The notes beneath the pieces were generated by a model that saw nothing but the letters and a program-made list of their open reading frames with translations, was not told where the DNA came from and made no database searches. This document shows, in pieces, positions 1 through 64,000 of a stretch of 64,000 bases of DNA. The stretch is taken from NCBI RefSeq assembly GCF_024464185.1, contig NZ_JANHAU010000007.1, positions 1 through 64,000 of the forward strand. The letters run 5' to 3'. This DNA is from Haloarchaeobius salinus (lineage in GTDB: Archaea; Halobacteriota; Halobacteria; Halobacteriales; Natrialbaceae). The stretch's first letter is position 1, and each line of letters begins with the position of its first letter. Both the position numbers and the translations under genes were made by a program.

Positions 1-695
1 CGTTGCAAGCGAGTCAGTGCTACGCCACGACCGGAGCACGCATCCACCTCGACGTCGATGTCGATGGGGCGTCTCTCGGTGAACACGTCACCGTCGACGG
101 GACTTCCGAAATCGATGTCTCCGTCGCGGGAACTGGCCCCCTTACGGATGTCGACCTCTTTCGCGACGGCGAGTGCATCGACTCCGTCGACTGTACGACG
201 GGTGCCAGTCGATACGAAATCCGGTGGTTCGGCACGCGACCACGAGTTCGAGATAAAGTCGTCGACTGGAGCGGCGGGCTCACACTCGACGCCGGTTCGT
301 TCACCGATGTCGAACCCTTTGGCTTCCAGCATCCCGAACACGGGCTGACGTCGACAACTACGTCGAGTCTGGAGTGGATCAGCAAAACCGCGGGCAACCA
401 TCAGGGAGTTCGTTTCGATGTCGACGCCCCGGCGGACGCAACGGTCTCACTCCACACGCCGATGTACAACGGTTCGTTCCACATCGACACGATTAGCGAC
501 GACCGCATCAGCGACTTCGATTCGGTCGACGGAGAAATCGTCTGCCGTGAGATCGGAGCTACGACCACGACTGATACGACTTTGACGTTCACCGACGACC
601 CAGACCCAGGCACTCACATCTACCACGTCAGGGTTCGACAAGCTGACGGTGAGATGGCTTGGGGTTCACCCATCTCCGTTATGACCGAGCACTGA
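1..695 (+). CDS. C-terminal part of a DUF3604 family protein (5' end outside window)
   Basis: The frame is open from the left edge, so the N-terminal part is missing. About 230 residues are visible. They are acidic and rich in Thr, Ser and Asp with alternating hydrophobic residues, as in a beta-sandwich. The last stretch (HVRVRQADGEMAWGSPISV) resembles the C-terminus of DUF3604 proteins, which typically ends in a motif like RQADGEMAWSSPIW. The family's N-terminal metal-binding PHP-like part would lie upstream and cannot be seen. DUF3604 proteins are conserved and often found near catabolic genes, but their reaction is not established to my knowledge. A convergent remnant follows after 5 bases. 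Confidence 0.6.
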   Translation, partial: LQASQCYATTGARIHLDVDVDGASLGEHVTVDGTSEIDVSVAGTGPLTDVDLFRDGECIDSVDCTTGASRYEIRWFGTRPRVRDKVVDWSGGLTLDAGSFTDVEPFGFQHPEHGLTSTTTSSLEWISKTAGNHQGVRFDVDAPADATVSLHTPMYNGSFHIDTISDDRISDFDSVDGEIVCREIGATTTTDTTLTFTDDPDPGTHIYHVRVRQADGEMAWGSPISVMTEH

Positions 696-700
696 CCCAC

Positions 701-1117
701 TCAATCGAGTTCCATCCGATAGTTCGCATCAGTCTCGACGTCGTCGTACATCCGGTCGAGCACGTCGAGTGTAGATTCGAAGGTTACGTAGTGTTCGCTG
801 GCGTATTCGACTGTCTCTTCGAGCGGGATGACGGGCCGGCCATCGACCATGTCGGTCGTGATGTCTGGCTGTAGCTCGAGGACGATCTGTATCGCCCCGT
901 CAACCTCCTTTGCCGGAAGGCGTTCCTGTGTTGCTGGGAGTCCGAACTGGGAGAAGAAAGTCGTCCACGCATCGAATTCAGACTCGGTAACCGCGATGAA
1001 CAGCGGATAATCGTCTGGGGTACGCGCGACCTGGTAGCCGCCGCGAGTCCAGACGTAGCCGCGGGCAGGAGGTATGATGTAGTGGACTGGGACACCCCTC
1101 GTCCCGAGTGAAAGCAT
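701..1117 (-). pseudogene. Truncated C-terminal domain of a haloarchaeal HTH protein
   Basis: The frame encodes 138 residues whose core (YVWTRGGYQVARTPDDYPLF and the following 90 residues) matches the C-terminal half of the intact HTH protein at 17476-18153 (YVWTHGGYQIARSHDDYPVF). The N-terminal helix-turn-helix half is missing, and a stretch between YIIP and YVWT is shorter than in the intact copy. The apparent start (MLSLGTRGV) is read from a repeat shared with the replication origin (see 1091-1168). I therefore think the gene was cut by recombination at that repeat and is a remnant, although a short protein could still be made. Confidence 0.6.
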
Positions 1118-1168
1118 GCTATGGAAGGGTCCTGTGGTGAGGGGGTGCTTTCGGACAGGGGGGTGACG
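1091..1168. repeat. ORB-like element shared with the origin region
   Basis: A stretch of about 27 bases from 1091 (ACACCCCTCGTCCCGAGTG followed by AAAGCATG) recurs with two differences at 21379-21405, beside the ORB array upstream of orc1. On the minus strand it reads CTTTCACTCGGGACGAGGGG, which has the shape of an archaeal origin recognition box: a CACT-type core followed by a G-rich tail. A second, weaker copy in the opposite direction (GTGCTTTCGGACAGGGGGGT) begins at 1146. This may be an outlying Orc1 site or the scar of a rearrangement involving the origin. Confidence 0.4.
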
Positions 1169-1181
1169 CCTAAACCAGTTG

Positions 1182-1203
1182 GATATTCATGGTGAAGAAT
1201 ATT
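1182..1203. promoter_or_regulatory. Inverted repeat upstream of the aminotransferase-fold gene
   Basis: GATATTC and GAATATT face each other with an 8-base spacer, ending 28 bases before the ATG at 1232. The position suits a regulator site or an AT-rich promoter core. No cognate regulator is adjacent, so the assignment rests on symmetry and position only. Confidence 0.35.
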
Positions 1204-1231
1204 GTCTGGCTTCCGTGTGGGATGATACTGC

Positions 1232-2392
1232 ATGCCAACTGACAGACTACAGGATGTTCCGGGATTCGATATCGACGAGGTCGCCGATGCCGCAGGCGAC
1301 GATCCCGAGGTGTTGCGACTCGAAAACCTCGACGTGAACCTCATGTCCGAGTTGCTGCCTGAAGAGGTGAAGTCGGCAACTCGTGACGCTGTAGGTACGT
1401 TCGACGCGAACAGTTACCTCCCATTCATCGGGAAGAAAGACCTTCGTGAAGCGGTGGCACGCCAGACGAATGACCGCTCGGGTCACGACTACGGTGCTGA
1501 AAACGTCGTTATCACCTGTAGCACGGGGGAGAGTGTTCTCGATGCTCTCCTTGCGATGATCGACCCTGGAGACGAGGTCGTCCTGACGGATCCGATTTAC
1601 GCTGGTATGATAAATCGGACGCGCCTCGCTGGCGGTGAACCATCGTTCGTACCGTACGTGAATGCTGGTGACGAGTGGCGGTTGGACGTCGAGGTACTTC
1701 GGGAAACTGTGAGCGACGACACCGAAGTACTCCTGCTGGTCAATCCGTCCATGCCGTCCGGGGCAGTCCTGAGTCGTGAGGAGTGGGAGACGATTCGCGA
1801 CCTCTGCCAGGAACACGACATCTGGTTGCTCTACAACGCGATTTGGGAGTCAGTGCTATTCGACGATCTGCCACTGATTCATCCTGTCTCCCTGCCTGGA
1901 ATGGCTGAGCGGACCGTTATCGCTGGCTCAGTGACGAAATCATACGGGATGATTGGCTGGCGCGTGGGCTGGATCGTCGGCCCCGAAGAGTTCATGAACG
2001 ACGCTGCTCGGACCCACATCTACAACACGACAACGCCTGGTGGCATCGGACAGGCAGGCGCGCTCGCTGCCCTCGAGTCCGACTTCGAACCAAGCGAGTA
2101 CGTACCCGAACTGCAGCGTCGGCGGGATACAGTCACCGAGCAATTACGCGATATTGGCGTCACCACGATTCCCTCGAAAGGTGGATGGATGCAACTGATG
2201 AACGTTGAGGAGCTGGGTTACGATTCTTCGACGGCGTCGGATCTCCTTCTGGAGGAAAGTAAGGTCGCTGCGACACCGATGCGCCACTGGGGTGACGAGA
2301 ACAGCGATCAGTACGTCCGGATCGTCTTCAGCAACGAGCCTGTCGAGCGACTCGAAGAACTCGGGGATCGAGTCGAATCCGCGCTTCTGTAG
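1232..2392 (+). CDS. PLP-dependent aminotransferase-fold enzyme with altered cofactor pocket
   Basis: A 386-residue protein of the class I/II aminotransferase family (fold type I). The Schiff-base lysine is K236 in GSVTKSYGMIGWRVGW, the following R244 fits the usual GxR, and YVRIVF near the end carries the expected C-terminal arginine. Three cofactor-contacting positions are unusual. The NPTG motif reads NPSMPSG (M174 where Asn is normal). The aspartate that pairs with the PLP ring nitrogen is N202. The tyrosine three residues later is W205. The protein therefore keeps the fold and lysine, but its chemistry may not be ordinary transamination. It is the first gene of the left catabolic group, 171 bases before a Rieske oxygenase, and probably acts on an amino acid related to that pathway. 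Substrate unknown. Confidence 0.8.
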   Translation: MPTDRLQDVPGFDIDEVADAAGDDPEVLRLENLDVNLMSELLPEEVKSATRDAVGTFDANSYLPFIGKKDLREAVARQTNDRSGHDYGAENVVITCSTGESVLDALLAMIDPGDEVVLTDPIYAGMINRTRLAGGEPSFVPYVNAGDEWRLDVEVLRETVSDDTEVLLLVNPSMPSGAVLSREEWETIRDLCQEHDIWLLYNAIWESVLFDDLPLIHPVSLPGMAERTVIAGSVTKSYGMIGWRVGWIVGPEEFMNDAARTHIYNTTTPGGIGQAGALAALESDFEPSEYVPELQRRRDTVTEQLRDIGVTTIPSKGGWMQLMNVEELGYDSSTASDLLLEESKVAATPMRHWGDENSDQYVRIVFSNEPVERLEELGDRVESALL

Positions 2393-2497
2393 TAGCTTCA
2401 ACCTTTGGACAGTTTGGTGTTATAACCTCTCCACAAACCCTAAAATTATTTTTCAATAGAGGGTCTGATATTCTCGAAGTGCTAATTTAGCTCTCCA

Positions 2498-2509
2498 CTA
2501 TATTTAATA
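2498..2509 (+). promoter_or_regulatory. TATA-like promoter of the first dioxygenase operon
   Basis: CTATATTTAATA lies in an AT-rich gap after the aminotransferase-fold gene and 55 bases before the ATG at 2564. It is the best archaeal TATA match in the gap. Transcription would start near 2532 and give a leader of about 30 bases. Confidence 0.45.
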
Positions 2510-2563
2510 CACCCTCCAATTGCTGGCATTCACCTTAACCAATGATACTGAGTACCTAATGAC

Positions 2564-3937
2564 ATGGGAATAGAGAGGAATACAACTAACTCGATGCCTG
2601 CGGCGGCGGATGTCATCGAACAAGTTGGGTCGATTAAAGAAACGGGGACTATCCCCTCCCAGATCCACAACGACGACGAGATTCACCAGCTGGAACTTGA
2701 GCGAGTTTTCAGTGATACTTGGGTACTCGTTGGTCACGAATCGGAGATTCCGGAGCCGGGTGACTACGCGAAACGCTACATCGGGGACAGTCCTTTCATA
2801 TTCGTCCGCGACGACACCGGTGAAGTACAGGTCCTCTTCGACTCGTGCCAACACCGGGGCACGACGGTCGTCCGTGCTGAACAGGGCAACACGTCGTACT
2901 TCCGGTGTCCGTACCACAACTGGACGTACGATACCACGGGAGAACTTGTCGGTGTCCCACACAAAGAAGAGTTCTTCAAGGAGCTCGATACCTGTGAGTA
3001 CGCCCTTGACTCTGCGCCACAGGTCGATAGTTACCGCGGTCTCGTGTTCGCGTGTCTCTCTGCCGATGCTCCGTCACTGGAGGAGTATCTCGGCGATTTC
3101 ACGTGGTATCTCGACCTCCATCTGCAGTTTGCTGATGGCGGGATGGAAGTGGTTGGGGAGCCCATTCGGTGGGAGATCGATACGAACTGGAAGATTGGGG
3201 CTGACAATTTCACCGGCGATTCCTATCACACGCTTGCGACACACAAGTCTGCCATGGACTTGGATATCTTCCCGCCGGAACTCTCAGCGGCCGGGGCGGA
3301 GCGAACTCCCGCAGACATCACTGAGTGTAGCGGGCACTCCTGCATGCTTGCGTATCTGGAGAACCAGGAGTACGCAGGTGGCTACCCGGAGGACATCTTC
3401 ACGGATACTCACCTCTCCGATGACCAGCTTCGGCTCGCGAAACGACTGGTCTCGAGTGTCGGTACCGTCTTCCCGAACATGTCGTTCCTCCAGATGAACC
3501 TCAACCCTGATCCGGAGAACCGCGAGGTTACGGCGTTTCTGAACGTCCGAAAGTGGCAGCCTGTCGGGCCAAAGAAAACGCAGGTATGGAACTGGATTCT
3601 CGTTCCCCGGGGTGCCTCTGAGGAGTTCAAACAGCGCGCATACGATACCGGCATCGGAACGTTCAGCGTGGCTGGAAACTTCGAGGTCGACGACTTCGCA
3701 GTCTGGGACGGCATCGCAGAAGCAGCCGGGAGTACGTTCGGGAAGAAGATCGGACGTGAATCGAACTTCCAGATGGGAGTCGGTGATATGAGTGATTCGG
3801 ACGAGATTTCGGACGAGTTCCCGGGACCTGGGGAAGTGTACGGCACGAACTTTGAGGATGGAACGATGCAGACGTTCTATCAGAGCTGGTACCGTGCGAT
3901 GACTGGCCAGCACATTGACCCGGAGGATAGCCAATGA
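2564..3937 (+). CDS. Rieske aromatic ring-hydroxylating dioxygenase, alpha subunit (first copy)
   Basis: A 457-residue catalytic subunit. The Rieske [2Fe-2S] ligands are C95 and H97 (CQHRG) and C115 and H118 (CPYH). The mononuclear iron site has NFTGDSYHTLATH, giving bridging D219 and ligands H222 and H227; the acidic third ligand probably lies in the DDFAVWDG segment near residue 385. The family adds both atoms of O2 to an aromatic ring to give a cis-dihydrodiol, using electrons from a ferredoxin and reductase. The stop overlaps the start of the beta subunit (ATGA), so the two are coupled. It is a paralogue of the alpha subunit at 60690-61988. The substrate cannot be read from sequence; the lyase in the same operon suggests an aryl-acrylate or arylpropionate. 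Confidence 0.9.
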   Translation: MGIERNTTNSMPAAADVIEQVGSIKETGTIPSQIHNDDEIHQLELERVFSDTWVLVGHESEIPEPGDYAKRYIGDSPFIFVRDDTGEVQVLFDSCQHRGTTVVRAEQGNTSYFRCPYHNWTYDTTGELVGVPHKEEFFKELDTCEYALDSAPQVDSYRGLVFACLSADAPSLEEYLGDFTWYLDLHLQFADGGMEVVGEPIRWEIDTNWKIGADNFTGDSYHTLATHKSAMDLDIFPPELSAAGAERTPADITECSGHSCMLAYLENQEYAGGYPEDIFTDTHLSDDQLRLAKRLVSSVGTVFPNMSFLQMNLNPDPENREVTAFLNVRKWQPVGPKKTQVWNWILVPRGASEEFKQRAYDTGIGTFSVAGNFEVDDFAVWDGIAEAAGSTFGKKIGRESNFQMGVGDMSDSDEISDEFPGPGEVYGTNFEDGTMQTFYQSWYRAMTGQHIDPEDSQ

Positions 3938-4440
3938 GCGACCGATTCGAACTCCGACTGCAGTGTGAGGAATTCCTCTACAGGGAGGCCGAGTTCCTCG
4001 ACGACGGCAGGCTCCACGATTGGCTCGAACTGCTGACTGACGATGTCGAGTATCGCGTTCCCAGACGAGTCACCCGTGAACGGGGGAGTGAAGAGTCTGA
4101 GTTCAGTGACGACGGGTTCCACTACCGAGAGGACCTCGGGACACTTAGGACCCGTGTGAAACGGTTCGACCGCGAGTACGCCTGGGCAGAGAACCCTCCA
4201 TCACGAACCCGGCGGTTCGTGAGCAACGTTCGGGTGGAGGAGACGTCGGACGATGAGGTTCGGGTGAAGAGCAACCTGTTGCTCTATCGGAATCAGGGCG
4301 ACACGACGGACTCAGACTTGCTCGTCGGAGAGAGACACGATACACTCCGTCGTGTAGATGGGTCATTCAAGCTCGCTCAGCGGGAGGTACAACTCGACCA
4401 GACGATACTCGATACGCGAAACCTCTCGTTCTTCCTGTAG
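3934..4440 (+). CDS. Ring-hydroxylating dioxygenase, beta subunit (first copy)
   Basis: A 168-residue protein of the SnoaL-like/NTF2-fold beta subunit family. The N-terminal signature (EFLYREAEFLDDGRLHDWLE) and the segment RTRRFVSNVRVEE are typical. Such subunits hold the alpha3-beta3 hexamer together and have no metal site. It overlaps the alpha gene by 4 bases and is followed after 2 bases by a small conserved gene. The paralogue at 61993-62511 shares both signatures. Confidence 0.88.
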   Translation: MSDRFELRLQCEEFLYREAEFLDDGRLHDWLELLTDDVEYRVPRRVTRERGSEESEFSDDGFHYREDLGTLRTRVKRFDREYAWAENPPSRTRRFVSNVRVEETSDDEVRVKSNLLLYRNQGDTTDSDLLVGERHDTLRRVDGSFKLAQREVQLDQTILDTRNLSFFL

Positions 4441-4442
4441 CT

Positions 4443-4931
4443 ATGAGTGATAACTCTCTGACGACGACGGTGACTGTAACGCCGCTCACCCGTGTGGCTA
4501 CTCAGGGAACAGCAGTCGTTGTACGCCGAGTAACCACTCCGAAAGGAGCCCGGTTAGAACTCGATGCATCGAGGGTCGACGAACGCATCCGTCTCGATGC
4601 AGTCACGTTAGAGTGTCTTGCCTGGCAGGATCGCTCGACATTTCTCTCGTTCCTCGACCAACAGGAACAGTCTCGGCCAGCCGACGAGCTTCTCGTCCAG
4701 CGAGAGCCTGGTGATAACCTGACTGAAGAACTCACACGAATAACGAACGAGTTCGGGCATGTCGAGATACAGGTGCCTGACACGGACACACCGACGTGGG
4801 TTGAACTGGTGGCACCAAAGCTCGGCTACACGACCCGATTGAATGCCGTGGCTCTCGAGAGTATCGCGTCTCAAGACCAGAGTACGTTCACAGAACTGCT
4901 CCGGCAACGATTGGAGGACCCAAAGACATGA
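4443..4931 (+). CDS. Two-repeat protein of unknown function in the dioxygenase operon
   Basis: A 162-residue protein I do not recognise. It contains two related segments. The first includes LELDASRVDERIRLDAVTLE and ends DRSTFLSFLDQ (about residues 37-73). The second includes VELVAPKLGYTTRLNAVALE and ends DQSTFTELLRQ (about 119-156). Each looks like a beta-strand followed by a helix. There are no cysteines or histidines arranged as an iron-sulfur or metal site, so it is not the missing ferredoxin. It starts 2 bases after the beta subunit and ends 70 bases before the lyase, so it is almost certainly co-transcribed. A structural or assembly role for the oxygenase is possible but unproven. Confidence 0.7.
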   Translation: MSDNSLTTTVTVTPLTRVATQGTAVVVRRVTTPKGARLELDASRVDERIRLDAVTLECLAWQDRSTFLSFLDQQEQSRPADELLVQREPGDNLTEELTRITNEFGHVEIQVPDTDTPTWVELVAPKLGYTTRLNAVALESIASQDQSTFTELLRQRLEDPKT

Positions 4932-5001
4932 AACTGGTGTCATATTTAGTTGCAGTAGTGGTAGAAAAGCGGTTGAACGCACCGAATACGGAGGGAAAAG
5001 A

Positions 5002-6555
5002 ATGACAATTGAACTGACCGGTGAGGATTTGACGATTGAAAGCGCGGTTGCCTGTGCCCGTGACGGGGAGGACGTTGCGGTGAGCGACGAGGCACTAGAG
5101 CGAGTCCGGAAGGCCCGGTCCAATCTGGAATCGAGAATCGGGACGGGAGAGATAATATATGGCGTCAACACTGGTTTCGGTGCAAGCCAGAACGAAGTCA
5201 TCGATTCCGAGGATGTGACGACGCTGCAAACGAACCTGATTCGAAGTAATGCGGTCTGTGTTGGCGACCCCGTTGAGGAGGACGAAGCTAGGATGATGAT
5301 GCTGCTTCGTCTCAACTCCCTTCTCTCGGGGAGTTCCGGCGTTCGGGATCATGTCATTCTGAAGCTCCGGGACCTGCTGAATCGTGGATTCTATCCCCAC
5401 GTCCCACGGAAAGGTTCGGTCAGTGCAAGCGGCGACCTCGCGCCGCTCGCCCACATCGCGCTTGCGATGCTCGGTGAAGGCAAAGCGTGGAACGGAGAGG
5501 AATGGGTGCTGTCGAGTGAAGTCCTGGACTCGATTGGAGTGGAACCACTCTCCACTGACGACGGTGAGACCGGTCTCGAGGCCAAGGAGGGGCTCGCACT
5601 CATCAACGGGACGAACTACATCACTGCTGTTGCTACGCTGGCTGTTCACGACGCAGAGCGGTTGCTCGATACTGCCGATACTGTTGGAACGATGACTTTA
5701 GAGGCGTTCCGTGGGATCAGTGACCCGTTCCGTGCGGAGATCCACGAATTACGGAACCATCCTGGCCAAAAAGAGGTGGCGAGACGTGTCAGGGAGGGTA
5801 TCGAAGGTAGTGAGTTGGTCACGGCCGCTGCAGAGGCGGATCGGGCACAGGACTCCTACTCGCTGCGGTGCATCCCACAGGTACACGGTGCGAGTCGGGA
5901 CACGGTCGGCCACGTTCGAGCGGTTGTCGAACGGGAATTGAACGCTGTCACTGACAACCCGCTCGTGTTGAACCAGGGTGAGGGAGACGTGGTTTCCGGA
6001 GGGAATTTCCACGGGCAACCAATCGCATTCGCCATTGACCAGCTTTCGATGGCGATTGCAGAGATAGCGAACATCTCCGAGCGTCGGATCTTCAAGTTAA
6101 CCGGTGGTGAGCCCGAGGGTCGCACTGATGGGACGACGGCGAGTGAGGACTCGGATGAGCTCCCACCGTTCCTCGTCGAAGATCCGGGATTGAACTGTGG
6201 GTTCATGATGCCACACGTGACTGCAGCGGCTCTCGTCTCTGAGAACAAGACGCTCGTGCATCCGTCGTCGACGGACTCGATTCCAACATCGGACAATCAG
6301 GAAGACCATGTGAGTATGGGCGCAAACGGCGCGAACCATCTCGTTGAGGTTCTCGATAACGTCGAGACAGTGCTAGCTATCGAGCTGTTCGCCTCGTACA
6401 CTGCACTGGACTATCGGACTGACAGTCCCGGGAAGAAAGCGAGCGAGATCGTCGACACGCTTGAAGAGACTGTTGAGCCACTCACGGAGGACCGACTGAT
6501 GCAGGAAGACTTTGTGAGCTTAAGATCGCTGGTTCGTACTGGGGAAATCGAGTAG
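5002..6555 (+). CDS. Aromatic amino acid ammonia-lyase (histidine ammonia-lyase family) with altered selectivity residue
   Basis: A 517-residue protein of the MIO lyase family, which removes ammonia from His, Phe or Tyr to give an aryl-acrylate. The MIO cofactor forms from A142-S143-G144 (SVSASGDLAPLAH). Y53 (YGVNTGFG), the NGTN loop, QDSYSLR (matching Q277, Y280 and R283 of Pseudomonas HAL), GGNFHG and NQEDHVSMG (E414 equivalent) are all present. The substrate-selecting pair at 82-83, Ser-His in true histidine ammonia-lyases, is Ser-Asn (LIRSNAVCVG), so histidine may not be the substrate. I chose the ATG at 5002 because GGAGG precedes it and residue numbering then matches HAL. It is last in the dioxygenase operon, with no urocanase or other hut genes nearby. 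Confidence 0.85.
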   Translation: MTIELTGEDLTIESAVACARDGEDVAVSDEALERVRKARSNLESRIGTGEIIYGVNTGFGASQNEVIDSEDVTTLQTNLIRSNAVCVGDPVEEDEARMMMLLRLNSLLSGSSGVRDHVILKLRDLLNRGFYPHVPRKGSVSASGDLAPLAHIALAMLGEGKAWNGEEWVLSSEVLDSIGVEPLSTDDGETGLEAKEGLALINGTNYITAVATLAVHDAERLLDTADTVGTMTLEAFRGISDPFRAEIHELRNHPGQKEVARRVREGIEGSELVTAAAEADRAQDSYSLRCIPQVHGASRDTVGHVRAVVERELNAVTDNPLVLNQGEGDVVSGGNFHGQPIAFAIDQLSMAIAEIANISERRIFKLTGGEPEGRTDGTTASEDSDELPPFLVEDPGLNCGFMMPHVTAAALVSENKTLVHPSSTDSIPTSDNQEDHVSMGANGANHLVEVLDNVETVLAIELFASYTALDYRTDSPGKKASEIVDTLEETVEPLTEDRLMQEDFVSLRSLVRTGEIE

Positions 6556-6578
6556 TATTTCCACGAAGTAACAGCCTG

Positions 6579-6584
6579 TTTTTT
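6579..6584 (+). terminator. Possible T-run terminator after the lyase gene
   Basis: A run of six T follows the lyase stop codon by 23 bases (CAGCCTGTTTTTTGACACC). T-rich tracts are the usual archaeal termination signal, and this one separates the left operon from the plasmid remnants that follow. Confidence 0.35.
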
Positions 6585-6680
6585 GACACCTCTGGCAGAG
6601 TAGTGCTCCTCATACATGAATGGGAATTCTAGTATCCTAAGAGAAGGTTGTGTTCCGGAAGTCCAGTTCAGGATGGGGAG

Positions 6681-7190
6681 CTACTGTGTCATTTTGACCG
6701 CGTCGATGATTTCCTGTGCGGTATCCACAATGCGCTGCAATCGCTCCTGGATCGTCTCGGCGGGGTCCCCGTTCCAGGCGGCGACGTAGAACGCGCGGTT
6801 CGAGGCGTCGAGGCCGAAGTACTGCGAGACCACGTAAGCAGTGCTCTCGGCTTCGACCTCGCGCTTCTTGCGTTCGTTTGGATCGTCGATGTCGAAGTGC
6901 AGCAGGGCGTGAGCGTACTCGTGGGCGAGCACACTGGCCACCTGGGCGTCGTTGTCGACGTCCTTGATTTCGACGAGCAACGAGCAGTCGTACATGCTGG
7001 GCTCGGTGCAGACGCCTGCCGCGTCGCCGTGGGTCCATTCCTCGGGGAGATCACACGGACTCCCAGCTCCGGTGCAGCCCCGAGGAGCGCGTCGAGGATG
7101 TCGTCTTCACTCCCGTCGCCGTGGGCGGTGGTATCGAGTTCGGGAAGCGGCTCATCCTCGGTCTGGGAGACGTTACCGATAGCTGAAGGA
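6681..7190 (-). pseudogene. Frameshifted, N-terminally truncated ArdC-like antirestriction/ImmA-type metallopeptidase
   Basis: Two minus-strand frames together give the C-terminal half of a haloarchaeal ArdC-like plasmid protein. The upstream frame reads IGNVSQTEDEPLPELDTT and runs to ELGVRVIS. Near 7041-7049 the reading shifts, and the second frame continues PEEWTHGDAAGVCTEPSMYD. It then has the zinc-binding helix VLAHEYAHALLHF and the tail EVEAESTAYVVSQYFGLD. One missing base joins the two parts. The N-terminal region is absent, and the homology stops at about 7190 against AT-rich DNA. The intact protein is usually plasmid-borne and thought to counter restriction on entry. This copy appears dead, although the 104 residues from 6995 could still be made. 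Confidence 0.75.
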
Positions 7191-7265
7191 CGAACTATGA
7201 TGTCAATAAATTATAATAGGAGGAAAGACATATGATATTATAAAACTTATGTATCACAGATAACA

Positions 7266-8483
7266 GTGAAGCCTCAAATTTATAGGTTAGTCGTTGTAGT
7301 CACCATTCTGTTATTTTTGACAGGATGTTCAGGGATCAATGGTCAATCAACGCAACGGGACGTTTTTACTCAAACTACAACCCAGGAGGCAGTAACCAAA
7401 ACCCAGTCCGCCACAGATTCAGAGAAAATCAGCCCAGACTTGATCTTTAGCCGAATGAGTAGCTTGCTATCACTCACCTCACCACCAACGGTAACTACGA
7501 TTCCTGTCCAAAACGCAAGTCCACCGCAGGGAAGACTACCGGTGTTCGTAAATTTCACCGGCATGGAATCACGGCAACAGGTAGAATCACCGGCATATGT
7601 TACTGGAATTGGTAATGTCGTTTACGAGGAGAGTCTCCGGAACTCAGGCGATGAATTTCAATTGATTCTAGCACACGAGTATGTCCATATTGTACAGCGT
7701 GGAAATAATCAACTGGAAACGGTTACTCAAATAAACAGACAGGACCCGCTCCTATTTGATTCTCGGATCACTACCACTGCGGTTAGTGAAGGTAGTGCCG
7801 TCTTTGTGACAGAGGCCTATCGAGTACAATATGTCAGAGATGCCCAGTCACGACCCGAGATTAGAAGAGGTGATTACCAGAATCGAACAGGGATTGCAAA
7901 GCTTAGCGCAGGGGCTTATTATTTCGGTTATGAGTACATAAATAATTCCATCGGCACTCCATCTCAATTGACCTCCATCTATTCCTCACCTCCAGAAACT
8001 ACCGAAGAGATCATACACCAGCTTCCTCCGGGTTCAGAGCCAGTCCCATCTCTCAACACGACAATTGAGCCTGGATTATGGGACCAAAATCCAACGAATA
8101 TCCAAGCCGGTGAGATGTACATCCGGTCTATGTTGGGGTCATATCTCAGTGAAGAAGCCGCGGCGCAAGGATCGTCTGGCTGGGGTAATGACAGTGCTTA
8201 CACATTCACAAACGGTGATCAAACGAGTATCGTGTGGGTCACAAAGTGGGATACAGAATCGGATGCCCGAGAGTTTGAGACCACAGCAAGTGAGTATCTA
8301 ACAATGCGGGGCGAGCAAATCGATATTGGTTGGAATATTGATTTAGATACTGACAGAACGACGGCCAGTATCTATACTCCAACAAACGACACTGTAATTC
8401 TCATATTTGGACCGGAAAATACGAACCGTCAAACTAGAATTTTCACCAACGGATCTGGTATTACAATTGAATATCCAGAATAG
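7266..8483 (+). CDS. Secreted lipoprotein with a zinc-metallopeptidase-like HExxH motif
   Basis: A 405-residue protein starting at GTG. Residues 1-21 form a lipoprotein signal peptide with lipobox LTGC, followed by a Ser/Thr-rich linker. The central part contains LAHEYVHIVQ, a gluzincin-type HExxH zinc site, and about 40 residues later AVSEGSAVFVTEAY, where a glutamate could be the third ligand. Many N-glycosylation-type NxT/S motifs fit an exported protein. No named family is obvious. The DNA is visibly more AT-rich than its neighbours and the protein less acidic, suggesting a separate origin. It stands alone, between the ArdC remnant and a recombination-site-like repeat. Confidence 0.65.
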   Translation: MKPQIYRLVVVVTILLFLTGCSGINGQSTQRDVFTQTTTQEAVTKTQSATDSEKISPDLIFSRMSSLLSLTSPPTVTTIPVQNASPPQGRLPVFVNFTGMESRQQVESPAYVTGIGNVVYEESLRNSGDEFQLILAHEYVHIVQRGNNQLETVTQINRQDPLLFDSRITTTAVSEGSAVFVTEAYRVQYVRDAQSRPEIRRGDYQNRTGIAKLSAGAYYFGYEYINNSIGTPSQLTSIYSSPPETTEEIIHQLPPGSEPVPSLNTTIEPGLWDQNPTNIQAGEMYIRSMLGSYLSEEAAAQGSSGWGNDSAYTFTNGDQTSIVWVTKWDTESDAREFETTASEYLTMRGEQIDIGWNIDLDTDRTTASIYTPTNDTVILIFGPENTNRQTRIFTNGSGITIEYPE

Positions 8484-9037
8484 TCCGAATGAGACCCTCA
8501 AAAATCTCCGTCTTCCAACCGATAGACTTCGAACTGGTTGAAGTTGCTAAGCACACGATGCATCCGGTCCCTCTGTTCGGCTTGCTGATTCATGGTGGCA
8601 TCTCCCATTCTTCGGTGCGGATAGACATTCCACTGTGACTGTCGTCGGACTTTAGGGACCTACTCTGTTAACCAACAGATTCAATCTATGCCCTGTGCTG
8701 TTGGTTAATCCACGACCTTCCTCCTGCACTCTCCTCGTGGACCGCTTTCCGAAATTCCGGGTGGTTTTGGACGACCTCGTAGACATTGTCGTACCGTTCG
8801 AATTCTGCTCCTTCCGTTTCTGCTGAGTGATCAGTCCACTGTTGGTTTTGGGATTTCTGATTGAGGTTGTGGCTGCGCGCGCAGCGGAGCGAGCACGGAG
8901 CGGAGGGCGGGGCGGTGGGGTTGCGGTGCCAGGCAAGATGTGACCAGACAGAGAGGGCACAGGGACGACTCTCACAGCTCCTCCGTCGAGTCGGCAAAAA
9001 AGAGAGCACAGTGGGGCCAAGAGAAGATGCTGCGAGC
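8484..9037. other. Gap with a possible coding remnant
   Basis: No convincing complete gene. On the minus strand an acidic stretch (EGAEFERYDNVYEVVQNHPE, ending INQQHRA at 8686) looks like a protein C-terminus, but no start codon or family is evident. Its stop lies beside the inverted repeat at 8668-8708. The right half has GC-rich low-complexity sequence. Confidence 0.4.
8668..8708. repeat. TTAACCAACAG / CTGTTGGTTAA inverted repeat (site 1)
   Basis: Two perfect 11-base arms, TTAACCAACAG (8668-8678) and CTGTTGGTTAA (8698-8708), with a 19-base spacer. The same arms occur at 20155-20183 and 23153-23182 with short spacers, and one arm alone at 12092-12102. The right arm encodes the last codons of a truncated minus-strand frame. 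Confidence 0.6.
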
Positions 9038-10036
9038 TCAGTCCCGGAGTACGTCCAAGCGCTGCTCAGTCGACCCCGTGCTGAAGTCCGCATGGGTCAC
9101 TGTCCCGTTTCGCGGACTCAGCCCATCACCGCGTTTGAGCACGGTTACCTCTGACTCCGACGTCACCGCCAACGTCGGCTGGCCGCCGTACCAGCCCACC
9201 TCGCAGTTCAGCAGTCGGACCCGGTCACCCTCGCGGAGCACCGTCCCGACCTGGGAACGCTTCCAGATCGTCAGCTTCGCCGTCCCCGACCCGTCATCGA
9301 GCACGCCGACCTGTTGCTGGTTGACCGCCGCCGGCTGGTAGAGCGTCGTCACTTCGGCTTCGACATTCGCCTGGATGGCGTACTTGGGGTGGCCCATCCA
9401 CTCCTCGATGGTCGCGATGGGCTGGATCGCATCCGTCCCTTTCGCCACGTCTTCGTTCGTCTTCAGAACGGCCGCCGTCAACCCCATGTCCTGGCACGCG
9501 ACCTTCTCCGCGAGTTGCTTCGCGTAGGCTCCCCGAGACGGCCCACGAAAGCGCTCAGCCAGCTGCATCCCGTATCGGTTCACCCCGCCCAGGGTGTCCG
9601 CGTCGAGTTGTTCACGCGGGTCGACGTCGGGGTCGCCACCGCTCCCGAGTACGCCTCGCTCTCTGAAGTCACGAATGCGCTCGCTGGACTCCTGCTCCGT
9701 CTGCAGCCTGCACGACGACTCTCGGTCGACGCCTGCCCTGTCCGCCGCCAGCGCTCGCTCTCGATACCGACCCAGTTCCTGTTCTTCGGCCAGCCGCCGT
9801 TCCTCCGCCTCGAGCGTCGTCCCGTACGGGTGGTCCAGACCGGATTTCCGGCTCCAGTCGTAGTCGATTCGACCCTGGCGTTCGAGTTTGACGGTGGGTC
9901 GCAGCTCAGGTGCGTGTTCCCCACATGCCGCCCCCGCCAGAAGTTCGTCTTCGTCCTCGATCGCGTCCTCGAGGGTCAGTTGTTCAGTCGCCTGTACGTC
10001 CGAACCTTCATCACGGATCGTGTTTCTACTAGACAT
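9038..10036 (-). CDS. OB-fold (RPA-like) nucleic-acid-binding plasmid protein
   Basis: A 332-residue protein from the ATG at 10036; a GTG 27 bases upstream would add nine residues. The N-terminal half is very acidic and charged, with probable coiled coil (EAEERRLAEEQELGRYRER). The C-terminal 110 residues look like an OB fold of the RPA/SSB type: EVTTLYQPAAVNQQQVGVLD, a strand TAKLTIWKRS, then EGDRVRLLNCEVGWYGGQPT. Proteins of this kind are common on haloarchaeal plasmids and are thought to bind single-stranded DNA or RNA. No enzyme motif is visible. It is transcribed alone, away from the histidine kinase gene. Confidence 0.7.
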   Translation of the reverse strand: MSSRNTIRDEGSDVQATEQLTLEDAIEDEDELLAGAACGEHAPELRPTVKLERQGRIDYDWSRKSGLDHPYGTTLEAEERRLAEEQELGRYRERALAADRAGVDRESSCRLQTEQESSERIRDFRERGVLGSGGDPDVDPREQLDADTLGGVNRYGMQLAERFRGPSRGAYAKQLAEKVACQDMGLTAAVLKTNEDVAKGTDAIQPIATIEEWMGHPKYAIQANVEAEVTTLYQPAAVNQQQVGVLDDGSGTAKLTIWKRSQVGTVLREGDRVRLLNCEVGWYGGQPTLAVTSESEVTVLKRGDGLSPRNGTVTHADFSTGSTEQRLDVLRD

Positions 10037-10063
10037 TGGGATCTCATTCCCGAAGGCGCTCAC

Positions 10064-10720
10064 AGAGCGTCCACAACCGCGACCTCACTCGCGGTTTTCT
10101 GCATCACCGACTGACCAGACACGTCTGCGCGCTCTCGCTCGCGCCTTCGCGAGCGCCCTTGGGCGCGAGCGAGAGCGCGCCTGCATGAGGTGGCCCCAAC
10201 CAGCACCGCGCGCCGACCCGCCCGGAGCGAGCGGCCAGCGCATTCCCCGTTCGCCGCGACGCAACCACGTCCGTCGCGGGCGGCGTAGCCGCGGTCCGCA
10301 GGACCCGAACGGGTGAAGCGCTGGCGTCGAGGGCACATTCACTTTAGCCCGGCAGCCCGCCCGCTACTGCAGGCAGGCAGCCCGGAATGGTCGGTCGCGA
10401 GCGACGCGGAGGGCGGCAGCGGCGAGCGGTGCGAGCCGTATCGTACACATCGGCCAGCCGAGAGAAACTAATGCCGGCTCAAAAAACCACAGCTGAGTCG
10501 TTCGTTGAACCACCGAATCCCGGCCAAATAACGCCCAAGAAGAGCGGTACTGAAAGCGCTAGCAGCTGGAAAACGGAGCGACCAGCGGATCGACATTCAC
10601 TCTGGAGAACCAGAGCGTCCGACCGCTGGTGTCACGGCGACACTGACACGGGGTGTCGCTGCCGCTTACTCAGTCGTCCCCAAGAACAATCCATCGTACC
10701 AATTTGCCGTGTCGGTGTAG
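10064..10720. other. GC-rich non-coding stretch
   Basis: Between the OB-fold gene and the kinase there is very GC-rich sequence with repeated GCGAGCG and CTCGCTCGCG tracts (10130-10260) able to form hairpins. The open frames here are arginine-rich, unlike haloarchaeal proteins, so I call no gene. Confidence 0.55.
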
Positions 10721-11767
10721 TTACTCTGCGAGTGGGAGCTGGACAACGAAGACAGCGCCTGACGGCTCATTATCCTCCACCCAGATTTCGCCACCGTATT
10801 CGGTGACAAGCGTGTCAACAAGATAGAGACCGATTCCCGTGCCGGGACTTCCGAGGCCCCGTTCCCCTTTGCCGAACACGGTGTCTTTGTGATCGTCGGG
10901 GATTCCGGGCCCATTGTCGGCGATTCGAACTTCAACCTCGTCGTCTCGTACCGCAAACGAAACCTCGATATGAGGCGTCTCCGCGTCGTTGTGTTGGACA
11001 GCGTTGTTGAGGAGATTCCGGAAGACCGAACTGAGCATACTGTTAGCAGCTACCTCCACATCAGGCGGAGAGTTCTCCAGTACGAACTCTGCCTCTGGGA
11101 AGGATTCCTCGCGAAGCGACAGCTCGGTTTCGAGGACCGAACACAGTGGCACAGGTTCCACGGTGAGCGCTTCATCCGAAACGACTGTTTCCACGTACTC
11201 ACGTGCAACCTCAGTCAGTTCAACGACGTGTTCACCGCTGGCAAGGATCTTCTGCAGGTATTCGCGCCCCTCGTCGTAAACGTGATCGTCGAGCATTTCC
11301 GCCCAGCCGAGGACGACCGCCATATCGTTACGGATATCGTGTCGAACAATCCGATTCAACAGTTCAAGCTCTTGCTCGCGTCGTTTTTGATCCGTGATGT
11401 CGGTGGAAATGCCGATGATCTCCGAGACATTTCCCGCCTCATCGTGTAGTATAACTTGCCGATTGAGCGTCCACCGGACCGAACCATCCGGGCGAACCAC
11501 GCGCCCTTCATACTCGGTGTCACGGAGTTCGTGGGTTGACTCCTCGATGTTTGCGCGAACACGCTCTCGGTCGTCGGGATGAATCGTCTCAATCAGTTTC
11601 CCGATGTCGTCGTCGATTTCGCCAGGTGGGATACCCCAGATGTCTTCGAAGCCAGCACTGATGTACTCGAATTCCCCCGGTTCGGATGCTGTCCAGAGAG
11701 CGACGCCGTCCAGTTCATCAAATAGCGATCGAAAATCACGACGCTTCCCCAGCGGTTCATTGCTCAT
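10721..11767 (-). CDS. PAS-domain sensor histidine kinase
   Basis: A 348-residue soluble kinase. Residues about 12-125 form a PAS/PAC sensor (FEYISAGFEDIWGIP through IIGISTDITD). The phosphoacceptor is H143 in RIVRHDIRND. The ATPase part has the N box NLLNNAVQHND, G1 box DNGPGIPD and G2 box GTGIGLYLV, so it should be active. There are no membrane segments. No response regulator is adjacent, which is common among haloarchaeal orphan kinases. The signal is unknown. Confidence 0.85.
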   Translation of the reverse strand: MSNEPLGKRRDFRSLFDELDGVALWTASEPGEFEYISAGFEDIWGIPPGEIDDDIGKLIETIHPDDRERVRANIEESTHELRDTEYEGRVVRPDGSVRWTLNRQVILHDEAGNVSEIIGISTDITDQKRREQELELLNRIVRHDIRNDMAVVLGWAEMLDDHVYDEGREYLQKILASGEHVVELTEVAREYVETVVSDEALTVEPVPLCSVLETELSLREESFPEAEFVLENSPPDVEVAANSMLSSVFRNLLNNAVQHNDAETPHIEVSFAVRDDEVEVRIADNGPGIPDDHKDTVFGKGERGLGSPGTGIGLYLVDTLVTEYGGEIWVEDNEPSGAVFVVQLPLAE

Positions 11768-12091
11768 ACGGCTTCCTGAAGACCAAATCGTATAAACTCT
11801 GGTTCGTAACTCTCGACTTCCCGAGTTCTCGTCAGCTAGTCGCGGCGAGCGGTGCGTGCCGTCACGGGCACACCTGTTCAGTCGGCTACGTCGCTCGGTG
11901 ATCCATCCACTATCCTGGCGGACTCAGAAAGGGCGAGGCCGTCTCGGTCGTCCCCCGACCCCGCAAGCACCGCAGGGACGAGGCGCGCAGCGGCGGTCGC
12001 GGGACGTCGAGTGGCCGAGGGCTTTCGTATGTCGTGTTGCTTTTGAATGTCGGTGGGTATGCGATGTCGACTCCGTCGCTGGCGGAGAGCC
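11768..12091. other. Non-coding gap
   Basis: No gene seen. The right part (12008-12045) resembles a sequence at 14953-14992, described as a repeat pair. Confidence 0.45.
12008..12045. repeat. Imperfect repeat shared with 14953-14992
   Basis: CGAGTGGCCGAGGGCTTTCG and the following bases to GTTGCTT match CGAGCGGCCGAGGGGTTTCA and the following bases to GCTGCTT at 14953-14992, with a similar CGGGA-GCCGAG lead-in. Both lie in non-coding DNA, on either side of the TnpB and HTH block. They could be a small RNA family or ends of a decayed element. Confidence 0.35.
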
Positions 12092-12102
12092 TTAACCAAC
12101 AG
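12092..12102. repeat. Single TTAACCAACAG arm (site 4)
   Basis: One 11-base arm identical to the left arm of site 1, with no partner arm within 40 bases. It supplies the stop codon of the truncated PIN frame, so it marks a junction. Confidence 0.5.
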
Positions 12103-12337
12103 AACTACCGCTAATAATTGTGACCCAGCCTTCGTCGAGCGCGGTTCGAACGCGATCCGTCTTTGGGCCACCAAGTTCACCGATTACGCGTCGGGGGAGT
12201 TTGCAGACGACGCCCGCGTTCTGAACTGCAGTTCGGAATCGCCGATACTGCGAGTTCGAGGGGGCGCCGATCGCGTAGAAGATATTCGCGTCGACGAGAA
12301 CGTCCTGACCGGCAGAGAATGGTGTGTCAGCACTCAT
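12092..12337 (-). pseudogene. Truncated PIN-domain (VapC-like) gene ending at a recombination-site arm
   Basis: An 81-residue frame encoding the first part of a PIN nuclease: DVLVDANIFYAIGA carries the first catalytic aspartate, and the RRVIGEL segment carries a conserved glutamate. The frame then stops within the CTGTTGGTTAA arm (12092-12102), before the remaining catalytic acids of the fold. The last residues (SSVG) are read from the junction. It begins inside the end of the TnpB gene. It looks like a toxin gene cut at the repeat, and is unlikely to be active. Confidence 0.6.
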
Positions 12338-13511
12338 CGAAGGAATTCACCATCCCGGACTTGAGGGCGAGATGACCGTCGCCCAACCCAGAGGGGCGTT
12401 CGCCCTCCGGTAAAGTTAGCAACTTCAATCCGATGTTCTTCGCCGCATTGTAGTCGCCGTCGATCGAATACCCACACTCGGTACACTGGAACCATCCGTC
12501 TGAGTTGCGGTTCGTGCTAGACTGATGTCCACACCGAGAACAGGTCTGCGAGGTAAATGCAGGCGGAATCTGCTCAACACGGATACCGTACTCGCTGGCC
12601 TTGTACGCCAGCATCTCTTGGAGTTCGCGGAACGCCCAGTTGTGCAGCTGTCGCTTCACGTGGTCGTTCTGATTGTCCATTTGCTCACGGATGTGAGTCA
12701 AGCGTTCGACAGCGATGAACGAACAGTCGTGGGCGTCGGCTTCTTCTACGATACGTCGGGAAATCGTGTGCAGGCGATTCAGCACGAAGCGGGTTTCTCG
12801 CCCCGACAATCGCCGGAGAACCTGCTTGGCGGAGCGAGTGCCTTTGTGCTGAAGGCTCCGACGCACGCGGAAGAAGTGATTCTGTCCCCACAGTAGTTCG
12901 CCACCGTCGTAGAACGACCCCGTACTGGTCACGGCGACGTTCTTCAGGTTCAAATCCACACCCAGTACCGTGTTACCATCGCGTTCTTCGACCGCTTTTT
13001 TGATGACGATGTGGAGGTAGAAGGCGTCCTCGTCTTCGCGGTAGTGGAGCGTCCCCATCCGCTTTTCGTACTCGCCATCATCGAGGTACGATTTCTGGTA
13101 GTCACCGAGAACATACTCCACACTGACTCTGCCGTTGATCGTCGAGAGTGTGGCAGACCTGTCTTTGAGTGTCAACGTTCGTTTGTCGTAGACGGCAGAC
13201 GGTTCTGTGAACCCTGGGAGTGGTCGACTGGTACCCTTCTTCCAGTCTGCGACGGTTGACTTCATCGCCTCAACGGCTTTTGAGTACGCTCGGACACAGA
13301 GGTTCGCGGGCAAGTCTGTCTCGTCTCGCAAGTCGTGGTACACTCGGTCGTGTATTTTCGACTTGGTGAGGATGAGGGAGCCGTCGTCGTTTCGCCCATG
13401 CTGGACGGTGTAGTTGCAGGCGTGGTTAAACTGGTCGATGGTCTGATGAAGGTCTTCCTGTCGGTCGTCGGGAACCGAGAGTTTGACCGGAACAGTTCGC
13501 TTGACCTCCAT
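12327..13511 (-). CDS. tnpB: TnpB, IS200/IS605-family RNA-guided nuclease
   Basis: A 394-residue protein. The split RuvC active site is intact: D186 (LGVDLNLKN), E269 (IAVERL) and D351/D353 (SIDGDYNAAKNI). The zinc finger has C324, C327, C343 and C346 (CSRCG and CTECG). The N-terminal part (MEVKRTVPVKLSVPDD) is the usual wedge-like start. There is no tnpA transposase beside it, so this is a tnpB-only (IS1341-type) element. TnpB cleaves DNA under guidance of an RNA from the 3' end of its own gene. Here that region (12340-12420) contains the hairpin GAGGGGCG-TTC-GCCCTC, consistent with a guide RNA. The element has interrupted a nucleotidyltransferase gene. Confidence 0.92.
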   Translation of the reverse strand: MEVKRTVPVKLSVPDDRQEDLHQTIDQFNHACNYTVQHGRNDDGSLILTKSKIHDRVYHDLRDETDLPANLCVRAYSKAVEAMKSTVADWKKGTSRPLPGFTEPSAVYDKRTLTLKDRSATLSTINGRVSVEYVLGDYQKSYLDDGEYEKRMGTLHYREDEDAFYLHIVIKKAVEERDGNTVLGVDLNLKNVAVTSTGSFYDGGELLWGQNHFFRVRRSLQHKGTRSAKQVLRRLSGRETRFVLNRLHTISRRIVEEADAHDCSFIAVERLTHIREQMDNQNDHVKRQLHNWAFRELQEMLAYKASEYGIRVEQIPPAFTSQTCSRCGHQSSTNRNSDGWFQCTECGYSIDGDYNAAKNIGLKLLTLPEGERPSGLGDGHLALKSGMVNSFDEC

Positions 13512-13648
13512 CTGGTACTTTACTTGTCCCGTAATATTTCATAAACCTGCGGCCGACGTGGGGGAGTCTGAGTGCTATCGCTCGTTGGTTCATTCGAGCC
13601 GTGTCGGATTCCTCCCACGGCTAAAGCCGTGAGCTTCCTCCTTGCATC
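12330..13648 (-). mobile_element. tnpB-only IS1341-type element
   Basis: The element spans tnpB plus about 135 bases upstream. The upstream end carries a perfect hairpin, CACGGC-TAAA-GCCGTG (13616-13631), typical of the subterminal palindromes of haloarchaeal IS200/605 elements. The nucleotidyltransferase frame loses homology at about 13645-13650, giving that boundary. The other boundary, near the tnpB stop, is only approximate. Confidence 0.7.
12340..12420 (-). ncRNA. Probable guide RNA region at the 3' end of tnpB
   Basis: The last 80 bases of tnpB contain GC-rich stem-loops. In this family the 3' end of the gene is processed into the guide RNA, and sense-overlapping transcripts are known at haloarchaeal tnpB genes. 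The assignment comes from position and family behaviour; no RNA evidence can be seen here. Confidence 0.4.
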
Positions 13649-13850
13649 TCTGTGATTGGAGTGTCTGCGAGACGTGCTCGAACTCGTCGACGACCCCAAT
13701 TCCTAGGTCGATATCTTCGGTCTGGTCTTTCAGCCCATGCACGGTCATCGCAGAGCCGCCGAGGAGGTACGCCTCGATGGGCTCAGAGAGCCAGGTGTCG
13801 AGCTCTTCGAAGAACGTTCGAATCGCGTCGCCACCTCTGAAGACAGTCAT
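13590..13850 (-). pseudogene. Nucleotidyltransferase (MNT/AbiEii-like) gene disrupted by the TnpB element
   Basis: The first ~68 residues are the N-terminus of a DUF6036/MNT-type nucleotidyltransferase: EAYLLGGSAMTVHGLKDQTE then DIDLGIGVVDEFEH, with the GGSAM and DIDL motifs that bind nucleotide and metal. After residue 68 the reading enters the TnpB element, so the last residues are foreign and the C-terminal half is lost. Its start overlaps the stop of the upstream HTH gene by 4 bases. Such HTH plus nucleotidyltransferase pairs behave as toxin-antitoxin-like modules in prokaryotes, so the element has probably removed the enzyme and left the regulator. Confidence 0.7.
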
Positions 13851-14797
13851 GGTACCTCGTACTGATCTTTGAGTGCACGATATTCTGCCTCTCTTGGGAG
13901 GACGATCGGCGACTCGTCCGGAATATCGAACTCGCCGTGAAGGGCTTGATACATTGCTGTCACAGTCGACTCAAGGCCGTACCAACTGGCGGTGTCAGTG
14001 AGGGTTTTTTGCTCGATATCGAGTGCCTCGATCAACAGCATCGAATAGCTGACGCGTCGGGTCCCATTGTCGAGAACCAGCGTGTGGCGGACAACCTCGG
14101 CAGGAGTGAGTTCCTGGTCGGGAGCGTACCAGAACGCCGGCTCGCCCGCGAGGAAGAACTGGAGGCCGTATTCTTGGAACTTCCCAAGCCCGGTCAGTTC
14201 CCAGTCAGGCGCTGATTGCAGTTCGCTCGTATCTTCGGCGGTCTGCACGCGCACGAGTGCTCGCTTCGGGTCGTACCACTCGAGAGTTGCACTCGGTGCG
14301 AGGTCACGAACCCGCGTCCGGTGCTCGTGGCGAACCACGGCTCGAGCGAACGTGAGCAGTGGCGCGAGGTCGTCATTCAACGCGTATTCTGGCCCGGAGG
14401 GTGACAGGAATGCCCGATGCTTGAGCGGAGACAACGCCTTGGTGACGCTCTGGCGGGTGATACCGAGTCTGTCCGCAATCTCGCTGGTACGACGGGGTTC
14501 GTCGAGATACCAGCACACCCGGAGGGTCGCCGGCGAGAGCAGCTCTGGCCAGTCGACGTGACCGAGTTTCGAACGGAGTGTGCGGTATGCTTCCCCGACA
14601 GGGTGGTCTGTTACCCGGACCTGACGCTGGTTGTTGTTTCCCCGAACTTCTGCGAGGATTCCGTCGCTGGTCAATGTATCAAGCACGTCGTAGAGGTGTG
14701 ACTGGGAGTATCCGGTTGCCGTCGCTAGCTCGTCCGGGGTCGCCTCACGGCCAGTACTGAGCGCGTCCAGCACCGCGATACCAGCCCTCGTAATCAT
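13847..14797 (-). CDS. HTH regulator of a nucleotidyltransferase toxin-antitoxin-like pair
   Basis: A 316-residue protein with two winged-helix segments. The first is at residues 1-70 (ATPDELATATGYSQSHLYDV). The second is at about 85-135 (RRTSEIADRLGITRQSVTKA). A C-terminal domain of unknown fold follows (LVLDNGTRRVSYSMLLIEAL). Co-translation with the broken nucleotidyltransferase suggests it was the antitoxin or repressor partner. The start codon lies just below a TATA box framed by an inverted repeat (14804-14835), pointing to autorepression of a leaderless transcript. It appears intact. Confidence 0.75.
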   Translation of the reverse strand: MITRAGIAVLDALSTGREATPDELATATGYSQSHLYDVLDTLTSDGILAEVRGNNNQRQVRVTDHPVGEAYRTLRSKLGHVDWPELLSPATLRVCWYLDEPRRTSEIADRLGITRQSVTKALSPLKHRAFLSPSGPEYALNDDLAPLLTFARAVVRHEHRTRVRDLAPSATLEWYDPKRALVRVQTAEDTSELQSAPDWELTGLGKFQEYGLQFFLAGEPAFWYAPDQELTPAEVVRHTLVLDNGTRRVSYSMLLIEALDIEQKTLTDTASWYGLESTVTAMYQALHGEFDIPDESPIVLPREAEYRALKDQYEVP

Positions 14798-14803
14798 CTG
14801 TGT

Positions 14804-14835
14804 AAACCTATGCGCGGATTCGTATAAATAGGTTT
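14804..14835 (-). promoter_or_regulatory. Autoregulatory operator and TATA box of the HTH gene
   Basis: AAACCTAT (14804-14811) and ATAGGTTT (14828-14835) form a perfect 8-base inverted repeat around the minus-strand TATA box TTTATACG (14821-14828), which is 24-31 bases from the ATG. A dimer bound here would cover the promoter. Confidence 0.6.
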
Positions 14836-14952
14836 CTGGATTTTAGTTTACGGTATAGGGTTCAGGACGTATTCTAAGATAGGTGAACAGAAGCATATCA
14901 GGGGAAACGGTCGAGAGGAGACGAAACGCAGCTTCGTGTTGCGGCGGGATGC

Positions 14953-14992
14953 CGAGCGGCCGAGGGGTTTCATGAGTCGTCGCGCTGCTTGG
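14953..14992. repeat. Imperfect repeat partner of 12008-12045
   Basis: See 12008-12045 for the shared sequence. It lies in the 258-base non-coding gap between the HTH gene and vapC, in which I see no gene. Confidence 0.35.
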
Positions 14993-15055
14993 TGTTCGGC
15001 GTAGTGACTCATGGACGAGGCTACTCAGACGTACTGAAAGCCATCTGCAGGACAG

Positions 15056-15622
15056 CTACTCTTCGAGCCGCTGGAGCAATTGCGTAACGTAGGGGCTATT
15101 CTCCCAACTCCGATGTGGGCTGATCGCTGAGATCAGCGTTCTGGCCTCCTCGGTGGTCATGTGTCCGTTCCGGGCGTAGTCACAGATGAGCCGCGGTGTC
15201 GGGACGATCCGCGGCCCCTGCAGGACCGCGTGGATGAGTGGGAAGTTCGTCCCGCCGAACTCGTCGGTGAGAAAGCCGTCGACGTCGAGCGCGTTCGCGA
15301 GGACGATGCCATCAGTCTCGCCATCGTCGAGACCAAAGGTTGGGCGCGAGTCCGGGATATCATCCCGTTCGTAGGGATCCTCAACGGTGTAGTACTCGCG
15401 GGCCGCGAGGACGTTGTTCGCAGCAGCAGCGTGGATATCCTGATACTGTGTTATGTCGCGGAGCTCCGAGAGTACTTCTGGCGGAACGAACACGTCGCAG
15501 GATGTTAGCAGGTACTGGAATGGGTCCGGAACGGTATCGATTGCTGTGTCAGCACGAGGCACGGCCAGACTCACCAGCGCGCTCGTGTCGGCGACGACTG
15601 TCCGCAGTCGATTGCCGCTCAT
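15056..15622 (-). CDS. vapC: PIN-domain ribonuclease toxin (VapC-like)
   Basis: A 188-residue PIN protein. Acidic catalytic positions are visible: D12 (VVADTSALVSLA), E49 (PPEVLSEL), the DDGETDG segment near residue 99 and the TDEFGG segment near 118. These proteins cut RNA, usually tRNA or rRNA, when freed from the antitoxin. The gene follows its antitoxin with a 4-base overlap. Length and acidic sites look complete, unlike the PIN fragment at 12092-12337. Confidence 0.8.
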   Translation of the reverse strand: MSGNRLRTVVADTSALVSLAVPRADTAIDTVPDPFQYLLTSCDVFVPPEVLSELRDITQYQDIHAAAANNVLAAREYYTVEDPYERDDIPDSRPTFGLDDGETDGIVLANALDVDGFLTDEFGGTNFPLIHAVLQGPRIVPTPRLICDYARNGHMTTEEARTLISAISPHRSWENSPYVTQLLQRLEE

Positions 15623-15987
15623 CTGTCGTCTTCGGCTGCGGTATCGACTGTCGTCGCGTCGCCGTCGTAGATGTCGACGTCGCCGGGGGCAGCAAGATCG
15701 AGTGGTTCGTCCTCGAGGTCCGCTTTGAGGAGACGGAGTCGCTGGGCCGTTTCAGCACCGACCAACTGCTTCACCGTCTCGAACTCGAGCTGGTCGTCGT
15801 AGTATTTCGTCGCGACTAGCTCCTGGAATGTCTCACTGTCGGCTGTGTCTTCGATGTACTCCCGGATGGCCTTGACGAGCAGATCCGTCCGATCCTTGTC
15901 GAAGAGGTCCGCAATCGCATCGAGCCGGTCGACGAGGTACTCCGGGGACTGGAAGTGTACCCGACGTGGATCGTCGTTCGCGCTCAT
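15619..15987 (-). CDS. vapB: Ribbon-helix-helix antitoxin (VapB-like)
   Basis: A 122-residue protein from the ATG at 15987. The N-terminal segment (RRVHFQSPEYLVDRLDAIAD through DLLVKAIREYIED) has the strand-helix-helix pattern of RHH DNA-binding antitoxins. The remainder is acidic and probably wraps the toxin. I chose this start, not one 63 bases upstream, because two palindromic operators lie in between. It overlaps vapC by 4 bases. Confidence 0.78.
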   Translation of the reverse strand: MSANDDPRRVHFQSPEYLVDRLDAIADLFDKDRTDLLVKAIREYIEDTADSETFQELVATKYYDDQLEFETVKQLVGAETAQRLRLLKADLEDEPLDLAAPGDVDIYDGDATTVDTAAEDDR

Positions 15988-15991
15988 TCTA

Positions 15992-16049
15992 TGTGCAAGT
16001 TTTGCACAAAGGTAGATAGGTGTTTCGCTGAATGTGCAGAGCTTGCACA
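15992..16049 (-). promoter_or_regulatory. Twin palindromic operators of vapBC
   Basis: TGTGCAA-GTT-TTGCACA (15992-16008) and TGTGCA-GAGCT-TGCACA (16033-16049) are two copies of one palindrome with centres 41 bases apart, about four helical turns. They flank the probable promoter (CTATCTA on the minus strand). This fits cooperative autorepression by the RHH antitoxin. Confidence 0.7.
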
Positions 16050-16084
16050 TCAGGGCGCTAGAATAGGAATTTCCTACACCAGTC

Positions 16085-16414
16085 TCAGTCGTTGTCCTGT
16101 GCGTTCAGTTCGTCGAGGAACTGGCCAGCGGTCGTCCCAATCCGAACACCGTCGACGTTGTGTATCTCGAGGTCGTGGGTGGCGCTCCGGAAAGGCATGC
16201 CGTCGACGAGCACGCGGTGAATGACGGTGCGGACGGATTCCATTCCGTACCGGTCGACGATAGTCGTCATCAACTCGTCGAGATGCCCATCTTGGTGTTC
16301 CAACCGGGGCTGCTCTGCGCGCTCGAGAACGAGTTCGACTACATCCTCGACCGATGCGTGATCGGGATTTCCGGTTCGTTCACGGACATCGTAGACTGCC
16401 TCGGAATCGGACAT
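16085..16414 (-). CDS. Small conserved-looking protein of unknown function
   Basis: A 109-residue acidic protein that I do not recognise. It seems largely helical (ASVEDVVELVLERAEQPRLE, ELMTTIVDRYGMESVRTVIH), with a C-terminal strand-rich part (HDLEIHNVDGVRIG). I chose the ATG at 16414 because GGAGG precedes it by six bases; a GTG six bases upstream is the alternative. It is the second gene of a pair with the zinc-ribbon protein upstream, and lies just behind the vapBC operators. Confidence 0.55.
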   Translation of the reverse strand: MSDSEAVYDVRERTGNPDHASVEDVVELVLERAEQPRLEHQDGHLDELMTTIVDRYGMESVRTVIHRVLVDGMPFRSATHDLEIHNVDGVRIGTTAGQFLDELNAQDND

Positions 16415-16416
16415 CG

Positions 16417-16803
16417 TCACCCTCCTGAGGTGGTCTCGTCCCGTTCAGTCGTCGATGACTCCAACCGTCGGTGGCGACGAATCTCGGAAAGCGCCTCTTC
16501 GAGCGTCGCCAGATCATCGATTGCGGCGAGTTCGTCGGTGATTTCACCGACGAGCGCGGCACGTTCGACAGCGGTCTCGTCACCCGCAGTCCTCTCGATG
16601 GACGCAACGCGAAGCTGGCGCTCTTCGTGCCACCCACAGTTCCAACAATCCTGAATCATCTCGATGCACTCGTTCACATCCGCAGCAAGGATCGCTTCTG
16701 TGGGTGACGTCGAAAGAGGACGATCTGTCCCGACTTCGAGTGTGAGCGAAGACCCGCACGCGGAGCAATCCATATCAGTCTGGATGGTGTTGACGGTGGT
16801 CAA
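16417..16803 (-). CDS. Small zinc-ribbon protein
   Basis: A 128-residue protein with two CxxC knuckles, CSACG (residues 13-17) and CWNCGW (about 53-58), which together can bind one zinc. A helical acidic tail follows. No enzymatic motif is present. It is coupled to the downstream 109-residue gene, with the stop within the ribosome-binding stretch of the next start. The pair may be a plasmid maintenance or regulatory unit; function unknown. Confidence 0.6.
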   Translation of the reverse strand: MTTVNTIQTDMDCSACGSSLTLEVGTDRPLSTSPTEAILAADVNECIEMIQDCWNCGWHEERQLRVASIERTAGDETAVERAALVGEITDELAAIDDLATLEEALSEIRRHRRLESSTTERDETTSGG

Positions 16804-16818
16804 CGTACTGGAGGTGTG

Positions 16819-17024
16819 TCACTTAGTGGCCTCCGAAAGAGCCGGACTCAGACAACTAGCGGTGTCACGATAGACCACCCCCCAGCAGTCGACGACGAGG
16901 TGATCCTCGGGACTGTCGATCAAAGAGTAGTGGGGCAGGCCGGACAACATCAATCGATGAGAAATCGTCGCCAAGGCGATGTCAGAGACGAGTTGGCTGG
17001 TATCAAGACCTGACAGTTGTAACT
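16819..17024 (-). pseudogene. Short coding-like remnant
   Basis: An open minus-strand stretch of about 68 codons without a convincing start codon. It reads in part LPHYSLIDSPEDHLVVDCWG followed by VVYRD, with codon use and acidity like a haloarchaeal protein. An in-frame ATG 16 codons before that segment's end would give only a short peptide. I do not recognise the family; it is probably a decayed gene fragment. Confidence 0.35.
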
Positions 17025-17051
17025 AAGCTACTCTACACCGGACTTTGATGT

Positions 17052-17405
17052 ATGGCTGGTGAGACACCCGACTTTGTCCAAGATGCACTTGACGAGGCCA
17101 AGGCGGCGTTTGAGCCGTCCGTGAATCCTGAAGAGCTGGAACCAGACTACCCCGCGGACATGACTCCGAAAGAGCGGGTCGATCACGTCCTCACGAACGA
17201 GTATCCACGGTGGCAGGGGGTAGAGTGGATAGCCGCTGCTGCCGACACAGATATCAAGCAGGTCCAAAGTGTTCTCCGAGAGCGTCTCTCTGAGGGAGAA
17301 GTTGAGATCTCCAGCCAAGGGGTAAGGCGGAACAGCTACCACGTCTATTTCGAGGAGGTGAGAAAGACGACCGAGCAGCTGGATGAACAGGGACAACTCT
17401 GGTAG
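17052..17405 (+). CDS. Small winged-helix-like protein
   Basis: A 117-residue acidic protein. The central part (ERVDHVLTNEYPRWQGVEWI then AAAADTDIKQVQSVLRERLS and EGEVEISSQG) has the helix-helix-recognition helix-wing pattern of small haloarchaeal winged-helix proteins. The rest is polar and helical. It stands alone, convergent with the next gene. A DNA-binding role is likely but unproven. Confidence 0.55.
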   Translation: MAGETPDFVQDALDEAKAAFEPSVNPEELEPDYPADMTPKERVDHVLTNEYPRWQGVEWIAAAADTDIKQVQSVLRERLSEGEVEISSQGVRRNSYHVYFEEVRKTTEQLDEQGQLW

Positions 17406-17475
17406 TAGGGTCGGGAGTCTCCAGTAGCCGTCAGGTAAGGCCAGATTCAGCTCCGGGTCTGACAACGGACGATTA

Positions 17476-18153
17476 TCAGTCTCGACCCATCGTACTATGA
17501 TGCGAGGTCTCGATATCAACGTCGTATTCGCTGGCGATGATTTCCAGCGCGGGCTCGTACGCTGGCCGGTTCTGCAGCATCTGATCGATTGCGCTCTCTA
17601 AGGGGACGACCGGACTTCCGTCCACCCATTCGACGTCGAACCCGTCAGGTTGCGGGAACAACACGTAGTGTACGTTCCCGTCGACGTCGCTGGCATCCGG
17701 GCGCTCGTTGATCGTTGCCTCGATTCCATACTGTTCGAAGAACGCGATCCACCGTTCGATGTCTTGGTCGTGGACCTGGATGAACACAGGATAGTCGTCG
17801 TGACTGCGGGCGATCTGGTACCCGCCGTGTGTCCAGACGTACGCGGCATCGATCTCTGTGTACGCGAACTCCATGCCGGCGAAGTGCGGAATGATGTAGG
17901 CGTCTTCCTGTGAGACTGCGTGCCGACTGTACACCGCAGCCATCATTTCGGCGTACTGCTGTCGCATCGCGTGGTCGATGACCTGGATTCCAGTATCGGT
18001 ATTGGAGATAATATCTTCGGCTTCTAACCGTTCGACCCAGTCGTACGTCCACGAGTACGATTTCCCGATCTTGTTCGCGATACGGTTGATTGAATCGCCA
18101 CGCTTCGCTGCTATAACGATTTTCGCAGCTGTCGCATCGATCAAGTCTTCCAT
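17476..18153 (-). CDS. HTH protein with haloarchaeal C-terminal domain
   Basis: A 225-residue protein from the ATG at 18153. A longer frame exists, but its first 59 residues are low quality and Ser/His rich. The N-terminus (DATAAKIVIAAKRGDSINRI then IGKSYSWTYDWVERLE) is a winged HTH. The C-terminal domain (DAAYVWTHGGYQIARSHDDY onward) is the one also found, truncated, at 701-1117. In haloarchaea, as far as I recall, this arrangement often accompanies a nucleotidyltransferase gene. None is present downstream here, so its partner may have been lost. Probably a transcriptional regulator or antitoxin. Confidence 0.65.
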   Translation of the reverse strand: MEDLIDATAAKIVIAAKRGDSINRIANKIGKSYSWTYDWVERLEAEDIISNTDTGIQVIDHAMRQQYAEMMAAVYSRHAVSQEDAYIIPHFAGMEFAYTEIDAAYVWTHGGYQIARSHDDYPVFIQVHDQDIERWIAFFEQYGIEATINERPDASDVDGNVHYVLFPQPDGFDVEWVDGSPVVPLESAIDQMLQNRPAYEPALEIIASEYDVDIETSHHSTMGRD

Positions 18154-18377
18154 CTGTAGTTGCAACCCTTTCCCAGAGCGCTGAACTCGGTCTTGATTAT
18201 CGCCAACGCGATGATGACTAATAGAAGTTCCGTCGTGGTAAGGTAGCAATTGCGACGCTGGGCTGGTCACACAATCGTACCAACTGACTTGGTTAGTCTC
18301 GCTGCGAGGTCCCATCTCGTCAGTCCCCAATTTTCGGGGCCAAACAAACGCTCAGTCGAACCGAACGTACCTGTCGT

Positions 18378-18659
18378 TCACTCTTTTTCCGGCCGCTCGT
18401 CCGGTAGCTCGCTCGATAGGCGGTCGAATCGTGACTGGGCATCGGCACGGCGCTGCTCTGTGTCCTGTTCTCGATACCGAATCGAGACCGTCTCGTCCGA
18501 GATCTCGAGCTCGAAGATTGCGTCCTGGTGGCGGCCAGCTTTCGGGAGCATGCCACGCGCCACGCTGATCTCGTCCACCTGCTCACCATCTTGCTCGAGC
18601 AGCAGGACGGCGGTCGATTCCTCGAACCGGTCGAGGACGGCGGTGTAGGTTTCAGGCAT
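18378..18659 (-). CDS. DUF3006 family small protein
   Basis: A 93-residue protein with the DUF3006 pattern: TAVLDRFEESTAVLLLEQDG at the N-terminus, then LPKAGRHQDAIFELEI and a charged helical tail. DUF3006 genes commonly sit beside ComEC-like beta-lactamase-fold genes, as here: its start overlaps the end of the lipoprotein gene by one base. Function unknown; it may bind the lipoprotein or its substrate. Confidence 0.75.
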   Translation of the reverse strand: MPETYTAVLDRFEESTAVLLLEQDGEQVDEISVARGMLPKAGRHQDAIFELEISDETVSIRYREQDTEQRRADAQSRFDRLSSELPDERPEKE

Positions 18660-20062
18660 CAGTAGCTCTCCTCGATGACGACTGTCCCATCATCAGTACG
18701 CACAAACACGGTATCGCCGGCGTTGTTCCAGACGGCAGTTTCCTGGCCCCAGTACAGGTCGGTCGCTGAATCGGTCCCACTCCCGCTGTGGATAGTCACG
18801 CGCTCGCCGGGCGCCAGCGTGAAGCCGTCAGGGAACTCGAACGTCTTCCCGGCCTCGTCGAGGAGTTCCCAGCCACTCAGGTCCAGTGCCGCATCGCCGC
18901 TGTTCTCGAGGACGACGTACTCGTCGTTGAGGTTTTCGTTGTCGTTGCCCTCGGCATCGGCGTTGATGTCCACGAGCGAGATCTCCCCGCCACCGTCGGT
19001 GGCCACATCGGTCGCGGGCGCAACAGAGTCAGTCCCCACGATCGTCTCTCGGACGACCGCCTCGCTGTAGGTCCCTGGTTCGACGGGGTCGCCAGACCGG
19101 AGCGACGTCGGGTCAGTCGGTGCCTCGTCCTGGGTGGCGATACTGACCGCGCTCCCGTTGCTGTAGACCACGACGTTCCCGTGGGTCGCAGTCCAGTAGG
19201 TCGGGATCGAGCGGCTGGCTAATCGCTGCAGGGCTTCCTCGTGGGGGTGGCCGTACTGGGAGTCGTACGCGCTGGTGACCACGACGACCTGTGGCTGGAC
19301 GGCGTCGAGGAGGCCCGACCGGGAGCTGGAGCGACTGCCGTGGTGGCCGGCTTTGAACACGGTCGAATCGAGCTCGGCACCGTACTCGTCGACGAGTGCT
19401 GACTCACCCTCGACTTCGGCATCGCCGGTGAACAGGAAGCTCGTCTCGCCATGGGTCACACGGAGCACGAGGCTGTTCTCGTTGCGCTGTCCGTTCGCGA
19501 GGAGGTCCTCTGGTGGACCGAGCACGGAGACGTCGACCCCATCCACAGGCATCTGTGCGCCTTCGCGAGTCTGGTAGAGGGGCACCTCGTACTCCTCAAC
19601 CGCGTCGAGATACCGGCTGTAGGTGTTCGAACTCGACGCGAGGCCGGGGTCGTAGACGGCGCCGACGCCCTCACCCTCCGTCTCGAAGTACTCGATGACC
19701 GCTGCGTGGCCGCCGATATGGTCCGCGTCGGCGTGCGAAGTCACGAGATGGTCGATGCGGTCGACGCCGATCTCCTGCAGGTAGTTGATTACGTACTCTC
19801 CTTCTTCCGGCCAGTCCCCGCTATCGATGAGCATCGTCTCGCCAGCCGGTGTTCGTAGCAGGATGCTATCCGACTGCCCGACGTTGATGAAATGGACCTC
19901 CAGGGTCCCGTTCGCCGTCACAGCGGTATCCTCATCGACGGGCGTCGCTCCCTCAGTCGGATTGTCGGTCGGTGTCGCCCCCGAGTCGGTGGGGGCGGCA
20001 CACCCGGCCAGGGCAATCATACAGACGATGACGAGGACGATCACCCGGCGTGAAGCGCGCAT
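18659..20062 (-). CDS. ComEC-like metallo-beta-lactamase-fold lipoprotein with lamin-tail domain
   Basis: A 467-residue exported lipoprotein from the ATG at 20062, with lipobox LAGC (C21). The beta-lactamase fold spans about residues 53-310. It includes VGQSDSILLRTP, IDSGD, metal motif SHADADHIGGH (H110, D112, D114, H115), FTGDAE and GHHGS. This is the nuclease-like part of ComEC/Rec2, without the channel. After a linker, residues about 365-467 form a lamin-tail domain (DEYVVLENSGDAALDLSGWE, FTLAPGERVTI). It probably hydrolyses extracellular DNA or another phosphodiester at the cell surface, and could help DNA uptake or nutrition. It is upstream of and coupled to the DUF3006 gene. Confidence 0.82.
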   Translation of the reverse strand: MRASRRVIVLVIVCMIALAGCAAPTDSGATPTDNPTEGATPVDEDTAVTANGTLEVHFINVGQSDSILLRTPAGETMLIDSGDWPEEGEYVINYLQEIGVDRIDHLVTSHADADHIGGHAAVIEYFETEGEGVGAVYDPGLASSSNTYSRYLDAVEEYEVPLYQTREGAQMPVDGVDVSVLGPPEDLLANGQRNENSLVLRVTHGETSFLFTGDAEVEGESALVDEYGAELDSTVFKAGHHGSRSSSRSGLLDAVQPQVVVVTSAYDSQYGHPHEEALQRLASRSIPTYWTATHGNVVVYSNGSAVSIATQDEAPTDPTSLRSGDPVEPGTYSEAVVRETIVGTDSVAPATDVATDGGGEISLVDINADAEGNDNENLNDEYVVLENSGDAALDLSGWELLDEAGKTFEFPDGFTLAPGERVTIHSGSGTDSATDLYWGQETAVWNNAGDTVFVRTDDGTVVIEESY

Positions 20063-20154
20063 GATGACACGCTTCTGCCCGAGTCGCAAAAGCATACCCC
20101 TGGCTGCAGACGAGAAGGTGCCTGCGCTGGGTGAGTACTGGGGGTTCGAGGCTG

Positions 20155-20183
20155 TTAACCAACTCACAACGGCTGTTGGTTAA
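20155..20183. repeat. dif-like site, left of the origin module (site 2)
   Basis: TTAACCAACTC, a 7-base centre, then CTGTTGGTTAA: 11-7-11 geometry with arms matching at 9 of 11 positions. It sits in non-coding DNA 72 bases before the repeat protein gene, and has the same orientation as the site at 23153-23182 on the other side of orc1. The size and symmetry are those of XerC/D- or tyrosine-recombinase core sites. Confidence 0.5.
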
Positions 20184-20254
20184 CCAGGTGCGACTGGAAA
20201 CCGGAACTGCTTCCAGTAAGTAGGACGTTCGAAAAAACACGCAGGGGACAGACC

Positions 20255-21190
20255 GTGACCGAGAGAGAAACGTTGCTCGCGGAGCTCCACGCGCTCGAAG
20301 AAGAGCTCGGTCGAGCGCCCGACATCGCTGACCTGCTTGAGGCGAATGACGTTTCCCCGCTCACAGCGTTTCAGGACGAGTTCGGGTCGTGGTACCGGGC
20401 ACTATGGGCCGCCGACATCACCCCGACGGAGCCGCCGAGCTACTGGACCAAAGCGGACATCGAAGCCGGACTGTGGGCTCTCGGAGACGGGCCGGATGCG
20501 CCGCCGGTGACCGGCGACCTCACACGGGGTCCCATCTATCCATCGCTGACCGTCATCCACAACCGGTTCGAGAGCTGGGAGGCCGCACTCGAAGCTGCGG
20601 GCTACGACACGCCCGTGGACCCGAACAAGAAGTGGACCGAGGAGGAGTTGCTGGAGGACCTGCTCACACTGGGCGAGGCACTGGACCGAAAACCGAAGGC
20701 GGTCGATGTCGCACACGAGGCGGACATGGCCGCGCCGAGAACGTACGACCACGTCTTCGGGTCCTGGAACGCCGCCCTCGAGGAAGCTGGATTCTCCGCG
20801 ACGCCAGTCGGTAACCCACGAGAGTATTCGGACGAGGAACTCATCAGCGAACTCCGGTCGATAGCTGCGGAGCTCGATCGACAACCACGGATGGTTGATG
20901 TCGGAGAAGATGATGAGTCTCCATCTCCGAGCGTGTTCAGGGATCGGTTCGGGACCTGGCCTGCTGCGCTGGCGGCTGCAGGTATCGAGACAGAATTCGA
21001 GCGAGCTCCACAGTATACCGACTCGGATCTTCTCGACGCACTCCGAACGCTCACAGAGAGAGTTGAGCGCACACCGAATATCGACGACCTGAATGAATTC
21101 GACGATCTGCCGGCACCAGCGACCTACTATCGCCGATTCGAGTCGTTCACCGAGGCGCTGGAGCGCTCCGGAGTCAGCTCGAAGACGTGA
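20255..21190 (+). CDS. Homing-endonuclease-associated repeat protein
   Basis: A 311-residue protein starting at GTG, built of five ~57-residue repeats beginning near residues 2, 62, 125, 190 and 250. Each repeat has a helix (EELLEDLLTLGEALDRKPKA), a linker, and an F/W-containing second half (YDHVFGSWNAALEEAGF; FRDRFGTWPAALAAAGIE). This is the HNH/homing-endonuclease-associated repeat, thought to bind DNA. No HNH or LAGLIDADG nuclease motif is present. Its position right before the origin repeats suggests it may bind the origin or take part in plasmid maintenance. Confidence 0.75.
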   Translation: MTERETLLAELHALEEELGRAPDIADLLEANDVSPLTAFQDEFGSWYRALWAADITPTEPPSYWTKADIEAGLWALGDGPDAPPVTGDLTRGPIYPSLTVIHNRFESWEAALEAAGYDTPVDPNKKWTEEELLEDLLTLGEALDRKPKAVDVAHEADMAAPRTYDHVFGSWNAALEEAGFSATPVGNPREYSDEELISELRSIAAELDRQPRMVDVGEDDESPSPSVFRDRFGTWPAALAAAGIETEFERAPQYTDSDLLDALRTLTERVERTPNIDDLNEFDDLPAPATYYRRFESFTEALERSGVSSKT

Positions 21191-21244
21191 CTACCCACGA
21201 ACGAAATGTTGACTTTCCAATATTATAGTTCGATACGTCTCCCA

Positions 21245-21346
21245 GAAAGCACTGGAAATGGTGGGGTAGGGTGGCTGGTGGAAAGCATTGGAACCAGTGG
21301 GGTGGGTACTCGTAAGTGAGGTATAGCACTGGAACCAGTGGGGTGG
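21245..21346 (+). repeat. ORB family A: three direct origin recognition boxes
   Basis: Three plus-oriented copies: AAAGCACTGGAAATGGTGGG (from 21246), AAAGCATTGGAACCAGTGGG (from 21282) and ATAGCACTGGAACCAGTGGG (from 21324). All have a CACTGGAA-type core and a GGGGT tail, the pattern of archaeal ORBs bound by Orc1/Cdc6. Start-to-start spacings are 36 and 42 bases. Confidence 0.75.
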
Positions 21347-21378
21347 AAGCGTGGTCCTCCATCCCACGTCGTATAGGC

Positions 21379-21405
21379 CACACCCCTCATACCGAGTGAA
21401 AGCAT
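21379..21405 (-). repeat. Divergent ORB-like box shared with 1091-1117
   Basis: On the minus strand CTTTCACTCGGTATGAGGGG resembles an ORB and is nearly identical to the copy at 1091-1117. It faces the family A array. Confidence 0.45.
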
Positions 21406-21428
21406 GGCATCGAACGGCCTCGGGACGG

Positions 21429-21543
21429 CACACCACTATGTCCAGTGTCTTTTCCGGTGTTGTCTTGTGGTTTAGACACCACTGTGTCCGGTGTCTTTTA
21501 TATATCCAAGGTGGACACAGACACACCACCATGTCCAGTGTCT
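21429..21543 (-). repeat. ORB family B: three minus-oriented boxes
   Basis: Read on the minus strand, three copies have the form AGACACTGGACATGGTGGTG with 1-3 changes each. They occupy 21429-21450 (centre CATAG), 21475-21496 (ACACCGGACACAGTGG) and 21522-21543 (perfect). They point away from the AT-rich stretch that follows. The core differs from family A at ACTGGACA versus ACTGGAAC. Confidence 0.7.
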
Positions 21544-21697
21544 CGGCGTTCTAGCATGGGGACGAGCCCTTGAAGAACTATACACGTAAGAAAAGTTTAA
21601 ATCATAGTGCTGTGAGCTAGTCCGTAGGATACCAATTTACCGGCTTAGACAGGGTCACGCGACAACCAACAGCAGCGGCCGCTTACACTAACATCCT
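21544..21697. other. Probable replication origin unwinding region
   Basis: A non-coding stretch between the inverted family B boxes. Its middle (about 21574-21645) is AT-rich, including AAGAAAAGTTTAAATCATAG and GATACCAATTTACC. An AT-rich duplex-unwinding element flanked by oppositely oriented ORBs is the standard archaeal origin layout. Confidence 0.6.
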
Positions 21698-21768
21698 AAG
21701 ACACTGGACATGGTGGTGTGTATCTCCCCCAGTCTCGGGACACACAAGACACACCAGACACGGTGGTC
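21698..21768 (+). repeat. ORB family B: plus-oriented boxes before orc1
   Basis: AAGACACTGGACATGGTGGT (from 21698) is a perfect family B box. A degenerate copy, AGACACACCAGACACGGTGG, starts at 21748. Both lie within 110 bases upstream of the orc1 start, so Orc1 may also repress its own gene. Confidence 0.65.
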
Positions 21769-21805
21769 CCTAGATTTATATTCTCACCGAAACACCACGA
21801 GCAGT

Positions 21806-23020
21806 ATGGGGTTGTTCGAGCCAGACACCGACATCTATCGCGACCGTGACGCCCTCCGCGAAGACTACCAGCCAACAGAAATCATCGGTCGCGACGACGA
21901 ACTCAACCGGTATATCAGCGCTCTCCAACCCGTAATCAACGGTGACCAACCCAACAACATCTTCCTCTACGGCAAAGCCGGCGTCGGCAAAAGCGCCTGC
22001 ACGCGCTACCTGCTCGACGAACTCAAACAGGACGCCACCCGGCACGACGTCACCCTGTCGACGATCTTCACGAACTGCGAAGACCTCAACACGAGCTATC
22101 AGGTCAGCGTCGAACTCGTGAACGAACTCCGACCGCCGGATGACCAGATCAATACCACCGGCTACCCACAGCACCGCGTCAACGAGATGCTATGGGAGGA
22201 ACTCGACAGCCTGGGCGGAACGGTCATCATCGTGCTCGACGAAGTCGATCACCTCAGAAACGACAGTATCCTCTACCAGATCCCGCGGGCTCGCGCGAAC
22301 GGCAATCTCGACGACGCGAAAGTCGGCATTATCGGCATTTCGAACGATTTCAAATTCCGTGACACGCTGTCGTCGAAAGTCCAATCGAGCCTGTGCGAGA
22401 AAGAACTGCAGTTCCCAGCGTACGACGCGGAGGAACTTCGCGCGATTCTCCGTCAGCGCGCCGACACGGCGTTCTATGACGACGTGGTTTCGAAGGACGT
22501 GCTGGCGCTGTGTGCGGCGTTCGGCGCACAGGACGCCGGGGACGCTAGGCAGAGCCTTGACTTGTTGATGGAGGCGGGCGACCTGGCGGCCGAGGAGAAT
22601 GTGGAGGAACTCACCGAGTATCACGTCAGGGAGGCACGGTCGCGAATGGAGGAAAGCCGTGTCAAGGACGGCATTATCGGGCTAACTGATCAGGGAAAGC
22701 TTGTGCTGTATGCGTTGTTGATGACTGAGCAGGCTGGGAAGACGCCGACAAGGGCGCGTGACCTGCAGGCGCGGTACGAACTCGTCTGTGATCGGTATGG
22801 TGTGAGCCCGTTGGTGCCGCGTCGGATGCGTGACCATCTGAACGAACTGGCGATGCTCGGGATTGCGAACTCGACCGAGCGCAACGAGGGCGAGGCGGGC
22901 GGCCGGTACTATGAGTACGAGCTCGCGACCGATCGCGAACTGTTGTTGGATGCGCTGTCGGATACGGTAGATAACGTCGGCGACCCAGAACGCTTGAAAC
23001 AGCAGTTTCAGCGCTCGTAG
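21806..23020 (+). CDS. orc1: Orc1/Cdc6 replication initiator
   Basis: A 404-residue AAA+ initiator. Walker A is GKAGVGKS (residues 56-63), Walker B VLDEVD (about 143-148) and sensor 1 GISND (N180). The C-terminal winged helix (TDQGKLVLYALLMTEQAGKT through VPRRMRDHLNELAMLGI) binds ORBs. I chose the ATG at 21806 (MGLFEPDTDIYRDR) because Orc1 proteins start this way and the upstream in-frame codons run through an ORB. ORBs flank it on both sides. It should initiate replication of this replicon by opening the adjacent origin and recruiting MCM. Confidence 0.93.
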   Translation: MGLFEPDTDIYRDRDALREDYQPTEIIGRDDELNRYISALQPVINGDQPNNIFLYGKAGVGKSACTRYLLDELKQDATRHDVTLSTIFTNCEDLNTSYQVSVELVNELRPPDDQINTTGYPQHRVNEMLWEELDSLGGTVIIVLDEVDHLRNDSILYQIPRARANGNLDDAKVGIIGISNDFKFRDTLSSKVQSSLCEKELQFPAYDAEELRAILRQRADTAFYDDVVSKDVLALCAAFGAQDAGDARQSLDLLMEAGDLAAEENVEELTEYHVREARSRMEESRVKDGIIGLTDQGKLVLYALLMTEQAGKTPTRARDLQARYELVCDRYGVSPLVPRRMRDHLNELAMLGIANSTERNEGEAGGRYYEYELATDRELLLDALSDTVDNVGDPERLKQQFQRS

Positions 23021-23025
23021 CCCGA

Positions 23026-23101
23026 GAAGACACTGGACATGGTGGTGTGTATTACTGGTGTATGATTACCATTGGAAAGACACTGGACACAGTGGTGTGG
23101 G
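23026..23101 (+). repeat. ORB family B: two boxes downstream of orc1
   Basis: AAGACACTGGACATGGTGGT (from 23026) is identical to the box at 21698. AAAGACACTGGACACAGTGG (from 23077) has two changes. They begin 5 bases after the orc1 stop, so boxes bracket the gene. Confidence 0.7.
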
Positions 23102-23152
23102 GTGCTTCTGGACACGTCGGATTACCCGAGGACGTCCCCTCTCGCACGGTGA

Positions 23153-23182
23153 TTAACCAACACGAACTCGTCTGTTGGTTAA
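23153..23182. repeat. dif-like site, right of the origin module (site 3)
   Basis: TTAACCAACAC, an 8-base centre, then CTGTTGGTTAA. It has the same orientation as site 2 at 20155-20183. Together they bracket 3.0 kb containing the repeat protein, the ORBs and orc1. Confidence 0.5.
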
Positions 23183-23329
23183 CTAATCTCCACGGTGTCG
23201 TGGTTACATTGCGTCACGATGGCTCTATTGAACGCCATTAGTTCAACACAACTCTCTGGAACAGGTGTTAGGTAGGTGTGCAGATTGACCGAAGGTTATT
23301 CAGGAGACAGCCATTATCAAGGCGTACCC

Positions 23330-23488
23330 ATGGCCCTCCCTTTGCCGGCAGTCATTACTTACAGTTTCGTTGCTGCTGCTGTCGTCGGCCTCACTGCTAG
23401 CTTCTTCACCGACCGTATTTCCGTGAAACAGGCACTTCTCTTGGCGATTTGTACTACAATCGGTATGGCAATCGGGACGATGATGTGA
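23330..23488 (+). CDS. Small two-helix membrane protein
   Basis: A 52-residue protein (MALPLPAVITYSFVAAAVVG onward) with two hydrophobic helices, roughly residues 5-24 and 33-50, separated by FTDRISVKQ. I chose the ATG at 23330 because residues upstream in the same frame are not hydrophobic or conserved-looking. It is reminiscent of small haloarchaeal plasmid membrane proteins. Function unknown. Confidence 0.5.
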   Translation: MALPLPAVITYSFVAAAVVGLTASFFTDRISVKQALLLAICTTIGMAIGTMM

Positions 23489-23604
23489 GCAGCGTACTCA
23501 CGTTACAGAGACCACCTATACTTATCGACTGATCCACTTCCCGGAATATCGAACGATGAGAGACTCTCTGACATCACGGGGGATTTGGCCGCTAGCAGAT
23601 AGCA

Positions 23605-24753
23605 TCACGATTGGAGTCGTGAGAGCTCCGTCTCTAACTCCTGAATCCGTTCCTGTTTCTGTTCAAGTGTCGTCTCAAGTTCTTCCACTCGCTCTCGTAG
23701 GAGACGATTTTTCTCCGCGAGGTGGCTCTCGGTCCGAGAAGCAGCGCCCCGTCTTTCAGGCGATCCAGCAGAGTCGGGTGTCACGTCATCCTGTTCGGAG
23801 TCGGCAGCATCGGGGTCGTAGAACTCGGAGGTCTGTGCAATCGCCCGTTCGACGGTCTTCTCGCCATACGTCGACCCGTCGGCGTAGTGTACTTCGTCCC
23901 ATTTCTCACGGAGGAGCCCGGACTGACGGAACAACTCGTCTATTCGATACCGGTCACCGCCTGTCCAGAACGCCAGCAGACAACACAGCGCCATGTCGGC
24001 CTCTGACTGGCTCTCGTAGCCTGCCGTGGACCCCCGCCAGAGTCGCTCGAACTTCTCGCCGTTGCTGGCGTTCTGTGCCCGCTCAAGCAATTCTTCATCG
24101 GGGAGGTCCATTTCCCCTCCTGTCCTAGTCCGGCTCGTCGGCGACCCACGTGCGCCGCCTCGTACGGTTTCGTGGGTGGACTGCGGGGCCTGAGTGGTGT
24201 CCGAATCCGGAGCCAGGTACTCCTCGTATACCTCTGCGAGTGCGGTCTGTCGCTCCTGGACCGTCCCCGGCGTCGCCTCGACACGGTCCCCAGTCATCGT
24301 GAAGAACCGCGCCGTCTCGTACATCTCTACCGACCCCTTACGGCTTCTGTCACCGGGGATCTCACCCTCGATGATCACGTGGAAGCCCGTCCCCGACGGC
24401 GACACCTCGGTGAAGGATTCCAGTGTTACCACGATCTCTTGCGCGTCCTCGGATGGAACACCCGTCTCCGGGTCGCGACAGTCGTCCAGGTCCACGCCAA
24501 CGAACGGATCCTCGTCGGTGAACACGAAGCCGATACCGTCGGCCCCAGTGGAACTGTACTCGACAGCTGTCTCGAACGACCGCCAGGTCTCCTCGTCGGT
24601 CGCCGACGCAAACCCACCGTCACCTGGAATGACTGGTACCTTCGTATCCTTCCCATCCCGCTCCTTCACCCGCCAGCACACCCACTGGTCTCGCGACCGC
24701 AATGCCTCCGGAATCGCTCCCGCATCGACCAGTGTTTCGCAGCCCTCGTTCAT
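23605..24753 (-). CDS. Plasmid/phage-type primase-polymerase-like protein
   Basis: A 382-residue protein. The N-terminal half (RDQWVCWRVKERDGKDTKVP, GIGFVFTDEDPFVGVDLDDC, SPSGTGFHVIIEG) is the archaeo-eukaryotic prim-pol-like domain seen in NrS-1-type polymerases and haloarchaeal plasmid proteins; VGVDLDD supplies the metal-binding acids. Next comes a helical bundle with CCLLAFWTGGDRYRIDELFR and STYGEKTVERAI. The last 50 residues are coiled coil (ERVEELETTLEQKQERIQEL). It lacks a helicase domain. It probably primes DNA during plasmid replication or transfer. Four iteron-like repeats lie just upstream. Confidence 0.72.
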   Translation of the reverse strand: MNEGCETLVDAGAIPEALRSRDQWVCWRVKERDGKDTKVPVIPGDGGFASATDEETWRSFETAVEYSSTGADGIGFVFTDEDPFVGVDLDDCRDPETGVPSEDAQEIVVTLESFTEVSPSGTGFHVIIEGEIPGDRSRKGSVEMYETARFFTMTGDRVEATPGTVQERQTALAEVYEEYLAPDSDTTQAPQSTHETVRGGARGSPTSRTRTGGEMDLPDEELLERAQNASNGEKFERLWRGSTAGYESQSEADMALCCLLAFWTGGDRYRIDELFRQSGLLREKWDEVHYADGSTYGEKTVERAIAQTSEFYDPDAADSEQDDVTPDSAGSPERRGAASRTESHLAEKNRLLRERVEELETTLEQKQERIQELETELSRLQS

Positions 24754-24896
24754 GCTCGACCACCCTGTTCGCGAGCCGCCCGAAACGGAGCCTGAATACT
24801 ACTCATATTTCGAATATTTTGGCCAGTCACCTGATTTCTCGATTTTCTCGGGAAAACGAGTTCTCCCCCCTCTATACTAGTCGTTAATTGAGACCG

Positions 24897-25052
24897 TTTT
24901 ACCCTGGACAGTCTCGCAGTCTTGCGGTTATTACCCTGGACACCAATTCCAGAGAAATCCCACTGCTGAAGTTTACCCTGGACAGCAATCTTCGCCTGTC
25001 GAAACCCGCACTTTGAGTGAGTCAAAACTGCACTTTTCTCTGTCCAGGGTAA
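24897..25052. repeat. Iteron-like TTACCCTGGACA repeats
   Basis: TTTTACCCTGGACAG (24897-24911), TTACCCTGGACA (24931-24942) and TTTACCCTGGACAG (24972-24985) are direct repeats spaced 32 and 42 bases apart. CTGTCCAGGGTAA (25040-25052) is an inverted copy. They fill the 340-base gap before the primase-like gene. They share CTGGACA with ORB family B but not its G-rich tail. Candidate binding sites for an initiator or regulator. Confidence 0.65.
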
Positions 25053-25093
25053 CGCGATCAGTCGAGTTCTCATTTTGGCAGTGTCCATAGTAT

Positions 25094-28000
25094 TCATTTT
25101 GATATGTTATCGGAAGAACTGGGCGATTTCATCTCCTCGGAGAGGTCGATTCCCTCGTACACGGTGACCCGTTCGCCGTCGACGCGCTGGCGTCCAGGCT
25201 CGACCGGAACGTGGTCAGATAACTTCCGGGCGAACCAGACCTTGTTCGTCCCGCTAATCTCGTACTCGTCGATCCACGACGAGTACGCCTCAAAGAGGTT
25301 ACTCTTTGGAACGCTGGCGTCAGGATCAACAGTGATGTGGCGATTGACGAACACCGCGACACCGTCGTCGTCCGGGTCCAGTTCGAGAGTCGTCTCCGAT
25401 TCCTCCGTTTTATCCGAACCCCCGGCAGGGGTGGTAGTAGTCATGTCTCCGTCTGGCTCTGCGTGGGAGTCTTGACCCTGCCCACCTGTGCTCCTCTCGT
25501 CTAATGCTGAGAGGTCGGCAGCGACCGGGATTGTGTCCCCGTCCTCGTACCACAGTGGCGGTTCATCGCTGGGGAGGACGAGGATGTGATAGTCGTCAGG
25601 TTCGAACGCTGGATTCGGAAAGTCGCGAGATGGGAGGAACGGCCGTTTCACAACCACCCAGTCTTCCTCGAATGCCGTTTTCGATTCGTAGGTGTGATTC
25701 TGCCCCTGAGAGTATACCGTGTACTGGGCCGTCTCAGGGTCGTAGCTGAAGTGCGCTGGCAGGTCATCTTTCGAAATCGGACCCTCAGCATCAAAACGAG
25801 CGAAGACGCGGTCTCCGTTCGTGAGCTCATACTTCGAGTCCGTCCGATTCCAGAAAGTCCGGTCAGAACCGTCGGTTCTGGGCCGGACAGCCGTAACACC
25901 TCCTCTGGTATTCGCACCGCCGCCGAAGGTGAGCCGTTCATCCGTCGCGTAGAACCGCTCGGTCCCATCGGCCAATTCGCGCACCGGCGTTTCGAGAATG
26001 TCCTCGATTCTAGCAGCCTCTGCCGTCCGCTCGTCCTCGTCAGGTCGCACCACGAACAGCGGGACCTGGTCCATCAACTGCGCACGTCTGAGATTCTGCA
26101 GGACCTTCGCAGGCTTCGTCGGTGTCGTCGTCTCGGCTTCGATGGCGAACTCGCTGTCCAGGTCAGGATGCGTCGCGATTCCGTCGGGGCGCTCACTCCC
26201 GTCCTGTTCGACTAGCTCGACGGCGAACCCGAGACCTGTCAGGGACTCCTCGATGTCGAACAGCAGCTCGTCGTGCTCGCTCCCGCCAGCGGCAGACACG
26301 TTGCCCGTTTCTGGTGCCGAGATATCCTGCCCGTCATCACTCAATCGGACGACTACAGCATCGTTCTCTACGGAAAGGTCGACCTCGACGAGAGGAGACT
26401 CCCGTCGGACCTCGGTGAGTTCGTCGATACTCGTCTCCAGGTCGGAGTCGGACGCACTCTCCAGCCGAGAGAGGGCTTCGTCGTCGACGACCTCGACGGG
26501 CACCCAGCCGTTTTCTTCGTGTTCACCACGCCGGAGCTGGACCGCACGAATCGACTCGGCCATCACCCGGTCGAGCGCCAGCGATTCCGGGGCGGTATCG
26601 CCATCGTAGTCACGATAAATGAGGTTCCGAAGAATCTCCGTATCCGTCGGCGGGTCAGTCCCGTATCGCTGCAGACTTGCCTCGATGATGTCGTCGATCT
26701 CGTCACTCGACCGCAGCGGCGGATACGCCGGGAACGTCCGCAGCAGTACGGGCTCGGAGTACCGGCCACCCGCGAGCGGGATCTTCGTCCAGATTTTGAA
26801 CTGGTCGGTCGTGATGAGGTCCTCGGCGGTGTAGTCACGGAACCGCTTCATCAACAGGTCGGCGTCGTCGCTGTCATTCACCGAGAACGTTAGCAGGTTG
26901 TCGCAGTTGTTCTGCATCGCTTTCAGCGTATCCTCGTCGAGCTGCGAGGGATACTGCGACGCCAGGGTCACCGAGAGTCGCATTGAGCGAGCACGGGCGA
27001 GCATCGACTCGATATCCAGATTCTCGCTGGCGATCTCGTCGAACTCGTCACAGACCACGAAGTACGGGTCTGGCGTGGTATCCTGCTGGTAGGAGCGACG
27101 CTGCACCGCAGACCAGAGATTTCGCATCACACCCAGCGTGACCATCTTCTTGATGTCCGTGTTCTCGACGGGCGTGCGGACGATGACGATGCGGTCGTTC
27201 TCGATGATGTCGTCGAAGTCGATGGTGCTTGTCCGGTGGGCGATAATCCGCCGAATCACGCCGTTTTCGACCCAGGATTTGATCCGCTTGAGCAGCGGGC
27301 GGACGTCTTCGTCCTCCATCTTCGCGATCTCCTTGCAGAACTCGCTGATGTACGGGTCCTCGACATCTTCTGCGAAATCCTTGCGGCGTTCGGCATTCAG
27401 GAGGATGAAGTACATATCGATGATCGAGAACTGCTTTTCGGACTTCATCATCGCGCGAGCCATCGACTCGGTGATGGCCTCCATGTTGATGCCCCAATAG
27501 TCGCTCGTGTCGAACACCGCTTTCAGGTTCTCGACCCGGCTTTCGATCTCGTTCTCGCGCTCCTCGAGTGTCTCGCACTCGGGCAGTTCGAGGAAGTTCA
27601 TCCCGACTGTCTTCTCGTGGGATGTCGACCCAGACTCGATCCAGACCACATCGTCAAGGCGATGCTCGGGGAGCATTCGGAGCAGTTCCCGCGAGTCAAC
27701 GCCCTTCGGTTCGCAGAACATGAAGCCGTAGCCGGCGTATGCCCACTGCACCATCTGGTTGCGCTCTAATGTCGACTTCCCGTACCCGGTCGTCCCGGCG
27801 ATCCAGATGTGCCGGAACAGCGAGCTGAACTTGAGTGGTGCTTCACGGAACCCCGTCTGTGGGTCTTCGGTGTAGCCAATCCAGAGCGGGGGTTGGTCCT
27901 CGTGAGCGGCCGACTCGAACATTTCTCTGACGAACGGGCCCGCAACTACCTCTCCATCCACTGTCTCCGTCAGGACTTCCTTGCCGCCGACACGGATGGA

Positions 28001-28165
28001 TTGCTGTTCGACGATGTCGTACAACGGACGAGTCTTGGACTCCTCGACGTACTCGGTCTGTTCGCTGTCACGGTCCGCACCGTCGTGCGGCACGGGCAGT
28101 GACGAATCCTCTTCGTCGTCATCGTCCCCACCGAAGAAACGGTTAAACACGGTCCTCACCCCCAT
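25094..28165 (-). CDS. VirD4-type coupling ATPase fused to a PD-(D/E)xK-like and a C-terminal winged-helix domain
   Basis: A 1023-residue protein. Residues about 95-490 are a VirD4/TraG conjugation ATPase: Walker A GTTGYGKST (124-132), Walker B YFVVCDEFDE (368-377), and the SQYPSQLDED and FRDYTAEDL segments. Residues about 630-725 look like a PD-(D/E)xK nuclease fold: P660-D661, then FAIEAETT (E676, E678) and KPAKVLQNL (K684, K687). The final 70 residues (KSNLFEAYSSWIDEYEI, NKVWFARKLSDHV) resemble the winged helix at the C-terminus of phage D5-type primases. It overlaps the upstream gene by 23 bases. It should dock DNA to the secretion channel; the extra domains may cut or recognise that DNA. 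Confidence 0.8.
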   Translation of the reverse strand: MGVRTVFNRFFGGDDDDEEDSSLPVPHDGADRDSEQTEYVEESKTRPLYDIVEQQSIRVGGKEVLTETVDGEVVAGPFVREMFESAAHEDQPPLWIGYTEDPQTGFREAPLKFSSLFRHIWIAGTTGYGKSTLERNQMVQWAYAGYGFMFCEPKGVDSRELLRMLPEHRLDDVVWIESGSTSHEKTVGMNFLELPECETLEERENEIESRVENLKAVFDTSDYWGINMEAITESMARAMMKSEKQFSIIDMYFILLNAERRKDFAEDVEDPYISEFCKEIAKMEDEDVRPLLKRIKSWVENGVIRRIIAHRTSTIDFDDIIENDRIVIVRTPVENTDIKKMVTLGVMRNLWSAVQRRSYQQDTTPDPYFVVCDEFDEIASENLDIESMLARARSMRLSVTLASQYPSQLDEDTLKAMQNNCDNLLTFSVNDSDDADLLMKRFRDYTAEDLITTDQFKIWTKIPLAGGRYSEPVLLRTFPAYPPLRSSDEIDDIIEASLQRYGTDPPTDTEILRNLIYRDYDGDTAPESLALDRVMAESIRAVQLRRGEHEENGWVPVEVVDDEALSRLESASDSDLETSIDELTEVRRESPLVEVDLSVENDAVVVRLSDDGQDISAPETGNVSAAGGSEHDELLFDIEESLTGLGFAVELVEQDGSERPDGIATHPDLDSEFAIEAETTTPTKPAKVLQNLRRAQLMDQVPLFVVRPDEDERTAEAARIEDILETPVRELADGTERFYATDERLTFGGGANTRGGVTAVRPRTDGSDRTFWNRTDSKYELTNGDRVFARFDAEGPISKDDLPAHFSYDPETAQYTVYSQGQNHTYESKTAFEEDWVVVKRPFLPSRDFPNPAFEPDDYHILVLPSDEPPLWYEDGDTIPVAADLSALDERSTGGQGQDSHAEPDGDMTTTTPAGGSDKTEESETTLELDPDDDGVAVFVNRHITVDPDASVPKSNLFEAYSSWIDEYEISGTNKVWFARKLSDHVPVEPGRQRVDGERVTVYEGIDLSEEMKSPSSSDNISK

Positions 28166-29303
28166 CTACCCAGCTCCCGGCATCTGGACCGGTAGCCTGG
28201 TCATCTCTCGTCGGTGATTGTACTGGGTTGCCTCTCTCGTCGTACTTGACACTGTCAGCGGGAATGCGGTCACCGCGCTGAGTGTAGCGCCAGTCGATCT
28301 TCGGGGTCGTGATCTCGTTGTTCGGGATGTGTGCGACGCCGGCGAGCTCGTCGACGGTCATGATCATCTCGCGGTCGACCCACTCACGGGCGGCCATTCG
28401 CTCGACGAACTCGGAGAGCTTGCGCTGGCGCTTTGATTTGCGACGATGCGAGACGGGCGTGTCGTCGAGTCCTTGCTCGGTGATGGCGTTGTAGTACTTC
28501 CTGAACATCCCCGCGACGCCTCGAGCGCGGGCTTCAGCTTCGGTTTGATCACGAGAGACGGCGAGGACACGGATATTGACGTGGAAGGCCTGCTGGCCGC
28601 GCTGTCGTTCGATGGTATCTGCTGCTTGCTTGTCTTTCGCGGTTGCCGGGCGAACTCTCGGGTTCAGCCAGCCGACCGAGGTTCCCTGTCGGAGTCCGTG
28701 GGCGAGGTCGTCGACGCTGTTGTGTTTGAACCGGTCGCCGTCGGTCCAGGACTGCTTCGCGGGCCTGAAGACGACCTGTGTGACGACCTTGCTGTCGTCG
28801 AGAGACAGCATCTCGCTCGTGATCTCGCCATACGGGTCGACCTCGAACCCCTCGGCGTTGTGGTGTCGGATCGGATAGTATGGCATCTTCTCCATCGACA
28901 GCCACGCGCCAGCGACATACTCGTCGGGCTCGATCTGGGGGAACGCATGGCCGCTGTCGACTGGGAATACCTCCGAGTTGGCGTAGTTGTTCCCCACACG
29001 ACGCCGGAACTTGTCCGCGGCCGCCTCCGTCGCGGCGTGCATGTAAAACGTGATCACTCCCTGGTCGAACCACACCTCGAAGGAGTGGTGGTCACTCGTG
29101 TTCTTCCCCCGCCAGTTCGTCGTCACGTCGTGGACCGACTGGAGGACGCCAGCGCCGTCGACGATGCCATCGTTCTCCTTGTACGGGCGGATTCGGAGTA
29201 GTGTGCCGCCGGTGTTCTGCTGTGTCCACGTCAGTGGCTCGTCGATATCGAGCTGTGTCGCCTCGTACTTGGGGTCGCCACCGAAGAGTCCGAGCTTACC
29301 CAT
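28143..29303 (-). CDS. Conjugation-cluster protein between VirB4 and VirD4
   Basis: A 386-residue soluble acidic protein from the ATG at 29303. It is located between the two secretion ATPases and overlaps both. It has a mixed alpha/beta N-terminal region (ATQLDIDEPLTWTQQNTGGT, FEVWFDQGVITFYMHAA, FRRRVGNNYANSEVF) and a basic helical region (SHRRKSKRQRKLSEF). This could be a family conserved only in haloarchaeal transfer clusters; I cannot name it. Position suggests a core cytoplasmic component. It has no Walker motif and no relaxase HUH motif. Confidence 0.65.
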   Translation of the reverse strand: MGKLGLFGGDPKYEATQLDIDEPLTWTQQNTGGTLLRIRPYKENDGIVDGAGVLQSVHDVTTNWRGKNTSDHHSFEVWFDQGVITFYMHAATEAAADKFRRRVGNNYANSEVFPVDSGHAFPQIEPDEYVAGAWLSMEKMPYYPIRHHNAEGFEVDPYGEITSEMLSLDDSKVVTQVVFRPAKQSWTDGDRFKHNSVDDLAHGLRQGTSVGWLNPRVRPATAKDKQAADTIERQRGQQAFHVNIRVLAVSRDQTEAEARARGVAGMFRKYYNAITEQGLDDTPVSHRRKSKRQRKLSEFVERMAAREWVDREMIMTVDELAGVAHIPNNEITTPKIDWRYTQRGDRIPADSVKYDERGNPVQSPTRDDQATGPDAGSWVDGGEDRV

Positions 29304-32300
29304 CGGACTCACCTCCACTAGTCCCGCCATCTGTTCGTGGAGCGACCTCGCGCGCCTGCTTCTCTTGGGCGGTTGCAGCGACAGCGTGCAGCAGGTCGTC
29401 GGCGGAGAGTCCTTCCTCGAGGAGTTGCTCAGCAGCTTCCGGTGACAGTCCGTAGCGGCTCGTCAGCGCGTTCTGCTTTGCTTGCTCCTCGACGAACGAC
29501 TCGAAGTCCGCGTACTCGTCGGGAACGTCCGTGATCGCATCCTCGATGAACGCTTTGTCCTCGGGTTCGTAGTCGATGACGCGGCGTTCGAACGCGTCAG
29601 CGACGACGTGAACCGGGTAGGTGCCGTGCTCTTCGATCCGGACGAGCGATTCGGAGTAACCGAGTTCGTCTCTTCCGGCGTCGGCACTCCGGATGTACTG
29701 ACGTTGTTCGCGGGTTAGTCCGATTTTGTCGGCGGTCTCGTCGTCGAGGTCGGGGAGCTTGTGGAAGACCTTGATTGGGCACATCCCGAGAATCTTCTCG
29801 GCCTGCTCGCTCTCGTAGAACTCCTGGGCGGTCTGGGAGAGCAGCACCATCCGCAGTCCGGCGTGGCGCTGGTGTCGGAATGCGGTTTCGAGGAAGTCCA
29901 GGTTCGCCCTGTCCTCGAAGAGGTAGTGAGCTTCGTCGATTGCGAGCTCGACGTTCCGGTCGGTGCGTTTGGCCTGCTGGTACACTGTCGAGAGCAGCAG
30001 CTGCATCAGGAACGTCTGCCGGTCGATCCCCGAGGCACTGCCCTCGATTTGCCCGAGGTCGATGTACACCACCTTGTTGTCACCTTCCAGAATGTCCACC
30101 TCGGATTTCTTCGAGAGGTTCTCGTACGCCCCGCCCTCGCTGAACGGCTGGAGTGCAATCGCGAGGTCGTCGGCGTACTGGGTGGCACGTTCACGAGCGG
30201 AGTCCGACGCAGCGATGTTGTGGTCCTCAGGATGGTCGGAAATATCGGCGAGGGCGTCGAGGACGTCCTGCATCGTCGGGGAGTTCGCTGGCGTGTGGGT
30301 GCTCACGTCGCCGGCGACGACACCGGCCTGCCGGTATGCCTCGTCGATCGCGTATGAGAGCACGCCGGTCTGGGCACCGAGCGTGATGTCCCTGCCTTCG
30401 AGGAAGTTCTCCAGTACGGCGAACACCTCGTCTTTCTTCGCCGAGAGGGGAGAGATCCCATCGTCAGCGTCGACGACGTGCTGCGGCGTCTGGCGGATCT
30501 CTAGTGGGTTCAGTTTCGTATCCCCACCCACGGTGATAGTCTTCGCATCGAGTGCGTCCGCGATGCCCTGGAACCCACCGACGGGGTCGATGAGGACGAG
30601 CATTGTGTCGTTCCGACGTTTCATCATCCGCAGATGCCGCATGATTCCGCCGAACGTCTTCCCCGCGCCGGGCATCCCGACCACGAGTTCGCTGTGACCA
30701 GTCTCGAGTGCCCACGGGTTAATTCGGACCGGGGAGCCGTTGTGGCCGTGGTAGCCGTACTCGATGCCGTCCCCCATCATCAGGTAGTCAGAACTGAACG
30801 GGAACATCGCGCCGACGGCCTGGTTGGTCATGGTCGACATCCGGTCGCGACCAAGCTCGTTTCGCCCGAGTGGTGAGACCGTCGCGAGACCTTTCTCCTG
30901 CCAGCGGCTCGCGACCTTGAGCGTACAGTTCGAGGGAGCGTCCTTCACCAGCGAGCGCAGACGGTTGGTCTGGGAGTCGAGGTCGTCCTTGCTCTCCGCG
31001 GTGAGCCGGATGAAGACCCCACCACGGTAGAACGAGGCTTCGTTTGCTCGGACCAGCGCACGCATGTACTTCGCCCGCTGGATATCATCCTCCAGGTCCT
31101 CTTCGTGGATTCCAGCGGCATCGTGCTGGTTGACCTTGAGGTCCGAAATCCAGTCGGCCATCATGTCCTGGGCGGACTGGTTGTCGAACGGATCGAGGTG
31201 GACGCTGATGTCCGTGTTCAGGTCTGTCTCGAGCAGCACCCGTTCGAACATCCCCTCGACTGGCTCTTCCGGGAACTGGTCGATCCAGAACGTCCGCACG
31301 AACGTCTCGTCGTCGATGACGGCGTACGTCGGATTCCAGTCGACCGTTGAGGGAGCAATGATCGACTGGTGGCGGTGGGAGACACTATCGTACAGTTTCG
31401 TGGTCGACAGCCCCTCAGACTCACTCTCATCTTTGGTATCGTCTTCAGCCGTCTCTTCGTCGTCAAGCGGGAACTCCCACTCGGCCTCACCATCTGCAGC
31501 TGTTGCCTCGACAGATAGCACAGAGTCGTCACTATCTGTGCTCACGACGTCCTCCGGACTGGGCGTCGACGGAACGCCGTCGCTGATGCCGTGAGAAACG
31601 ATCGGGAACGTACCGATCGCGTTCGAGAGATTGCCGTACCTCTCCCGCTGACAGCTCCAGTACTCCTTGGTGACGCGAGCGAGCTCGTACGAGTCGACCG
31701 GCGAAATAGTACACCGGTACAGTGACGTCCCGCCACGCCGAATCTGCGATAGTCTGGATTCCAGCTTCGACTGTTTCAGCTGGTCGCGATCCTCGGGCGA
31801 GAGGTCGCTCGTCTGGAACCGACTGAACACAGACCCGACGACCGGCAGCGAGGCGAGGTACGTGACGACGCTGTCATCTGCTCCGCTGTCTGCTTCGATA
31901 TCGGCGTCGGTGACTGCGGTGATGATGTAGAACTCACGAACCGTCGTGGTTTCTGAGTCGGGTTCGCCATTGTCGTCCGTGCTCTCTTCGATCCTCGTTC
32001 GCAGCAATCGCTTGAGGACTGGACGGGACTGGACGTCGCCATCGCGGAGTCGCTCGCGGTACGTGTGGACGAGGTCGTCCCGGTCGACGGTTCGGCTGGT
32101 CGTGTAGATCTTCACCGGGAAGTCGATGTTCGCGTTCACGAACTCCGAGAACGACTGCACAGCTTTCGACCAAGCATCGTCATCCTCGAGGGAGAGGTTC
32201 GCCGGTGTGACCCGCATTGCGCCGACGAGCGCACCGTCCGTCCGCTCGATGCCGTAGGGATACACGCGCTCCAGCCGCGTCATGTACCGGACCTCGCTGT

Positions 32301-32619
32301 TATCCTCCCCACCGTGAGTGTAGGACTTGTTCTTCACCGCCCACGAGAGCCGTGCGCCCAGCCACTCGGTGAGCCAGAGGTGTCTCGGTTTTACCTTGTG
32401 CAGGAGCAGCAATAGAATCGCCAGCATCAGTCCGAAGCCGAACGTTGGGATCGTGAGCGTCGCTGGAACGAGTGCAGCGGCGACGAAGGTGACGAATCCC
32501 ACGCCGAGGAATAACACGAGTTCAGCGATGCTGTAGCCTCGCAAGAAGGCGGTCGTCCCCCCGAGGGACTGATGGATTCTTCTGGCACTGTACTCGCCTG
32601 TATTGGATTTCGTACTCAT
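29296..32619 (-). CDS. virB4: VirB4-type secretion ATPase with fused VirB3/PrgI-like membrane domain
   Basis: A 1107-residue protein. The N-terminal ~110 residues contain two close transmembrane helices (IAELVLFLGVGFVTFVAAAL, FGFGLMLAILLLLLH), like VirB3/PrgI, followed directly by the VirB4 part. Walker A is GMPGAGKT near residue 645, and Walker B LAIDEAHYLFED near 896. The motif LRMVLLSQTAQEFYESEQAE is typical of VirB4 arginine-finger regions. A variable acidic insert lies near residues 375-410. This ATPase powers assembly of the type IV channel. It overlaps the downstream gene start by 8 bases. Confidence 0.88.
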   Translation of the reverse strand: MSTKSNTGEYSARRIHQSLGGTTAFLRGYSIAELVLFLGVGFVTFVAAALVPATLTIPTFGFGLMLAILLLLLHKVKPRHLWLTEWLGARLSWAVKNKSYTHGGEDNSEVRYMTRLERVYPYGIERTDGALVGAMRVTPANLSLEDDDAWSKAVQSFSEFVNANIDFPVKIYTTSRTVDRDDLVHTYRERLRDGDVQSRPVLKRLLRTRIEESTDDNGEPDSETTTVREFYIITAVTDADIEADSGADDSVVTYLASLPVVGSVFSRFQTSDLSPEDRDQLKQSKLESRLSQIRRGGTSLYRCTISPVDSYELARVTKEYWSCQRERYGNLSNAIGTFPIVSHGISDGVPSTPSPEDVVSTDSDDSVLSVEATAADGEAEWEFPLDDEETAEDDTKDESESEGLSTTKLYDSVSHRHQSIIAPSTVDWNPTYAVIDDETFVRTFWIDQFPEEPVEGMFERVLLETDLNTDISVHLDPFDNQSAQDMMADWISDLKVNQHDAAGIHEEDLEDDIQRAKYMRALVRANEASFYRGGVFIRLTAESKDDLDSQTNRLRSLVKDAPSNCTLKVASRWQEKGLATVSPLGRNELGRDRMSTMTNQAVGAMFPFSSDYLMMGDGIEYGYHGHNGSPVRINPWALETGHSELVVGMPGAGKTFGGIMRHLRMMKRRNDTMLVLIDPVGGFQGIADALDAKTITVGGDTKLNPLEIRQTPQHVVDADDGISPLSAKKDEVFAVLENFLEGRDITLGAQTGVLSYAIDEAYRQAGVVAGDVSTHTPANSPTMQDVLDALADISDHPEDHNIAASDSARERATQYADDLAIALQPFSEGGAYENLSKKSEVDILEGDNKVVYIDLGQIEGSASGIDRQTFLMQLLLSTVYQQAKRTDRNVELAIDEAHYLFEDRANLDFLETAFRHQRHAGLRMVLLSQTAQEFYESEQAEKILGMCPIKVFHKLPDLDDETADKIGLTREQRQYIRSADAGRDELGYSESLVRIEEHGTYPVHVVADAFERRVIDYEPEDKAFIEDAITDVPDEYADFESFVEEQAKQNALTSRYGLSPEAAEQLLEEGLSADDLLHAVAATAQEKQAREVAPRTDGGTSGGESDG

Positions 32620-32644
32620 GAGTATCTTCGAAAGAACCGCTCGT

Positions 32645-33838
32645 TCACCTGTCTCTCCACCGCGAGACCTTCCGCTTCGTTCGCTTGAACGCCTCCTTGT
32701 TGAGTTTCGACGAGTCCTTCGAGTCTTCGGAAACCCGGCCGGGGAGTGCCGGTATCTCTACGTCCTGTTGCATCGTCCGGCCTGAGCGTGGCGTCGCGTT
32801 CGAACTTCCGGGGGTGCTGCCAGATCGTCGTCCAGAGTCTCCGGAACCAGAGTTCGAACGTGAGAACGAAAGCAGGGGTTTCTGTGCAAGGTCACGGTGT
32901 ACCTGCACCGCACCCTGTGCTCCCCGTTTCGCAGTTTGATGAGCTGTCGATGTCGCCGATGAGGCTGCCCGCGTTGCAGGCCCAGTCCCTTTCCGAGCGA
33001 CCCGCTGAATCATCGGACTACTCCAGTAGATTGTGAGAACGCTTGCGATACAAGCCCCTGGAATCAGCATCAGTGCCATGAGGGCGTTGAATGCGATTGT
33101 CGAGGCGTCGAGACTGAACAGGTTCATTTCCCAGCCCATTCGGAACAAGACTGCTGCTGGAAGTCCTGCCAGTAACAAGCCTGGATAAACCGCTGCTGCT
33201 CGCTTCGCGATACGTGAAACCGGACTGAGCGGCCAGATGTCGAACGCCCAGAACGCTCCGAGCAACGGCATCGTTAACGTCAATACGATAATACCGAGCC
33301 ACCTGAGCGCGTAGACGAGTGCTGCGATGACGACGATTGAATTCTCAACAAAGTAGATGATCAGCATGATGAAAACGCCACCAGTAACCGCTTTTGCACC
33401 ACCTTCGAACGAGCTGGTCATCTCCTCAACCGGCGCCAACACCATTCCGATATCGTTGATGAAGTGAAGCGGCAGCGAGACGGCCGGAAACCAGACGAAT
33501 GAGCCCATGAAGACCATGGCGGCACGCCGAAGCAGTTTCTTTCGCCGGTATGGGCTAATCGAGCCACTTCGCACGCCAATGTAGGCAAACCCGATGAACA
33601 AAAATGCGAACGTGAGTGGCAGGATGTACGTCAGATATACATCTGAGTAGAGTTCTGACCATGGGCCATTACTGGGCCGGCCTATTACGATATATCGGTC
33701 GCCCAGCGGGTGTGGAACACCAACAATCCTCTGAATGAGTGCCTGAATCAGGTTCGTCAGAAAGTTCCCAATCTGTTCAGTTACCGTCCCAATAATCGAC
33801 TCTATGGCTTGCTTGATTTGTTCTGCGAACCAGCCCAT
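32645..33838 (-). CDS. VirB6/TrbL-like polytopic membrane protein
   Basis: A 397-residue protein. An amphipathic N-terminus (EQIKQAIESIIGTVTEQIGN) is followed by about six membrane helices between residues 70 and 280 (e.g. YILPLTFAFLFIGFAYIGV, GGVFIMLIIYFVENSIVVIA). A long Ser/Gly-rich basic cytoplasmic tail follows. The topology and position upstream of virB4 match VirB6-type channel proteins. It is co-transcribed with its neighbours: 2 bases after the lipoprotein stop, 25 before virB4. Confidence 0.75.
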   Translation of the reverse strand: MGWFAEQIKQAIESIIGTVTEQIGNFLTNLIQALIQRIVGVPHPLGDRYIVIGRPSNGPWSELYSDVYLTYILPLTFAFLFIGFAYIGVRSGSISPYRRKKLLRRAAMVFMGSFVWFPAVSLPLHFINDIGMVLAPVEEMTSSFEGGAKAVTGGVFIMLIIYFVENSIVVIAALVYALRWLGIIVLTLTMPLLGAFWAFDIWPLSPVSRIAKRAAAVYPGLLLAGLPAAVLFRMGWEMNLFSLDASTIAFNALMALMLIPGACIASVLTIYWSSPMIQRVARKGTGPATRAASSATSTAHQTAKRGAQGAVQVHRDLAQKPLLSFSRSNSGSGDSGRRSGSTPGSSNATPRSGRTMQQDVEIPALPGRVSEDSKDSSKLNKEAFKRTKRKVSRWRDR

Positions 33839-33840
33839 AT

Positions 33841-34746
33841 CTATGCTTCCTCACCCTCGCTTGTTCCGTCGCCACTCCCGGTCGATTCGACTAAAGAAAG
33901 TACACAGGAGCCGTTCTCGTCCGTCTCGTACCGAACTCTCTGTGAGTACGAAGGATTCTCTTGACTTACACGGAGGCTAGCAGATATTGTGAACGTGATT
34001 TCATCGTGGTCATCACAATCCAGATACTGAGATCCGGAATACGTTTTATAAATCCGGCTAGTCATTTGCCCCACAGTCGCGGCAGGAGGAACCAGTCTCA
34101 GTATTTGCTGTGAAACGTCCCGAATGGTAGTCACATCCAATGGCGTATCCTCGAATTGGAGTTCTTCCACGAACGCTGGCCCGGTTCCAGTATTCTCCAT
34201 GAGTACCTGTGCGAAGTAGGAGGGTGGATCCTCACCTTGGTAGGTCATCTCGGGATGGTTCTTCGCCCACCGAATCTCCGTGATCGACACGTCCGGACGA
34301 ATCTCGAGTTCGACTTCTTCCACGGAGTTTTCACCATCGACGGCTATCAGGCGATACGTCCCAGGTGTGTAGCCGCCACTCGAGAACCCCCAGTCGTCTG
34401 AGAGCCGGAGCGACACCTGTGTCGCGCCTGTACTCACACCTGCTCGACTGTGGAGCTCGCCATCTGGATCGATCAGGTTCACCTGGCTGACAGAGGCGTC
34501 CTCTGCCAGCTCGACCTGCACGTGTGTCGTCCCAATCTGGACAGCGGTGAAGACGCTGGTCTCGTCCGTCGGGGTCCGTGACCCCTGCTCAGGTTGGGGC
34601 GAGCCCTCTAGTTCCGATGTCGTTGACGGCTGTGTCGAGTTCGAGGAACAGCCAGCTAGCGCTATCGCACCAGCGGGGAGTGACCGTAATAGCGTTCGGC
34701 GGGCGATACGACTCGACTGTGCTGTGGATTCAGTGTGGTCAGTCAT
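33841..34746 (-). CDS. Tat-exported lipoprotein of the conjugation cluster
   Basis: A 301-residue protein from the ATG at 34746. The signal SRIARRTLLRSLPAGAIALAGC has the twin arginine and lipobox used for haloarchaeal Tat lipoproteins. After a Ser/Thr linker there are two beta-sandwich-like segments (VQIGTTHVQVELAEDASVSQ, SITEIRWAKNHPEMTYQGED). It is probably on the cell surface, within the transfer apparatus. It overlaps the end of the upstream gene by 8 bases. No enzymatic motif. Confidence 0.7.
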   Translation of the reverse strand: MTDHTESTAQSSRIARRTLLRSLPAGAIALAGCSSNSTQPSTTSELEGSPQPEQGSRTPTDETSVFTAVQIGTTHVQVELAEDASVSQVNLIDPDGELHSRAGVSTGATQVSLRLSDDWGFSSGGYTPGTYRLIAVDGENSVEEVELEIRPDVSITEIRWAKNHPEMTYQGEDPPSYFAQVLMENTGTGPAFVEELQFEDTPLDVTTIRDVSQQILRLVPPAATVGQMTSRIYKTYSGSQYLDCDDHDEITFTISASLRVSQENPSYSQRVRYETDENGSCVLSLVESTGSGDGTSEGEEA

Positions 34747-36517
34747 GGGTGGTGGTTTCGTGAATACCGAGAAGCGCGCCATCTGAGGCGTAGTCCATCC
34801 CGAACACCAGCAGCGTGACCGGGATGAACCACAGAATCGTCACGACTGCCAGATTAATCAGCGTCGGTACCGACGGGAATGCCAGCGGGAGCTGGTCGAC
34901 CTCGCTCGACGGTGCATACGGCTGGGTCGTGTCCCACCAGGCCGCCGGCTCGTACCGGGCTTCGACGATGTCTGGTGGGTTCGAGACAGTGACGACCGCC
35001 ACGCCACTTGCATTGAGGCTTGCATTTCTCGACCCGATGTGAACGACCCCGGACGTGACGGGAGCACCAGTTGCGTTCTCTCGAACTCGCACCTGGACTG
35101 TTGCTTCGGTCGTGTCGGACTCGAGGACAGTCACGGAGACGTTCGTCGCTCGAACGGTCCGAACCGTCTCTGCAGACACGGTCCGCGAGTGCGAGTGAAC
35201 GATGCCGTGAATGGTGACCTGCTCGAAGTCCTCTGCACCGAGTACGGTCGAACTGACTGCGAGCTGGCTAGTCGTGGGGTATGGCTCTCCACTGCTGACG
35301 TGGAAGTTCTCGGGGACTGTCGGGGCAGTCTGCTGCGTAGCTTCCCGGTGGTCGATTGCGAGCAGCGGCCGCGACCAGTTCGGCTGGATGCCCTCAGAGA
35401 CGCGAGCTCCTGCAGGACGCGGGAACGCATGCACTTGGAGCGGCCGGACCGACGACCGATGGCTTTCGTTCCAGATCGCCGTCGACGTCGTCAGCTCGTG
35501 CCAGTTCTCGTTCCCGGCGGTGTAGTACAGGAAGTTGTTCCGAACCCTAGTCTCGTGTTCGTCATCGACGGTCACTCGTCCCCACGTGCTTGCAGGGTTC
35601 AGAATCGCTCCGGTTCGATCCGGCGTAGCGTCGAACTCGACCCGCTCGATGGTCGCCTCCGAGAGGTCGTTCACCCGGACGCTCCGGCGACTCGAGACCG
35701 TCACGTTGTCTGTGTGCCGTTCGACGGTGATGTTCCACGAGGAGTCACACCTGCGTGTACTCCCGTTGAAGTCGTTGCAGGTCCGGATGATCTCATTGAC
35801 CTCGACGACAACTTCGGCCTGAATAGTCAGGTTCGGACGCCCACTGAGGTCCGAGTATTGGAGTGTCGTCGTGTGGCCGCCACCCGTGTCCTGTGTCTCG
35901 TTGTTCGTCTCCAGGGCGACCTGCTGGATACGCGCCTGGCTGACCTCCCACGTTCGCTGGACCGGACCGATCGGGTCGTCGTCTGGTGTCCGAACCCGGT
36001 AGTCAGCGGCCGTGAGTACCTCTCCCTCGGGCGCGATGTAGTGCGTCGTACCATTCGACCGATGGAGGATGGTCGAGGGCTGGACGGCGTAAACGGCGAC
36101 GTACGCATCACGGATGAACTCGCTATCCCGGAGGTTGACGCCGTCGGGATGAACGGATTGGTTTGTGGTTCCCGCCGTGAAATCCTGCAGATCACCGCTG
36201 TTCCAGGCTTCGACCGCTTCAGGTGGCCGGTCGAAGGGCACGTCGGTCGTCATCGCGAGCCGGCGGAAGAACTCTGACTGTGAAATGTTCCAGGAGTCGA
36301 ACGCACCCCTCGTGAGATTCGGCTCGTCGGTATCTTCGGACCAGAGCCGCTGGAAGGTGCTGTTGTTGACTCCGTACGCGGGGCCGTCCGCCGGCGTTGT
36401 CGAGTTGTTCGGTTCAGGATCCGGAACGTGACTGGGTGCTCCTGCTGTCGCGGTGACTGCCAGACTTGCCAGTACGAGCGTGAGCAGTCCGACAGCCAGC
36501 GGGGTTCCGAATTGCAT
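34739..36517 (-). CDS. Large surface protein of the conjugation cluster
   Basis: A 592-residue exported protein. A signal peptide (VGLLTLVLASLAVTATAGA) is followed by a ~500-residue extracellular region rich in N-glycosylation motifs. A single C-terminal membrane helix lies near residues 558-577 (LINLAVVTILWFIPVTLLVF). The outer part contains many beta strands and one CNDFNGSTRRC segment that could form a disulfide. It is probably the outward-facing, possibly mating-contact component. No family name recognised. Confidence 0.65.
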   Translation of the reverse strand: MQFGTPLAVGLLTLVLASLAVTATAGAPSHVPDPEPNNSTTPADGPAYGVNNSTFQRLWSEDTDEPNLTRGAFDSWNISQSEFFRRLAMTTDVPFDRPPEAVEAWNSGDLQDFTAGTTNQSVHPDGVNLRDSEFIRDAYVAVYAVQPSTILHRSNGTTHYIAPEGEVLTAADYRVRTPDDDPIGPVQRTWEVSQARIQQVALETNNETQDTGGGHTTTLQYSDLSGRPNLTIQAEVVVEVNEIIRTCNDFNGSTRRCDSSWNITVERHTDNVTVSSRRSVRVNDLSEATIERVEFDATPDRTGAILNPASTWGRVTVDDEHETRVRNNFLYYTAGNENWHELTTSTAIWNESHRSSVRPLQVHAFPRPAGARVSEGIQPNWSRPLLAIDHREATQQTAPTVPENFHVSSGEPYPTTSQLAVSSTVLGAEDFEQVTIHGIVHSHSRTVSAETVRTVRATNVSVTVLESDTTEATVQVRVRENATGAPVTSGVVHIGSRNASLNASGVAVVTVSNPPDIVEARYEPAAWWDTTQPYAPSSEVDQLPLAFPSVPTLINLAVVTILWFIPVTLLVFGMDYASDGALLGIHETTTHD

Positions 36518-36537
36518 TGGGGCGGAGTGAGGGGCTA

Positions 36538-37008
36538 TCAGAACGGCTTGACGCAGTCGGAGAACCCGAATCCCATCTGGGTCCCGATTTTATCGACGAG
36601 CTCAGGCGACAGGAGGGCCAGAACGACGATTCCGAACCCGATTGCGGACATGACGAGTCGTTCCTTGGCCTTGTTTTTCTTCTCGGGATTCCCCCCGGCT
36701 CGCATGTACGAGAGCCCGCCTTTGCTCATGTAGTAGCCAGTTGCAGGCAGGCCGAGCCCAGCAACGGCACCGAAGACGAGATCAATTCCTGTCTCGACGC
36801 CGGTGTCACAGTAGACGTTTCCAACGTCATCCTGTGCTGCGGCGGTCCCGGTTGCAAGGAGGATGAACGCAATCCCGATGAGGCCAGAAAGGGTGTTTGC
36901 AGAGACCTGCCGCACGCCGTGGTGGATGGACTCGTGGGTCTGCGTTCGGATTTGTGCTTGGTAGTCAGCGATTCGCTCCTGTATCTTGGTAGCAGATTCG
37001 CGCATCAT
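36538..37008 (-). CDS. VirB2-like two-helix membrane protein (possible pilin)
   Basis: A 156-residue protein from the first of two tandem ATGs at 37008. After a polar N-terminus there is a cleavable-looking helix (SGLIGIAFILLATGTAAAQD), an outer loop with two cysteines, a second helix (TGIDLVFGAVAGLGLPATGY), a basic loop, and a third helix (RLVMSAIGFGIVVLALL). This resembles VirB2/TrbC-type pilins, which are processed and have two helices. It is the first gene of the minus-strand transfer operon. Confidence 0.6.
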   Translation of the reverse strand: MMRESATKIQERIADYQAQIRTQTHESIHHGVRQVSANTLSGLIGIAFILLATGTAAAQDDVGNVYCDTGVETGIDLVFGAVAGLGLPATGYYMSKGGLSYMRAGGNPEKKNKAKERLVMSAIGFGIVVLALLSPELVDKIGTQMGFGFSDCVKPF

Positions 37009-37280
37009 GTACTCTGGTTTGGGTTGTGGCTGTGAACGGGGATGATCGTCGCGCTGGGCTATAACAACCCATCTATCTGACACTAGCTTCTCTATCCTGA
37101 GTGGCTGACTGCAGTCCACTATACTTAATTGAATCTACCTAGCATATTAAACTATAGGTTTTTAAGAACAGTACATTACCCGGCGCATTTCTTTGTTTAA
37201 GAGCACCCTGCTGTCCGATGATTTTGAAAGATCTCTGTTTTCATGGCGCTGGGGTGTATCTACCGTAAGAGAGACCGGAG

Positions 37281-37706
37281 ATGAATGAAGTCGTAAACGG
37301 GCTGTTCGTCGGAACACTCGAGGACGCAGGAAACAGTTCACTCCTCGATGAGCAGGGTATCTCAGCTATTGTTTCCTTGACCTACACTGAACCAGAAGAT
37401 GGTTTCCCGCAGGATAAGTCGGTTTCCAGGTGGCCGATGATGGACGGACCACAGAATTCACGAGAACAGTTCGAGCAGGCTGTGGCCGTTGTTGAAACCC
37501 ATTTAGAACAGGATACGGAAGTACTCGTCCACTGTTCTGCTGGTGCATCTCGCAGTCCAGCAGTCGCAGCGACTGCACTTGCAATACACTCAAATTTAGA
37601 GCTTGAAGAAGCATTCAAACGAATTTCGAGCCGACGAGATGCAGTTGAGCCGCATAACGCGCTAATCCAGCAAGCTGCGAGAGTGTTTTCTGACACATCA
37701 ATATAA
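37281..37706 (+). CDS. Dual-specificity protein phosphatase
   Basis: A 141-residue cysteine phosphatase with the P-loop HCSAGASRSP (C85, R91) and likely general acid D55 in the MMDG loop. It starts MNEVVNGLFVGTLEDAGNSS, typical of small DSPs. It should remove phosphate from Tyr or Ser/Thr residues or another phosphoester. It is divergent from the transfer operon with a 272-base gap, and does not obviously belong to any neighbouring pathway. Confidence 0.85.
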   Translation: MNEVVNGLFVGTLEDAGNSSLLDEQGISAIVSLTYTEPEDGFPQDKSVSRWPMMDGPQNSREQFEQAVAVVETHLEQDTEVLVHCSAGASRSPAVAATALAIHSNLELEEAFKRISSRRDAVEPHNALIQQAARVFSDTSI

Positions 37707-37969
37707 CTCGGATTGCCCTACTCATCAAATCCTTCAGGCGGACAAGATTCAACATCCATCCCTCGCCTACAATGAGCGACGTATCAATGTCAGTAGCGAG
37801 CTGCTGGATTACCGACCAGTGAGGCTTCAATCGTTGGTCGAACTTCTGGAGTAGTGTCCTCCAGGAACTCGCCTGCGTGATGTTCAGGAAGCCAAGAAAC
37901 ACTTCCAAGCGACAGACTCTGACCCATGAATTATAAATTCTATATACAATCTCTCTATTTGGTAGATTA

Positions 37970-38445
37970 GTGTTGGCAGTTGTTACTCAACTATCCATAA
38001 CTAAGTGCAGAAGCGAGTTTACAGTCCACAGACGGTACAGACCCGAATCACGTCGCGGTCGACGAGACGGCGCTCCAACTCAACGACGAGCGTTATTGAC
38101 TGTACGCCGCAGTTGGTCCCGCAGCGAACCGCCTGCTGCACGTCCGGATCCATTCGATGAGAAATCACGTACTAACCCAGATTTCCTTGCGGAACTCCGC
38201 GAGAACCATCTCGTCGACGACGCGGTCTTTCTCGTCAATGGTGCACCGTGGTTGCAGGCAGCCTGCTATCGTCGAGGACTCCAATTCCAGTAGGAAACTC
38301 ACTGGAATCAGAACATCGTCAAATATGTATCTGAAGAAGTAATATATAGAACAAACCACTTTTCAAACTATTCTGCCCACGCTGAATCAGAGACTGTCGA
38401 AACCCGGCCGCAAGCGTTCGCCTCCGCATGGAACCAGCTACTCTG
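37970..38445 (+). pseudogene. Decayed IS6-family transposase
   Basis: Broken plus-strand frames read like the haloarchaeal IS6 DDE transposase. One is VAVDETALQLNDERY then a stop and LYAAVGPAANRLLHV. The next is LAELRENHLVDDAVFLVNGA followed by PWLQAACYRRGLQFQ, with the catalytic Asp and nearby residues. Last comes RTNHFSNYSAHAESETVETR followed by PQAFASAWNQ. Stops and frameshifts separate them. The remnant sits between the transfer region and the catabolic region and may mark how they were joined. Confidence 0.7.
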
Positions 38446-38515
38446 AACATGGCCTCACTCGCTTGAGCAACGCAAGTTGACGTAGTGTCATATTGGAGCG
38501 CCTCGGAAGGGAGTA

Positions 38516-39853
38516 TCAGCTAAATGATTTTGAGATTGCGTCGTCGAGTGCGTGAACCGCAGTCTGGATTTCTTGTTCGGAAGCACAGAACGGAGGGGCG
38601 ACCATGAGGTTGAACGTTGGCCGTCCAGGACCGAAGAGAACTCCGTGGTCTTTGGCTGCTGTCGCGAGGACTTCGAATGTTGGATCCACTCCAGATTCAA
38701 CCCGGTGATCGAAATATGGCTCCTCCGTCCCTGGTGTGTCGAATTCGACTGCCCAGAGGAATCCTCGACCGCGAACGTCACCGACAACAGGGTGGGAGTC
38801 GGCCAGTTGGGTCAGTGACTGTTCTAACACAGGTTCAAGTTTCCGTACATTTTCGAGGAGTCCATCAGCGTACTCGTCCATTGCAGCGACTCCGGCAGCA
38901 CAACTGACTGGGTGACCACCCCACGTTTGGCCAATATCAAAACCGTCGTTTCGGATTGTCTCAGCTATTGACTCAGAAACTACAACGCCAGCGAGTGGGG
39001 AATATCCGCCTGTAACGCCTTTTGCGAACGTAACCATATCTGGGACGACACCCTCGTGGTGATGTGCGAACCATTCGCCACATCGCCCAAATCCAGTCAG
39101 TACCTCGTCAAAGATGAGGAGGCAGTCATACTTGTCGCAGATCTCACGGAGTCGCTCGAAATATCCCGGGGGAGCTGTATACGCACCGCTCGTTCCAGCG
39201 ACGACCTCCGTGATGATCGCAGCAACTGAGTCCGGTCCTTCGTTCCGGATAGTGAATTCAACATGATCAGCGGCCTGCTGTGCCAACTTTTCCGGTGAAT
39301 CCGCGTCGAATGGCGAGCGATGGGACAGCGGTGGAAGGAAATGGGACGCACCGGGGACGGCGATATTTTTCTGGAGTGTATTTTTTGTAAGTGGGTCAGT
39401 GGTGAGACTCCCAGAACCGTAGGTTGCCCCGTGGTATCCCTGATATCGCGAGAGAATTGTTGGGCTGTCCGTTACTGATCGAGCGATGTGCGTTGCCAGT
39501 TCGACTGCTTCGCTCCCGGAGATAGAGAAGAGGACATCGGATAGTTTGTCATCGGTTATGCTGGCGATTCTCTCGGCAAGTTCCGTTCGCGCATCATTAT
39601 CATGTTTTGGTGCAACGTATGGAATCGTTTCGAGCTGTTCCGTCATCGCCTCAACGACGCTGTCGTTTCCATGTCCAACGTTCACACAGTAAAGTTGGGA
39701 GACAAAATCCAGATATTCGTTGCCAGCGTCGTCTATGACTCGTGTATCATCACCCTCCACGAAATTGAAGGAGTCAGACCCAGGCGAATACCAATGTGAA
39801 AGTATCCGGTTTTCCGATCGCTCAGTTGATTCACTGTGGGTATCAAAATCCAT
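38516..39853 (-). CDS. Class III aminotransferase
   Basis: A 445-residue PLP enzyme of the omega-amino-acid/taurine/D-phenylglycine aminotransferase class. LIFDEVLTGFGR holds the PLP-ring aspartate, and TFAKGVTGGYSPL the Schiff-base lysine. SGSEAVELATHIAR is the phosphate-binding loop. It lies last in the operon after an ABC importer, so it probably acts on the imported amine. With a benzoylformate-decarboxylase-like enzyme on the divergent strand, an aryl-glycine or beta-amino acid is a reasonable guess. True substrate unknown. Confidence 0.85.
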   Translation of the reverse strand: MDFDTHSESTERSENRILSHWYSPGSDSFNFVEGDDTRVIDDAGNEYLDFVSQLYCVNVGHGNDSVVEAMTEQLETIPYVAPKHDNDARTELAERIASITDDKLSDVLFSISGSEAVELATHIARSVTDSPTILSRYQGYHGATYGSGSLTTDPLTKNTLQKNIAVPGASHFLPPLSHRSPFDADSPEKLAQQAADHVEFTIRNEGPDSVAAIITEVVAGTSGAYTAPPGYFERLREICDKYDCLLIFDEVLTGFGRCGEWFAHHHEGVVPDMVTFAKGVTGGYSPLAGVVVSESIAETIRNDGFDIGQTWGGHPVSCAAGVAAMDEYADGLLENVRKLEPVLEQSLTQLADSHPVVGDVRGRGFLWAVEFDTPGTEEPYFDHRVESGVDPTFEVLATAAKDHGVLFGPGRPTFNLMVAPPFCASEQEIQTAVHALDDAISKSFS

Positions 39854-39974
39854 GGCAGTAACTCACACTCATACTTGATGATTGAATAGCTAATACATTA
39901 AACTTTCCAACAGTCAGACTTTCCAGCTTCGATGCTCGACAGCCCTGAGACCGACCCCATGTATATCCTTTGCG

Positions 39975-40187
39975 TCAAAGCTTCGACCGAATGAAGTTAG
40001 CCCACCAAAAGAAGCCATAGAGCAAGCCGAGCACGACAACAGTACCTAATCCAAACAGATGAACGAGAAGCGCCGGGACTCGAACCACGGGAGGACCGAA
40101 CAACCAGGCTATGAGGCCGATTACCCACCACCCAACGCCTGCCAACGCGATAGGAACGGTCCAACCGTGTTTTATCTGTTCAATCAT
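39975..40187 (-). CDS. Small two-helix membrane protein in the importer operon
   Basis: A 70-residue protein with two long hydrophobic segments (VPIALAGVGWWVIGLIAWLF and VPALLVHLFGLGTVVVLGLL) and short basic ends. It sits 73 bases after the second permease and before the aminotransferase, on the same strand. It resembles small accessory subunits found beside transporters, but I know no exact family. Confidence 0.6.
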   Translation of the reverse strand: MIEQIKHGWTVPIALAGVGWWVIGLIAWLFGPPVVRVPALLVHLFGLGTVVVLGLLYGFFWWANFIRSKL

Positions 40188-40260
40188 TTATGTATCATAA
40201 ACGTGGGCCAACAATTTCGCTCTATCGAATCTCTCTCAAAAGGCCGTACTACAGTTCGAT

Positions 40261-41142
40261 TCAATTCGTCACGTGATCGACGACATCGCCAAGGAACATG
40301 GCCGCCATCAGTCCGATAATAGAAACGATGAGGATAATCGTCGATACAACGTTCATTGCGATCGTCCCACCTTGGTTGATGAGTGAGAACATCTCGATGG
40401 TCAGCACGTCTATTTGCCCCGAAACGAAGAGGGCGCGGGTGTAATCCTCGAATGAGCGGATAAACGCAAAGAGGAAGCCCGCCGCGATTGCTGGACGGAT
40501 GATCGGGAACGTGATTTCCCAGAAGGTCTCTGGGACTGACGCACCAAGGTCGCGTGCACTCTCCTCCAGTGATTCGTCGAACGTGTGTAGTCGGGAGAGA
40601 ACGGCGAGCAGGGCGAAGGGGAATCCGTAGGCACTATGAGCAAGGACCAGTGGGAAAAATCCTGTACTATCACCCAGAAGGGTATTGAAGAAAATGAAGA
40701 AGGACGTTCCGAAGATTACACCCGGGATTATCAACGGGAGAAGACTCGAAGTCATGAAGAGACTCTTGAACCGAAAGTCATACCGTACGATGCCGAAACT
40801 AGCGAGGATTCCGAGAACAGTCGCGATTGAGGCCGACAGAACTGCGACCTGGATACTCATGAACGCCGCCTCGAGGAGGCTTGCATTCACCGCCGTTGCC
40901 GTGAAATGCTCAAGCGTGAATCCCTGGAATGGGAATACATTTGAGGCATTTTCTGCGAACGACAGAAAAATTACAACGCCTAGTGGGAGCCACAAGAAAA
41001 GCACGAGTAGGATCGTATATGCATAGAATAAGCCAGTCGTGATATTTCGAGACTGGATAGTCGTGAGCACAGAGTCAACTGCTGATGCGACGCGGCTGCG
41101 GATCCGACTCTTCTGAGGTTCGGTAGTGTGTTCTGAGGTCAT
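40261..41142 (-). CDS. ABC transporter permease (PotC-like)
   Basis: A 293-residue permease with about six membrane helices. The cytoplasmic coupling motif EESARDLGASVPETFWEITF (the EAA loop) contacts the ATPase. It starts inside the end of the other permease (4-base overlap). Together with the neighbouring genes it forms a PotABCD-type importer of small cationic or organic solutes. Confidence 0.85.
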   Translation of the reverse strand: MTSEHTTEPQKSRIRSRVASAVDSVLTTIQSRNITTGLFYAYTILLVLFLWLPLGVVIFLSFAENASNVFPFQGFTLEHFTATAVNASLLEAAFMSIQVAVLSASIATVLGILASFGIVRYDFRFKSLFMTSSLLPLIIPGVIFGTSFFIFFNTLLGDSTGFFPLVLAHSAYGFPFALLAVLSRLHTFDESLEESARDLGASVPETFWEITFPIIRPAIAAGFLFAFIRSFEDYTRALFVSGQIDVLTIEMFSLINQGGTIAMNVVSTIILIVSIIGLMAAMFLGDVVDHVTN

Positions 41143-42065
41143 CGTTGGATGAATTCGTCTAGGCCACTAACACGATACAGGAGCAGCAGCGTGGCTATGA
41201 CCGCGAGAATAATGAACACCGACATTGCACTCCCGTATCCGATACTATACCCGACGTAGACACGCTGGACGATCATTTGGCCGATCATGAAGAATTGGCC
41301 TTTGGCGAGGAATTGCGGGGCGAGATATGCTCCAAGCGCGGGGACGAAGACGAATACGATTCCCGTTACGATACCCGAGCTGATTAACGGGAGGACAATC
41401 TCTCTAAACGCCTGGACTCGAGATGCCCCGAGATCGCGAGCAGCCTCGACCAGAGAAAAGTCAACACCGTCTAGGCTGGCATACAGTGTGAGTAGCATGT
41501 ATGGGATGAAGGCGTGCGTGAGTGCGATGATAGTCGGGACGATTCCGTAGTCGAAGACGGGGTGTGGCTGTTGAAGCAGCCCTGCGGTGAGCAGAACGTT
41601 GTTCGCAGCTCCGCCGCTCCCGAAGATCTTCAACCAAGCGTACATCCGGACGATGTACACCGAGAAGAACGGGACGAGCAGGAGGAACATCATCACCTTG
41701 ACGAAGGTCCCACTCCGCCGGGCAAGGAAATAGGCAACTGGAAACGCGACAATCAGCGTCGTTACCGTGGTCACTCCGGCGATCATATACGAGAGAAGTA
41801 ACGACCTTGCGAACGGTGTTTCCCAGATGGAGAGTCCGTCTCTGAACAGTAAATCCTCATAATTTACCAGCGTGGGTTCCCAGATGATATTGAACGATGC
41901 GTCGGTCGTGGTGAAGCTCACGACCACCAGAAAAATCATTGGGGCGAGAACGAAGAACGCTAACCACGCTCCCGCAGGCCCGATCGTGATTCCTACGTTC
42001 GGGGCCCACATGGGCAATGCTCTTCGGAAGCGGCTCCTAATGCGCTCGTCTGAAGATTCTGACAT
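41139..42065 (-). CDS. ABC transporter permease (PotB-like)
   Basis: A 308-residue permease with about six membrane helices and the EAA loop VEAARDLGASRVQAFREIVL. I chose the ATG at 42065; a TTG 27 bases upstream is possible. It pairs with the PotC-like permease to form the membrane channel. Confidence 0.85.
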   Translation of the reverse strand: MSESSDERIRSRFRRALPMWAPNVGITIGPAGAWLAFFVLAPMIFLVVVSFTTTDASFNIIWEPTLVNYEDLLFRDGLSIWETPFARSLLLSYMIAGVTTVTTLIVAFPVAYFLARRSGTFVKVMMFLLLVPFFSVYIVRMYAWLKIFGSGGAANNVLLTAGLLQQPHPVFDYGIVPTIIALTHAFIPYMLLTLYASLDGVDFSLVEAARDLGASRVQAFREIVLPLISSGIVTGIVFVFVPALGAYLAPQFLAKGQFFMIGQMIVQRVYVGYSIGYGSAMSVFIILAVIATLLLLYRVSGLDEFIQR

Positions 42066-42096
42066 CAGTGGTGAATCCGAAGTGGCTTCCAAGTGC

Positions 42097-43215
42097 TCAC
42101 GACGTACGAACTTCCTCCCAGGCTGAGACCCACGCGTCTTCGTTGCTAATCTCCTTGTACGGGATCATGTTTTCGACTCGCGACGGTTCGATATCAATGT
42201 ATTGTCCCGTGTCACCTTCCAACTCATCGACAAGGTTTGCGTTTGTACTCGCGAATCCAGAACCGGCGAGCCATTCACCGACGACTTCTGGTTCAAGAAT
42301 TGCATTGACGACTTCCCACGCCTTCTCTTTGTTCTGGGATTCGCTTGAGACGACCGCTGTCTCGAACCAGGTCAATGCACCCTGCTGTGGGACAGCCATC
42401 TGCATCCAGTCATTCCCCTCCATTTTCATTTGAGCGGAAACGAACCGGTATGAGTGGCCGACGGAAACAGATCCACCTGAGAACAATTCCTTAATTTGGG
42501 ACGGTGCAGCATAGTAGGCAGAGACGAGGTCACTCTGTTCTTTGAGAACTGAAGTGACCTCGTCGATCTGCTCTTGAGAGAGGGTAATCTGTCGTCCCTC
42601 GAAGGCATCCTGATACCCCAGATACAGGGCAGCGTGCCCCATGGCTTTCGTGAACTGCTGGAACGACCCGATACGTCCTTGGTACTCATCGTTAAACATC
42701 ATCTCAAGGTCTTCTTCGTGATCAGGAACCTCACGGGTATCATAGGCGTAGGTATCCCAACCAAATCGCTGTGGAACTCCGTAAACAGTCCCGTCCCGTC
42801 CTGCCTGGCTCTGAGCGAGTTCCTGATACCGAGGGTAAATGTTATCCCAGTTTGTGACGACGTCCTCGTTGAGGGGCGCAACCAACCCAGCGTCAATGAA
42901 CTTGGGCATGTAGTTATTGTTCGGCATGGTGACGTCGAACTCATCGTTTTGCCCCGAGTTCCACTGGGTAAACATTGGTTCTGTACTCGTCACCGTTGAG
43001 AGTTCGATTTCTGCATCAACGAAATTCGCTATATTGTCCCTCACGTTTTCGAATGACGCCCACGCGAGCACGTTGATGGTCGTACCCCCACCGCCAGTGA
43101 GCGAGGTCAGACAGCCGGCGAGCGCCGTTGCGCTGCCTGCTCCCCCTGCTGCTTTGATGAAACTACGCCTAGAGCTGCCGTTCTCTCTTCGATCGGGCAT
43201 GATATCATGAACCAT
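42097..43215 (-). CDS. ABC transporter substrate-binding protein (PotD-like, Tat lipoprotein)
   Basis: A 372-residue protein. SSRRSFIKAAGGAGSATALAGC is a Tat signal with lipobox. The remainder has the two-lobed binding fold of the spermidine/putrescine-binding class (INVLAWASFENVRDNIANFV, DEFDVTMPNNNYMPKFIDAG, GVPQRFGWDTYAYD, SGGSVSVGHSYRF). I chose the ATG at 43215, about 30 bases below the TATA-like ATATATTTTC (43241-43250). A start at 43200 is also possible. The ligand cannot be deduced with confidence. Confidence 0.82.
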   Translation of the reverse strand: MVHDIMPDRRENGSSRRSFIKAAGGAGSATALAGCLTSLTGGGGTTINVLAWASFENVRDNIANFVDAEIELSTVTSTEPMFTQWNSGQNDEFDVTMPNNNYMPKFIDAGLVAPLNEDVVTNWDNIYPRYQELAQSQAGRDGTVYGVPQRFGWDTYAYDTREVPDHEEDLEMMFNDEYQGRIGSFQQFTKAMGHAALYLGYQDAFEGRQITLSQEQIDEVTSVLKEQSDLVSAYYAAPSQIKELFSGGSVSVGHSYRFVSAQMKMEGNDWMQMAVPQQGALTWFETAVVSSESQNKEKAWEVVNAILEPEVVGEWLAGSGFASTNANLVDELEGDTGQYIDIEPSRVENMIPYKEISNEDAWVSAWEEVRTS

Positions 43216-43413
43216 ACTGAGGGCAAACATAATAGTTCTTGAAAATATATGACACTCTATTGCTGTATGTTAGATGTTCGCCCCCTCCAGAGCGCGAGAC
43301 ACGTGTCGGTGCAATTGCCCACAAGGAGTTCATCAGTAGTCATGAGCCAAAGACATCTCACGTGATGCGTGATAATACCGTCCGTGTACGGGGCCCACCA
43401 CTGCTCGGCTGTC

Positions 43414-44475
43414 TCAATCGAAGACAACCCCCCCATTTTCATCGAATGAAACCGAGACGGCCTCCCCCTCGGTGAAGGTATGGTCGGTTTTGTAATCAGT
43501 CACATCGATTTCTGATACTGAATCAACTTCCGGTGATACGATGTACTCCACGTGGTCACCTTGGAAGAACCGGTCCACGACTTCCGCGGTGAGGACACCT
43601 CGGTCATCATCGTGCAAACGCACGCTTTCTGGACGAACCGATAACCTCACTTCCCCGGTGGTCGTGTTTCGTTTCGACTCCCAGATTGGATCGGCGATTC
43701 CATCGACAAATACGCTCACAGTGTCTTCTGTGGTTTCTGCTCTCCCCTCAATGAGGTTCGTGTCACCGATGAAGTCCGCGACGAACGCATTTGCAGGATT
43801 GTTATAAACCTCCTCTGGGGTTCCAACCTGTTGGATAACGCCGTTGTTCATGATTGCCAATCGGTCAGAGAGTGTCATTGCAACCTCTTGATCGTGTGTG
43901 ACGTAGAAGAAGGCGCCTTCTACCTCGCGCTGGATTTTCGCGAGTTCGACCTGCATATGCTGGCGGAGCTTCCGGTCGAGTCCGGAAAGTGGCTCGTCTA
44001 ACAGGAGGACATCCGGATTGTTTACTAGTGCACGCGCGAGTGCAACACGCTGCTGTTGTCCGCCGGACAGTTCGTTTGGATTCCTGTCCTGGTAGCCCGA
44101 AAGGTCCACTAGTTCAAGGATTCTAGAAACACGCGCTTCTCGCTCATCCGCTCCGACACCAGATTTCTTCAATCCGTACTGGATGTTCTCTCCGACCGTG
44201 AGGTGTGGAAAGAGCGAGAGATGCTGGAACACCATGTTGGTGTTCCGTTTGTTCGGTGGCGTTCCAGTGACATCAGTCCCCTCGATGAAGACACTGCCGT
44301 CAGTCGGAGTTTCGAAACCGCTAATCATTCGCAGGCAAGTCGTTTTCCCACATCCGGAGGGCCCTAGTAGAGAGAAGAACTCGCCTGCTTCGATGCGCAG
44401 CGTTACGCCGTCCACTGCGACTAATGAACCGTACTCCTTCCTAACGTTATCTACCCGAACCAGGGCATCTGCCAT
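43414..44475 (-). CDS. ABC transporter ATPase (PotA-like)
   Basis: A 353-residue ATPase. Walker A is GPSGCGKTT, the signature LSGGQQQR, Walker B VLLLDEP and the switch histidine VTHDQ. The C-terminal ~110 residues form the TOBE regulatory domain (EVRLSVRPESVRLHDDDRGV). I chose the ATG at 44475 because the TATA-like ACTTTATCATG on the minus strand overlaps the upstream ATGs. First gene of the importer operon. Confidence 0.88.
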   Translation of the reverse strand: MADALVRVDNVRKEYGSLVAVDGVTLRIEAGEFFSLLGPSGCGKTTCLRMISGFETPTDGSVFIEGTDVTGTPPNKRNTNMVFQHLSLFPHLTVGENIQYGLKKSGVGADEREARVSRILELVDLSGYQDRNPNELSGGQQQRVALARALVNNPDVLLLDEPLSGLDRKLRQHMQVELAKIQREVEGAFFYVTHDQEVAMTLSDRLAIMNNGVIQQVGTPEEVYNNPANAFVADFIGDTNLIEGRAETTEDTVSVFVDGIADPIWESKRNTTTGEVRLSVRPESVRLHDDDRGVLTAEVVDRFFQGDHVEYIVSPEVDSVSEIDVTDYKTDHTFTEGEAVSVSFDENGGVVFD

Positions 44476-44657
44476 ACTGACGCGATTGGAACCCATCATG
44501 ATAAAGTTATGCCAGCAGGCTCTCCGGAACTACTTGACTCTCGATGCTGCTTGGTCCGATACATCGATCGAAGACGTTCACCAGTTCATCAGAATTTTTG
44601 AGATTGCCGCTATCTCACCCACAGATATATACCGGTAGTGGAAGGACAAACGTTACG
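44476..44657. promoter_or_regulatory. Divergent promoter region of the importer and decarboxylase operons
   Basis: Two outward promoters share this gap. On the plus strand AGATATATACCGG (44623-44635) is 23-35 bases before the ATG at 44658. On the minus strand ACTTTATCATG (44499-44509) serves the ATPase gene. Shared control by the nearby IclR regulator is plausible, but its TTCGAA-type site is not evident here. Confidence 0.5.
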
Positions 44658-46352
44658 ATGGCCCAAGAAGACGGAACTAGCGGCGCGAATCGATTCGTCG
44701 AGGCATTGGAATCGTACGATGTCCCGTACGTCTTCGGGAACCCTGGAACGACGGAGCTACCGCTAATCGAAGCAGTGTCAGCTAGCAATTCTTGCGAGTA
44801 CGTGATGACACTCCAAGAAGACATTGCGGTCGGCATGGCTGCGGGGTTCGCGAAAACGAGGACGTACCACTCACATACGGACGAGTCGGTCAATCCACTA
44901 GGAGTCGTCAATCTGCACGCTGCCCCAGGACTCGCACACGGCTTAGGGAATCTGCACGGAGCCAGTTACGCTGGGGCGCCAATTCTCGTCACAGCAGGAA
45001 TCCAAAGCAGAGGATTCCAGCACGAGGAGCCGATTTTAAGCGGAGACATGGTCGAGATGACTCGGCAATTCACAAAGTGGAGCGCGATGGTAAACGACGT
45101 CGACGCGCTCCCGGCGATGACCCGTCGTGCAGTCCGAACAGCGCTCACTCCCCCGACGGGCCCAGTGTTCTTGGGATTTCCACTCGACGTCCTCAATGAA
45201 GAGACGGATGCACCCATCGAACCGCTCGGCACGATCCCAGAAGCAGGTCGAGGAAACCGAGCTCAGATTCAGGACGCAGCGTCGTTGCTAGCTGATGCAA
45301 CTGAGCCAGTAATGATCACTGGCGATGGAATTGCTAGATCCGGTAGGGAAGCAGTCGACGCAGCTGTGGAATTAGCTGAAGCCAGTGGGACTCGAGTCCA
45401 TGGAGAGATTCTTGCAGCGGAGGTCTCGTTCCCCGGTACCCATGAACTGTGGCACTCTTTCATCCCGCCAAGTGAATCCACCGCAAGGAATCACATGGAC
45501 ACTGATACTTTACTGCTCGTCGGCTGTTCGACGAATACCACTATCACAGCCTATGAATCGCCATTGATTTCGGATGACACCACCGTCATTCATGTCTCCG
45601 CAGATCCCTCGGAGGTTGGGAAGACCACTCGAGCTGATGCAGCAGTGGTCGGTGACCCAGGTGATGTACTCACAGAGATGGCGCAGTTGGTTCGAGATGA
45701 GGTTGGCGATGAGGAACGTATTAGGCGGAAGGAACGCGTACAAGAGTATATCGAACGGACGAATGGTGCCACCGAGAGCACGACGGGTGATGAAGACTTC
45801 GCAACGAGGGCGACGTTCGTCGATAATCTGCGGGAAGCGGCTCCGGATGCAAACCTAGTAGACGAGAGTATCACGACGAAATACGTACTCATCGAGCGCT
45901 GGCCACTTGAGCCAGAGCAGTTCCTGTCGACGAAAGGAGGCGGTCTGGGATACGGACTACCCTCTGCAGTAGGAGCAGCGTTTGCTGAAGATCTTCGTTC
46001 AGAGCCCGAGGATGTCGTGGGAGTCATCGGTGATGGTTCATTCCTTTACTATCCGAACTCTCTGTATACAGCAGCCAGATACGGTGTCGACTTGACTATC
46101 GTTATCCCCGACAACCGTAGCTACGCTGTCCTGAAGCAGAATACAGTTGACGTCGTCGGCGGAGATTCCGCCGACCACGACTTCAAAGGCATGGGAATCG
46201 AGATGGAGCCAGCTGTTGACATTGGACAGATGGCGGAGAGTCAAGGGGTCTCCCAGTGGTTCGTCGAGGACCCAGATCACATCACCCCGTCGGTAAGGGA
46301 GGCCGTTGAGACACCTGGCCCTTCCCTCGTTGACGTGCTTATACAGGACTGA
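44658..46352 (+). CDS. Benzoylformate decarboxylase-like ThDP enzyme
   Basis: A 564-residue thiamine-diphosphate enzyme. FGNPGTTELPLIE opens the pyrimidine domain, E54 in LQEDIAVGMAAGF is the cofactor-activating glutamate, and H87 in NLHAAPG matches the active-site histidine of benzoylformate decarboxylase (NLHSAAG). The serine of that enzyme's NPGSNELP is Thr here. GDGSFLYYPNSLYTAARYGV with PDN is the Mg/ThDP motif near residue 458. The likely reaction is non-oxidative decarboxylation of an aryl 2-oxo acid to an aldehyde. A leaderless start below a TATA box supports the ATG chosen. An aldehyde dehydrogenase follows two genes later. Confidence 0.82.
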   Translation: MAQEDGTSGANRFVEALESYDVPYVFGNPGTTELPLIEAVSASNSCEYVMTLQEDIAVGMAAGFAKTRTYHSHTDESVNPLGVVNLHAAPGLAHGLGNLHGASYAGAPILVTAGIQSRGFQHEEPILSGDMVEMTRQFTKWSAMVNDVDALPAMTRRAVRTALTPPTGPVFLGFPLDVLNEETDAPIEPLGTIPEAGRGNRAQIQDAASLLADATEPVMITGDGIARSGREAVDAAVELAEASGTRVHGEILAAEVSFPGTHELWHSFIPPSESTARNHMDTDTLLLVGCSTNTTITAYESPLISDDTTVIHVSADPSEVGKTTRADAAVVGDPGDVLTEMAQLVRDEVGDEERIRRKERVQEYIERTNGATESTTGDEDFATRATFVDNLREAAPDANLVDESITTKYVLIERWPLEPEQFLSTKGGGLGYGLPSAVGAAFAEDLRSEPEDVVGVIGDGSFLYYPNSLYTAARYGVDLTIVIPDNRSYAVLKQNTVDVVGGDSADHDFKGMGIEMEPAVDIGQMAESQGVSQWFVEDPDHITPSVREAVETPGPSLVDVLIQD

Positions 46353-46416
46353 GAGTCCACCTCCTATCGCTCTTATGGCGAATTATTTATCTGGGGAGAA
46401 GATACACACCAATGCG

Positions 46417-47601
46417 ATGGATTACGAGGAACATCTAGCGACTCGAGCCCGTGAACTCGAACCCGTCGAAATTCGGAAGGTAGTCGACTTGATTGACGGA
46501 GAAGACGTGATTCCGCTGGCCGCTGGCTGGCCGAACGCCGAAACATTTCCTTCGAAAAAACTCGCTGAACTCGCTCAGGAATCGTTGCAGGATGAGAAAA
46601 CATCCATGCTACAATATGGAGTTACCCAGGGGGAAGACAGACTGAGAAAGAAGATTGCTGAGAGATTGCGAACTCATTGGAACATGTCTGTCTCTTCGGA
46701 TGAGGTGATGATAACGAGCGGGTCCCAGCAAGCACTGTATCTGATCGGCAGAGCACTACTTAGTGACGATGATACTGCAGTCGTCGGTGCACCAACGTAC
46801 GTGGCGGCACTCACTGCTTTCGAGAACCTCACTGACGTCAGATACGTCACAGTGCCGCTTGACGAGGATGGCCTTGATATTGAGTATCTTGACCGGCAAT
46901 TAGAGGAGAAATCCCCATCCCTCGCGTATGTCGTGCCCTCGTTCCAAAACCCAACCGGCCTTACGATGAGTAAGTCTCGTCGGCACCGTCTCGTGGAACT
47001 TGCCAAGGAACATGACTTCCTTATCGTCGAAGATTCCCCGTATGCCGAACTGAGCTTCGAATCAGCACCTCCACAGCCAATTGCGAGTATCAACCGCAGC
47101 AGGACTATCTATCTCGGCTCTTTTTCGAAAGTATTGGCTCCAGGGCTCCGTGTTGGGTGGCTAGTTGCCCCGGAGGAACTGATTCAGACGTTCAAGCTCC
47201 TGAAGCAGCCGATTGATCTTCATACGAGTACGGTCTCCCAGTCGCTCGTATCTGCTTATCTGGAATCTGGAGATATTGACGAGCAGATCGAACGGATCAG
47301 TGATTTCTATTCCCAGAAACGGGATTTAGCACTCGATACCATGGAAAAATCGATGCCAGAGTACGTAGAATGGACTCGTCCAAGAGGTGGGATGTTTCTC
47401 TGGCTCACTCTGCCAGAACGGTATGATACTGAGGAGCTCTTACGGAGCGCAATCGACGAAGGTGTGGCGTTTATTCCAGGCCACGCGTTCTATGCGAGCG
47501 ATCCTCAGCACAACACTCTCCGCGTAAATTACACCTTCGTCGAAGATGAGGCACTTACGACTGGCATTGAATTGCTCGCTAAGACGATTCGTAACTTCTA
47601 G
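46417..47601 (+). CDS. PLP-dependent aminotransferase (2-aminoadipate/aromatic type)
   Basis: A 394-residue class I/II aminotransferase. PSFQNPTGLTMS (Asn of the PLP pocket), VEDSPYAELSF (Asp and Tyr) and YLGSFSKVLAPGLRVGW (Schiff-base Lys) are all intact, unlike the enzyme at 1232-2392. I chose the ATG at 46417 because TTATTTATC (46382-46390) lies 27-35 bases upstream and homologues start at this level; an in-frame ATG at 46375 would add 14 residues. It probably makes the 2-oxo acid substrate of the adjacent decarboxylase. Confidence 0.85.
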   Translation: MDYEEHLATRARELEPVEIRKVVDLIDGEDVIPLAAGWPNAETFPSKKLAELAQESLQDEKTSMLQYGVTQGEDRLRKKIAERLRTHWNMSVSSDEVMITSGSQQALYLIGRALLSDDDTAVVGAPTYVAALTAFENLTDVRYVTVPLDEDGLDIEYLDRQLEEKSPSLAYVVPSFQNPTGLTMSKSRRHRLVELAKEHDFLIVEDSPYAELSFESAPPQPIASINRSRTIYLGSFSKVLAPGLRVGWLVAPEELIQTFKLLKQPIDLHTSTVSQSLVSAYLESGDIDEQIERISDFYSQKRDLALDTMEKSMPEYVEWTRPRGGMFLWLTLPERYDTEELLRSAIDEGVAFIPGHAFYASDPQHNTLRVNYTFVEDEALTTGIELLAKTIRNF

Positions 47602-47693
47602 GCTTGTTCTTCACAGTCTTGAGAGTCTCGAAGCGAGGTCACCTCAGCAGTGCGAAAGATACTCCAAGTCGCTGATTCAGTCTACGAGGAAGA

Positions 47694-47700
47694 TTTATTG
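47694..47700 (+). promoter_or_regulatory. TATA box for the leader ORF and aldehyde dehydrogenase
   Basis: TTTATTG is centred 28 bases upstream of the ATG of a tiny ORF at 47725, the spacing of a leaderless haloarchaeal transcript. Confidence 0.5.
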
Positions 47701-47724
47701 ACAGTGATTGTGTCTACTCACAGA

Positions 47725-47781
47725 ATGGCAGCGAAGTACAGAGCGTTTCCCATCCCAGTGCACGAGGTAATAGTCCAATGA
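47725..47781 (+). CDS. 18-codon leader ORF coupled to the aldehyde dehydrogenase
   Basis: The peptide MAAKYRAFPIPVHEVIVQ starts at the expected transcription start and ends with a TGA overlapping the ATG of the dehydrogenase (ATGA). Translating ribosomes could reinitiate directly. It could be a regulatory leader peptide or simply the means to start translation of the next gene. Too short for family assignment. Confidence 0.5.
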   Translation: MAAKYRAFPIPVHEVIVQ

Positions 47782-49238
47782 GACAGGTGTCAGGACACTA
47801 TATCAACGGACAGTTCGTCGAACCAAATTCCGGAGCATATTTCGAAAGTACTGATCCATACGATGGAGATGAGTGGATTGAGATCCCGAGAGGGAATGCC
47901 GAGGATGTTCGTGAGGCTGTCGAATCAGCCCGGTATGCTGTCTTCGAAGGCGAATGGAGCAATGCAACCGCGAGCCAGCGAGGCAATTACCTCAGTCAGA
48001 TCGCTGATCGTGTTGAAGCCAAGGCTGATGAGTTGATTGATTGTGAAATTCGTGACACTGGTCGCCCGAAAAACGAAATCAGTGGCGCAATCAGGGCACT
48101 GCCCGCCTGGTACCGCTACTACGCTGGACTTGCGAACAAAATACAGGGTGAGACCATTCCAAACGATGGTACTGCGGAGGTATACACTCGCAAGGAGCCA
48201 GTGGGTGTCGTTGGAGCGATTACACCATGGAATGCTTCCACAATGTTAGCCACGTGGAAGCTCGCCCCGGCAATTGCAGCCGGTGCGTCGGTCGTGTTGA
48301 AACCGGATGAACGGGCATCTGCTGCAGTACTCACGCTCGCAAGCGCAATTGACGAAACTGGCCTCCCAAATGGAGCTGTAAACGTCGTTACCGGCTTTGG
48401 AGAGGAAATCGGTTCCCCCCTCGTCACACATGATTCGGTTGACAAGGTTAGTTTCACCGGGGGCCCAAAAACGGGCGCCACGATTGCAGAACAAGCTGGA
48501 AGGAATCTCAAACCCACTGTCATGGAACTCGGTGGAAAGAGCCCGAATATCGTTTTCGGTGATGCAAACCTGAATAACGCAGCAGAAGGTGTGATTGATG
48601 GTATCTTCAATGCGGCTGGACAGTTCTGCGCAGCTGGTTCGCGAGTTCTCGTACAGGATGAAATCCACGATGAGTTCGTTGACGAACTCGTGAACAAAGC
48701 TGACGGCCTGGTCTTGGGTAATCCACGAGATGAGGTGACAGACATGGGGCCGTTGGCTTCCCAAGCACAGTTCACACAAATTGACCAGTACGTAACCAAA
48801 GCACAGGAAGCAGGAGCAAGACTCGAATATGGTGGCGGCCCCCCCGAAACTACTCTTGCAAGTGATCTGTTCTACGAACCTACGATTCTCTCTGATGTTG
48901 ACCCAGACTCGACGCTTGCCCAAGAAGAGGTCTTCGGGCCTGTTTTGGCCGTTATCAAGTTTTCAACCGAATCTGAAGCAGTGCGTATCGCGAACCAAAC
49001 GGACTTTGGGCTCGTTGCGGGGATCTGGACTGGCGACGCTCAGCGCGGCCCTAGGTTGAGTACCAAAATCAGAGCTGGAACTGTCTGGATTAACACGTAC
49101 CGGATGATTGGGCCCCAGTATCCGTGGGGAGGAGTGAAACACAGTGGATGGGGCAGAGAAAACGGCAAGAGCGCCGTAGATGAATTTTTAGAGACGAAGA
49201 CAGTGTTCATGGAGTACGGAGAGACAGGAGCAGAATAG
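47778..49238 (+). CDS. NAD(P)-dependent aldehyde dehydrogenase
   Basis: A 486-residue enzyme of the classical ALDH superfamily. E250 (MELGGKSPN) and the nucleophile C284 (GQFCAAGSR) are present, with TPWNAS for the oxyanion site, SFTGGPKTG for NAD binding and EEVFGPV. In this context it probably oxidises the aldehyde from the ThDP decarboxylase to the acid. It is preceded by the coupled leader ORF. Confidence 0.9.
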   Translation: MRQVSGHYINGQFVEPNSGAYFESTDPYDGDEWIEIPRGNAEDVREAVESARYAVFEGEWSNATASQRGNYLSQIADRVEAKADELIDCEIRDTGRPKNEISGAIRALPAWYRYYAGLANKIQGETIPNDGTAEVYTRKEPVGVVGAITPWNASTMLATWKLAPAIAAGASVVLKPDERASAAVLTLASAIDETGLPNGAVNVVTGFGEEIGSPLVTHDSVDKVSFTGGPKTGATIAEQAGRNLKPTVMELGGKSPNIVFGDANLNNAAEGVIDGIFNAAGQFCAAGSRVLVQDEIHDEFVDELVNKADGLVLGNPRDEVTDMGPLASQAQFTQIDQYVTKAQEAGARLEYGGGPPETTLASDLFYEPTILSDVDPDSTLAQEEVFGPVLAVIKFSTESEAVRIANQTDFGLVAGIWTGDAQRGPRLSTKIRAGTVWINTYRMIGPQYPWGGVKHSGWGRENGKSAVDEFLETKTVFMEYGETGAE

Positions 49239-49399
49239 CGATCTCTCATCCAGGTATTTCGGAAGGTAGTTCTATGGGACCGGCACGTTCCTACTGACAT
49301 CACGTTCTGGGACTGTTCTGCCCCTATAAATCACTCGCATCTCCTCCCCATTCCTTTAATTGCACATATCTTGGATTAATTTCTATGAATGTGGAAATG

Positions 49400-49416
49400 A
49401 TACTTTCCAAAAGTAT
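49400..49416. promoter_or_regulatory. Perfect palindrome upstream of the amidohydrolase
   Basis: ATACTTT-CCA-AAAGTAT is a perfect 7-3-7 palindrome ending 28 bases before the ATG at 49444. It overlaps where the TATA box should be. Likely a repressor site or the promoter itself. Confidence 0.5.
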
Positions 49417-49443
49417 TAGTAACGGCGACATAGGTTCTGAACC

Positions 49444-50424
49444 ATGGTCCAAGCCATAGACGTGCATAACCACTACTATCCAGAGAATTATTTGGATGCA
49501 CTTGACGACTCAGAGGGTTCTTATTCCCTCTCGTCAGACGAAGCCGGGCGGGATGTAATCGTGTCGAACGGTTCACGGGTAGTTACGCTGACCCCGCCAA
49601 TGACCGACCTTGCCGTTCGAAAGCGGCACATGGCGGATGCAGGAATTGACCAGCAGCTCCTCAGCGTCAGTATCCCGAACATCGATTTCCTCGAAGGAGA
49701 AGCCGCGCTCGAACTAGCACAAGTCTCCAACGACGCCTACGCTGAAATTCAAAAAAATCATGACGAGTTCTACGGGCTTGCTTGCGTCCCACTTCGAACT
49801 CCGGAGCTAGCTGTCGAAGAAGCACGCCGTGCCATCGAAGACCTCGGTCTCAAGGGAATCAACATCGGGTCGAATATCAATAACCAACCGCTGACTGCGA
49901 ATCGTTTCAGGCAATTTTTCGAGGCGGTCGACGAACTCGATGTACCACTATACATCCATCCGATGCCCCCAGCGAACGTGGATACGATGCAAGAACATCG
50001 ACTTGCACCGTTGGTCGGCTTTGAAAATGACCTGACGTTGGCGATTACACGACTCATCTTCGATGGCGTCTTAGAGGAGTTCGACCTCGACATCCACGTT
50101 TCACACCTCGGTGGAACGATTCCATTCCTCGTTGAGCGACTCAATAACGGATACCAAGCGTATCCGGAGTGCCGTGAAAACATCTCGAAGAAACCCGAGC
50201 AGTATCTCCGCGAAATTTATTATGATACTGTCTCGTTCCATGAACCCGCGTTGGTCTGTACGATGGAATCCGTTGGCGCGGACCAGCTGCTCCTTGGGTC
50301 GGATTATCCCCATGTGATCGGCGATATCAACAGAGCGAAGGCGGATATCGAGAACCTGGAGATATCACATTCAGACCGAATGAAAATCGCTCATTCGAAT
50401 GCAAAAGATCTCTACGACCTGTAG
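49444..50424 (+). CDS. Amidohydrolase family 2 (ACMSD/decarboxylase type)
   Basis: A 326-residue metal enzyme. DVHNHYYP (H8, H10) opens the TIM barrel, LYIHPMPP supplies the third histidine, HVSHLGGTIPFL the fourth, and LLGSDYPH the catalytic aspartate. The family includes aminocarboxymuconate semialdehyde decarboxylase and gamma-resorcylate decarboxylase, which decarboxylate ring or ring-cleavage products, as well as some hydrolases. It is monocistronic between the dehydrogenase and the IclR gene, probably part of the same aromatic route. Confidence 0.82.
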   Translation: MVQAIDVHNHYYPENYLDALDDSEGSYSLSSDEAGRDVIVSNGSRVVTLTPPMTDLAVRKRHMADAGIDQQLLSVSIPNIDFLEGEAALELAQVSNDAYAEIQKNHDEFYGLACVPLRTPELAVEEARRAIEDLGLKGINIGSNINNQPLTANRFRQFFEAVDELDVPLYIHPMPPANVDTMQEHRLAPLVGFENDLTLAITRLIFDGVLEEFDLDIHVSHLGGTIPFLVERLNNGYQAYPECRENISKKPEQYLREIYYDTVSFHEPALVCTMESVGADQLLLGSDYPHVIGDINRAKADIENLEISHSDRMKIAHSNAKDLYDL

Positions 50425-50460
50425 AAGCTATCAATTCAGTATCCGGTGGAATAGTAGAAT

Positions 50461-50501
50461 CATTCGAACAAACATGCGAACCCGTTCGAATGATTCGAAT
50501 G
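50461..50501. promoter_or_regulatory. TTCGAA operator cluster of the IclR gene
   Basis: CATTCGAAC (50461-50469) and GTTCGAATG (50484-50492) form an inverted repeat, followed directly by ATTCGAATG (50493-50501). A TATA-like CTTTATG follows, about 26 bases before the ATG at 50533. The layout suggests autoregulation. Related TTCGAA pairs occur after the gene. Confidence 0.6.
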
Positions 50502-50532
50502 CTTTATGATGGCGTGTCCCATGGTTTTGGCC

Positions 50533-51300
50533 ATGAGTCAGGAAGACCCGTCCCGCCCCGTCACAACCACGCAGAAATCATTTGAAATCATTGAGGAGCT
50601 CAAGGCTGAGGACGAGCACACACTTATTCAGCTTAGCAAGAGACTCCCATATTCGAAGAGTACCATTCATAGACATCTCGAGACCTTAGTGAGTACCGGC
50701 TACGTGCTCAAAGATGGGAATTCCTACCGACTTAGTCTGAGATTCCTGAATCTCGGTATTCAGGCACGACGTGCGAGGGATCTCTTTCTGGTGTCAAAGT
50801 CTCACGTCGATAAACTGGCTGAAAAGACCGGGGAGCGGGTCTGGTATATCGTTGAGGAAGACGGCCATGCAGTACACGTCTATGGGAACGTTGGACAGAA
50901 TTCGGTTAAATCGAATATTTCGATTGGTGACTACTCGCCGCTTCATTCACTCGCCGCAGGGAAGGCGATTCTGGCGTATTACCCAGAAGAGAACGTTGAT
51001 AAAATAATCACAAAGCATGGACTGCCGAAACAGACGGAAAATACGAAGACGACTCGTGATGAGTTGTTTACCGAACTGGAAGAAGTCCGCGAGCGGCAGG
51101 TCGCATTCAATCGCGAAGAATCCAGTCGACATCTGTTCGCGGTTGGGGCTCCAATCCGTGACGAGGATGGTGTTTCGTTAGGGGCGATCAGTGTCTCGGG
51201 GCCTGCGAGGCGACTCAAAGGAAAGAAGTTCGAAGAGGAAATTCCCGAGTCACTCCTTGAGGTCACGAACGAAATCGAGATCGATCTTCTCTACGACTAA
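50533..51300 (+). CDS. IclR-family transcriptional regulator (first copy)
   Basis: A 255-residue regulator from the ATG at 50533. The N-terminal winged HTH (TLIQLSKRLPYSKSTIHRHL) is followed by the effector-binding domain (SIGDYSPLHSLAAGKAILAY, HLFAVGAPIRDEDGVSLGAI). IclR proteins sense small acids and often control aromatic catabolism. It is adjacent to the amidohydrolase and preceded by palindromes, so it probably regulates this block and itself. Confidence 0.88.
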   Translation: MSQEDPSRPVTTTQKSFEIIEELKAEDEHTLIQLSKRLPYSKSTIHRHLETLVSTGYVLKDGNSYRLSLRFLNLGIQARRARDLFLVSKSHVDKLAEKTGERVWYIVEEDGHAVHVYGNVGQNSVKSNISIGDYSPLHSLAAGKAILAYYPEENVDKIITKHGLPKQTENTKTTRDELFTELEEVRERQVAFNREESSRHLFAVGAPIRDEDGVSLGAISVSGPARRLKGKKFEEEIPESLLEVTNEIEIDLLYD

Positions 51301-51303
51301 CTG

Positions 51304-51426
51304 TTCGAAAAAGTCGAATACTGGTTTGGTTTGTGTTACATATATATTGGTGTAACATTTTGACTTTCTGCTCACGAATAGCCGTATAGAGATCAAATGG
51401 GCTTCGGGTCATTCGAAATAGTCGAA
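51304..51426. repeat. Pair of TTCGAAAWAGTCGAA direct repeats
   Basis: TTCGAAAAAGTCGAA (51304-51318) and TTCGAAATAGTCGAA (51412-51426) match at 14 of 15 positions and are 108 bases apart. They share TTCGAA with the operators before the IclR gene, so they may be further binding sites. Confidence 0.45.
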
Positions 51427-51476
51427 CTGTATCTCCTAACTTTACCTCTTGTTGGAATGGTTCATCTCCTCAGGAA

Positions 51477-51611
51477 GTCTACGGAATACGTGCTGTCGAT
51501 GCGCCAGTCCTCGATTCAGAACAAAATCTTCTGGGATCTATTTGTCTTGCTGGGCCATGTGGTCGCATCGACGACGAGCGCTTCTCTGACGAGTTTCCAT
51601 CGCTGATCAGT
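51477..51611 (+). pseudogene. C-terminal remnant of a second IclR regulator
   Basis: The frame reads VYGIRAVDAPVLDSEQNLLG then SICLAGPCGRIDDERFSDEF and PSLISE. This is the end of an IclR effector domain (compare GAPIRDEDGVSLGAISVSGP in the intact gene). No start or HTH is present, and the frame degenerates afterwards. Evidence of an older duplication or replaced neighbour. Confidence 0.65.
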
Positions 51612-51737
51612 GAGCGCGGAACCCCATCGAAATCAACGCTGAGACCAACGCGTCCGAAACGCACAGCATCTAAGAGGAACGTCGTGGACCGAAACGCCAG
51701 CAAAGCCCGGCATCGACATGTCTGGAAACTAAGTATC

Positions 51738-53696
51738 TTATATATCTGTAATAATCTGTTTCCCAGCGTCGACTGCACTCGCGTCTTCGGGAAGAAGTGC
51801 GATAATTAGGTAATCAGGATAGTCTGCGAAATATTCGATGATCTTCGCGATCCGGTTCGAATCGATTGCTTCCAAAGAGTCCAGTAACATCACTGGCACT
51901 GTCTCATGGAGATCGTGTACAAGGTAGCCAGCAAGGGCGACGACAAGCCCGACGACCTCGCGTTCGCTCTCACTGAGCGTGTCGACCGTCCCCTCGTAAG
52001 CTTCACCGGAATCTGCCTCACGGACCACGTGAAGGTCGAAAACCGTCTCCTGAACTTTCTGCCGCCCCTGCCGTGTCTCTTGTTCTTGCCGTTCTATCCA
52101 GATACGGGCGATGTTCTCGTACTCAAGTATCTCCAGAACCTCCGCCATATGACTGTTGAACTCTTCAACTGCATTTTCTTCAAGCCGGTCGATCCGAGTC
52201 CGTAGCTCATCAAGTTCATCGACAACCTGGTTCCGGCGATCCTTGTACTCTTCCTTGTCGTCAACCATGGACTCTATCTCATTGATCTCAGATTCTACCG
52301 AGTCGAGCTCTGTTTCTTTTTGTTCGAGTTCCAACTCAACACGATTTGCCTGCTTGTGGAGTTCGAGTACTTGATCGTAGTCCGAAGACTGCTCTTGCTC
52401 AACGGCCGCCTCGAGTTCCTCGACTTCTTCGTGGAGGGTCTCGCGCCGTTCCTCCAGTTTTTCGACCCGTTCTCGCTTCGAATCGAGTTGGGTATCAATC
52501 TCGGCAAGCCTGTCATCGAGTTTGTCGAGCTCATCTTCGACTGTCTCAATCTCTGTCACACGCTTTTTCTTCTCGTCAATTTGGTCCTGAATGGTCTGAC
52601 GCTCATTCAGCTTCTCTTGCCGGAGCGAACGGAGTCGGTTGAGCGTTTCATCGATGTCGCTACGGGAAACCTGTGAGCCACACGTCCAGCACGTCACAGC
52701 GTCATCGCTTTCGAGTAACTGGTCCGTGAGAGCACCATCATTTTCTTGATCGCTCTTCTCTTGAAGGACAGATGCGATTTCACTATCCGTTCCGTCCAGC
52801 ATTCCCTCATTAAACTGGATGATGCTCTGAAGCTCGTTCATTTGAGCGTTCACCCGACGTTGGCGCTCACGGAGCTCATCAAGGTCGTCATGAAGGGCGT
52901 CGATATCGACGCTGGTTCGACCAGTCAGCTCCTCTCGCCGGCCGCTCTTCTCCTTCCGCTCGGACTCCAGTGAGTCGATCGTCTCTTGCACCGTCTCGAG
53001 TTCGAATCGGATATCCTCCAGCTGTGACCGATGATCTTTCAACTTATCGAGCTGCTCTTCGATGGCCTCCTTTGATTCCTGTTCTGAGACGATGTCACCG
53101 TCAGCTTGCTCGATTTCATGTTCCAGCTCTTCGAGACGCTCTTCACGCTTGGAGATAGCGGACTGAAGCTCCTGTTTCCGCCGTTCAAGACCAGTGAGAT
53201 CCCGTTCTCTTTCTTCTATTTTGGAGACTTTTTCATCGAGGTCTCGTTTTTCAGCCTGAAGGAGTTCGATCTCGGCTTCTATCTCGGCAGTATCGATTGG
53301 CCGGGTAAGGAGTTCGTGGAGGTTCTCTCCACGAGCTGCCACCTGCCGTGCTTCGTTATCTTCGAGGAGGAATGCGAATAGTTCTGCAGTTTCCGGGTCA
53401 TCGAGATAGCCAGGTTCTTTAGCGTTGACCGTACCGTGCTGGCGTTCGAAGCGTCGTTCGACTATCGTCTCTCCAATATCAAGTTCAACACGCCCTTTCT
53501 CTGCATTACCTTTGAGCGTGTATTGGTCGCTACCCATTACTGCCATCAATGCTTGAAGGAACGAGGTTCGATTAGTCGCGTTTCGACCTTCAAGGATAGT
53601 GACGCCCTCGGAGAGGTCGACGGTAGTCTCTGAAATCCCACCAACGTTCTCTACGTGGAGGGAGAATTCTCCTTGCGCAGATTCTGAATGAGACAT
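51738..53696 (-). CDS. Archaea-specific SMC/Rad50-like protein
   Basis: A 652-residue protein. Globular ends bracket about 400 residues of coiled coil broken by a zinc-hook-like CWTCG near residue 336. The Walker A region reads ILEGRNATNRTSFLQAL, with Arg-Thr in place of Lys-Ser/Thr, which is normal for the archaea-specific SMC-related family. The ABC-signature region is TLSESEREVVGLVVALAGYL and Walker B PVMLLDSLEAID. Homologues are thought to act in chromosome or plasmid organisation or in DNA repair. It stands alone, with no nuclease partner beside it. Confidence 0.8.
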   Translation of the reverse strand: MSHSESAQGEFSLHVENVGGISETTVDLSEGVTILEGRNATNRTSFLQALMAVMGSDQYTLKGNAEKGRVELDIGETIVERRFERQHGTVNAKEPGYLDDPETAELFAFLLEDNEARQVAARGENLHELLTRPIDTAEIEAEIELLQAEKRDLDEKVSKIEERERDLTGLERRKQELQSAISKREERLEELEHEIEQADGDIVSEQESKEAIEEQLDKLKDHRSQLEDIRFELETVQETIDSLESERKEKSGRREELTGRTSVDIDALHDDLDELRERQRRVNAQMNELQSIIQFNEGMLDGTDSEIASVLQEKSDQENDGALTDQLLESDDAVTCWTCGSQVSRSDIDETLNRLRSLRQEKLNERQTIQDQIDEKKKRVTEIETVEDELDKLDDRLAEIDTQLDSKRERVEKLEERRETLHEEVEELEAAVEQEQSSDYDQVLELHKQANRVELELEQKETELDSVESEINEIESMVDDKEEYKDRRNQVVDELDELRTRIDRLEENAVEEFNSHMAEVLEILEYENIARIWIERQEQETRQGRQKVQETVFDLHVVREADSGEAYEGTVDTLSESEREVVGLVVALAGYLVHDLHETVPVMLLDSLEAIDSNRIAKIIEYFADYPDYLIIALLPEDASAVDAGKQIITDI

Positions 53697-55181
53697 AGCT
53701 GTATGTTTCAGTGATAGCTATTAGGCCTTTTGTTTACTGACTCATTCTCGCGTTAATCTGTTGGGCTGTGATAATCTTCACATAGCACCTGCTCGAAATC
53801 CATCGACCGCCACATTCTTGCCAGACGAAACGAATATGGACCAGAACTTTCGGAACGCCAAAATTTTTAACATCTGTTTTCTGTAGGGACTTGAGTGTCG
53901 ACTCTGTGGCCAAAGCAGCTCTATACTGGAGTGAATAGGTGGTGCCATGAGCATTCTCCCGACGTCCCCTATTGACTTTTCTTCTGGGCCAGGTACAGGC
54001 AGACCGTTTTTGCGATGTTGATATACTGTATAGTGGGAGATAAAGTCGGCAGAGAGCGACTCGGCATCGACACCTGCACTTTCTATCTCGGTCGCTTTCG
54101 GGTCGTCCTGACGGTGAGTTTGCTGGTGTGAAGTGCCTCATAGACAGGAGTGTTACTCCACTCAAGGCGACTGGCGTTCACGGTAGTTCATTCGGATACG
54201 ATCCACTTTTTGTTCAACATCTATGTGAGGTTTCGCACACTCGTTCCGTCCCCCCACTCTCTGGCTAACCAATGATCGACATCGGAGAGTCAACTCTATG
54301 TCGTAACACGCCCAAGCTTGCAACAGATGTCTTCGTGTTTACTCATCTACCTGTGTTAGTGTGGTACAACCATGAAGTTGTATCGTATGTTTTCACCCGC
54401 TTAATATCCCTAGCAAAAAGGAGTTCGCACTCGCCTCATTTTTTATACTGGGCCAATTATTTTCCGAGAATTATACACAGTACAATCAAAATTTCTCGTC
54501 TGAAGGTTTTACAGTACTATGTTTGTAACACACGTTTCTTGGTGTGCTGTTTTTACAGTACTATGTTTGTAACACACGTTTCGTAGTACTACTACACTTG
54601 CGGGAGAAGCGGCACCATGGTCTATTATAAGGGAGTACGAGATCGGGCCTCCAAAGTGGGTAAAGAACACACTAGCACCCCCGTTTTCTAATATTAAACA
54701 TATCTATAAGGCCATTTTGCCATATTGGACAAAGGCTGTCACCGAAAAACGTATCTCTAGCCAGCGGTCTACCGGCGGGGACCGTTCGCTGCGTACAAAT
54801 CTGATTGAAATTTCAGGGAGAACGCCAGAAGAAAAGTAGGTTCATATCTACCGTATCTGGATTGGTATTCCTTGAGCGATAGCCGGTCATGGTTTCTCGT
54901 TTGCCCACTTGGCTGCTACCATCATCTGTGCACCCGACTGGACCGTCCACGGGAACTTCTGTGGACCCGTAGCTGGCGAGGAAGGATCTGCTTTCCGAGA
55001 GACTGTGTGAGACTTTCGGGTGTCAACCGCCATGGTCCGTGTTTTCAATTCGAAAATTGCTATCTGGTCTCAATTCCTCTGTATGAATCATAAAACGGGC
55101 GCATACACCGCACGTCGAAGCCGACGTTCAGCATATAGGAAGTGACCGTGGTTTTAAGTCCTCCCGCAATATCCTGTAGAC
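53697..55181. other. 1.5 kb region without a recognisable gene
   Basis: Frames here are short, basic or full of stops. Around 53790-54170 the minus strand has stretches that might be a decayed gene (IQYINIAKTVCLYLAQKKS) but no family is clear. The middle is AT-rich. A 32-base repeat occurs twice at 54507-54582. A TATA-like TTTTAAG at 55152 serves the next gene. Confidence 0.5.
54507..54582. repeat. 32-base direct repeat, two copies
   Basis: A unit starting TTTTACAGTACTATGTTTGT and ending AACACACGTTTC occurs perfectly at 54507-54538 and 54551-54582, with a 12-base gap (period 44). The short gap and only two copies rule against CRISPR. It may be a pair of binding sites or a local duplication. 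Confidence 0.7.
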
Positions 55182-55967
55182 ATGCCAGTCTCAGAGGAAG
55201 AGAAAGAAAACATAGCCATATCACTCTACGAGGCATTCGACAGTAGTGTACCGATAGACCGGCCAACCGGGGAATATAATCTCTCCATTGCCGACGCGTA
55301 CGATATTCAGTCGCGGTTCGTTGACCACCGCATCAGCGATGGCGCGACTGTAGTAGGGCACAAAATTGGATTAACGAGCGAGGGAATTCAGAATCAACTG
55401 GATGTCGACGAACCGGACTACGGCCGGCTGCTGGATACAATGTACATTGTTGACGGAACGATTCCGATGGAGGACCTAATCCAGCCCCGCATTGAACCGG
55501 AAATCGGGTTTCTCATGGAGAGGGATTTGACGCCGCCGGTGACGCAGACTGACGTTCTCGCTGCCACGCGGAGTGTCATTCCAGTCCTCGAAATCATCGA
55601 CAGCAGGATTCGAGAGTGGGACATAAACATTCAGGACACTATAGCCGATAACGCCTCGTCGGCACTCTACGTGACTGGCGATGCGACAACTTCGGTCGAT
55701 GGCATAGATCTCTCTCTAGAGGGGCTGAAAATCCACCGGAATGGCGAACTCGCCGGTTCGGGAGCCGGGGCAGCCGTGCTGAATCACCCGGCCCGCGCCG
55801 TCGCGTGGCTAGCGAATAAACTCGAAGGATACGACCAACGCATCAAGGCTGGCCAGTTGGTTCTGAGTGGGTCCATTACACCGGCGGTAGGCCTCCACCC
55901 TGGTGCGACTATCACAGCTGAGTTCGCATCGCTCGGAACAATAACCATTGAGGCCAGTGACAAGTGA
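55182..55967 (+). CDS. mhpD: 2-oxopent-4-enoate hydratase
   Basis: A 261-residue enzyme of the fumarylacetoacetate hydrolase/MhpD family. GHKIGLTSEGIQNQLDVDEP and PRIEPEIGFLMERDL (acidic metal ligands), VIPVLEIIDSRI, and the C-terminal GQLVLSGSITPAVGLHPGAT are characteristic. It hydrates 2-hydroxypenta-2,4-dienoate to 4-hydroxy-2-oxovalerate, the step before the aldolase encoded at 58439. Close relatives include 4-oxalocrotonate decarboxylases; context favours hydratase. A TATA-like TTTTAAG 25-30 bases upstream suggests a leaderless transcript. Confidence 0.85.
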   Translation: MPVSEEEKENIAISLYEAFDSSVPIDRPTGEYNLSIADAYDIQSRFVDHRISDGATVVGHKIGLTSEGIQNQLDVDEPDYGRLLDTMYIVDGTIPMEDLIQPRIEPEIGFLMERDLTPPVTQTDVLAATRSVIPVLEIIDSRIREWDINIQDTIADNASSALYVTGDATTSVDGIDLSLEGLKIHRNGELAGSGAGAAVLNHPARAVAWLANKLEGYDQRIKAGQLVLSGSITPAVGLHPGATITAEFASLGTITIEASDK

Positions 55968-56477
55968 TGAATTAGTGGTGTCGTTGTAGCAGAAAGAAAC
56001 CGACCATTGACATGGGGGATGTATAGTAAGAAATCGTCTCAAGCCTAGCTTTGTTCCTCTTCGACTGTATCTCGGCGCTTCAACTCGCAGTTAGGAGACG
56101 TTGACCGCCGGTACCATTCGGTTTTGATATAGAAAACAGCGGTGGGGGGATATTTAGTCCCGTAGGGGTCCTCCACCTGAAGTCACCATAACCAAGTTCA
56201 GGGGAACGTGGCTCTCGGTACCCACGCGTGCCGCGAGCTCGCTTCTGCCAACCTCAGCGAGACATACCCCTGAGCGTTCTCTCTACAGTTTAGCGGTATG
56301 GATGAGACGGTTGGTGTATGGATTTCCTGCAGCGACGAGTGCAACAACCCGGGCAGCAATATCCCACTAGACCGGATATCGAAACAGGTGCAGGTAGAAG
56401 GATCGAACTGTGTCCGCGCCACTTGCTTCGTGCTATCCTGCTGGTAGCACCTGAAGCATCTCAAAACCGGGAGTTTT
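55968..56477. other. Gap without a recognisable gene
   Basis: About 510 bases with no acidic coding frame of useful length and no RNA gene that I can see. Confidence 0.45.
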
Positions 56478-56496
56478 CATAATCAAAACGATTATG
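56478..56496. promoter_or_regulatory. Palindromic operator before the second IclR gene
   Basis: CATAATC-AAAAC-GATTATG is a perfect 7-5-7 palindrome, ending 24 bases before the ATG at 56521, where the TATA box should be. This indicates autorepression. Confidence 0.6.
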
Positions 56497-56520
56497 ATGT
56501 GGGGTATCATAGCGGATGTC

Positions 56521-57288
56521 ATGGATGACAAAGCAAACCACCCTGTGAAGACCACGCAGAAGTCCTTGGTAATACTCGAGGAGTTGTTGGGACGAGACGG
56601 CGCCCGAATCAGTGAACTCGCTTCGGAACTGGACATGACGAAGGGAAGTATCCATAACCACGTGAGCACACTCCGCGAAAAAAGGTACGTCGTCAAGGAC
56701 GAGGATACAGATATCTACCGGGTAGGTCTTAAGTTCCTCACTATGGGCGGAAAGGTCAGAGGGCAGTACGACATTTACAAATTCGGACGACCAAAGATCG
56801 ACCGCGTAGCTAACGAGACAGGGCATCTGGCGAACCTGATGGTCGAGGAAAACGGCCTCGGAGTGTATCTATATCAATCGCGGGGCGATCATGCCGTGAA
56901 TCTAGATACCTACACGGGCCATCGCATTCGGATGCACAATATCGCCATTGGGAAGGCTATCTTAGCTCACCTTCCCCAAGACCGCGTCGAAGCGATTCTA
57001 GACCGGTGGGGGATGCCGAAGGATACGGACAGGACCATCACCACGCCTGCCCGCCTTTTCGGCGAACTCGAAACTTTTCGCGAGCAGGGGTATGCGACGG
57101 AATATCAGGAGCGGACAGAGCGACTCGCCTGTATCGGTGCACCGGTCACCATCGACGAGACCCTCCACGGGGCGCTCAGCGTCTCTGTCCCGGCGAAAAA
57201 CGTCGACTCCACCCAGTTCGACGACGATCTGATAGACACGGTCCTACAAACGGCGAATCAGCTCTCTTTGGATATCAAGTACGCCTGA
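56521..57288 (+). CDS. IclR-family transcriptional regulator (second copy)
   Basis: A 255-residue regulator from the ATG at 56521. The HTH (RISELASELDMTKGSIHNHV) is followed by an effector domain (TYTGHRIRMHNIAIGKAILA, LACIGAPVTIDETLHGALSV). It lies among the meta-cleavage genes and probably responds to a pathway intermediate. It differs clearly from the copy at 50533, including its operator, so the two likely control different blocks. Confidence 0.88.
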   Translation: MDDKANHPVKTTQKSLVILEELLGRDGARISELASELDMTKGSIHNHVSTLREKRYVVKDEDTDIYRVGLKFLTMGGKVRGQYDIYKFGRPKIDRVANETGHLANLMVEENGLGVYLYQSRGDHAVNLDTYTGHRIRMHNIAIGKAILAHLPQDRVEAILDRWGMPKDTDRTITTPARLFGELETFREQGYATEYQERTERLACIGAPVTIDETLHGALSVSVPAKNVDSTQFDDDLIDTVLQTANQLSLDIKYA

Positions 57289-57504
57289 GTGCGGGCCAGC
57301 AACCGGCTGCCGTGCACTCGCCGTGACTATCGGGGCATCATGTCTGCTCAGAATGTGCTTCGACAACCGCAAGATGAGAATTCCCACTGGGATTTTAGCC
57401 TACAAACGGAACAAACCGGCGTTATCAACACTCAGAGTGCCGGGATTCGGAGAACATTTTCCTGACCCCAATTGTTTTATCCGTGCATAGAGATTTCTGG
57501 CTAT

Positions 57505-58446
57505 ATGCCGACGAAAGCAGCCATTGTAGGACCAGGTAATATCGGAACCGACCTGATGTATAAAATTGTTGACCGTTCTGATTCGATAGAAATTGAGAGG
57601 ATGATTGGAATCCTTCCGACGGAGGAGTCGGACGGTCTCCAAGCCGCGGTCGAAGAAGGAATAGGGGTAGGAAACAACGGAATCGAGAGTCTGAAAGAGC
57701 ACGCAGATGAGATCGACATTGTGTTCGAAGCAACGAGCGCAGGAATTCACGAGCAGCATGCCCCGGTCTATGAGGACCTTGGGCTGTTCGCAATTGATCT
57801 CACACCCGCTGCGGTGGGCCCTTACGTTGTACCGGCCGTCAACTTCGACGAAGCGTACGGTGATACTCAGAACATCAATATGGTTACCTGTGGTGGACAG
57901 GCGACGATTCCGCTTGTTCACGCCGTTGACCGCGTCACAGATGTCGAGTACGGCGAAATGATTTCGACGATCGCGTCGAAGAGCGCAGGTCCCGGGACTA
58001 GACAAAATATAGATAAGTTTACACAGACGACGTCTTCAGGGCTTGAACACGTTGGCGGTGCAGATGAGGGGAAGGCTATTATCGTCTTGAACCCGGCCGA
58101 ACCACCAATTATGATGCGCAATACCGTCCACACGATGGTCAACGAGAGTACGAGCATCGAGGCAGTTCGCGACTCTGTGGCCCGCATTGAAGCGGAGATA
58201 CAGACGTACGTACCCGGCTACCAGATAACGATCGAACCGACCGTCAGAGACGACGAAAACGTCGGGTTCGATCTCGACGATTCCATCGTCCTCACAATGA
58301 CGCTCGAAGTCGAGGGCGAGGGCCAGTACCTGCCGCCTTATGCCGGGAATCTGGACATCATGACGAGCGCTGCGCTTGGGGCGGCGGAACGGGTCGCCGA
58401 ACGGTCTGGCGACGCGGGACCTCTCGGGGGTGTGGCTGATGACTAA
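57505..58446 (+). CDS. mhpF: Acetaldehyde dehydrogenase (acylating)
   Basis: A 313-residue enzyme from the ATG at 57505. The N-terminal Rossmann motif is AIVGPGNIGTDLMYK and the nucleophile is C129 (NMVTCGGQATIP). It turns acetaldehyde, NAD and CoA into acetyl-CoA. The end of the gene overlaps the aldolase start by 8 bases. The two enzymes normally form a complex that channels acetaldehyde. TGTTTTATCC about 27 bases upstream is a likely promoter. Confidence 0.92.
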   Translation: MPTKAAIVGPGNIGTDLMYKIVDRSDSIEIERMIGILPTEESDGLQAAVEEGIGVGNNGIESLKEHADEIDIVFEATSAGIHEQHAPVYEDLGLFAIDLTPAAVGPYVVPAVNFDEAYGDTQNINMVTCGGQATIPLVHAVDRVTDVEYGEMISTIASKSAGPGTRQNIDKFTQTTSSGLEHVGGADEGKAIIVLNPAEPPIMMRNTVHTMVNESTSIEAVRDSVARIEAEIQTYVPGYQITIEPTVRDDENVGFDLDDSIVLTMTLEVEGEGQYLPPYAGNLDIMTSAALGAAERVAERSGDAGPLGGVADD

Positions 58447-59464
58447 GAACCCGCGCATTGTCGACATGACGCTACGGGACGGAATGCACGCCGTCGACCA
58501 CCAGTTCACTCCGGAGCAAATGGCGGACGTCGCCACGTCGCTGGACGCCGCGAACATGGACGTTATCGAGGTCTCCCATGGCGACGGCATGGGCGGATCG
58601 TCGATTAATTACGGAATCTCGGCTGCTGACACGGAGGCCTACCTCGACGCCGTTGCGCCCGAACTCAGCGATACCGAACTTTCGGTGTTGCTCCTCCCCG
58701 GTATCGGGACTATAGAGGAACTCGACCTTGCCATCGACAAAGGGGCTGACATATGTCGAATCGCGACCCACGTCACCGAGGCCGATATCTCCCAGGATCA
58801 CTTCGAGTACGTCAACGAGCGGGGGCTCGAGGCTAACGGTCTACTGATGCTCTCCCACATGGCCTCACCAGAAACAGTACTAGAACAGGCCGAGCTGATG
58901 GAAGAGTACGGGGCAGACGCTGTCTATGTCATGGACTCGGCCGGCGCGATGGTTCCGTCGGACGTCCGCGACCGTGTCTCCCTGCTCGCGTCGGAACTCT
59001 CCATCGACGTTGGCTTCCACGCCCACAATAACCTAGGACTGGCTATTGGAAACTCGCTAGCCGCACTTGAAGAGGGCGCGGTGACAATCGACGGCTGCTT
59101 GCGCGGCCTTGGTGCCGGGTCGGGGAACGCACAAATAGAAGTGCTAGTTAGCGTGCTGGAGAAGTCAGGATACGACGTCAACCCGGACGTGTTTGGCGTC
59201 ATGGACGCTGCTGGGGATACGCTCGTTCCGATGCTGGACGCGGACACAATGCCAACACTCGATAACGATTCGCTCACGCTCGGCTACGCGGGCGTCTACT
59301 CATCATTCCTCCGGCACGCTAGAAGAGCCGCCGACGAGTATGATCTCGACCCGCGGGAGATCCTGGTCGAACTCGGCGAAATTGGCGTCGTCGGTGGTCA
59401 GGAGGACATCATCACTGACGTCGCCGACCGCCTGGCCAACGAATCGACGGGCGGAAACGACTGA
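58439..59464 (+). CDS. mhpE: 4-hydroxy-2-oxovalerate aldolase
   Basis: A 341-residue DRE-TIM metal aldolase. TLRDGMHAVDHQFTPEQM includes R13, D14 and H17, and GFHAHNNLGLAIGNSLAA holds the two metal histidines. The C-terminal channel-forming domain is LRHARRAADEYDLDPREILV. It splits 4-hydroxy-2-oxovalerate into pyruvate and acetaldehyde, which passes to the coupled dehydrogenase. Confidence 0.92.
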   Translation: MTKNPRIVDMTLRDGMHAVDHQFTPEQMADVATSLDAANMDVIEVSHGDGMGGSSINYGISAADTEAYLDAVAPELSDTELSVLLLPGIGTIEELDLAIDKGADICRIATHVTEADISQDHFEYVNERGLEANGLLMLSHMASPETVLEQAELMEEYGADAVYVMDSAGAMVPSDVRDRVSLLASELSIDVGFHAHNNLGLAIGNSLAALEEGAVTIDGCLRGLGAGSGNAQIEVLVSVLEKSGYDVNPDVFGVMDAAGDTLVPMLDADTMPTLDNDSLTLGYAGVYSSFLRHARRAADEYDLDPREILVELGEIGVVGGQEDIITDVADRLANESTGGND

Positions 59465-59583
59465 ACATACCCGACTGAAGTGCATAGAGGACGGCCGACG
59501 CAGACGGGAGTCGAGGAGAGGCAGCCGTTCCCTCAGACGCAAGTAGCCACCGCCTCATTCCCGCGAATATCGTTGCCGAAACA

Positions 59584-59596
59584 GAAATATTAAAAT
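59584..59596 (+). promoter_or_regulatory. TATA-like promoter of the extradiol dioxygenase
   Basis: AATATTAAAAT is centred about 30 bases before the ATG at 59620 in a 155-base gap, indicating a leaderless transcript separate from the aldolase operon. Confidence 0.5.
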
Positions 59597-59619
59597 CCGA
59601 AGAGCGTGGGATCCAACTT

Positions 59620-60603
59620 ATGGGCCAGTTTAACTCGGCACCTGAGCGTCCGGAACTCGCGCGGCTGGGACATGTCGCCTTGGAAACACCGGATCTTGAC
59701 GAGTCGCTACGGTTCTTCCGGGATACAATCGGACTTCAAGAAACGGATCGAACTGAAGACACGGCATTCCTGCGGTCGATGTACGACACGGAGCACCATA
59801 CGTTGAGTCTCACTGAGACCGATACAGCCGGGGTCAACCACATTGGGTGGCGCGCTCAGCGCCCCGAACACTTAGAGTTGTTCGTGGACCAACTCGAGAA
59901 AGAAGACATAGACGTCTCACGGCTCTCTGCTGGCGAGGAGCGTGGACAAGGCGAGGCTATTCGGTTCGAAGCGCCCAACGGGCACCCCTTCGAAATCTAC
60001 TACGACGTCGAGAAGCCCGACCCTCAAACAGAAAAAGAATCGCAGCTCAAAGCGAGACGGGTCAGCGGCGACACGCTGGTGCGCGGCGCGCCGACCCGTC
60101 TCGACCACGTTCACCTCCGCGACCGGGATGGCGCCGCAGCAACGGAATGGCTTGAGGAACACCTTGGGTTTCAGGTAAACGAGTTCTACCGGAACAAAGG
60201 AAAACGCTGGGGAACCTGGCTGAGCGTGACGCCACAACCGCATGATCTTGCGCTCAGCACGCATGAGGATACCGGCGACTCTGATGGCCGAGCCGAACAG
60301 TTCCACCACGTCTCGTACCGCGTCGAGACCGAACACGACCTCTTCGCAGCTGCTGACCGTCTCCGAGAGAACGGATACAAACTCGATGCCGGCCCCGGCC
60401 AACACGCCATTACCGAGGGGAAGTACCTCTACATGCGTGAACCTGCCAGTGACATCCGTCTCGAACTCTACACTGGTGGGTACCTCATCTTCGACCCCGA
60501 CTGGGAGCCAATTGAGTGGTCCGACGAGGATATTGGCATTGCCGGCGATCACCAGTGGATCGGTGAACTTGACGAGAGGATGAAACCGACCATCCCCTAC
60601 TGA
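59620..60603 (+). CDS. Extradiol ring-cleavage dioxygenase (VOC family)
   Basis: A 327-residue two-domain type I extradiol enzyme. The iron ligands lie in the second domain: H163 (LDHVHLRD), H229/H230 (EQFHHVSYRVE) and E282 (IRLELYTGGY). The first domain (LGHVALETPDLDESLRFFRD) is the non-catalytic repeat. It opens a catechol next to the hydroxyls, giving a 2-hydroxymuconic semialdehyde or a 2-hydroxy-6-oxo-dienoate. The hydrolase at 63646 suggests the latter, hence a 3-substituted catechol. Confidence 0.88.
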   Translation: MGQFNSAPERPELARLGHVALETPDLDESLRFFRDTIGLQETDRTEDTAFLRSMYDTEHHTLSLTETDTAGVNHIGWRAQRPEHLELFVDQLEKEDIDVSRLSAGEERGQGEAIRFEAPNGHPFEIYYDVEKPDPQTEKESQLKARRVSGDTLVRGAPTRLDHVHLRDRDGAAATEWLEEHLGFQVNEFYRNKGKRWGTWLSVTPQPHDLALSTHEDTGDSDGRAEQFHHVSYRVETEHDLFAAADRLRENGYKLDAGPGQHAITEGKYLYMREPASDIRLELYTGGYLIFDPDWEPIEWSDEDIGIAGDHQWIGELDERMKPTIPY

Positions 60604-60689
60604 GACGACTACATCCAAGACAAAAACTCTCAGCCACCCTTGGATTAGCGTACCAAAGATATAATAATCTACCCAGTTATCCGTGTTGT

Positions 60690-61988
60690 ATGGCGGTTGA
60701 CCGCATACAGAACCAGATGTCGGACGCGCTTGAAGTCCTAGAACAGGACGGCACAGTTCCGGACGACATCTACAGCAGCAACGAGATATTCGAGCTAGAA
60801 CAGGATAGAATCTTCCGACGAAAGTGGATACCTGTCGGCCACGAGTCGGAGATACCGGACGAGGGCGACTATATCGTTCGATACATCCTGGAGGAGAGCT
60901 TCATTGTCGTCCGTGATGAAGAGGGCGAAGTTCAGGTCTTCGCGAACGAGTGCTGCCACCAGGGCCGACAGGTCTGTCACGGTGAGATGGGCAACGCATC
61001 CCACTTCCGGTGCCCCTATCATGGGTGGACATTCGACAACACTGGTGAGCTTGTTGGGATTCCCAATCTCGAGGATGCGTACCAGGGGAACATCGACAAG
61101 GACGAAGTTGGAGGCCTTCGACAGCCCAGATTCGACACGTATGACGGACTTGTCTTCATCTGCCTGAGCGAAGAAACCGAGCCGCTCGAGGACTTCCTCG
61201 GAGACTTCAAGTTCTATCTCGACTACCACCTCAAAAGAACGAGTGAAGGGATGGAATTACTCGGCCCCCACCGCGTAATCAAGGATACGAACTGGAAGAT
61301 AGGGGTCATCAACAACATGAGCGACCACTACCACTCACTCGTCACCCACCGCTCGTTCGCGGACGTTCCGAGCATCCTCCCGACAGACCGCCTCGAAGAA
61401 GACGAACCTCGATACCACATCCATGCGGGACCGGGCGGACTCGAGATGGCGGAGACTGGGTCGTGGTTCGACATCTATCCCGAGGAGATGCACGATAGTA
61501 TGCGGGAAGGACTCCCTGAGGAGAACCTCAAGCTGATGGAAGAGAAAGGATACACACCCATCAACGGTGGGTTCTTTCCAAACTTCATCATCAACACCAC
61601 CGCCGTCGCCACGCCGGAGGGTGAAGATTCCGCTATCGGGATGACGTACGTCATGATGTATCGGCCGATAAGCGCGACGCAATCCGAGGCGTACCTGTGG
61701 TGCGCAGTCGAGAAGAACGCCCCCGAGAAGTACAAGGAACGCGCCCACCAAGCGTTCGTCGGCGCATTTGGGTCGTCGGGGGTTGCGGACCAAGACGACG
61801 CCAAGAACTGGATGAGCGTGACGAAGGGCTCGAAGGGGACCACTATGGATCTCCGATACGATATGCAAAAGGAGACAAAACCGGTCGACTGGGACGCCCC
61901 TGGGACCGCGTACCACAGCTGGTTCAATGAGGCGAACGCACGCCACTTCCTGCGACAGTATTTCGAAGCGATGTCAGGGGAGGACTGA
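60690..61988 (+). CDS. Rieske aromatic ring-hydroxylating dioxygenase, alpha subunit (second copy)
   Basis: A 432-residue catalytic subunit. Rieske ligands are C88 and H90 (NECCHQG) and C108 and H111 (CPYHGW). The iron site has NNMSDHYHSLVTH with bridging D212 and ligands H215 and H220. The usual CxHRG reads CCHQG, a small variation. It shares the N-terminal layout of the copy at 2564 but is shorter. A TATA-like GATATAATA about 30 bases upstream supports the start. It lies with the meta-cleavage genes and probably forms the first dihydrodiol of that pathway. Confidence 0.9.
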   Translation: MAVDRIQNQMSDALEVLEQDGTVPDDIYSSNEIFELEQDRIFRRKWIPVGHESEIPDEGDYIVRYILEESFIVVRDEEGEVQVFANECCHQGRQVCHGEMGNASHFRCPYHGWTFDNTGELVGIPNLEDAYQGNIDKDEVGGLRQPRFDTYDGLVFICLSEETEPLEDFLGDFKFYLDYHLKRTSEGMELLGPHRVIKDTNWKIGVINNMSDHYHSLVTHRSFADVPSILPTDRLEEDEPRYHIHAGPGGLEMAETGSWFDIYPEEMHDSMREGLPEENLKLMEEKGYTPINGGFFPNFIINTTAVATPEGEDSAIGMTYVMMYRPISATQSEAYLWCAVEKNAPEKYKERAHQAFVGAFGSSGVADQDDAKNWMSVTKGSKGTTMDLRYDMQKETKPVDWDAPGTAYHSWFNEANARHFLRQYFEAMSGED

Positions 61989-61992
61989 TACC

Positions 61993-62511
61993 ATGGCAAG
62001 TAAACAGACTGCATACGTCGACCGGAATACCCACTGGGAGATTGAGCAGTTCCTATACAAAGAGGCGGAGTATCTGGACGATCGACGCTTGGACGACTGG
62101 CTTGAACTCCTTGATGAGGAGATCGACTACAAAATCCCGGTTCGCGTCTCGCAGGAGGGTCGCACCAGCGACTTCCTTGACACGTACCACATGTACGAGA
62201 CGTACGAAACGCTCAGCGATCGCATCACCCGACGCGCCGGCGAGTACGCTTGGTCAGAGCGCCCACCTTCTCGGACTCGCCACTTCGTTTCAAACGTCCG
62301 CGTCGAACCTGGGGACGGAGAAGACGAGTATGAGGTGAACTCGAATCTCCTGCTGTACGTGAGCAAAGGCGACTCGGGGGACTACGATACACTCTCTGCG
62401 AAGCGGGAGGACGTCATTGTCAACACGGATGACGGCTGGAAAATACGGAAACGGACCGCCTACCTCGACATCACTACGATCCCCCTCGATGCTATGAACT
62501 ATTTCCTCTAA
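61993..62511 (+). CDS. Ring-hydroxylating dioxygenase, beta subunit (second copy)
   Basis: A 172-residue structural subunit from the ATG at 61993, 4 bases after the alpha gene. EQFLYKEAEYLDDRRLDDWL and RTRHFVSNVRVEPGDG are family signatures also seen in the first copy. No catalytic residues are expected. Confidence 0.9.
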   Translation: MASKQTAYVDRNTHWEIEQFLYKEAEYLDDRRLDDWLELLDEEIDYKIPVRVSQEGRTSDFLDTYHMYETYETLSDRITRRAGEYAWSERPPSRTRHFVSNVRVEPGDGEDEYEVNSNLLLYVSKGDSGDYDTLSAKREDVIVNTDDGWKIRKRTAYLDITTIPLDAMNYFL

Positions 62512-62582
62512 CGGGGTCGGGATAGCCGTCTTTAACAGCCGACTCCGTCTGGCTGGTTGGCACGGTCCTAAGCCAACCTAAA

Positions 62583-62594
62583 TTATAAATAGTA
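62583..62594 (+). promoter_or_regulatory. TATA-like promoter of the aldo/keto reductase
   Basis: TTATAAATAG is centred about 27 bases before the GTG at 62614, the spacing of a leaderless transcript, and supports that GTG as start. Confidence 0.55.
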
Positions 62595-62613
62595 TCACAG
62601 GCACACTCAATCT

Positions 62614-63600
62614 GTGCAATACACAACGCTCGGCGACACTGGAATGTCAGTCAGTCGTATCGCCCTCGGCTGTGCGGGGTTCGGCGACAGCGCCTGGCGG
62701 GATTGGGTACTGGATGAGGAGGAGAGCCGAGAGATAATCGAACGCGCCGTCGAACTCGGTATCAACTACTTCGACACTTCAAACCTGTACTCACTAGGCG
62801 AGTCAGAACGACTCCTCGGCGATGTGCTTTCCCAGTACGACCGTGACAGTAAGGTCATCGCCTCGAAGTGCTACTATCAGACCGACCCGGATAACCCCAA
62901 CTCCGGTGGTCTCTCCCGGAAGGCCATCGATCAGGCAATCCAAAATTCGAAAGAGCGCCTGGGTGTCGACACCATTGACCTCTATCAGATTCACCGCTGG
63001 GACTACGATACCGACATCAAGGAGACTCTACGCGCGTTTGACGATGCTGTCACGCGTGGTGACATACACAACTTCGGTGCGAGTTCTATCTGGGGCTACC
63101 AGCTTGTTGAAGCGCTCAAAACGAGTCGCTCAATGAATATCGACTCATTTGCCACGATGCAAAACCATTACAACCTAATGTACCGCGAGGAGGAACGCGA
63201 AATCATGCCTATATGTCAGCAGGAGGGCATCGCCTTCGTCCCATGGAGCCCGCTCGCGCGAGGCACCCTCGCTCGCCCCCTCGAGAATTTGGACGCGACC
63301 CGGAGGGGCCAGACGGACGATCGTACGGAGGGACACCCCTATCTGGAACGCGGCGGCCGCGAAATCAACGAGCGGGTCCAGGAACTGGCCGAAGAGTACG
63401 ATGCCTCGATGGCCCAGATAAGCCTCGCATGGATGCTGTCGAAGGACATGGTTGATGTCCCGATTATCGGCGCAACCAGCATCAAACATCTTGAAGAAGC
63501 CGTCGAAGCCGTCGATATTGACCTCCGCGAGAGTGACATCGCGTATCTCGAAGAGCCCTACAAGCCCGTCCGCGTCTCGGGCAAGAATAAAACCGCTTAA
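62614..63600 (+). CDS. Aldo/keto reductase
   Basis: A 328-residue NADP-type oxidoreductase. INYFDTSNLYSLGESE holds the Asp and Tyr, VIASKCYYQT the Lys and LYQIHRWD the His of the catalytic tetrad. FVPWSPLARG and IGATSIKHLEEAV are cofactor motifs. The start is GTG, supported by a TATA box. Its position after the second dioxygenase suggests it may oxidise the dihydrodiol or another diol intermediate, a role usually filled by short-chain dehydrogenases, which are absent here. That role is inference. Confidence 0.85.
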   Translation: MQYTTLGDTGMSVSRIALGCAGFGDSAWRDWVLDEEESREIIERAVELGINYFDTSNLYSLGESERLLGDVLSQYDRDSKVIASKCYYQTDPDNPNSGGLSRKAIDQAIQNSKERLGVDTIDLYQIHRWDYDTDIKETLRAFDDAVTRGDIHNFGASSIWGYQLVEALKTSRSMNIDSFATMQNHYNLMYREEEREIMPICQQEGIAFVPWSPLARGTLARPLENLDATRRGQTDDRTEGHPYLERGGREINERVQELAEEYDASMAQISLAWMLSKDMVDVPIIGATSIKHLEEAVEAVDIDLRESDIAYLEEPYKPVRVSGKNKTA

Positions 63601-63645
63601 ACTCAGGAAGGACAGTCAATGGTCTCGAGGGATCCGGGGTTGATC

Positions 63646-64000
63646 CTACTGACCGTACTCTTTCACGAAAGCCGCAGTATCGTCGTTGAACTGATCGGCT
63701 TCCTCCCACTGCGGCCAGTGCGCGGAGTGTTCGTACAGGTGGTACTCGACAGTCGGCATGAGGTCGGTCGCGAACCGCGCGGCCTTCTCCGGGGCACCGG
63801 GGTTGTGCGCCGAGTATATGAACAAGACTGGTACGTCTAAGTTCTCCACTTCCTCCCGTGACCAGAGATGGAAGTCGTCAATGAGTGTGGACTGATAGAT
63901 CTGTGGCATGACCTCCTGCACTCGATCCTGCTTGTAGATCTTGTACCGTATTTCGACGAGTTCGTCACTCGGCGTCTCGTTGACGAACAGCCAATCCAGG
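63646..64000 (-). CDS. Alpha/beta hydrolase, probable meta-cleavage product hydrolase (N-terminal part outside window)
   Basis: The minus-strand frame is open to the right edge; 118 residues are visible. They start LDWLFVNETPSDELVEIRYK and include VPVLFIYSAHNPGAPEKAAR and VEYHLYEHSAHWPQWEEADQ, where H in SAHWPQWE is the catalytic histidine of MhpC/BphD-type C-C hydrolases. The nucleophile and oxyanion parts would be outside. It should hydrolyse the ring-cleavage product to 2-hydroxypenta-2,4-dienoate, the substrate of the hydratase at 55182. Convergent with the reductase gene. Confidence 0.78.
   Translation of the reverse strand, partial: LDWLFVNETPSDELVEIRYKIYKQDRVQEVMPQIYQSTLIDDFHLWSREEVENLDVPVLFIYSAHNPGAPEKAARFATDLMPTVEYHLYEHSAHWPQWEEADQFNDDTAAFVKEYGQ

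Follow-up and report, generated by a model that had tools for sequence, protein, structure and literature searches.

A probable chimeric plasmid-type origin in Haloarchaeobius salinus with the presumed box array of a replaced initiator

The origin oriP-cdc6K of Haloarcula hispanica pHH400 could not be deleted and is the replicon's mapped origin by marker frequency (PMC3936714). At H. hispanica oriC2, a downstream box cluster controls the origin negatively, likely by titration (PMC3936714). Two different ORB-like elements have been reported beside a single orc1 in two haloarchaea (Hla_3512 on pHLAC01 and HQ2959A), an arrangement termed surprising (PMC3528665); the section of that paper that deals with it gives no explanation. 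The cdc6D origins of Haloarcula have undergone gain, loss and disruption, including disruption by a transposon (PMC4441112), and dormant origins have been described (PMC4595724).

Here we analyze an origin-like locus in a window of 64,000 bases, positions 1 to 64000 of contig C7 (218,145 bases), from a genome of 3,851,061 bases (3.85 Mb) with a completeness of 99.98%. The two ends of C7, compared for circularity, did not overlap, so we call the locus plasmid-type and not that of a proven plasmid. Its Orc1 is 62% identical to the sole orc1 match on pHH400, and it resembles the related pHsi388 locus (L030) in having inverted GGAC boxes upstream of the gene and further boxes downstream. Unlike the pHH400 group, in which the boxes read aacagcGGAC, the window has GGAC boxes reading gacactGGAC, and pHsi388 lacks the orphan GGAA array that we describe below. 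Boxes both upstream and downstream of the initiator gene are also a feature of H. hispanica oriC2 and oriC2D, although the window has two downstream boxes and oriC2D has 11 (PMC3936714). As at the Hla_3512 and HQ2959A loci, two distinct ORB types lie near one intact orc1, and the GGAA type is found on pHLAC01 too (PMC3528665). The locus also recalls the Haloarcula cdc6D origins, where origin and initiator are exchanged as cassettes, but here, unlike there, the replaced origin would have left boxes that identify the previous initiator (PMC4441112).

Architecture of the locus

The initiator gene, which we call orc1-B, lies at 21806 to 23020 on the + strand and encodes P0001, an Orc1/Cdc6 protein of 404 aa (Pfam Cdc6_lid, 3e-24; Cdc6_C, 8e-22; 2qby_A, E value 2.5e-62). 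P0001 has AAA+ and winged-helix domains, and its gene adjoins ORBs, as is characteristic of haloarchaeal Orc1/Cdc6-ORB origins. Its top plasmid matches are the orc1/cdc6 genes of haloarchaeal plasmids, at 60 to 73% identity.

The initial annotation had described two families of boxes around this gene, and both are present. Family A, read as three direct copies, consists of three GGAA boxes on the + strand at 21248 to 21267 (A1), 21284 to 21303 (A2) and 21325 to 21344 (A3); the string quoted for it matches A3 exactly and differs from the other two copies at 3 and 1 positions. Family B, put at about seven copies, has six clear GGAC boxes and one degenerate one. Three clear boxes are on the − strand, at 21430 to 21449 (B1), 21476 to 21495 (B2) and 21523 to 21542 (B3), and three are on the + strand, at 21700 to 21719 (B4) and, as had been noted, beyond the orc1 stop at 23020, where there are two (B6, 23029 to 23048; B7, 23079 to 23098). 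The degenerate box B5 (21748 to 21769, + strand) abuts the upstream side of a TTTATAT promoter element and is presumably an autoregulatory site. Boxes B3 and B4 form inverted ORBs that flank a moderately AT-rich gap at 21546 to 21697, with the G-rich ends of the B boxes pointing outward on both sides, again as first described. The AT content of the gap, which we presume to be the unwinding element, reaches a maximum of 62% per 50 bp, a weak enrichment.

The A and B boxes differ mainly at GGAA/GGAC, at GTGGGG/GTGGTG and in the bases preceding ACTGG. At the end where haloarchaeal ORBs have a G-string, the B boxes read GTGGTGT and the A boxes GTGGGGT, and there is no long G run in either. A core common to both, ACTGGANNNNGTGGNGT, has exactly seven matches in the genome, all within 21251 to 23098, and two more boxes fit it at one mismatch. 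The A pattern AGCANTGGAANNNGTGGGGT has three exact matches in the whole genome, all in the window. When two mismatches were allowed, the box pattern was found 12 times in the window against 5.9 expected, so only near-exact matches are informative.

We then compared this arrangement across distinct loci of the Orc1-B type, counting the window and its congener Haloarchaeobius iranensis among them. Boxes 3′ of orc1 were present in 39 of 39 loci, an inverted upstream box pair with a gap of 100 to 320 bases in 33, and a promoter box abutting TTTAT in 34. As judged by its layout, then, the combination of B boxes, gap, orc1 and boxes after orc1 is a standard haloarchaeal plasmid-type origin. The initial annotation had named boxes bracketing orc1 alongside a composite origin; since all 39 loci have boxes after the gene, bracketing is ordinary for the family and is no sign of fusion.

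Two box types and two Orc1 lineages

Box type followed initiator type closely. At 37 Orc1-B loci we counted 282 GGAC and 5 GGAA boxes, and at 10 Orc1-A plasmid loci, within 1.5 kb, 61 GGAA and 2 GGAC boxes; the loci are best-scoring matches and not a random sample, and the boxes of one locus are not independent, so a P value from this survey overstates the evidence. The Orc1-B totals set aside the window and H. iranensis, the two Haloarchaeobius composites, and the Orc1-A totals leave out the loci of G214, G204 and pHLAC01, in which the gene is broken or cut. We dropped from the count nine survey loci that duplicate others (L091 to L095, L101, L102, L112 and L117) and the frame-broken L017, which has no upstream boxes and two downstream. 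Two of the five GGAA boxes at Orc1-B loci are an orphan pair upstream of the B origin of Natrinema thermotolerans (L024), and the other three lack the usual box flank.

Orc1-A is the sister type of Orc1-B. In a tree that left out two fragments, Orc1-A formed a single clade (13 rows, 100/100 support), and the Orc1-B rows fell on one side of a weakly supported branch (58/13). The proteins also differ in a region that we take to be the recognition helix, placed by alignment to 2qby_A and by what is known of winged-helix proteins. This region reads LVPRRMRDHL in all 19 aligned B proteins, that of the window included, and is consistently unlike B in the 10 aligned A proteins, where it follows [IV]SxR[AS]VR[DE][YH]L. 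Together, these comparisons support a pairing of GGAA boxes with the Orc1-A clade and of GGAC boxes with Orc1-B. Sister Orc1 clades whose boxes are unlike at one main base and whose helices are unlike at a few residues offer a clean natural contrast for the study of origin discrimination by archaeal initiators. GGAA is not exclusive to Orc1-A, being present also in the boxes of a more distant Orc1 at C7:157366 (L002); that protein was considered as a reader of the A boxes and rejected because the flank of its boxes differs (AGCTTAGGAAACGGTGGAG).

In the window, the GGAA boxes adjoin orc1-B and not an Orc1-A gene. When we searched the whole genome with the C-terminal half of Orc1-A, no Orc1-A was found: the best match was P0001 itself (50%), followed by proteins at 40%, 38% and 37%. 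The suggestion that two box types reflect recognition by two Orc1 proteins is thus supported for two lineages but not for two proteins in this cell, and the search proposed for a second Orc1 does recover several further Orc1 proteins in the genome, none of them Orc1-A.

The divergence step and a proposed origin replacement

The other initial suggestion, a fused origin, was supported by comparison with congeners, in one of which the same A array is followed immediately by orc1-A. A backbone at 17487 to 21344 is common to two congeneric loci. In blastn, window positions 17487 to 21278 matched G214:C15 (L052) at 87% over 3.8 kb, through A1; past the aligned part, G214 has three more GGAA boxes, of A type only, and then orc1-A, the N-terminal half of which is 59% identical to P0001. 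This orc1-A is split, the gene stopping near the end of C15 and its C-terminal half lying at the end of contig C1, followed by inverted A boxes around an AT-rich stretch. The two contig ends bear inverted termini that match each other, the pattern that an inserted element would leave. With A boxes located beside orc1-A, canonical oriC1-type ORBs were dropped as the source of family A. The match to H. iranensis (L050; 87%) extends from 17487 through orc1-B to 23279, where homology stops. A second contig of H. iranensis (G204:C63), distinct from that of its B locus, also carries this A-type origin, next to an orc1-A whose reading frame is truncated and damaged. Across 391 genomes of the class, AGCANTGGAANNNGTGGGGT occurred exactly in five: the source genome, the congeners H. 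iranensis (G204) and G214, and G068 and G283 of another family, whose loci (L053 and L054) have five GGAA boxes each and no Orc1 match within the 13 to 14 kb examined.

Divergence between the window and H. iranensis drops sharply from about 21345, directly after A3. On the left, backbone genes are 80 to 92% identical, the stretch just before the A array is 67% identical and the array itself is 78% identical with many gaps. On the right, the A-B spacer and the surroundings of the B boxes are 91 to 94% identical, the AT-rich gap is at 87% and orc1-B at 97%. To the left of 21345, in the pre-A stretch and the spacers of the A array, 33 of 89 non-coding positions were mismatched; to the right, in the A-B spacer and B spacers, 18 of 164 were (P = 2e-6). 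Synonymous divergence followed the same pattern, with dS values of 0.42 and 0.52 in two backbone genes and 0.12 in orc1-B (P = 2e-13), although a short DUF3006-type backbone ORF had a dS of 0.23, indicating that rates vary. The MBL gene was excluded from this comparison because a stop in the H. iranensis match throws its codons out of register.

These observations (the pairing of boxes with initiators, the backbone shared with a congener's orc1-A, the step in divergence and the lack of an Orc1-A here) were made directly in sequence. We consider it probable that the window holds a chimeric haloarchaeal plasmid-type origin that arose when one origin replaced another, the A array being left over. 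In the simplest account, these backbones diverged first, and a B cassette of some 1.9 kb (about 21345 to 23279), carrying an origin and orc1-B, later spread into or between them, joined on its left at the last A box. The three GGAA boxes would then be the upstream array of an earlier resident initiator gene, orc1-A, which recombination would have swapped, together with its origin, for the B cassette. We favor this direction because H. iranensis has a truncated orc1-A and because Orc1-A fragments lie beside B origins in DC36 and G091; the reverse order, with an A origin replacing a B origin in G214, seems less probable.

We infer that the locus is active as an origin, and likewise what binds it, how it is regulated and in what order the swap occurred. 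Orc1-B would bind the inverted GGAC boxes flanking the weakly AT-rich gap, and the DNA would open at 21546 to 21697 for loading of the helicase. Through the degenerate box at its promoter, orc1 is probably autoregulated, while titration of Orc1-B is the probable role of the boxes after the gene, by analogy with the deletion data for H. hispanica oriC2.

Possible parallels to this remnant occur in Natrinema and G091. In addition to the orphan pair of N. thermotolerans, Natrinema DC36 (L021/L101) and G091 (L100) each have an Orc1-A C-terminal fragment next to the B origin, and in Natrinema halophilum about 6 kb separates an A origin from a B origin. Plasmid pHLAC01 has nine GGAA boxes, with another Orc1 on one side and, on the other, a fragment from the C terminus of an Orc1-A relative (59% identical to the G214 C-terminal half and 44% to P0001). 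Judging by its plasmid and its exact box sequence, this is probably the published Hla_3512 locus; an exact search with part of the element of the second published two-ORB case, HQ2959A, matched only one of the 391 class genomes, at pHLAC01 coordinates. A similar remnant of an Orc1-A origin may explain the two-ORB origin of pHLAC01. Such a reading gives a concrete, testable answer to the published puzzle of two ORB types at one initiator, namely, that a replaced origin can leave the second type behind. In the literature on such origins, as sampled here, we found no earlier description of orphan boxes as marks left by an initiator that was replaced.

HNH-type proteins are possible agents of origin recombination. 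A protein with five HNH-associated repeats is encoded at 20255 to 21190, next to the A array on its left, and three Natrialbaceae plasmids (L021, L022 and L023) have annotated HNH endonuclease genes right after orc1-B.

Present use of the A boxes and neighboring features

We compared the conservation of the A boxes with that of their surroundings. Between the window and H. iranensis, 54 of 60 A-box positions were unchanged, against 18 of 32 positions in the A spacers (P = 4e-4), so the array may still matter, although this conservation does not decide present use because most of the divergence may predate the swap. The B boxes were somewhat better kept (117 of 120 positions; P = 0.06).

One way for the array to matter is for Orc1-B itself to use it as a set of weaker sites that titrate the initiator or modulate the nearby origin. 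This is a rather unlikely alternative. The core ACTGGANNNNGTGGNGT is common to A and B boxes, none of the three A boxes differs from H. iranensis in its GGAA and TGGGG core amid heavily changed spacers, and negative control by extra boxes is known at H. hispanica oriC2 (PMC3936714). Set against this are the rarity of GGAA at the 37 Orc1-B loci (5 of 287 boxes, 3 of them without box flanks) and the recognition helix of the window protein, which is purely of B type.

We find it very unlikely that two initiators act now, with a second Orc1 binding the A array in trans. The A boxes are the proper boxes of another Orc1 clade, and the genome has other Orc1 proteins to offer, but its best match to Orc1-A is P0001, and the nearest two of the remaining three matches have box families of their own. 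Moreover, orc1-A is damaged in H. iranensis and split over two contig ends in G214. That the boxes are a single family with ordinary scatter is strongly disfavored and scarcely tenable, for although the variable middle of A1 (AAATGG) is intermediate, GGAA and GGAC divide A from B loci almost perfectly and the A array adjoins orc1-A in a congener.

Origin replacement, the reading that we prefer, could be one instance of recurrent initiator turnover in haloarchaeal megaplasmids, in which Orc1-B cassettes displace Orc1-A origins by recombination at box arrays and the orphan boxes are retained because they titrate Orc1-A, excluding competing A-type plasmids. We offer this wider proposal as speculation with a low chance of being right. 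If it were true, earlier initiators could be read from orphan boxes as from fossils, and the switch between GGAA and GGAC, together with the change in the recognition helix, would be a natural code for initiator specificity.

Contig C7 has other features of note. A second orc1 at C7:157366-158538 (L002) is flanked on either side by boxes of a separate family (TAGCTTAGGAAACGGTGGAG) and looks like a complete second origin, and a third orc1 homologue lies at about 162065 to 163312. To the right of the cassette, the window encodes an NrS-1 polymerase HBD domain protein (23605 to 24753) and two large TraG/TraD-like ATPases (25094 to 32619), which point to a plasmid-like or conjugative neighborhood. 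Near another orc1, on contig C5 of this genome, 18-base tandem units (CTGTGTTCGACCACCAGT and variants) occupy positions 2878 to 2967 of locus L005 amid eight direct origin boxes.

An inverted repeat, TTAACCAAC...GTTGGTTAA, occurs in the window at 8668 to 8708, 20155 to 20183 and 23153 to 23182, the last within the B cassette. The genome has 21 half-sites against 3 for reversed controls; most are paired, mostly on C7, with others near orc1 on C5 and C1. In a literature search, the 8-base half-site TTGGTTAA was not found together with haloarchaea, plasmid and inverted repeat. The repeat was present in 66 of 97 class genomes and 35 of 45 genera, with none for the reversed control. Half-site spacing was 30 to 34 in 32 of the 36 sites read and 20 to 23 in the other 4, corresponding to about three and two turns of the helix. 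In appearance the repeat resembles an operator or a partition-type site of secondary replicons.

Follow-up and report, generated by a model that had tools for sequence, protein, structure and literature searches.

A haloarchaeal VirD4-type ATPase carrying a nuclease-fold domain and a winged helix that may read the adjoining iteron array as a transfer origin

The VirD4-type protein of a haloarchaeal transfer cluster appears to recognise, through its C-terminal winged helix, an array of short repeats that lies just past its own gene. The gene is found in a window of 64,000 nucleotides from Haloarchaeobius salinus (assembly GCF_024464185.1, contig NZ_JANHAU010000007.1, positions 1 to 64,000), and its 1023-residue product combines, in this order, a VirD4/TraG-type ATPase, a winged helix (wH1), a PD-(D/E)XK fold and a D5/RFX-type winged helix (wH2) (Table 1). 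We think that this protein is probably the coupling ATPase of an archaeal T4SS that works without a relaxase and, at the same time, its own origin-recognition factor, with the array as an oriT-like site.

Table 1. Features of the VirD4-type locus, with positions counted from the first letter of the window
Feature	Position	Strand	Remarks
NrS-1-type primase-polymerase + helix-bundle domain, 382 aa	23605..24753	-	
Conserved non-coding spacer, putative origin	24754..25093	-	iterons, box, core, G-rich hairpin
G-rich stretch past core	24850..24870	-	5-8 bp hairpin, clear in most relatives but weak in this element
Core ACGACTAGTATAGA	24871..24884	-	family consensus AACCAACTAGTATAGA
Iteron TGTCCAGGGTAA	24899..24910	-	
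Box AACCGCAAGACTGCG	24915..24929	-	common to different elements
Iteron TGTCCAGGGTAA	24931..24942	-	
Iteron TGTCCAGGGTAA	24973..24984	-	
Iteron TGTCCAGGGTAA, inverted copy	25041..25052	+	
VirD4/TraG-type ATPase + wH1 + PD-(D/E)XK-fold domain + D5/RFX-type wH2, 1023 aa	25094..28165	-	
wH2, D5/RFX/P4-origin-binding-type winged helix, residues 930-1015	25121..25378	-	V976 in recognition helix
PD-(D/E)XK-fold domain, residues 628-735	25961..26284	-	D661, E676, E678 invariant
wH1, residues 526-621	26303..26590	-	MarR / ORC1-WH-like
ATPase domain, residues about 100-480	26726..27868	-	Walker A GTTGYGKST 124-132; Walker B DE 373-374
395-aa protein	28143..29330	-	with VirD4, matches the two ends of single-chain family phrog_5156
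VirB4-type ATPase	29296..32619	-	
TrbL/VirB6-like membrane protein	32645..33838	-	
Two conserved secreted/surface proteins of the cluster	33841-34782, 34739-36517	-	
Pilin-like protein	36538..37119	-	gene at matching position of NZ_CP101874.1 annotated pilin

The protein has the Walker motifs of VirD4/TraG coupling proteins and a match to TraG-D_C (PF12696, residues 369-447, 27.7 bits; cut-off 22), and, as with those proteins, its gene shares an operon with the genes for VirB4 and for a VirB6-like protein. Most members of that family have an N-terminal transmembrane domain, whereas no hydrophobic stretch was seen by eye at this N-terminus. The fusion of an ATPase, a nuclease-like domain and a primase-type winged helix that the first-pass annotation had proposed agrees with the single open reading frame, the Pfam match and AlphaFold2 models, and the models add wH1 ahead of the nuclease-fold domain, which that annotation had lacked. 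VirD4 relatives of about 890 aa without wH2 occur in Halobacteriota outside the haloarchaea, and the VirD4-nuclease fusion looks like an older and wider state than the wH2-bearing form. The neighbouring 395-aa protein looks like a split-off coupling-protein domain, since its match is to the N-terminal part of phrog_5156; as a candidate hidden relaxase it had no match in Pfam, NCBIfam or PADLOC.

AlphaFold2 models of residues 526-1023 (pLDDT 85.8) and 624-895 (pLDDT 87.8) both contain the alpha-beta-beta-beta-alpha-beta core expected of a nuclease-like domain, and their best structural matches are mostly PD-(D/E)XK nucleases (Can2, Z 9.3; PaqCI, 8.9; R.BspD6I small subunit, 8.3; Hjc, 7.8). For the nuclease domain, Foldseek gave no match at E <= 0.001. 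The fold assignment rests on these models, because the sequence profile of the domain found nothing significant in PDB or Pfam, the weak single matches being Mrr_cat and AHJR-like. H631, Q654, D661, E676, E678 and N691 are invariant among 39 divergent relatives. Of the PD...E-x-E...K arrangement first suggested, the acidic residues stood and the lysine did not: most close relatives have Arg, Asn or Tyr at position 684 and conserve K687 in its place. The motif is therefore better given as D661...E676-x-E678, and K684, once put forward for mutation, is a poor choice.

Because the canonical lysine of the family is not conserved, the domain could be inactive or structural, or could serve another task (end trimming, defence, cutting incoming DNA) while an unrecognised or host enzyme makes the nick. 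HerA-NurA, proposed as the supplier of single-stranded DNA in archaeal DNA import systems (PMC9905601), would be one such enzyme. We consider it unlikely, as no haloarchaeal class departs from D661, E676 and E678, and D...ExE is kept in relatives outside haloarchaea as well. Catalytic sites of the D-ExE kind exist, for example in BamHI, and the modelled fold with its acidic residues makes the domain a candidate nuclease.

No relaxase had been noticed in the cluster. That observation now extends to whole genomes: families PF03432, PF08751, PF02486 and PF03389 were absent from all 13 searched, this one included, in a search by family that covered these four and in which a positive control gave signal for each. 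MOB-suite called 116 of 117 plasmids with a homologue non-mobilizable. According to PMC9905601, none of the conjugative plasmids of archaea encodes a relaxase that can be recognised, and their mechanism might not be the bacterial one.

The C-terminal domain had been likened to the winged helix of D5 primases, and this likeness held. The Pox_D5 profile scores 18.8 bits here, under its cut-off of 21.4, and 28.3 bits, above it, in the homologue L085, and the model of wH2 matches the RFX DNA-binding domain at Z 11.7-12.0 (12.0 for RFX5) and, at Z 9.0, the origin-binding domain of phage P4. The downstream gene encodes a primase with a helix bundle (PF22763, 106 bits; PDB 7rr3, E about 1e-40). A single phage primase family, phrog_1829, matches this primase with its N-terminal part (E 7e-97) and wH2 of VirD4 with its C-terminal part (E 2e-5). 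In classes A and B an NrS-1-type primase gene lies downstream of most wH2-bearing VirD4 genes, a near-constant pairing, and in class C a TOPRIM/DnaG-like region and wH2 share one chain. An open reading frame downstream of VirD4 in the class B subgroup L175 has primase-like motifs by eye; we do not claim it as a primase because Pfam and PDB gave nothing. In class D, wH2, primase and core are all missing together; these systems seem to manage without wH2, array and primase, which counts against the mechanism that we propose below.

Winged helices of this type serve replication origins: P4 alpha binds origin repeats through its own, and that of pRN1 ORF904 recognises a stem-loop origin directly downstream of its primase-helicase-winged-helix gene (PMC4234260). 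For that reason the array could be an oriV, with wH2, array and primase forming a P4- or pRN1-like initiator in which a VirD4-type ATPase replaces the SF3 helicase for vegetative replication, either of the element itself or of its excised form. The two-sided match of phrog_1829 and the class C chain would suit such an initiator. We nevertheless doubt it, since the carrier of wH2 is a coupling ATPase within a VirB4/VirB6 operon and the replicons have Orc1/Cdc6 initiators too, with three Orc1/Cdc6-like genes on this contig and a separate Orc1/Cdc6 gene about 20 kb off on plasmid NZ_CP101874.1. We favour the array as a putative origin of transfer, oriT-like, over a replication origin; it may also be a joint origin for both.

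The spacer of about 340 nt after virD4 is a conserved non-coding array with four to six element-specific iterons of 11-12 bp, a AACCAACTAGTATAGA core and often a hairpin. The first-pass annotation had missed this array, as well as the primase pairing and the wider spread of the VirD4-nuclease fusion. For a few elements (e.g. L065, L080, L151, L189) the automatic repeat finder gave no sensible iteron, and its output was entered as it stood. A 115-aa open reading frame at 24750-25097 was rejected as a gene, as it overlies the conserved array and none of the fetched loci has a homologue of it. The TGTTCAGGGCAA type is an array foreign to this VirD4. An orphan array on contig C8 of the same genome has kept 48 of 48 iteron bases and 13 of 13 core bases, against 317 of 424 (75%) in its surroundings (Fisher p 4e-6, a single case).

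Plasmids commonly couple regulation to transfer near their origins, and the array with its TA-rich core lies directly upstream of the primase gene; the array could on these grounds be operator and promoter of that gene, with VirD4 regulating through wH2 and the core acting as a TATA-like promoter. Haloarchaeal transcripts are mostly leaderless, however, and the core lies about 120-130 nt ahead of the primase start in this window, a long distance for such an organism. The C8 array, moreover, is retained although the adjoining primase is truncated and lacks a start codon, and L066/L210 keeps wH2 and an array with six iterons where no primase was found. We regard a role as operator and promoter as improbable.

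That wH2 reads the array is suggested by their co-variation. Iteron distance correlates with distance in wH2 (rho 0.65) more closely than with that in the rest of VirD4 (ATPase 0.58, nuclease domain 0.50), and the neighbouring primase does not follow (0.23); in partial Mantel tests the correlation is 0.42 for wH2 given the ATPase (permutation p 0.0005) and -0.18 for the primase given wH2. Among the strongest co-varying columns of wH2 are ones in the recognition helix and in the wing. All 15 elements with GGTA-type iterons, counting the TC-A-GGGTA form among them, have Val at residue 976, against 0 of 91 others. This rule, fixed beforehand, was obeyed by L118, L205 and L207 and by more than 50 negatives tabulated later. 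On a tree built without wH2, Val at 976 requires five changes, and a sign test on independent pairs, with only five switches, cannot reach 0.05. GACAG iterons with Arg976 look suggestive by eye in two lineages, with GACAG too common in spacers for a clean count. Because wH2 and the array adjoin, and near-identical VirD4 bodies bear different wH2-array pairs, joint recombination could cause part of the correlation; as its whole cause, with one contiguous block shifting and no direct recognition, it is very improbable, given that the primase at the array's other end does not co-vary, that the top columns include some in the helix and wing just named and that the Val976-GGTA rule is seen in more than one lineage, in several of them, and was borne out by new elements. 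A rule at the level of one residue is harder to explain by linkage. A role of wH2 in DNA recognition, presumably as a sequence-specific binder, has specific evidence in the co-variation.

The mechanism that we propose begins with wH2 binding the element-specific iterons past the stop codon of its own gene, which would load several VirD4 subunits on the array, so that the ATPase ring forms on DNA of the element itself. At the conserved CCAACTAGTATAGA core or close to it, the fused PD-(D/E)XK domain would then cut or process an end; the motor would hand the DNA on to the channel of VirB4, VirB6 and pilin, and the downstream NrS-1-type primase, acting at the array, would prime second-strand synthesis. 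On this view the array would be oriT-like, and its reader would be the motor. Computation shows the domains, the fold, the invariant acidic residues, the iterons and their co-variation with wH2, the near-constant primase pairing and the lack of four known relaxase families; binding to DNA, cleavage and its site, the direction of transfer, the strandedness of the substrate and a use of the array in transfer instead of replication are inferred. Of the first-pass idea that one protein recognises, nicks or trims, and feeds DNA, recognition gains from the wH2-array co-variation and feeding is supported too, while the fold and acidic residues make nicking or trimming a candidate role. It is possible, though we put it forward tentatively, that the whole is a single-protein relaxosome, in which a swappable wH2 reads the origin with residue 976 helping to set specificity, the PD-(D/E)XK domain cuts in place of a tyrosine relaxase, the ATPase drives DNA into the channel and the strand is completed by a phage-type primase. 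An array on its own could then be enough for a plasmid without a VirD4 gene to be mobilised in trans, which may once have happened to the C8 relic.

One of the closest known parallels is Streptomyces TraB/clt, in which a motor of the FtsK/VirD4 superfamily reads plasmid-specific short repeats and transfers without a relaxase (PMC4170104, PMC12857230); by its co-variation the haloarchaeal motor is likewise a candidate for reading its own short repeats, relaxase-free. TraB, however, moves double-stranded DNA and needs no other T4SS subunits, whereas here VirB4, VirB6-like and pilin-like genes are present, the first two in the same operon, a D5/RFX-type winged helix would do the reading, the chain also includes a PD-(D/E)XK-fold domain, and a primase gene comes next downstream. 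P4 alpha and pRN1 ORF904 also combine a C-terminal origin-type winged helix with a primase, in one chain with an SF3 helicase, for use in replication; the haloarchaeal motor is an ATPase of the VirD4 type that bears a nuclease-fold domain, no SF3 domain appears among the Pfam and NCBIfam matches, and the primase is separate, fused only in class C. Unlike VirD4/TraG coupling proteins, this one has added nuclease-fold and origin-reading domains, and no relaxase partner of the four families was found. The archaeal Ced/Ted systems share T4SS-related DNA transfer without a recognisable relaxase, but they are import systems, and the passages of PMC9905601 consulted describe no element-specific iteron array or winged-helix reader for them. 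The downstream gene is a close homologue of the primase and helix-bundle part of the NrS-1 phage primase-polymerase (PDB 6a9w, 7rr3), and the part matching the C-terminus of such phage primases is carried by VirD4 instead.

No prior description of the array or the Val976 rule was found in the openly available papers searched. The arrangement suggests a way in which plasmids of archaea could select DNA for transfer and process it with no bacterial-style relaxase, and because it names a candidate reader, nuclease, origin and primase together with a residue-level specificity rule, it makes the question of archaeal transfer directly testable. The family is common, with a VirD4 relative in 247 of 391 genomes of the class, and the array could help to find haloarchaeal plasmids that can be mobilised but that tools built on relaxases class as non-mobilizable.

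The gene for the 1023-residue VirD4/TraG-type ATPase studied here lies on a contig of 218 kb in a genome of 3.85 Mb, and relatives of the protein are haloarchaeal. The gene is part of a type IV secretion cluster with the order pilin-like gene, two surface proteins, TrbL/VirB6-like, VirB4, 395-aa protein, VirD4, NrS-1-type primase and Orc1/Cdc6. A single-chain family, phrog_5156, is matched at one end by the 395-aa protein and at the other by VirD4. Assignment of VirD4 as an ATPase is supported by a TraG-D_C score above that model's cut-off. The ATPase domain is also hit by the PADLOC model mad8 (MADS8; E 1.6e-17), probably through general VirD4/HerA similarity.

Features of the window and of related loci
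Feature	Location	Strand	Description
311-aa protein	window 20255-21190	+	repeated units; matches phrog_22655 (unknown function)
Iterons and core (array)	window 24754-25093		spacer between VirD4 stop and primase gene
VirD4	window 28165..25094	-	1023 aa
First winged helix	VirD4 residues 526-621		AlphaFold2 model
Nuclease-fold domain, core	VirD4 residues 628-735		AlphaFold2 model
wH2, C-terminal winged helix	VirD4 residues 930-1017		AlphaFold2 model
Phosphatase-like protein	window 37281-37706	+	small, dual-specificity type, HCSAGASRS motif; adjoins cluster
Giant VirD4 relative (class C, examined in detail)	L088:2258-12199		one chain: VirD4 ATPase, nuclease domain, TOPRIM/DnaG-like region (weak PF08275 match), C-terminal wH2
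ORF in primase position	L175:3787-5298	+	at least 504 aa; no Pfam or PDB match
Relic (L221, L222)	contig C8, 63600-64100		decayed last part of VirD4; truncated primase without start codon

AlphaFold2 models of residues 526-1023 (pLDDT 85.8; 54 sequences) and 624-895 (pLDDT 87.8) bear out the nuclease-like domain that the first-pass annotation had placed after the ATPase. The predicted domain has an alpha-beta-beta-beta-alpha-beta core, and PD-(D/E)XK nucleases make up the majority of its best structural matches, with moderate Z-scores of 7-9 and Foldseek E-values all above 0.001. H631, Q654, D661, E676, E678 and N691 are among the residues invariant across 39 divergent relatives; K684, originally proposed as a motif residue, is variable. 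The D...ExE site resembles that of BamHI. The primase-type winged helix suspected at the C-terminus is likewise found in the models, where wH2 matches the DNA-binding domain of RFX at Z 12, the origin-binding domain of phage P4 at Z 9 and AsfvPrimPol's C-terminal winged helix at Z 8.

The lack of a relaxase noted in the cluster extends further, with PF03432, PF08751, PF02486 and PF03389 all absent from 13 genomes in searches whose controls worked. MOB-suite called 116 of the 117 plasmid records with a VirD4 relative non-mobilizable. According to PMC9905601, conjugative plasmids of archaea encode no recognisable relaxase.

VirD4 relatives occur in 247/391 genomes of the class. Proteins of about 1020-1120 aa (class A) and about 1150-1545 aa (class B) have both the nuclease domain and wH2, and class C giants (about 2400-3300 aa; L075, L087, L088 and L089) keep the ATPase and nuclease domain. 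Behind the giant L088 gene, inverted CCCCCGGACA repeats flank a CGCAAGACTGCG box. Class D (L090-L101) has ATPase and nuclease domain without wH2, and no wH2, primase or core was detected behind its genes; tails past the nuclease region are variable, and that of L091 is followed by a restriction-modification-like cluster. Outside the haloarchaea, other Halobacteriota (L212-L217) carry VirD4-nuclease fusions, mostly of about 840-890 aa, and D...ExE is retained in those that were read. Because fusions of about 890 aa without wH2 occur there, the nuclease fusion looks older, with wH2 added. The L212 fusion gene is immediately preceded by a VirB4-like gene.

Where downstream DNA was available, profile searches found an NrS-1-type primase behind VirD4 in almost every element of classes A and B, the exceptions being truncated or broken loci, L066/L210 and one class B subgroup. 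L066 and L210 have wH2 and array, and no primase was found by profile search; none of the NrS-1 type was found in the subgroup (L175-177, L182-184, L186, L195, L197-199, L201, L203), and its members that were read (L175, L184, L198) have a different ORF directly behind VirD4. In the phage primase family phrog_1829, the N-terminal part matches the downstream primase and the C-terminal part matches wH2, as though the primase and VirD4 each held one piece of a divided phage primase.

A conserved non-coding region separates the VirD4 stop from the primase. In this element TGTCCAGGGTAA occurs there four times without a mismatch, once in inverted orientation, where chance would give 0.17 matches at up to one mismatch in the whole window; the genome has eight exact copies, confined to two arrays. 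Other elements have 4-6 copies of different iterons at similar spacing, such as TGTTCAGGGCAA, TGTCCACGCA, TGTTCCACCCA and TGTTACGGCA. The iterons are followed by a core, AACCAACTAGTATAGA; its exact pattern occurs in 39/391 genomes, and many family members have a variant. After the core comes a stem of 5 bp or longer in 69/105 elements, versus 14 when shuffled.

The second array lies in the relic on contig C8, where identity is 48/48 bases in the iterons, 13/13 in the core and 317/424 elsewhere (Fisher p 4e-6). Because iterons and core were kept while their surroundings diverged, this single case suggests, from sequence, a cis-acting site still in use. It is possibly used in trans; the genome yielded no second VirD4 belonging to this family.

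Across 44 elements, iteron distance correlates more strongly with the distance of wH2 (rho 0.65) than with that of the ATPase (0.58), middle region (0.55), first winged helix (0.51), nuclease domain (0.50) or primase (0.23). Partial Mantel tests give 0.42 for wH2 with the ATPase held constant (permutation p 0.0005) and -0.18 for the primase with wH2 held constant. These values call for caution: such tests are liberal for related sequences, many rows are close relatives, and wH2 and the array are neighbours. Directly before WF in the recognition helix, at the position of V976, Val is present in 15/15 elements with GGTA-type iterons and 0/91 others, by a regular expression refined after a first look; once noted, the rule was also obeyed by L118, L205, L207 and over 50 new negatives. 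When VirD4 bodies are placed on a tree that excludes wH2, Val switches five times, too few for significance by sign test, and different wH2-array pairs sit on near-identical bodies. Recognition helix and wing are among the high-information wH2 columns; wH2 as a whole averages z 8.1, versus 5.4 for the rest, where some single columns score as high.

The main rival to a transfer role is that the array is a replication origin (PMC4234260). The complete 90-kb plasmid NZ_CP101874.1 carries this cluster and a separate Orc1/Cdc6 gene; no relaxase is annotated among its genes in the PLSDB table, which is incomplete. An operator of the primase is the weaker alternative.

Most likely, VirD4 reads the array as an origin, processes the DNA and feeds it to the channel, with the primase completing the second strand. 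wH2 would bind the array, a VirD4 ring would be loaded there, the fused nuclease domain would process the DNA, VirD4 would pass it to the channel, and the NrS-1-type primase would synthesise the second strand. In this proposed working VirD4 and the array would resemble Streptomyces TraB and clt (PMC4170104, PMC12857230), but unlike TraB, VirD4 is part of a full type IV secretion system and is built from different parts.
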